DNA of 64,000 bases from positions 60,161 through 124,160 of the forward strand of contig JAOTOM010002920.1 in the NCBI GenBank assembly GCA_034440615.1, written 5' to 3'. Both the position numbers and the translations under genes were made by a program. How positions within the stretch are numbered: the first letter of the stretch is position 1; every line of letters starts with the position of its first letter. Source of the stretch: Ashinkailepas kermadecensis. Lineage: Eukaryota > Arthropoda > Thecostraca > Neolepadidae. The notes below the pieces were generated by a model. It searched no databases, was not told where the DNA came from, and saw only the letters and a list, made by a program, of their open reading frames with translations. This document shows positions 1 to 64,000 of this stretch, piece after piece.

Positions 1-1552
1 CTTGCGTCGTTCACTCGGGTGGAGAACGGATCCTTTTGTCCTCCACAAATAATTAATTAACCGTGTTTGCATTAAACGTTTGATCGCGAACAAACCTTTT
101 AACTGCATTTACATCTTGCACCGTTTACCTTTTCCTAGCTGATGATGAAAGTTGAACAAAGCTTATTTCGTGGCATGCAGAAACCAGCCGAGGGCAAGGC
201 CCATCGCTGAGGGATACTTTGATAGACAATTCTTGCTTTGTGTGCCGTCAAGTTCTGGATAATCATGTGTCGCATGCACTCCGCGTGCGATATGTTTATG
301 CGTCTGCCCCCATTCCAGAGGAAGGGAACTCTGCGATTTCCGTTCAAAGAAGAGCATATCACGAAAGCCTCCACTTGGCGGGATTCTGAGATGTTCCTCC
401 CCAACGTAACAAGAATACTGGAAGCGCAGCCCACTAAGTGTATTAACCCGCGCCGTCTCGGGGGTTCATATGCACCCCCCTCCCTAAGGTTTTCCGCTGA
501 TAATGACAGAACGGCGCGCGTTAGCGCGCCGAAAATTGGCATACCCTTTCCCACATCAATTTGGCATGTAGTGTCAAAATTTTGAGGTCAGTTCATCTAG
601 GGTCGATGAGATAGTCAATGTCAAGTGAGGTCACCTCCAAAAAAGTTTAACCAGTCGTCACGCTTTAACGGATAAATATATTTGAATGAAACTCATCGTT
701 TGCTTATATTTAGGGATGAAACAAAGCGCACCAGAGGGTTTTTTTCTCCAGTTTTTGATTACTTATTAGTTTTGCATATTTGCCCATTAGAGCTAAAATC
801 GAAGATACTGGCTAAAGTAAGAAATTTTTTTTATGAGAGCAAGTTGACTTCGAACGTTTTTCGGTCTGCTCTACCCATTAGAAAAAGAAAAATTAAAGAA
901 AATTGAAAACTCAATTTTAAATTTCCCCTAAAAAGATATATTTTGATTTTTAGGTGAGCAAAAATTGTATGGTCATGGTCGATATCGCCTTCCTTTCCTA
1001 ATTCAAAATATTTTTTTCTCAAATCTCCCCAGAGCCAAAAACATGATGCAAGTCGTGAAAACCTAGGCTCCTAGTGATGTCACTTTTTGGCGGGGTGTCG
1101 GGGGCCCTACTCGTCGAACGCTTGCCGATGACACCTATTTCGTTTTCGTGCGACGCTTAGTTCGGAGATTAGATCGGGGGGGGGGTTTGTAATCAACCCC
1201 CCCCCCACGAGACGGGGTGTGAGAGTATGACTGGGAGGGTTAATCCTACAAGTAGGGCAGCGATCCTGCTAGAGTACAATGGGTTGAAACTCCCTGATCG
1301 AATTCAATTGGAATCCTTGAAGGTAAATCCATATCCAATATAAATGCAATGAGCTGGAACGGCAGTCCAAATACAATAATTTCTGAACTAATTGGGTATT
1401 CCAAAGATCCTTGGAGTGCCCTGTAAATGCCATACAAATAATTCGATTCGCTGTTTTTGTGCGAAAGATCTCTAAGCTAAATTATCGGAGCCTGTGCTGT
1501 TGATATGGACATGTTTGCAAATATACTTAAATGGCGTAATAAAGGACGAAAT
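1..1552. other. No gene recognised
   Basis: Downstream of the dyskerin gene. Short ORFs on both strands lack recognisable domains. Only the G10/C10 inverted repeat at 1172-1208 stands out. Confidence 0.5.
1172..1208. repeat. G10/C10 inverted repeat
   Basis: A run of ten G and a run of ten C separated by TTTGTAATCAA, able to form a GC hairpin. The function is unknown. Confidence 0.8.
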
Positions 1553-1563
1553 CTGGGGTTCGG

Positions 1564-1629
1564 TTGGTTGGTTATTTGGGCTTACAGGCGCATCGACTGC
1601 GTTGGTCATACAGCGCCCATAACAATAAG
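1564..1629 (-). mobile_element. Short hairpin retroposon (copy 1)
   Basis: It is flanked by CTGGGGTTCGG (1553-1563 and 1630-1640). The core is the inverted hairpin GGCGCATCGAC ... CAGCGCCC with a GGTTGGTTATTTGGG end. In the sense (minus) direction it ends in AACCAACC. Confidence 0.85.
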
Positions 1630-1765
1630 CTGGGGTTCGGGAATTTCGTTAAGAATGTTGATTCTTCCGGCTTTTGCTGCATTTACTTACATTCTATGGT
1701 TTTCTTAAATGGCAGCGCATGTAGGTCAGTTTTCTCATTGTAATTAATCGATACTTGTCGGTCCT

Positions 1766-1822
1766 CACCAGCTTCGCCCGCGACCAATCGGCGTGAGAGA
1801 TTGGCGACGCTATATCACATGA
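1766..1822 (+). mobile_element. SINE fragment (body and tail only)
   Basis: It contains TTCGCCCGCGACCAATCGGC and GAGAGATTGGCGACGCTATA, identical to the middle of the Val-like SINEs, with the head and 3' end missing. Confidence 0.7.
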
Positions 1823-1998
1823 TCTTACACTAAACGTGCGCAAATCCAGCTACACCGACAGACATGGAAAACGTAAACATCGAACACATAAGCTGAAGTT
1901 CTTGGCCGGTTACATTATGTTTTGTGTCGGTCATACTATGGCCGGGATTTATCATCTTTCTAGCCGATATAGCCCAATAGTTTGGACCACGGTGGTTA

Positions 1999-2051
1999 GT
2001 TAGTTATTTGGGCTTAAGGGCGCATCGACTTCATTGGTCATGTAGCGCCCA
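1999..2051 (-). mobile_element. Short hairpin retroposon (copy 2)
   Basis: 53 bp between perfect 16-bp duplications TGGACCACGGTGGTTA (1983-1998 and 2052-2067). The GGGCGC/GCGCCC stem is perfect. This is the clearest insertion of the family in the window. Confidence 0.93.
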
Positions 2052-2569
2052 TGGACCACGGTGGTTATCATTCTCACCGACCACTATGTTCGGTGCACAG
2101 TTCAGTGAACAGCCCGATGAAGTAGCATTCTTTAAATAGTCATGTGTTGCAAGTCGATATCGTGAAGTAATTGTCGGCATCTGCAAGTAAAAAGCCGACA
2201 ACGGCGCGACATTTTGTCCCTGATAAACTATTCCTGCTGCCAGCACTTTCTCTCTCTCTCTCCACGAAAACGTCGTCGCAATGGTCTGGGAGTCTTGCAT
2301 TATGAGATGGCGGCGGTGCAAACAACGACCTCAAACTTACGCTCACTCCACAACAGCACGCAATAGAATCCCAACGGATGTGGCGTGCCGCGACACCTGC
2401 ACCGGTCGGAACATTCGTGCTGGGAATGCCGGGCCGAGTCCTCGCAACTCTGACCTACAACAGTTAAAAATAGTCCGACCGCTTCTCACTTCTCGGTCGA
2501 GTGAAGCACTTCACCATTGGACACGCTCACCACAGCGTCAAAAAACACAGCGCTCTCCCAATATAGTCC

Positions 2570-19313
<16,744 letters not shown>

Positions 19314-19487
19314 CTGGGGGAAGGAAAGGGTGATAGTTGAATATAAAACATACCCTTAGTGCATTGTTTTGCATAGTATGTATTTGTACCATACATCTTG
19401 CTTAACAGCTAATTTAATTGCACTCAGTCTTCCAAATGTCCTAACATGTATAACCTGAGGTGTGTTTGGGCTGAATGTTACCATACT

Positions 19488-19543
19488 ATTGTTGTTATTG
19501 GGGTTTGGGGGCGCATCAACTGCCTAGGTTATACAGCGACCAT
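19488..19543 (-). mobile_element. Short hairpin retroposon (copy 7)
   Basis: 56 bp between AATGTTACCATACT (19474-19487) and AATGTTACTGTACT (19544-19557), two mismatches. The hairpin strand GGGGGCGCATCAAC is kept. Confidence 0.83.
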
Positions 19544-19557
19544 AATGTTACTGTACT

Positions 19558-20099
19558 GAATGAATGTACTGTACTCATTCAACTATAGGAGATTAAGGTA
19601 AAATATGATTGAAATGCTTAGACAGTAAGAGTGTTAGAAAACATCAACCTGAACGATGCTCTGCTACTCATGGCAATACATCAGGGCCATAAATTCAGGT
19701 TAAACAAGTCAGGATGTGGGCAACAACACCAAACAATGTTGAGTCAAAGTTGGTCAATCAATGGAACAGGCTGCCTGGTAATGAAGTGGTGGTCCCTCAT
19801 TGAATATATGTTCTAATAGGGTGGATTAATTATTTGGGTTTGAGAATGTCATGTTTGAATTCCAAGATGTGCAGTAGGGAGATGGGAATAAGGGGAAATT
19901 GCCATATTATTACAGCATCACATGCACACCAGTGGGTCTATCATGCTACACACACCGAAGGAAGATGTTTGGGATTATCCTGCTCATATCTCAGAAACTA
20001 ATGAAGCTGGAAGCACACAATGTGGAGGGTAGATTACAGCTGTGAACTTGCTTCAGTAGAAACTCCATGACACTTGGACAATGCCTTCAGGGTGAGATA
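19558..20099. other. Upstream of dyskerin exon 1, nothing recognised
   Basis: This is a likely location for the dyskerin promoter or a non-coding first exon, but no core promoter motif or CpG-rich stretch stands out. Confidence 0.4.
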
Positions 20100-21115
20100 A
20101 GGTGGCAAATGAATACACAATCATAATCTTCATTCTGCAAACATAGCACATCGCATGTAATTATCCGTACCTGGTGTGTCAGGGATGTGATAAAGAAGGA
20201 ATTCAACACTTCATGCACTCAATTTAATACTCAGACATTGAAAACCACATGTTTCTGCCTTCATTCAACATTTATTTCTGAGAATGAATACTCGTAACCT
20301 GACGTGTCCACAGCCAAGGCCGGAAGTTCCTTGCAATGTTATATTATTTAATTTTTCATATATTTGATGACATCATGGCCAAAGAACATTTGGTTCTTTT
20401 ACGACACATTCAACCTCTAGGTTATATAGCGTAGCCAACCTCACTCCGATTGGTCGCAGGTGGACTCTGTAAATTCCGTTGGTTGTGAGATTTGATTCGA
20501 TTCGTGAGACGTCATGGCCAAAGAATTTGTTTCAGATGATTCTGGTTTTCCGGTTAGGTTAGGTTAGATTATATTATGATACAATATATTTTATATATTA
20601 TGCTACATTATCTTAGCCTATGTTAGGTTAGGTGAGGATTGTATTTTTTCCTATTATTTATCTATTCATATGCAATTTTTTAACTCTTGACTGTAAGCAG
20701 AACACCTCAGTGTTCTCCAGTATATGCAGTAACAACATGCAGTGTAAGAATGGCAGATAATGTAGCATAACATAAGATATATTATATATTATATCATAAT
20801 ATAATATAATCTAACCTAGCCAGAAAATCAGAATTGTCAGAAACAATTTTTTGCCCATGATGTCATCAAATATATGACAAATAAAATAATACAGCATTGC
20901 AAGGAACTTCCGGTCTTGGCTGCGGATGCGTTGGGTTGAGAGTATTAATTCTCGGAAATCAATGTTGAATTAATGCAGAAACATAAGGTTTTCAATGTCA
21001 GAGTATTAAATCAAGTGCATGAAGTGTTGAATTTCTTCTTTATCATGTCTGTGACACCAGGTACCGATAATTATACGTGATGTGCTATATTTGCATAGTG
21101 AAGATCAGGGTGTGA
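20100..21115. repeat. Foldback element with about 250-bp inverted arms
   Basis: The left arm, about 20100-20345 with continuation around a SINE insertion to about 20600, is inverted at about 20770-21115. Shared blocks include GGAAGTTCCTTGCAATG-type sequence and ATGATGTCATCAAATATATG. The AT-rich centre contains GGTTAGGTTAGGTTAG. No coding capacity is seen. Confidence 0.75.
20397..20512 (-). mobile_element. SINE, minus orientation, inserted in foldback arm
   Basis: It carries the common SINE tail (TTTTACGACAC ... TATATAGCG) in inverse orientation and is flanked by CATGGCCAAAGAA on both sides (20384-20396 and 20513-20525). The head is degenerate. Confidence 0.8.
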
Positions 21116-21721
21116 ATTAAAGATTCACACCTTAAGAGATCTTATCTCTGAAAACATTTTTGCACTCTGGGTTCATACTGGATAGGATGGACTTCACATG
21201 TACTCAGACACAAATGTGGGAACAAAAAATATCGATAAAAACAAACATAGAATGACACCCTAAAAACACTGGTTATTCCACTTATGGTCACCACTCAAAC
21301 TAACCACTTTTTGTGGCAGTCAGCAGCCAGACCCCAGCTTCACACACTCCATGAATCTCAACCACCGGAATTGCCGACAACGTGCCAACAGCAACTTGCA
21401 AGACGATGTGCATGCACACTGAGTACTGTTCTCTGGCTCTGCAGCCACGTCTCAGAAAACCTGTGTTCCTGCCACCCATATAGTGGGAAAGTTCGACAGT
21501 TTTAAGAGACATCCTCCAGAGTCCCGGAGACCACCGACCAGAATTGACTGCGTTAGCGTTTTCTGTTCCGAAATCTGTCTGCCAACCAATCAATGCAAGG
21601 TAGTTTTCATATGGCATAACCATTAGCAATTTTGAATACATGGTTAACAGTGTCATACTGCAAACACAAGACCTTGATTGATCATATGCTTTGATCACAT
21701 CCAACTGTGGCGTGTGCGGTA

Positions 21722-24700
21722 CACAGTGTGCCCAGGGCTGTCAAAAACTAATTTTGGCATATCTTTGAATGTATATGTGCTACACTGTATTTTACAGCCA
21801 TAAAGCCACAGTTTAGTATGGTGAAAACTGTTTGAAGATATCTTTAACAGTTTTTGAATGGTGACTGCCTAAACGTGCAGGACTCTCCAACATTTGGTAC
21901 ACTTTGTTTTGATATCTGAGAATACTCGACATAAATCGTAAAATTACCTATATTCAAAAGGCCCTAGCTCCAAAACTATTAAAGATAGCTTCAAATGGTT
22001 TTCACTGTTACTCCGATATACATTTCCACTTCAGAAAATGTAACAGCCATACCCTTAGACCCAAATACCCCACTTTCACCGGATGTCTGCATCAATGGAC
22101 ATGACACGGCCCTTTTGCAAGTAAATAAGAAGGACTATGGCAACTTTGAAATAGCCTGCACTTTCTTGGCATGGCTGGGTGTGCTATATATTGACATGGT
22201 GAGATGCCATATGCCTTAGGGAGTTGATGTGAGGTGGTTGTAGGGGGCCCCAATGATGCCGAGAGCTGTAATAGCCATCAGTAGGCCCCAGACCAATCTT
22301 CCAATCTTCACCAGTGAAGATTGGTGAAAATCTCGAAATTCACCTTTTTCACTCATTTGATGGCATATCTAATTTAATTACTTAGTATTAGTGTAACTGC
22401 AATTAAAAAGCACATGTTAAGGTCAAATGTTAAATTATACCGATTACCTCACAAAACACTTCACGATATTATGAAAAAAACAACATTTCATCAACGAAAA
22501 TGCAGAAATTTTATACACTGTTTTTTTTTCTCCTCTCAGCATTCTTAAACATAGATGGCTCAGTCACATGTGCTACCAACCAGGACATACATATGTGTAT
22601 CAACAGGCACACATTCTTAGACAATAATCAACCACTACCGTACAAGGCAATTATAAGTCCATCATCCTCCCCAAGAGCATTTCCGAGCCGATCGTGGTGG
22701 AGCTTGGATCGAGCAGTATGGCCTGATTCACCGCAGATACTGCACTTCAGCAGTCGACACTTAGCCACCACCACGGGATGAGTCATCTGCAGCATGCACG
22801 CCAAGATGTCTCTGAGGTTTAGCTTGACACTGTGCTGCCTTGCTCGTGCCCCACACCCACTCTTGTACCTGGACACGTTCTTATTCCAGTGCTCTTGTGC
22901 CTGCTCACTGAACACTACGATTGGTTCACTGTCTGATATCTCGAACAACTGCCAACTGTGGGCACACATGGCATGGAGAGATGGATTGACAGGGACCCAA
23001 GGACGACCATTGCTGACAAAGGCAGTGCGGATGTGGGACATGTCGATCTCTAGCTGACACAACTTGAGCGTGTCCACACCAGATCTCGTACTGCAACATG
23101 CAGACAGCATGACATTCACATCACGTAACAGAATACCATAGTTTATGCTATCACCTTCGTTCCTGATCAGCTGGCAAATCATCTCCCTGCTCTTAGGGTC
23201 AAAGAAACGTTCTGCGATTGAACCGTTGTTGGTGTTGCCACCACCAGCTGTTGGCACATCGATGAGGATGCCGAGTTTCTGGCGGATGTGGTCCTGTGCC
23301 TCCTTCTTGGAAGCATTGATGAACATGTCAGACCGACCAGCCTTACCCCAGATGTACACTCCAGCCATCAGTCGGTAGAGGAGATTGAGGACATAATCGA
23401 AAGATCGAAGCTTTCAGTGCAAAATAGCGAAATTGTTCACAGCCACAAGTGGCTTATCACACTGCCCTTCCCTATCCACACTGCTCCACATGACCTCTCC
23501 TTCATCTATCCGGCACCAAGCCTCCATGCATGAGTCGTAGTCCTTGTTGATAGTGAAGCCTTGCAGGATTATTATCAGGTTGTTCCGGTCTTCTACAGAG
23601 CTGCTGCAGTAGTGGCATTTGCTTGACCCTGTCTCCCTGCAGTATGCCAACCATTTTACCATCAACCATACTTACAGTATTGTTCACAGCAAGAGTTAAA
23701 GGCTTATTTCTGTCCGGTAGCTGAATCGCGAAGGTCTCCTTGTTGTTGATCGAGGAGAACAGGCCACCAAATTCTTTTTCAATCACTTCCTTCGACTCAG
23801 CTGCACGAACAAGTGACAAGGGCCTGGTATGGATGATTGAATTTGGTGAGGGATTTTTCCACAGCTGTACCGTTTCCCCACTGGTACTCATGACATTCAA
23901 GGATAGAGGTGCAACGCAGCATAGCAGGTGGTTGGTGTAGGTGGACGGATCAAGGTGGGGGATTCTCTTCTAGAAGAGACTGCTCGCTGTTGACCACCTG
24001 GTGTCACACTTTGTGACAGCCAGATCCGTCGATGCCAGTCTTGGCTATCAACTCTAAGGAGGCATCTATTGGTATTTTTTCTTCACAGTTTTCTGCCTTG
24101 ATGATACCTAGAACAGTATCTTGGATGAGGTCCGGGTACGTCACAGAGCACTTTATCTTGTGTGAGATGATTGATGGGTGGAGGTCCTGTTTAACAGAGT
24201 CTATGTTGTTGCGGGTGGGAAGCTCAACACCAAACTTGAGCAGGAACTGGGAGAGTTCCGTCCATGAACGACTTGAGTAACCGCCATTTAAAAAGTAGGC
24301 AACTGCCTCATCTTCAGGGATTGCCACCTGGACATTAACCTTCTGCTTCTTGGTGCGGCAGGCACTCAACAGATCTATCACGTCATCAAGGGAGACACCC
24401 TGTTGCTCTGCAAATTCGATGAGATTGTTAATGGGTTTCTCCATGATGGTAGCTGTCGTCATCCTTCCAGGGTGGTCACTGAGGCTTGGGTGGCCGACCA
24501 CCTTTTGTCTTTGATGACTCCGGAGAGACGAGGTCAGGCTGAGCAGGAGCATCTTCACCAGCAGTTTGTTCGTGCATGCCAATAAAAGGAGCAGCCAGCC
24601 ATGTCTGAAATTCAGCTGACTCCTTTGACTTTTTCGGTTTCTTCAGCCGCTGGATTTTCCGCCGAAAGGAGTCTAAATTTCCATGAATAACTGGCCACCT

Positions 24701-25129
24701 CTCCAACAGAGCAGATGTGGCAAGGCCATGGTCCCCTCCACAAATCTCCAACACTTCAAGTACATCACTGTTTGTTATCAAAAGGCTACAAGGTACGCCT
24801 CCGGTGAACATAACGTCTTTTTGCATACATCGATGGTGGTGCAATTCATTTCCACAATGGTGAGGATGAAATATTTATTTTATTATGAAATTACGATTGC
24901 TACATTCTTAACTTATTTCAAGAAATAAACTAAAAAGGGAAAAAAGTGGGAAAGGGGTTTGATTAAAAAAAAAAATTTGGCTATTGTTTTGCAAATGTTT
25001 TGTTCAGAAATGGATTATACATATAATAACGAAAACAATGAGCCCTCAACCCTGTAGTTCAGCCCTGTAGTTTGATTTTTGACCGAGCTATGAGTTTTTG
25101 ACAATTTCCGGCTGTCTGGGCACACTGTG
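21722..25129 (-). mobile_element. Transib/RAG1-like DNA transposon with RSS-like ends and 5-bp target duplication
   Basis: A 3408-bp element. Both ends begin CACAGTGTGCCCAG, perfectly inverted, and it is flanked by CGGTA at 21717-21721 and 25130-25134. Inside each end lies TCAAAAACT, 12 bp from the heptamer at the left (21741-21749) and 21 bp from it at the right (25093-25101, inverted). A minus-strand transposase pseudogene lies between. Transib and RAG elements are known for CAC-initial ends and 5-bp duplications. No RAG2/Kelch-like ORF is present, and the 0.9 kb left of the transposase shows no recognisable gene. Confidence 0.9.
22628..24844 (-). pseudogene. Transib/RAG1-like DDE transposase (decayed)
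   Basis: It is read in minus-strand blocks broken by frameshifts (near 24480, 24000-23900 and 23620) and an in-frame TGA near 23410. Landmarks in Transib/RAG1 order: a lysine-rich N-terminal block; IDGSGCHK, site of the first catalytic Asp (about 24010); WKNPSPNS and TRPLSL; MVDGK, second catalytic Asp (about 23640); KCHYC zinc-binding pair; a LLYRLM helix; GNTNNGSIAERFF; FSEQAQEHWNKNVSRYK, with the candidate catalytic Glu; and a C-terminal CSICGESGH knuckle. All three acidic residues remain, but the reading frame is broken, so this copy is probably dead. An intron at one break cannot be excluded. Confidence 0.85.
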
Positions 25130-26559
25130 CGGTAGCGGAGTTGCGTTCAATTACACAGGAAATTGGCTGTGTAGGTAGGTATGCGCTCTGAGCTGAGGGT
25201 GAAATGTGAAGTATTTTTTTTGTTTTTGATATGGCTAGCATTGTACTGAGACCAACTGTGAAAGGAAAGTACATTGCTCCTGTGAGTTATGAGAGACAAA
25301 TCAGTGCTGATTATTACGAGCAGAGTGGGAAACTTACTTTCCAGGTTGGGAGTCGGAGTGCATACCGATTTCTTCCGGAGTACATTTTCATGGACATTAT
25401 TATTTTACGCATGGAATCTGTTCACCAGTAACCAACCGGAAAAAACTTAAATCAGTACCTACATAATGTGCATAAGTAATATTCTCATTTTTGGTCAAAT
25501 CAAATGCCAAAACATACGAACAAAGAAGTAAACAATGGATGGCACCGCCCGGCAGTGACCCGTAATAATCAGCACCGTTTCGTTTCTTATAACTCACAGG
25601 AGAAATGTGTTCTCCTTTTACTGTTGGTCTCAGTACAAGGCTAGCCATATGAAAAACAAACAAAAATACTTCACACTTCACCCTCAGCTCAGAGCGCATA
25701 CCTACCTACGGAGCCAATTTCCCACGTAATATGAACGCAACTCTGCTACTGCACACGCCAGTTGGATGTGATCAAAGCAAAGGATCAGTCAAGGTCTTGT
25801 GTTTACTGTTAACTTGTGGACATTGTTAACCATGTGTTCAAAGTTGCTAATGGTTATGACATCATATACAAAATACCTTGTATTGATTCATCGACAGATT
25901 TCAGAACAGAACACGCTAACACAGCCAATTCTGATTGGTGGCCTTAGGGACTCTGGAGTCTCTTAAAACTGTCAAAGTTTCCCACTATGGGGTGGCAGGA
26001 ACACACATATTCCGAGATGTGGCTCCAGAGCCGGAGAAGTGTTCTCAGTGCGCATGCGCATCATCTTGCAAGTCGCTGTTGGCTCGGTGTTGTCAGCAAT
26101 TCCAGTGGTTGAGATTGATGGAGTGTGTGAAGCTGTGGTCTGGCTGCTGACTGCTAGTGATTAGTTTGAGTGGTAACCATACATGGAATAACCAGCGTTT
26201 TTTTGGGTCGTTCTGTTTGTTTTTATTGATATCTTTGTTCCCACATTTGTGTCGGAGTACATGTGAAGCCCATCCTATCCAGTATGAACCTGGAGTGCAA
26301 AAATGTTTTCAGAGATAAAATCTCTTAAGAAGTGCCTTAATCCCCACCATCATTGCGAGTCACTGCCGGGCAGTGCCATCCATTCCTCACTTCTTTGCTC
26401 CTATGTTTTGATATTTGATTTGATGACAAATGAGAATGCAAATTACATATGCATATTATGTAGGTACTGATTACATAGGTTTTTCCAGTTGGTTACTGGT
26501 AAACAGATTCCATGCATTAAAAAATAATGTCCATGAAAATGTACTCCGGAAGAAGTTGG

Positions 26560-27726
26560 TATGGACTCAGACTCTCAACCCGGAACGTAAGTTTCCCACT
26601 GGTGAAGATTATGATCATGTATTTGTTTGCCAACTGAAAAGTAATAATTTGCAGAGAAAATGAGTGGTTGCATCGTCATTTTTACGTTGAAATACCCTGT
26701 ATTAAAAAAAAATCCTAGAAACACCATTTTACTTTGATCGATATATTTACCAACCCAATTAGGTACACCCCAAAAGGAAAATTTACAAGAAGTCATCCAC
26801 TCGATAATTGCCAGATTAGTTGATTCAAAATGTCTGCAAATTTGTTGCTGGTGGTGGTGGATGTTTTAAAACGTGCCAACTGCGTTCGATATTTTGCGCC
26901 CAAAGCTTGTGGTTGGGTAGGTCAGACATAAGTCCGAAAACCAAAAAGGGTTCTCCATGCTAGAAACAACAAATATCCTATGAATTGAATTGGAATGACC
27001 GAAAAAATAACCATATCAAGGAATCCAACCATGCCGAGTGGTGAAACTGAAAATGGGAAGATAAGCAATAGAATGTTTGGATTAGGGTAGCGAAACTCAA
27101 GCATTGTAACTCATACGACTGTGGTTTTATAGAGAGGTTTCCATCCCAGTCTTCGTTACCAAGTCGCTTAAGTTGGAATAATTGGAGAACCAGAGTACGT
27201 GAATACCTACAATATAAAGTTGAAATCACCGTCGGCTATCGACCATCAACACGCGAAGTCATCCACGTTTCGGGAAACCGCGTGGTCTCCGCGACGCGCA
27301 TAAAATGCGGCAGAATTGTAGACGAGATGAAATGTAACCAAACAGGTTACATTTCTGGATCCCTGCACTAAATTGATTGGTTTATTTAGATCAATTTATT
27401 AATAATTTAATTAAATTTGTTTCTTACATTATAAATATATTCTCCAGAAGCGATTTGAACAATTAACCTATAATTCAAGGTCATTAAATGAAAAATATAA
27501 TAAATGGCGTTTCTGCTACGAAAGTGTGGCGCAACTCCATATATTGCTTGAATTATCGGAATTGTCCTATTAGTCGTTAACTACCTATATGACCTGTTTT
27601 TCAATGCTGTACTGGTCAATTAGCCAAGAGTGAAGATATCAGTATTTTGAAATAGGAGTGTAACTACATTAGTCGGTAAGTGTGTAGCTTAAGGTAGGTA
27701 GGTAGATAAGTGGACACTTACCTACC
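26560..27726. other. No feature recognised
   Basis: AT-rich sequence between the palindrome region and the LINE cluster. ORFs are short and without similarity I recognise. Confidence 0.5.
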
Positions 27727-28083
27727 TTTTAGAGAGAGTACAAAGGAGAGCAACACAAATGGTTAATGGTATAGGCAGCCTGGCATATGAGGAAAGATTG
27801 AAGAAATTGAATATGTTTTCACTTAGATATAGAAGGCTGAGAGGAGATCTCATCGAGGTTGTTAAATTGTTCATGGTCAGGAACAGGGATATCTCAGGGA
27901 AATGTTTGAATTTAACAGAAATGATGCACTTAGAGGTCATCAATTCAAAATTAAAGTTAATCACAGCAGGACAAGGTTAAGACAGTCTTTCTTCACCAAC
28001 AGGGTAGTAGGACACTGGAACCAGCTGCCAGGAACCATTGTCAATAGCAATACACTGAGCATCTTTAAAAATGGCATAGACAT
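27727..28083 (+). mobile_element. CR1-like LINE fragment (ORF2 C-terminus), plus orientation
   Basis: It encodes the post-RT region [20 protein letters not shown] through NSNTLSIFKNGID with minor breaks, and is 5'-truncated. It ends where the minus-oriented copy's 3' end begins, so the two lie tail to tail. Confidence 0.85.
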
Positions 28084-29572
28084 AAAGACATAAAAGTCAT
28101 AAAGTCATAAAGTATTAAGGCTTAATAAGAGCCACAGGGGCCCATCTGGGTTAAGCCTATCTAGAAAAGGTACTAGAATGTACATACTCCCACCCCAATC
28201 AATCCCTTATCCCAAGTTCCTAGGAAGCTATATATCCCAGCCCATCTAACACCACTCACTTGCTACCGCCTAACACCCTCAATAATCACAAGCTCCTCCC
28301 ATCACACCCATCGTGCCACCATAGACAACCTCATCAGCATCACATCCCGAAGGAAGGTGCCGAATCCACTGCTAGGCACATCCCACAGAAATTCATAAAG
28401 CGTTCAGACTTAATAAGAGACTCACTTGCTATTGCATAATACACTCAACAATTACAAACTCCTCCCATCATACCCATTGTGCTACCATAGACAATCTCAT
28501 CAGTATCACATCCCGAAGGAAGGTGCTGAATCCACTGCTAGGTACACCCTATATAAAGTTATAAAGCATTTAGACTTAATAAGAGACTCACTTGCTATTT
28601 CATAACACAGTCAACAATTACAAACTCCTCCCAACTCCCACTCCTCCCTGTCGATCAACCTTCCCGGGAATACAGAAAAACAATCCCCCTATTCTTATAA
28701 TGATTGTCTATGCCATTTTTAAAGATGTTCAGTGTGTTGCTACTGACAATGGTTCCTGGCAGCTGGTTCCAGTGTTCTACTACCCTGTTGGTGAAGAAAG
28801 ACTGTCTTAACCTTGTCCTGCTGTGATTAACTTTAATTTTGAATTGATGACCTCTAATTGCATCATTTCTGTTAAATTCAAACATTTCCCTGAGATATCC
28901 CTGTTCCTGACCATGAACAAATTTAAAAACCTCGATGAGATCTCCTCTCAGCCTTCTATATCTAAGTGAAAACATGTTCAATTTCTTCAGTCTTTCCTCA
29001 TATTCCAGGTTGCCTATACCATTAACCATTTTTGTTGCCCTCTTTTGTACTCTCTCTAAAAGCCAACAATCTTTCTCATAACTAGGGGACCAAGCTTGGA
29101 CACAGTATTCCAAATGTGGCCTGACATATGCACAGTAAAGCTTCCTGATGACCTCCTCACTTTTGTATGACACATTCCTCTGTATTTCCCCGAGCATTCT
29201 TAGTGCCTTCTTCCTGGCTTCTTTGGTCTGTTCTGATGCCCCCAATTTTGTGTTCAAAATAACACCTAAGTCCTTCTCCTGCTGAGTCACAGATAGTACT
29301 TGGCCACCCATCAAGTATGGAGCCTTCATATGCTGCCTACCTACATGCATGACTTTGCACTTATCAAAATTAAACTTCATTTGCCATTTTTCGGACCACT
29401 TCACTAGCTCGTCTAAGTCTTTCTGCAGCAAAACCTGCTCATTTTGCCCTGTTATTGCCCTAAAGATCTTCAAATCATCCACAAATTTCAAAACCTTACT
29501 GCTTAGGCCACATTCAATGCTATTCACATATATAATGAACAATGGACATAAAAGATCAGTGCAACTATGAGC
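28084..29572 (-). mobile_element. CR1-like LINE copy A, 5'-truncated
   Basis: A minus-strand ORF (from about 29550 to 28655) covers the RT palm with FVDD in place of FADD, the thumb, and the C-terminal region ending NHYKNRG. Its 3' UTR (28650-28084) contains two copies of a 175-bp direct repeat and ends in repeated TTATGACTT-type sequence, a microsatellite-like LINE tail. It is truncated before the endonuclease, and a hAT-like element is inserted at its 5' side. Confidence 0.88.
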
Positions 29573-29580
29573 CACAAGGG

Positions 29581-30061
29581 CAGTGTTAAAATAAAGGTTT
29601 TCCGTTAGGTGTGAGATGTCGCAATGAACACAGTAGGATGTCGCAATTTGCCATAGAATTGGTGTCATTTGAAATGCTTTTGATGTCTTTCAGACTCAAA
29701 TTTGATCCAATGGTATACTTATGACTGCATCTTTATCATTCCTTTTAAGATTCATAATTTAGGAAGAGTTATATTTGGGATAGGAAGAAGAATGCCTATG
29801 CTATAAAATGGTATTGTATGCCATATCACATTATAAGCAACCCCTTTACCTGACATTGTGTTGCAAAATGTTTGTGTATTACCATTCCCTATCGATAGCA
29901 TGAGCATGATACTTATAAATGAGATACTGTTAGAAAGGAGACAGGAAGACTTTGTAAGCATGCATCAAGAAGCAGGATGTCGATACTTCTTGGATAATGA
30001 TGTTGATTGAGTGTTCATAAAGTGGTATATTCCACCCTATTTCATGAATAATGTATCACTG
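29581..30061. mobile_element. hAT-like non-autonomous DNA element (481 bp)
   Basis: It begins CAGTGTTAAAA and ends ATGTATCACTG (inverted CAGTGATACAT), flanked by the 8-bp duplication CACAAGGG (29573-29580 and 30062-30069). Its sequence is shared with 38090-38395. An 8-bp duplication and CAGTG ends fit the hAT superfamily. It has no transposase. Confidence 0.85.
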
Positions 30062-30122
30062 CACAAGGGCCCTTCTTGGTTGCACTCTGTACACTGAACC
30101 AGTTGTCCACCAAATGTGTTGA

Positions 30123-33100
30123 TCAACTCTCCCTGGAATACAGAAAAACAAGCCCCCTATTCTTATAATGATTGTCTATGCTGTTCTTAAAGATGTTCAG
30201 TGTGTTGCTGCTGACAATGGTTTCTGGCAGCTGGTTACAGTGTTCTACTACCCTGTTGGTGAGGAAGGACTGTCTTAACCTTGTCCTGCTGTAATTAACT
30301 TTAATTTTGAATTGATGACCTCTAAGTGCATCATTTCTGTTAAATTCAAACAGTTCCCTGAGATAACCCTGTTCCTGACCAGGAACAAATTTAAAGACCT
30401 CGATGAGATCTCCTCGCAGCCTTCTATATCTAAGTGAAAACATATTCAATTTCTTCAATCTTTCCTCATATGCCAGGTTGCCCATACCATTCACCATTTT
30501 TGTTGCCCTCTTTTGTACTCTCTCTAAAAGCCAACAATATTTTTCATAACTAGGGGACCAAGCTTGGACACAATATTCCAGATGTGGCCTAACATATGCA
30601 CAATAAAGCTTCCTGATGACTTCCTCACTTTTGTATGATACATTCCTATTTATTGCCCCAAGCATTCTTAGTGCCTTCTTCCTGGCTTCTTTGGTCTGTT
30701 CTGATGCCCGTAATTTTGTGTTCAAAATAACACCTAAGTCCTTCTCCTGCTGAGTCACAGATAGTACTTGGCCACCCATCAAGTATGGAGCCTTGATATG
30801 CTGCCCACCTACATGCATGATTTTGCACTTATCAAAATTAAATTTCATTTGCCATTTTTCGGACCACTTCACGAGCTCGTCTAAGTCTTTCTGCAGCAAG
30901 ACCTGCTCATTGTGCCCTGTTATTGCCCTAAGGACCTTCAAATCATCTGCAAATTTCAAAACCTTACTGCTTAGGCCACTTTCAATGTTATTTACAAACA
31001 TAATGAACAGTAGTGGTCCCAGTACTGACCCCTGGGGGACTCCACTAAGAACATTTTGCCATGATGATTTTGTACCATTTAGCATCACTCTCTGCTGTCT
31101 ATCTGAAAGCCCTATCTATTTTAGGATGTTAACCACAATACCATGGGCCTGAAGCTGCATCATTAACTGTTTATGAGGTACCTTGTCAAAGGCCTTGCTA
31201 AAGTCAAGATATGCTACATCAACCTGATTTCCCTTATCAAATTGTTCTGTAGCAAAATTAAAAAAGTCCAAGAGATTTGTGAGACATGATCGCCCTTTTC
31301 TAAACCCATGTTGAGTATCTTGAATCACTCTGTTTGCTTCCAGAAAACTAACTATTTTATCCTTGATAATTGATTCAAGTACCTTGCAGACTAGTGATGT
31401 GAGGCTTACTGGCCTATGGTTTTCAACTTTCCCTCTTTCTCCTTTCTTGAAAATAGGAACTATATTTGCCCTTTTCCAATCGGTTGGAATTTCATTTTGT
31501 GAAACTGATCTACAAAATATTATACGGAGTGGAATTGCCAATTCTTTTTCAGCTTCCCGCAACACCCTAGCATAAATTCCATCAGGTCCTGCTGCCTTGT
31601 TTTGCTTTATTTTCCTGACATAATTCAAAACAACATCACTGTCAATGAAATCAACATCATGTAACTGATCACCTGTTGCTGAGCTGTGGTTCACAGTTGG
31701 CAGATTAGTCACATCCTCCAATGTAAACACTGATTTAAACTGCTTGCTCAATTCCTCAACCATCTCACCATCCTCACTCAATATAATCCCATTTACTTCC
31801 AGTGGACCAATTGTGCTTGAAACTTTACTTAGCTTGTAGAAACTAAATAACTTTTTACTCTCCCCATTACAGTTCCTAGCCAAATCCAATTCTTTTGCTC
31901 GCTTTGCTGCTCTGGTTTTCTGCTTCACAGCATCTCTGGCTTTTTGATACGACCTTAGATTTACTATATTTGAAGCTTCCTTAAATACTCTAAATGCATC
32001 TTTCTTATCCTTAATTGCTTTTGTCAAATCTGGTGTAAGCCATGCCGGCTTTCCTATTCTTCTTTGCGCCTTTGCTTTTGGAGGACATGTCTAATCTGAA
32101 TTTCCCTCAAGTAAGATTTGAACTTTTCCCACATTTCACAGGCATTTAAATCGGAGAATTCTGCTTCCCATTTTATGGCACTTAAAGCCGCTCTCATGCA
32201 GTCAAAGTCTTCCCTGTTAAAATTTGGAACCTTTGCCAAATTATCCTTGATTGTCCCTGCTACATGTGCATTGAATCTCACTATGTCCATCTCCATCTCA
32301 CCATCCTCACTCAATATAGTGCCATTTACTTCCAGTGGACCAATTGTGCTTGAAACTTTACGTAGCTTGTAGAAACTAAATAACTTTTTACTGTCCCCAT
32401 TACAGTTCCTAGCCAAATCCAATTCTTTTGCCCGCCTTGCTGCTCTGGTTTTCTGCTTCACAGCATCTCTAGCTTTTTGATACGACCGTAGATTTACGAC
32501 ATTTGAAGCTTCCTTAAATACTCTAAATGCATCTTTCTTAGCCTTAATTGATCTCCTCAAATCTGCTGTAAGCCATGCTGGCTTTCCTACACTTCTTTTG
32601 CGCCTTTGCTTTTGGGGGACATGTCTAATCTGAATTTCCCTCAAGTAAGATTTGAACTTTTCCCACATTTCACAGGCATTTAAATCAAGAAATTCTTCTT
32701 CCCATTGCATGGCACTTAAAGCCTCTCTCATGGAGTCAAAGTCTGCCCTGTTAAAATTTGGAATCTTTGCCAAGTTATCCTTGATTGTCCCTGCTATTTG
32801 TACCTTAAATTTCACTATGTTATGGTCACTTCTTCCCAGAGTTTCTCCCACAGTCAAGTCTTGAACTAAATCACTTAAATCCGAGAAGACAAGGTCCAAG
32901 AATGAGCCCTGCCTAGTTGGTTCTGTTACAAACTGGTGTAAGAACAGGTCCTCTTCAAGGCATTTCCTAAACAGTTTACATGCTGGGGAGCTAACACCAA
33001 CATTTTCATATCCTTTTAGATTAAAGTCACCAAGAATAAGGCATTTCCTCTGAAAGTTTCTACTGATTTCCTCACAAATCACCTAATCAAGCTCCAGTTG

Positions 33101-33463
33101 CTGAGAATGTGGCAAGGTTCCTGATCGGTACAAAGCTCCTATTCTCAGTTTATTGCTGTTGCCTTTTCCCACAGAAACATCAAGCCAAATGGACTCCACA
33201 GACACATTTTTTACCCCATCTGCTACTTTTTGAGAACTGAATAAGCTATTCACATAGAGCATTACACCACCCCCTTTCACTGCTGGACCCCTATTGCATG
33301 AAAACATATTGTATCCCTGGATCTCATAGTCCTGCAAGTTATCCCCAAAATACCCCTCACTGACCCATGCCTCAGTAATGCAAACAAAATCTGGTTCCTC
33401 ATCAGCAACATAACACTTGAACTCGTCAAATTGGGATCGAATACTCTGAGCATTAAGCATCAT
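30123..33463 (-). pseudogene. CR1-like LINE ORF2 (endonuclease and reverse transcriptase), broken
   Basis: The AP-type endonuclease blocks and all main RT blocks can be read, but the frame is split into four pieces: 33463-33083, 33082-32054, 32027-31116 and 31088-30123. The breaks are in-frame stops and the duplication described under findings. No active protein is expected from this copy. Confidence 0.88.
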
Positions 33464-33910
33464 ACACTTAAGAAACGTTCCATAACCATCTTTGGTTTTT
33501 TCATGCTGAGTAGCTCTATCATCTCTGGATGAGCTACCACTCTGCCCCCTTGATCTACTGCCGTCCCTATTTGCTGACTGAGGTTCTATTGCCTATGCTG
33601 TCACTATTGGCATATTCATGAGATGGTAATGCCACTTCTTCCCTCCCGACCCCATTATCTAGTTTCCCTGAAGGACATGTTCACACACTTTACTTAACAC
33701 TTGCACTCCCTTCTCGGAGAAGTGCAGGCCATCCCTTTGATAGAGGTCCCATGAACCATAAAACCTGCACCACTTGTCAACAAAGGTCAAACCTAACTCA
33801 TTGCAGAGCCTACCCACCCTGGCATTGGCTGCCAGTGCCCTAGAGCTCCACTCAGGGGAGACTTCAGAATAGCCATCACATTTGGGCCCTGGGCCTGGGC
33901 AGAATAGCCG

Positions 33911-34660
33911 TCACATTTGGGCCCTGGGCCTGGGCAGAATAGCCATCACAATAACTCTGCTTTTGCTCTGCTTCAGGGTGGCCAGAAGGGCCCTGTAGTC
34001 CTGCAGCAGCTCCTCACTCCTAGCAGGACCTACGTTGTTCACTCCTACCTGCACTATAACTGTACTAAACTGGTCCTCACTGGTGGCCTGTGCCACCACT
34101 GGGACCAGGTCTCTAACCTTGGCACCAGGCCTGGTGATGCACCTCCTGCCTCTCCTACCTTTACAGAAAACTCTATCTAAATGCTGCACACGAGAGTCTC
34201 CCACCACCAGCACAGTCTCCTTGCTATTATCCTGGGGGCAGTCCTCCAAAGCCTGAAACCTATTTGAGGTCGCTATGCCTGCCTGTTGAGCTGCTTGGCT
34301 AGGTTTACTCCCACTCCTACCACCTGCCACCTGCCATTCACTGCCCCCTTTCTTAGGCTCGCACCTCCAAATCCTCCACCCCCTGACATTAAACCACTGC
34401 CCCTGTGAGCTACAACTATAAATCTTCTGTTCACTAGGAGCACTTCTCTCTACAGATATCCCTGCCACCTCCACAGCAGAAGTCTCAGTTGCCTGGTGGC
34501 CTGCGACCACCTGGGCATAGGATGCCCCAGCTACAAACTGACCCATACATGATTCCTTTTCTTGTGTACCCTTTGCAACCAGGGCAGTCCTGAGCTTGGA
34601 AAGCTCTGCCTTAAGGGCCCCAACCTCCTTCTCTAGTGCCTGCATCCTGGTTGAAACCAC
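33911..34660 (-). pseudogene. CR1-like LINE ORF1 (SGNH-hydrolase type)
   Basis: 249 codons from MVSTRMQALEKEVGALKAEL, a coiled-coil-prone start. It then has VLVVGDSRVQHLDRVF and VIVQVGVNNVGPAR, the Ser and Asn blocks of an SGNH/esterase domain found in ORF1 of many CR1 elements. A 36-bp tandem duplication near 33890-33950 introduces a stop. The original frame resumes to about 33663 with DGLHFSEKG. Confidence 0.82.
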
Positions 34661-35154
34661 CCTAAAGGCTGCAGCTTATTTCTAGATTTAGATTGAAAAG
34701 TAACTTGCTGCAAAATGATATAACAAAATAACAGAGGAGATAAAAATAACTGACAAAGCTTAGGTGTATGCTAGTTCCTAACTACGCAGCACTTACAAGG
34801 TAATCGTTGTGCTGAAAATTGATGGAGTTTTTTAAAGAAAGAAGAAAGCACTTGCTAAACAGCTGCCAAAAATTTACCAAATAGCTGAAACACTGACACA
34901 CTAGACAAAGGCAGATGGTAACACAAGGACAAAATGGCGCTGGGCAGCCTCGCTAGGTTAAAATAGTATAATCTACTTGTTAAAAAATGTTTATTAGATA
35001 AAAACTATGCCAATATATGCACAGAAGTAATTGCTAAATAACTATATGCAGTTTAGTACTGCCCTGTTCTGCAACGACTTATCTGGTACGTAGGAGCTCC
35101 ACAACGACGTGTTTCCACCTTGACACCTGGCGGCAAACCACTGACAATCATTAT

Positions 35155-35790
35155 ATAGACAATAGACAATCATTATAAGAATAGTGGGCTTGTTTTTCTG
35201 TATTCCAGGGAGGGTTGATCGACAGGGAGGAGTTGGGAGTTGGGGGGAGTTTGTAATTGTTGAGTGTGTTATGCAATAGCAAGTGAGTCTGTTATTAAGT
35301 CTGAGTGCTTTATAACTTTATATAGGGTGTACCTAGCAGTGGATTCAGCACCTTCCTTCGGGATGTGATACTGATGAGATTGTCTATGGTAGCACAATGG
35401 GTATGATGGGAGGAGTTTGTAATTGTTCAGTGTATTATGCAATAGCAAGTGAGTCTCTTATTAAGTCTGAACGCTTTATGAATTTGTGTGGGATGTGCCT
35501 AGCAGTGGATTCGGCACCTTCCTTCGGGATGTGATGCTGATAAGATTGTCTATGGTGGCACGATGGGTATGATGGGAGGAGCTTGTTATTGTTGAGGGTG
35601 TTATGCGGTAGCAAGTGAGTGGTGCTAGGTAGGCTGGGATATATATCTTCCAAGGAACTTGGGATAAGGGATTGATTGGGGTGAGAGTATGTACATTTAT
35701 AGTACCTTTTCTAGATAGGCTTAACCCAGATGGGCCCCTGTGGCTCTCATTAAGCCTTAATACTTTATGACTTTTATGACTTTATGACCT
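35155..35790 (+). mobile_element. CR1-like LINE copy C, 3' end only, plus orientation
   Basis: It matches, inverted, the 3' UTR of copy A, including the internal 175-bp direct repeats, GGCTTAACCCAGATGGGCCC and the final ACTTTATGACTTTTATGAC tail. It lacks coding sequence except a few last codons, a typical 5' truncation. Confidence 0.87.
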
Positions 35791-36493
35791 AGGTACCTAC
35801 CTACCTACCTACTTTCTGGATTCTCGGAATATATTTTCCAGTGAAATGTTGATGAATGTGGTTAACATGCAATCGCCCATTCCCTTTGCAAATGCATGGG
35901 AGGCAAAATAGTGTCCGAAAAGGGGCTTAGAGTTGGATTAAATAGCGTAGAAGGTGACGTTAACAAATGTAGCAGCCTAGGCCAACCTAATGAGGATAAA
36001 ATGAAAAAGGAACATTTTCAAAACAATTTTCTTCTTGAAAACTTACAAATGAAAAACAATAAACATAAAAACAAAAGCATAAGCAAACCTAAAACATTTG
36101 TTTGCTTCATAGAGGTGAAATGTGTGTAAAACTTGTCTAATAGATGCCTTAAGTTGTATTAATGCCAATTAATTAGCATGCATGTTTAATATTTAACAGG
36201 TGCAGAAGTCATTTTTGGCATGATCTCTGTTACCATGCGGGTATCTTGCATGCAATGTATTTGATGGTTAATCTTGAAGAGAAGTTCACTCTAAGCTAAG
36301 CTGAACTAAGTTCTCCTTTGAGCTAAGACAGTGGACTATAGCTCACTATAGATTGTCAGTTCTAGCAGCTTTGTTGAACTCGAAATGAGTTTTGTTATGT
36401 TCACAAAAAATCTTTGAACACCTCCAAAATAGCCTTCTGAGAAAAGTGAAGAATTCTTGAAACAAATTCTGACACGAATCTGCCATATTCCAG
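35791..36493. other. Upstream of the zinc-finger gene's first coding exon
   Basis: It begins with a CCTACCTACC run. A 77-codon Lys/Asn-rich ORF (35896-36129) has no recognisable domain. A promoter or non-coding exon may lie here but none is evident. Confidence 0.4.
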
Positions 36494-36498
36494 AGAGC

Positions 36499-61650
<25,152 letters not shown>

Positions 61651-62164
61651 CGGGGAGGAGGAGGAGGCGCTGTCGCCCCCGACCAGCGGCGACAGTGACG
61701 GCAGCGATGACGAGTGGCGTCCGCCGGTGGGTCGCGGCTCGGCGGGCAGCTGACGGGGAGGAGGAGGAGGCGCTGTCGCCCCCGACCAGCGGCGACAGTG
61801 ACGGCAGCGATGACGAGTGGCGTCCGCCGGTGGGTCGCGGCTCGGCGGGCAGCTGACGGGGAGGAGGAGGAGGCGCTGTCGCCCCCGACCAGCGGCGACA
61901 GTGACGGCAGCGATGACGAGTGGCGTCCGCCGGTGGGTCGCGGCTCGGCGGGCAGCTGACGGGGAGGAGGAGGAGGCGCTGTCGCCCCGACCAGCGGCGA
62001 CAGTGAGGATGTGGGTCGGCTCGGCGGGCAGCTGCAGGCGTTGGTCATAGGTCGTATTGTGGTTATTGTCCCCGACCAGGGCGACAGTGCGAGGTGGCGT
62101 GTCGCCGGTGGGTCGAGCTCGACGGAGGAGGAGGAGGAGGAGGCGCTGTCGCCCCGACCAGCGG

Positions 62165-62615
62165 TGGGAGTGTGGCCAGGCGTTGGTCATAGGTCGTATT
62201 GTGTTATTGTCCTCAGGGCGTGTCGCTTGAGTTGGGATAGGTGAGTGGTGTGGCCCGGCGTTGGCCATAGGTCGTATTGTATTATTGTCCTCAGGGCGTG
62301 TCGCTTGAGTTGGGATAGGTGAGTGGTGTGGCCCGGCGTTGGCCATAGGTCGTATTGTGTTAATGTCCTCAGGGCGTGTCGCTTGAGTTGGGATAGGTGA
62401 GTGGTGTGGCCCGGCGTTGGCCATAGGTCGTATTGTGTTGTTGTCCTCAGGGCGTGTCGCTTGAGTTGGGATAGGTGAGTGGTGTGGCCCGGCGATGGTC
62501 ATAGGTCGTATTGTGTTAATGTCCTCAGGGCGTGTCGCTTGAGTTGGGATAGGTGAGTGGTGTGGCCCGGCGTTGGCCATAGGTCGTATTGTGTTGTTGT
62601 CCTCAGGGCGTGTCT
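62165..62615. repeat. 77-bp minisatellite, about six copies, downstream of the zinc-finger gene
   Basis: Units share GTCCTCAGGGCGTGTCGCTT and GAGTTGGGATAGGTGAGTGG. GTCCTCAG followed by GGTGAGTGG resembles a small exon between splice sites in each unit, but there is no evidence that it is used. Confidence 0.93.
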
Positions 62616-62861
62616 CTTGCGTTCCTCTTTGCGGAGACACTCGTGGTAGAACGGCACGGATTGCATAGGGTTGCATTTGTGATGTATTGCTTTCATTTGC
62701 AGTGTCGTTATTTGACCCTGCGGAAGGGTTCGTGTCGCCGCGAGTCGGCATGACTACCCGCGGCCACCTATGAATCCCAATAATACACTGAGTGGCTTGG
62801 AAAGGCGGCACGAGTTTTCCGACGTCTTCGTAGTGGCTGTCATCCATACGACGGCTGACCA

Positions 62862-63778
62862 TCCCCAGCAGACTGTGGCTCACCATCACCAGCAGACTAT
62901 GGCCAGCGGCTGACGTATATGGCGACGGCTGACCATCACCAGCAGATTATGGTCAGCGGCTGACCATCACCAGCAGACTATGGCTCACCATCACCAGCAA
63001 ACTATGGTCAGCGGCTGACGTGAAGGACGACGGCTGACCATCCCCAGCAGACTATGGCTCACCATCACCAGCAGACTATGGCCAGCGGCTGACGTGAAGG
63101 ACGACGGCTGACCATCCCCAGCAGACTATGGCCAGCGGCTGACCATCACCAGCAGACTATGGCTCACCATCACCAGCAAACTATGGTCAGCGGCTGACGT
63201 GAAGGACGACGGCTGACCAACCCCAGCAGACTATGGCTGACCATCACCAGCAGACTATGGTCAGCGGCTGACGTGAAGGACGACGGCTGACCATCACCAG
63301 CAGATTATGGCTCACCATTACCAGCAGACTATGGCCAGCGGCTGACGTGAAGGGCGACGGCTGACCATCCCCAGCAGACTATGGCCAGCGGCTGACGTGA
63401 AGGACGACGGCTGACCATCCCCAGCAGACTATGGCTGACCATCACCAGCAGACTATGGTCAGCGGCTGACGTGAAGGACGACGGCTGACCATCACCAGCA
63501 GACCATGGTCAGCGGCTGACGTCAAGGGCGACGGCTGACCATCACCAGCAGACCATGGCCAGCGGCTGACGTGAAGGACGACGGCTGACCAACCCCAGCA
63601 TAGGCCAAGCAAAAAAAACCAGATATGGCTGACCATCACCAGCAGACTATGGTCAGTGGCTGACGTCAAGGACGACGGCTGACCATCACCAGCAGACCAT
63701 GGTCAGCGGCTGACGTCAAGGGCGACGGCTGACCATCACCAGCAGACCATGGCCAGCGGCTGACGTGAAGGACGGAAC
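62862..63778. repeat. About 49-bp minisatellite with sub-units
   Basis: Variants of GACGGCTGACCATCACCAGC, AGACTATGGTCAGCGGCTGA and CGTGAAGGA in mixed order. One unit is interrupted by a short unrelated segment near 63600-63625. Confidence 0.95.
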
Positions 63779-64000
63779 AACGCAGTTGGAGTTGTGGGAG
63801 TTAAAGCTATGCGGCCGGTTGTTGTGAGCGGGGAGTTACGCGGCCCGAGGGCCATTCAGCTTGTGAGCACCCGGCTCTGCTTACATATATATTTTGATTT
63901 CATAAAACCCAATCAACAAGCGATGCGAGTCCATCGTTTGAACGGTCCACTTACGTCATGCTGAGCATGACGAGATCCACAGCGACAAGCACGTGGGAAA

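Follow-up and report, generated by a model that had tools for sequence, protein, structure and literature searches.

It has long been asked why V(D)J recombination requires one 12-signal and one 23-signal, and the locus described here puts the question to a transposon: do the unlike ends of a Transib element, one with a 12-bp and the other with a 21-bp spacer, reflect a transposase that pairs a short end with a long one, or are they an accident of sequence? The element lies in a 64,000-nucleotide stretch of DNA (the window) from the barnacle Ashinkailepas kermadecensis, where an earlier note, made from the letters alone, had likened its ends to a pair of recombination signals. We found the element to span positions 21722 to 25129 of the window (3,408 bp; Table 1). 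Both tips carry CACAGTG within a 14-bp inverted repeat, CACAGTGTGCCCAG, as that note had described, and each repeat is followed by TGTCAAAAACT. The 9-mer reported at spacers of 12 and 21, TCAAAAACT, was likewise found at both; the block common to the two ends is 11 bp, longer than this 9-mer, and begins 9 bp further in on the right (position 27 from the tip) than on the left (position 18). We consider it probable that a small Transib family whose transposase has RAG1-type domains left this element as a relic, and that the unequal 12/21 ends of the family likely serve the pairing of one short and one long end.

Table 1. Features of the Transib element and of its insertion site, in window positions
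Feature	Positions	Strand	Details or evidence
Left target site duplication CGGTA	21717-21721	.	Sequence; empty site
Left terminal inverted repeat CACAGTGTGCCCAG	21722-21735	+	Heptamer CACAGTG at 21722-21728
Left shared block TGTCAAAAACT	21739-21749	+	Nonamer-like TCAAAAACT at 21741-21749, spacer 12
Broken Transib transposase gene	22628-24778	-	Coding pieces spread over three frames; two in-frame stops
Right shared block TGTCAAAAACT	25093-25103	-	Nonamer-like TCAAAAACT at 25093-25101, spacer 21
Right terminal inverted repeat CACAGTGTGCCCAG	25116-25129	-	Heptamer at 25123-25129
Right target site duplication CGGTA	25130-25134	.	Sequence; empty site
Empty site: paralogous flanking repeat without the element	25561-25968	-	Single CAGTA at junction

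The DNA flanking the element is itself a repeat, and a second copy of that repeat, which lacks the element, runs unbroken across the junction. Because this copy has a single CAGTA where the element is bordered by CGGTA on both flanks, it serves as an empty site and confirms both the insertion and the 5-bp duplication that the earlier note had claimed. Two other repeats were observed in the window. A long minisatellite (56822-59942; 38-bp unit spacing) holds 77 of the window's 85 minus-strand CACAGTG heptamers, which are repeat units and not signals, and a series of repeated open reading frames (ORFs) at 28655-33082 on the minus strand was recognised by eye as resembling the reverse transcriptase of a non-LTR retrotransposon.

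The genome (907.7 Mb in 4,689 contigs) encodes a COX1 that is 99% identical over 446 residues to that of Leucolepas longa, a neolepadid barnacle, which suggests a host close to that species. A search of this genome identified at least five copies of the element, namely the window copy, L063, L064, L065, and L066. The ends are asymmetric in every one of these five, the left spacer being 12 and the right spacer 21. The left heptamer is CACAGTG in every copy, and the right heptamer is CACAGTG in four and CACAATG in L064. Exact 5-bp target site duplications flank four of the five (CGGTA, TGATG, CAATG, and CAACG), and since these differ between copies, the copies represent separate insertions. The flanks of L065 (CACCAC versus CACCAG) form an inexact duplication, and its left junction has possibly gained one extra base. 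A chance 9-bp indel in a single copy, which had been offered as an alternative source of the spacer difference, was therefore rejected, as five of five copies with different flanks keep the 12/21 arrangement. Short nonautonomous derivatives were sought with both ends, and this search returned only the five known copies (these counts are lower bounds). The 14-bp repeat matched 54 stretches among 2.9 million viral contigs, each a single match and none with paired ends, which we take as chance. Viral and prokaryotic contigs were also scanned for encoded relatives, and none turned up.

To place these ends among other Transibs of the same host, we turned to a protein search of the genome with the homologue P0001, which gave 67 matches. 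Three families were read to both ends: X (three copies), Y (two copies), and Z (two copies). Their 5-bp duplications are CAATG, CGTCG, and CAGCG for X, CACCG and CAGCG for Y, and CATTG and CGCTG for Z. In all three families the blocks common to the two ends lie at a shift of 0, so that the ends are symmetric, and asymmetry is thus not general to the Transibs of this host. A-rich blocks lie at a spacer of about 22 to 23 in X and Y and of 12 in Z. By nonamer score, neither X nor Z nor the right end of Y rises above shuffled sequences, and at the X right end the top score sits elsewhere, at spacer 2; the spacer values of these families therefore come from end-to-end comparison. The loci L075 to L096 except L089 hold several Transib families besides that of the window copy, and X and Y are each represented among the fetched loci by six near-identical copies (about 96 to 99.8% identical over the aligned parts), suggesting recent activity.

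Constant spacing in five copies does not by itself speak for function. Over the left 1.9 kb the copies are 97.4 to 99.1% identical, and since they have diverged by only about 1 to 3%, the constancy of the 12/21 spacing is no proof of selection on spacing; recent common descent alone may be its source. This low divergence, together with the symmetry of the corresponding blocks in X, Y, and Z, would fit a neutral 9-bp indel in the founder of a young family, with the 14-bp repeat sufficient for transposition and the inner block a remnant of a longer symmetric repeat. A proposal that protostome RAGL transposons rely on the terminal 15 to 17 bp (PMC7204232) points the same way. Set against it are two descriptions in PMC9435367, namely that every Subgroup I Transib has asymmetric terminal inverted repeats (TIRs) and that the AanRAGL ends are laid out so that their second element, too, starts at positions 18 and 27. 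On balance, we regard a founder indel as unlikely, although it is the strongest of the rivals to short-with-long pairing.

We next asked how much weight the inner block can bear. When 46-bp pieces of the element's interior were paired at random, 3 of 19,439 pairs had an exact block of at least 11 bp in common. The likeness to the vertebrate nonamer that the earlier note had drawn holds at 7 of 9 positions of TCAAAAACT, but as a statistical argument it fared less well: in a shuffle scan covering spacers 0 to 39, the best nonamer score was reached by 49 of 2,000 shuffles of the left end and by 610 of 2,000 shuffles of the right end. By this scoring, a nonamer match on its own is weak in most ends, and the resemblance would be weak evidence for either end of the barnacle element alone. 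At the right end there is also a competing nonamer-like block, TCAAAAATC (25074-25082, minus strand), which lies at spacer 40, matches at 7 of 9 positions, and is tied with the block at spacer 21. The right-end shuffles and this equal match favor the view that the nonamer-like block is A-rich sequence, shared by chance or retained as part of a transposon end, and not a protein-binding site. Two observations weigh against that view: the rarity of an 11-bp block common to both ends, and the recurrence of AAAAACT-like cores in Z (spacer 12) and in the left end of Y (spacer 23). We hold it to be improbable, and more so than the founder indel. The tie with the block at spacer 40 led us to lower, very slightly, our confidence that the unequal ends serve pairing.

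The element carries the marks of a Transib, with a DDE transposase homologous to HzTransib and RAG1, a TIR starting with CAC, and a 5-bp target site duplication. Its gene is, judged by homology, that of a RAG1/Transib-like DDE transposase, as the earlier note had proposed; what that note omitted is that frame changes and two in-frame stops have broken the window copy, which is a relic. The upstream limit given for the gene in Table 1 is the limit of its match to P0001. Among the other copies, L063 has one internal stop, whereas L064 has an open frame of 733 codons in which the residue after the first catalytic Asp is altered (DRSG versus the DGSG of homologues). Directly upstream of the gene (near 24781), L063 and L064 contain a stretch of about 0.36 kb that is shorter in L065, absent from the window copy, and without a match in L066; this stretch is partly GC-rich and locally repeated.

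Several comparisons bear on the identity of the protein. For the C-terminal ORF of the window copy, HzTransib (PDB code 6pqn) was matched with an E value of 1e-7, and Pfam searches with the gene pieces gave only matches below the cutoff, zinc knuckles among them. We found 11 proteins of the clade to which the element belongs, P0001 among them, and the ten others are 41 to 63% identical to P0001; one of them, P0012, comes from the krill Meganyctiphanes norvegica. Full-length members contain the motifs DGSG, DGKM, and SEQ-Q-E-WNK. A profile built from six homologues matched HzTransib (2.8e-20) and BbRAG1L (3.6e-5), and its match to vertebrate RAG1 (0.086) was not significant; alignment of the nonamer-binding domain (NBD) to RAG1 scored -3.3 bits, below significance. 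A predicted structure of moderate confidence (pLDDT 65.9), made for the homologue P0001 and not for the window copy, had 49 PDB matches at an E value of 0.001 or less, all of them RAG1, BbRAG1L, or HzTransib chains, with TM-scores by query length of 0.30 to 0.50 for the strong matches.

Tao et al. (2022; PMC9435367) describe a split of Transibs into two subgroups. In their account, Subgroup I has a region like RAG1 alpha11-alpha12, a zinc tail termed CTT1, and TIRs that are always asymmetric, whereas Subgroup II has lost the alpha11-alpha12 region, has another tail (CTT2), and includes both kinds of ends. In our alignment, a zinc-region insert of some 45 residues is present in L064, which represents the barnacle family (W), in all ten homologues included, and in RAG1 and BbRAG1L; we equate this insert with alpha11-alpha12 by alignment only. 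A zinc tail, C-x2-C-x3-GH, is present in L064 and in nine of the ten homologues, the tenth (P0011) ending before the tail. Insert and tail are both absent from X, Y, Z, P0009, and P0014. Compared with the pattern Cx2Cx3GHx4C given for RAG1L in PMC7204232, the W clade lacks the final Cys and has a later His instead. With the 12/21 TIRs of all five copies, the barnacle element shows two of the four marks of Subgroup I clearly (insert and asymmetric TIRs) and one partly (zinc tail), and it is a candidate member on that basis. The fourth mark would be a closer kinship to RAG1L than that of Subgroup II. In a midpoint-rooted tree in which RAG1 forms a long branch and published Subgroup I sequences are not included, the W clade is separate (support 97/98), and X, Y, Z, HzTransib, P0009, and P0014 group at 85/83.

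The zinc features could also be read as signs of a different history, in which the element would be a RAGL/ProtoRAG (RAG1-RAG2) transposon that lost RAG2. Its insert is common to RAG1 and BbRAG1L, and its tail resembles that described for RAG1L in PMC7204232. Yet the tree places the W clade apart from RAG1/BbRAG1L, which are set off by a 100/100 branch. No RAG2-like partner was recognised in the element, in agreement with the earlier note: the three other ORFs searched in L063 and L064 (89, 155, and 214 amino acids) match no Pfam family. A RAG1 family search across the genome, run without a positive control, was blank. We consider loss of RAG2 very improbable, far more so than either of the other rivals.

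How do these ends compare with known ones? The asymmetry itself is real, but the earlier note overstated its case, as asymmetric ends had already been published (PMC8355894 and PMC9435367). According to PMC8355894, Transib ends with 12/23-type asymmetry were described by Kapitonov and Jurka (2005); unequal ends in such an element are therefore no novelty, and the barnacle element joins an already described kind. According to that report, Transib5 of Drosophila and Transib2 and N1-N3 of Anopheles also have asymmetric heptamer-spacer-nonamer ends; their spacers, however, are 12 and 23 (±1), and the barnacle ends differ from these. Compared with the vertebrate 12/23 recombination signal sequences, the barnacle element has an identical heptamer, CACAGTG, a nonamer alike at 7 of 9 positions, and one 12-bp spacer. 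In place of a spacer of 23 (±1), its long spacer is 21 in all five copies; its signals are transposon ends rather than parts of gene segments, and no RAG2 was found in it. Most Transib families, HzTransib included, are called symmetric-ended in PMC8289069. HzTransib and other members of Subgroup II share with the barnacle element a homologous DDE transposase, heptamer-like tips, and a 5-bp target site duplication, but are described in PMC9435367 as being without the alpha11-alpha12 region and as having the CTT2 tail. Subgroup I Transibs, as characterized there, are alike in the zinc-region insert matching RAG1 alpha11-alpha12, the CTT1-like tail, and the asymmetric TIRs; the barnacle element differs in a tail without the last Cys and with a later His, and in its host, a barnacle. 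ProtoRAG of lancelets has asymmetric bipartite TIRs as well, and there the asymmetry was shown to matter for activity; unlike the barnacle element, it has spacers of 27 and 31, the inner element GCCATCTTG, and a RAG2L gene (PMC8289069).

In the geometry of its ends the barnacle element agrees with AanRAGL of Aureococcus anophagefferens. The AanRAGL ends are described in PMC9435367 as a 13-bp element followed, after 4 or 13 bp, by a 10-bp element (CCTCAA[C/T]A[C/T]G), which places the start of the second element at positions 18 and 27; this geometry was derived from the text description, post hoc, after the data had been seen. AanRAGL thus shares with the barnacle element two-part ends, a second element at 18 and 27, and a 5-bp target site duplication, and by the same derivation 12 and 21 bp separate its TCAA from the first seven bases. 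It differs in having both RAG1L and RAG2L genes and in its first element, which is CACACCCAAACCT compared with CACAGTGTGCCCAG here. What is new in the barnacle element is a second motif at 18 and 27, the positions derived for AanRAGL, although figure 1g of Tao et al. (2022) may already show the 12/21 geometry for Subgroup I ends. A literature search on Transib with barnacle matched a dog whelk genome and nothing else.

The unequal ends might work as follows. The transposase would pair one short with one long end, as RAG pairs a 12- with a 23-signal, and would have a preference for unlike ends. Acting as a dimer, it would place its catalytic core on the heptamer and an NBD-like N-terminal part, which contains a GRP motif, on the TCAAAAACT block. 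By homology, cleavage would presumably proceed by a nick and a hairpin as for HzTransib and RAG; in the account of HzTransib in PMC6941560, the flank is closed in a hairpin and the transposon end left blunt, as happens with RAG. The 12/21 geometry may be old, because the AanRAGL description places a second motif at 18 and 27.

That agreement between the barnacle element and AanRAGL hints at an old 12/21 geometry. A larger claim, that 12/21 is the ancestral end design of RAG1 and Subgroup I, in place before RAG2, and that 12/23 is a later 2-bp adjustment, is one that we put forward as a tentative possibility, doubtful at present. The transposase that goes with the 12/21 pair has RAG1-type zinc features, no RAG2 gene was recognised in the element, and the match in geometry makes an ancient origin checkable in a few further species. 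The element is genuine and well formed, and it is relevant to the 12/23 question: one genome that holds matched-end Transibs together with one unmatched 12/21 Transib offers a natural test set for whether a preference for unlike ends existed before RAG2.
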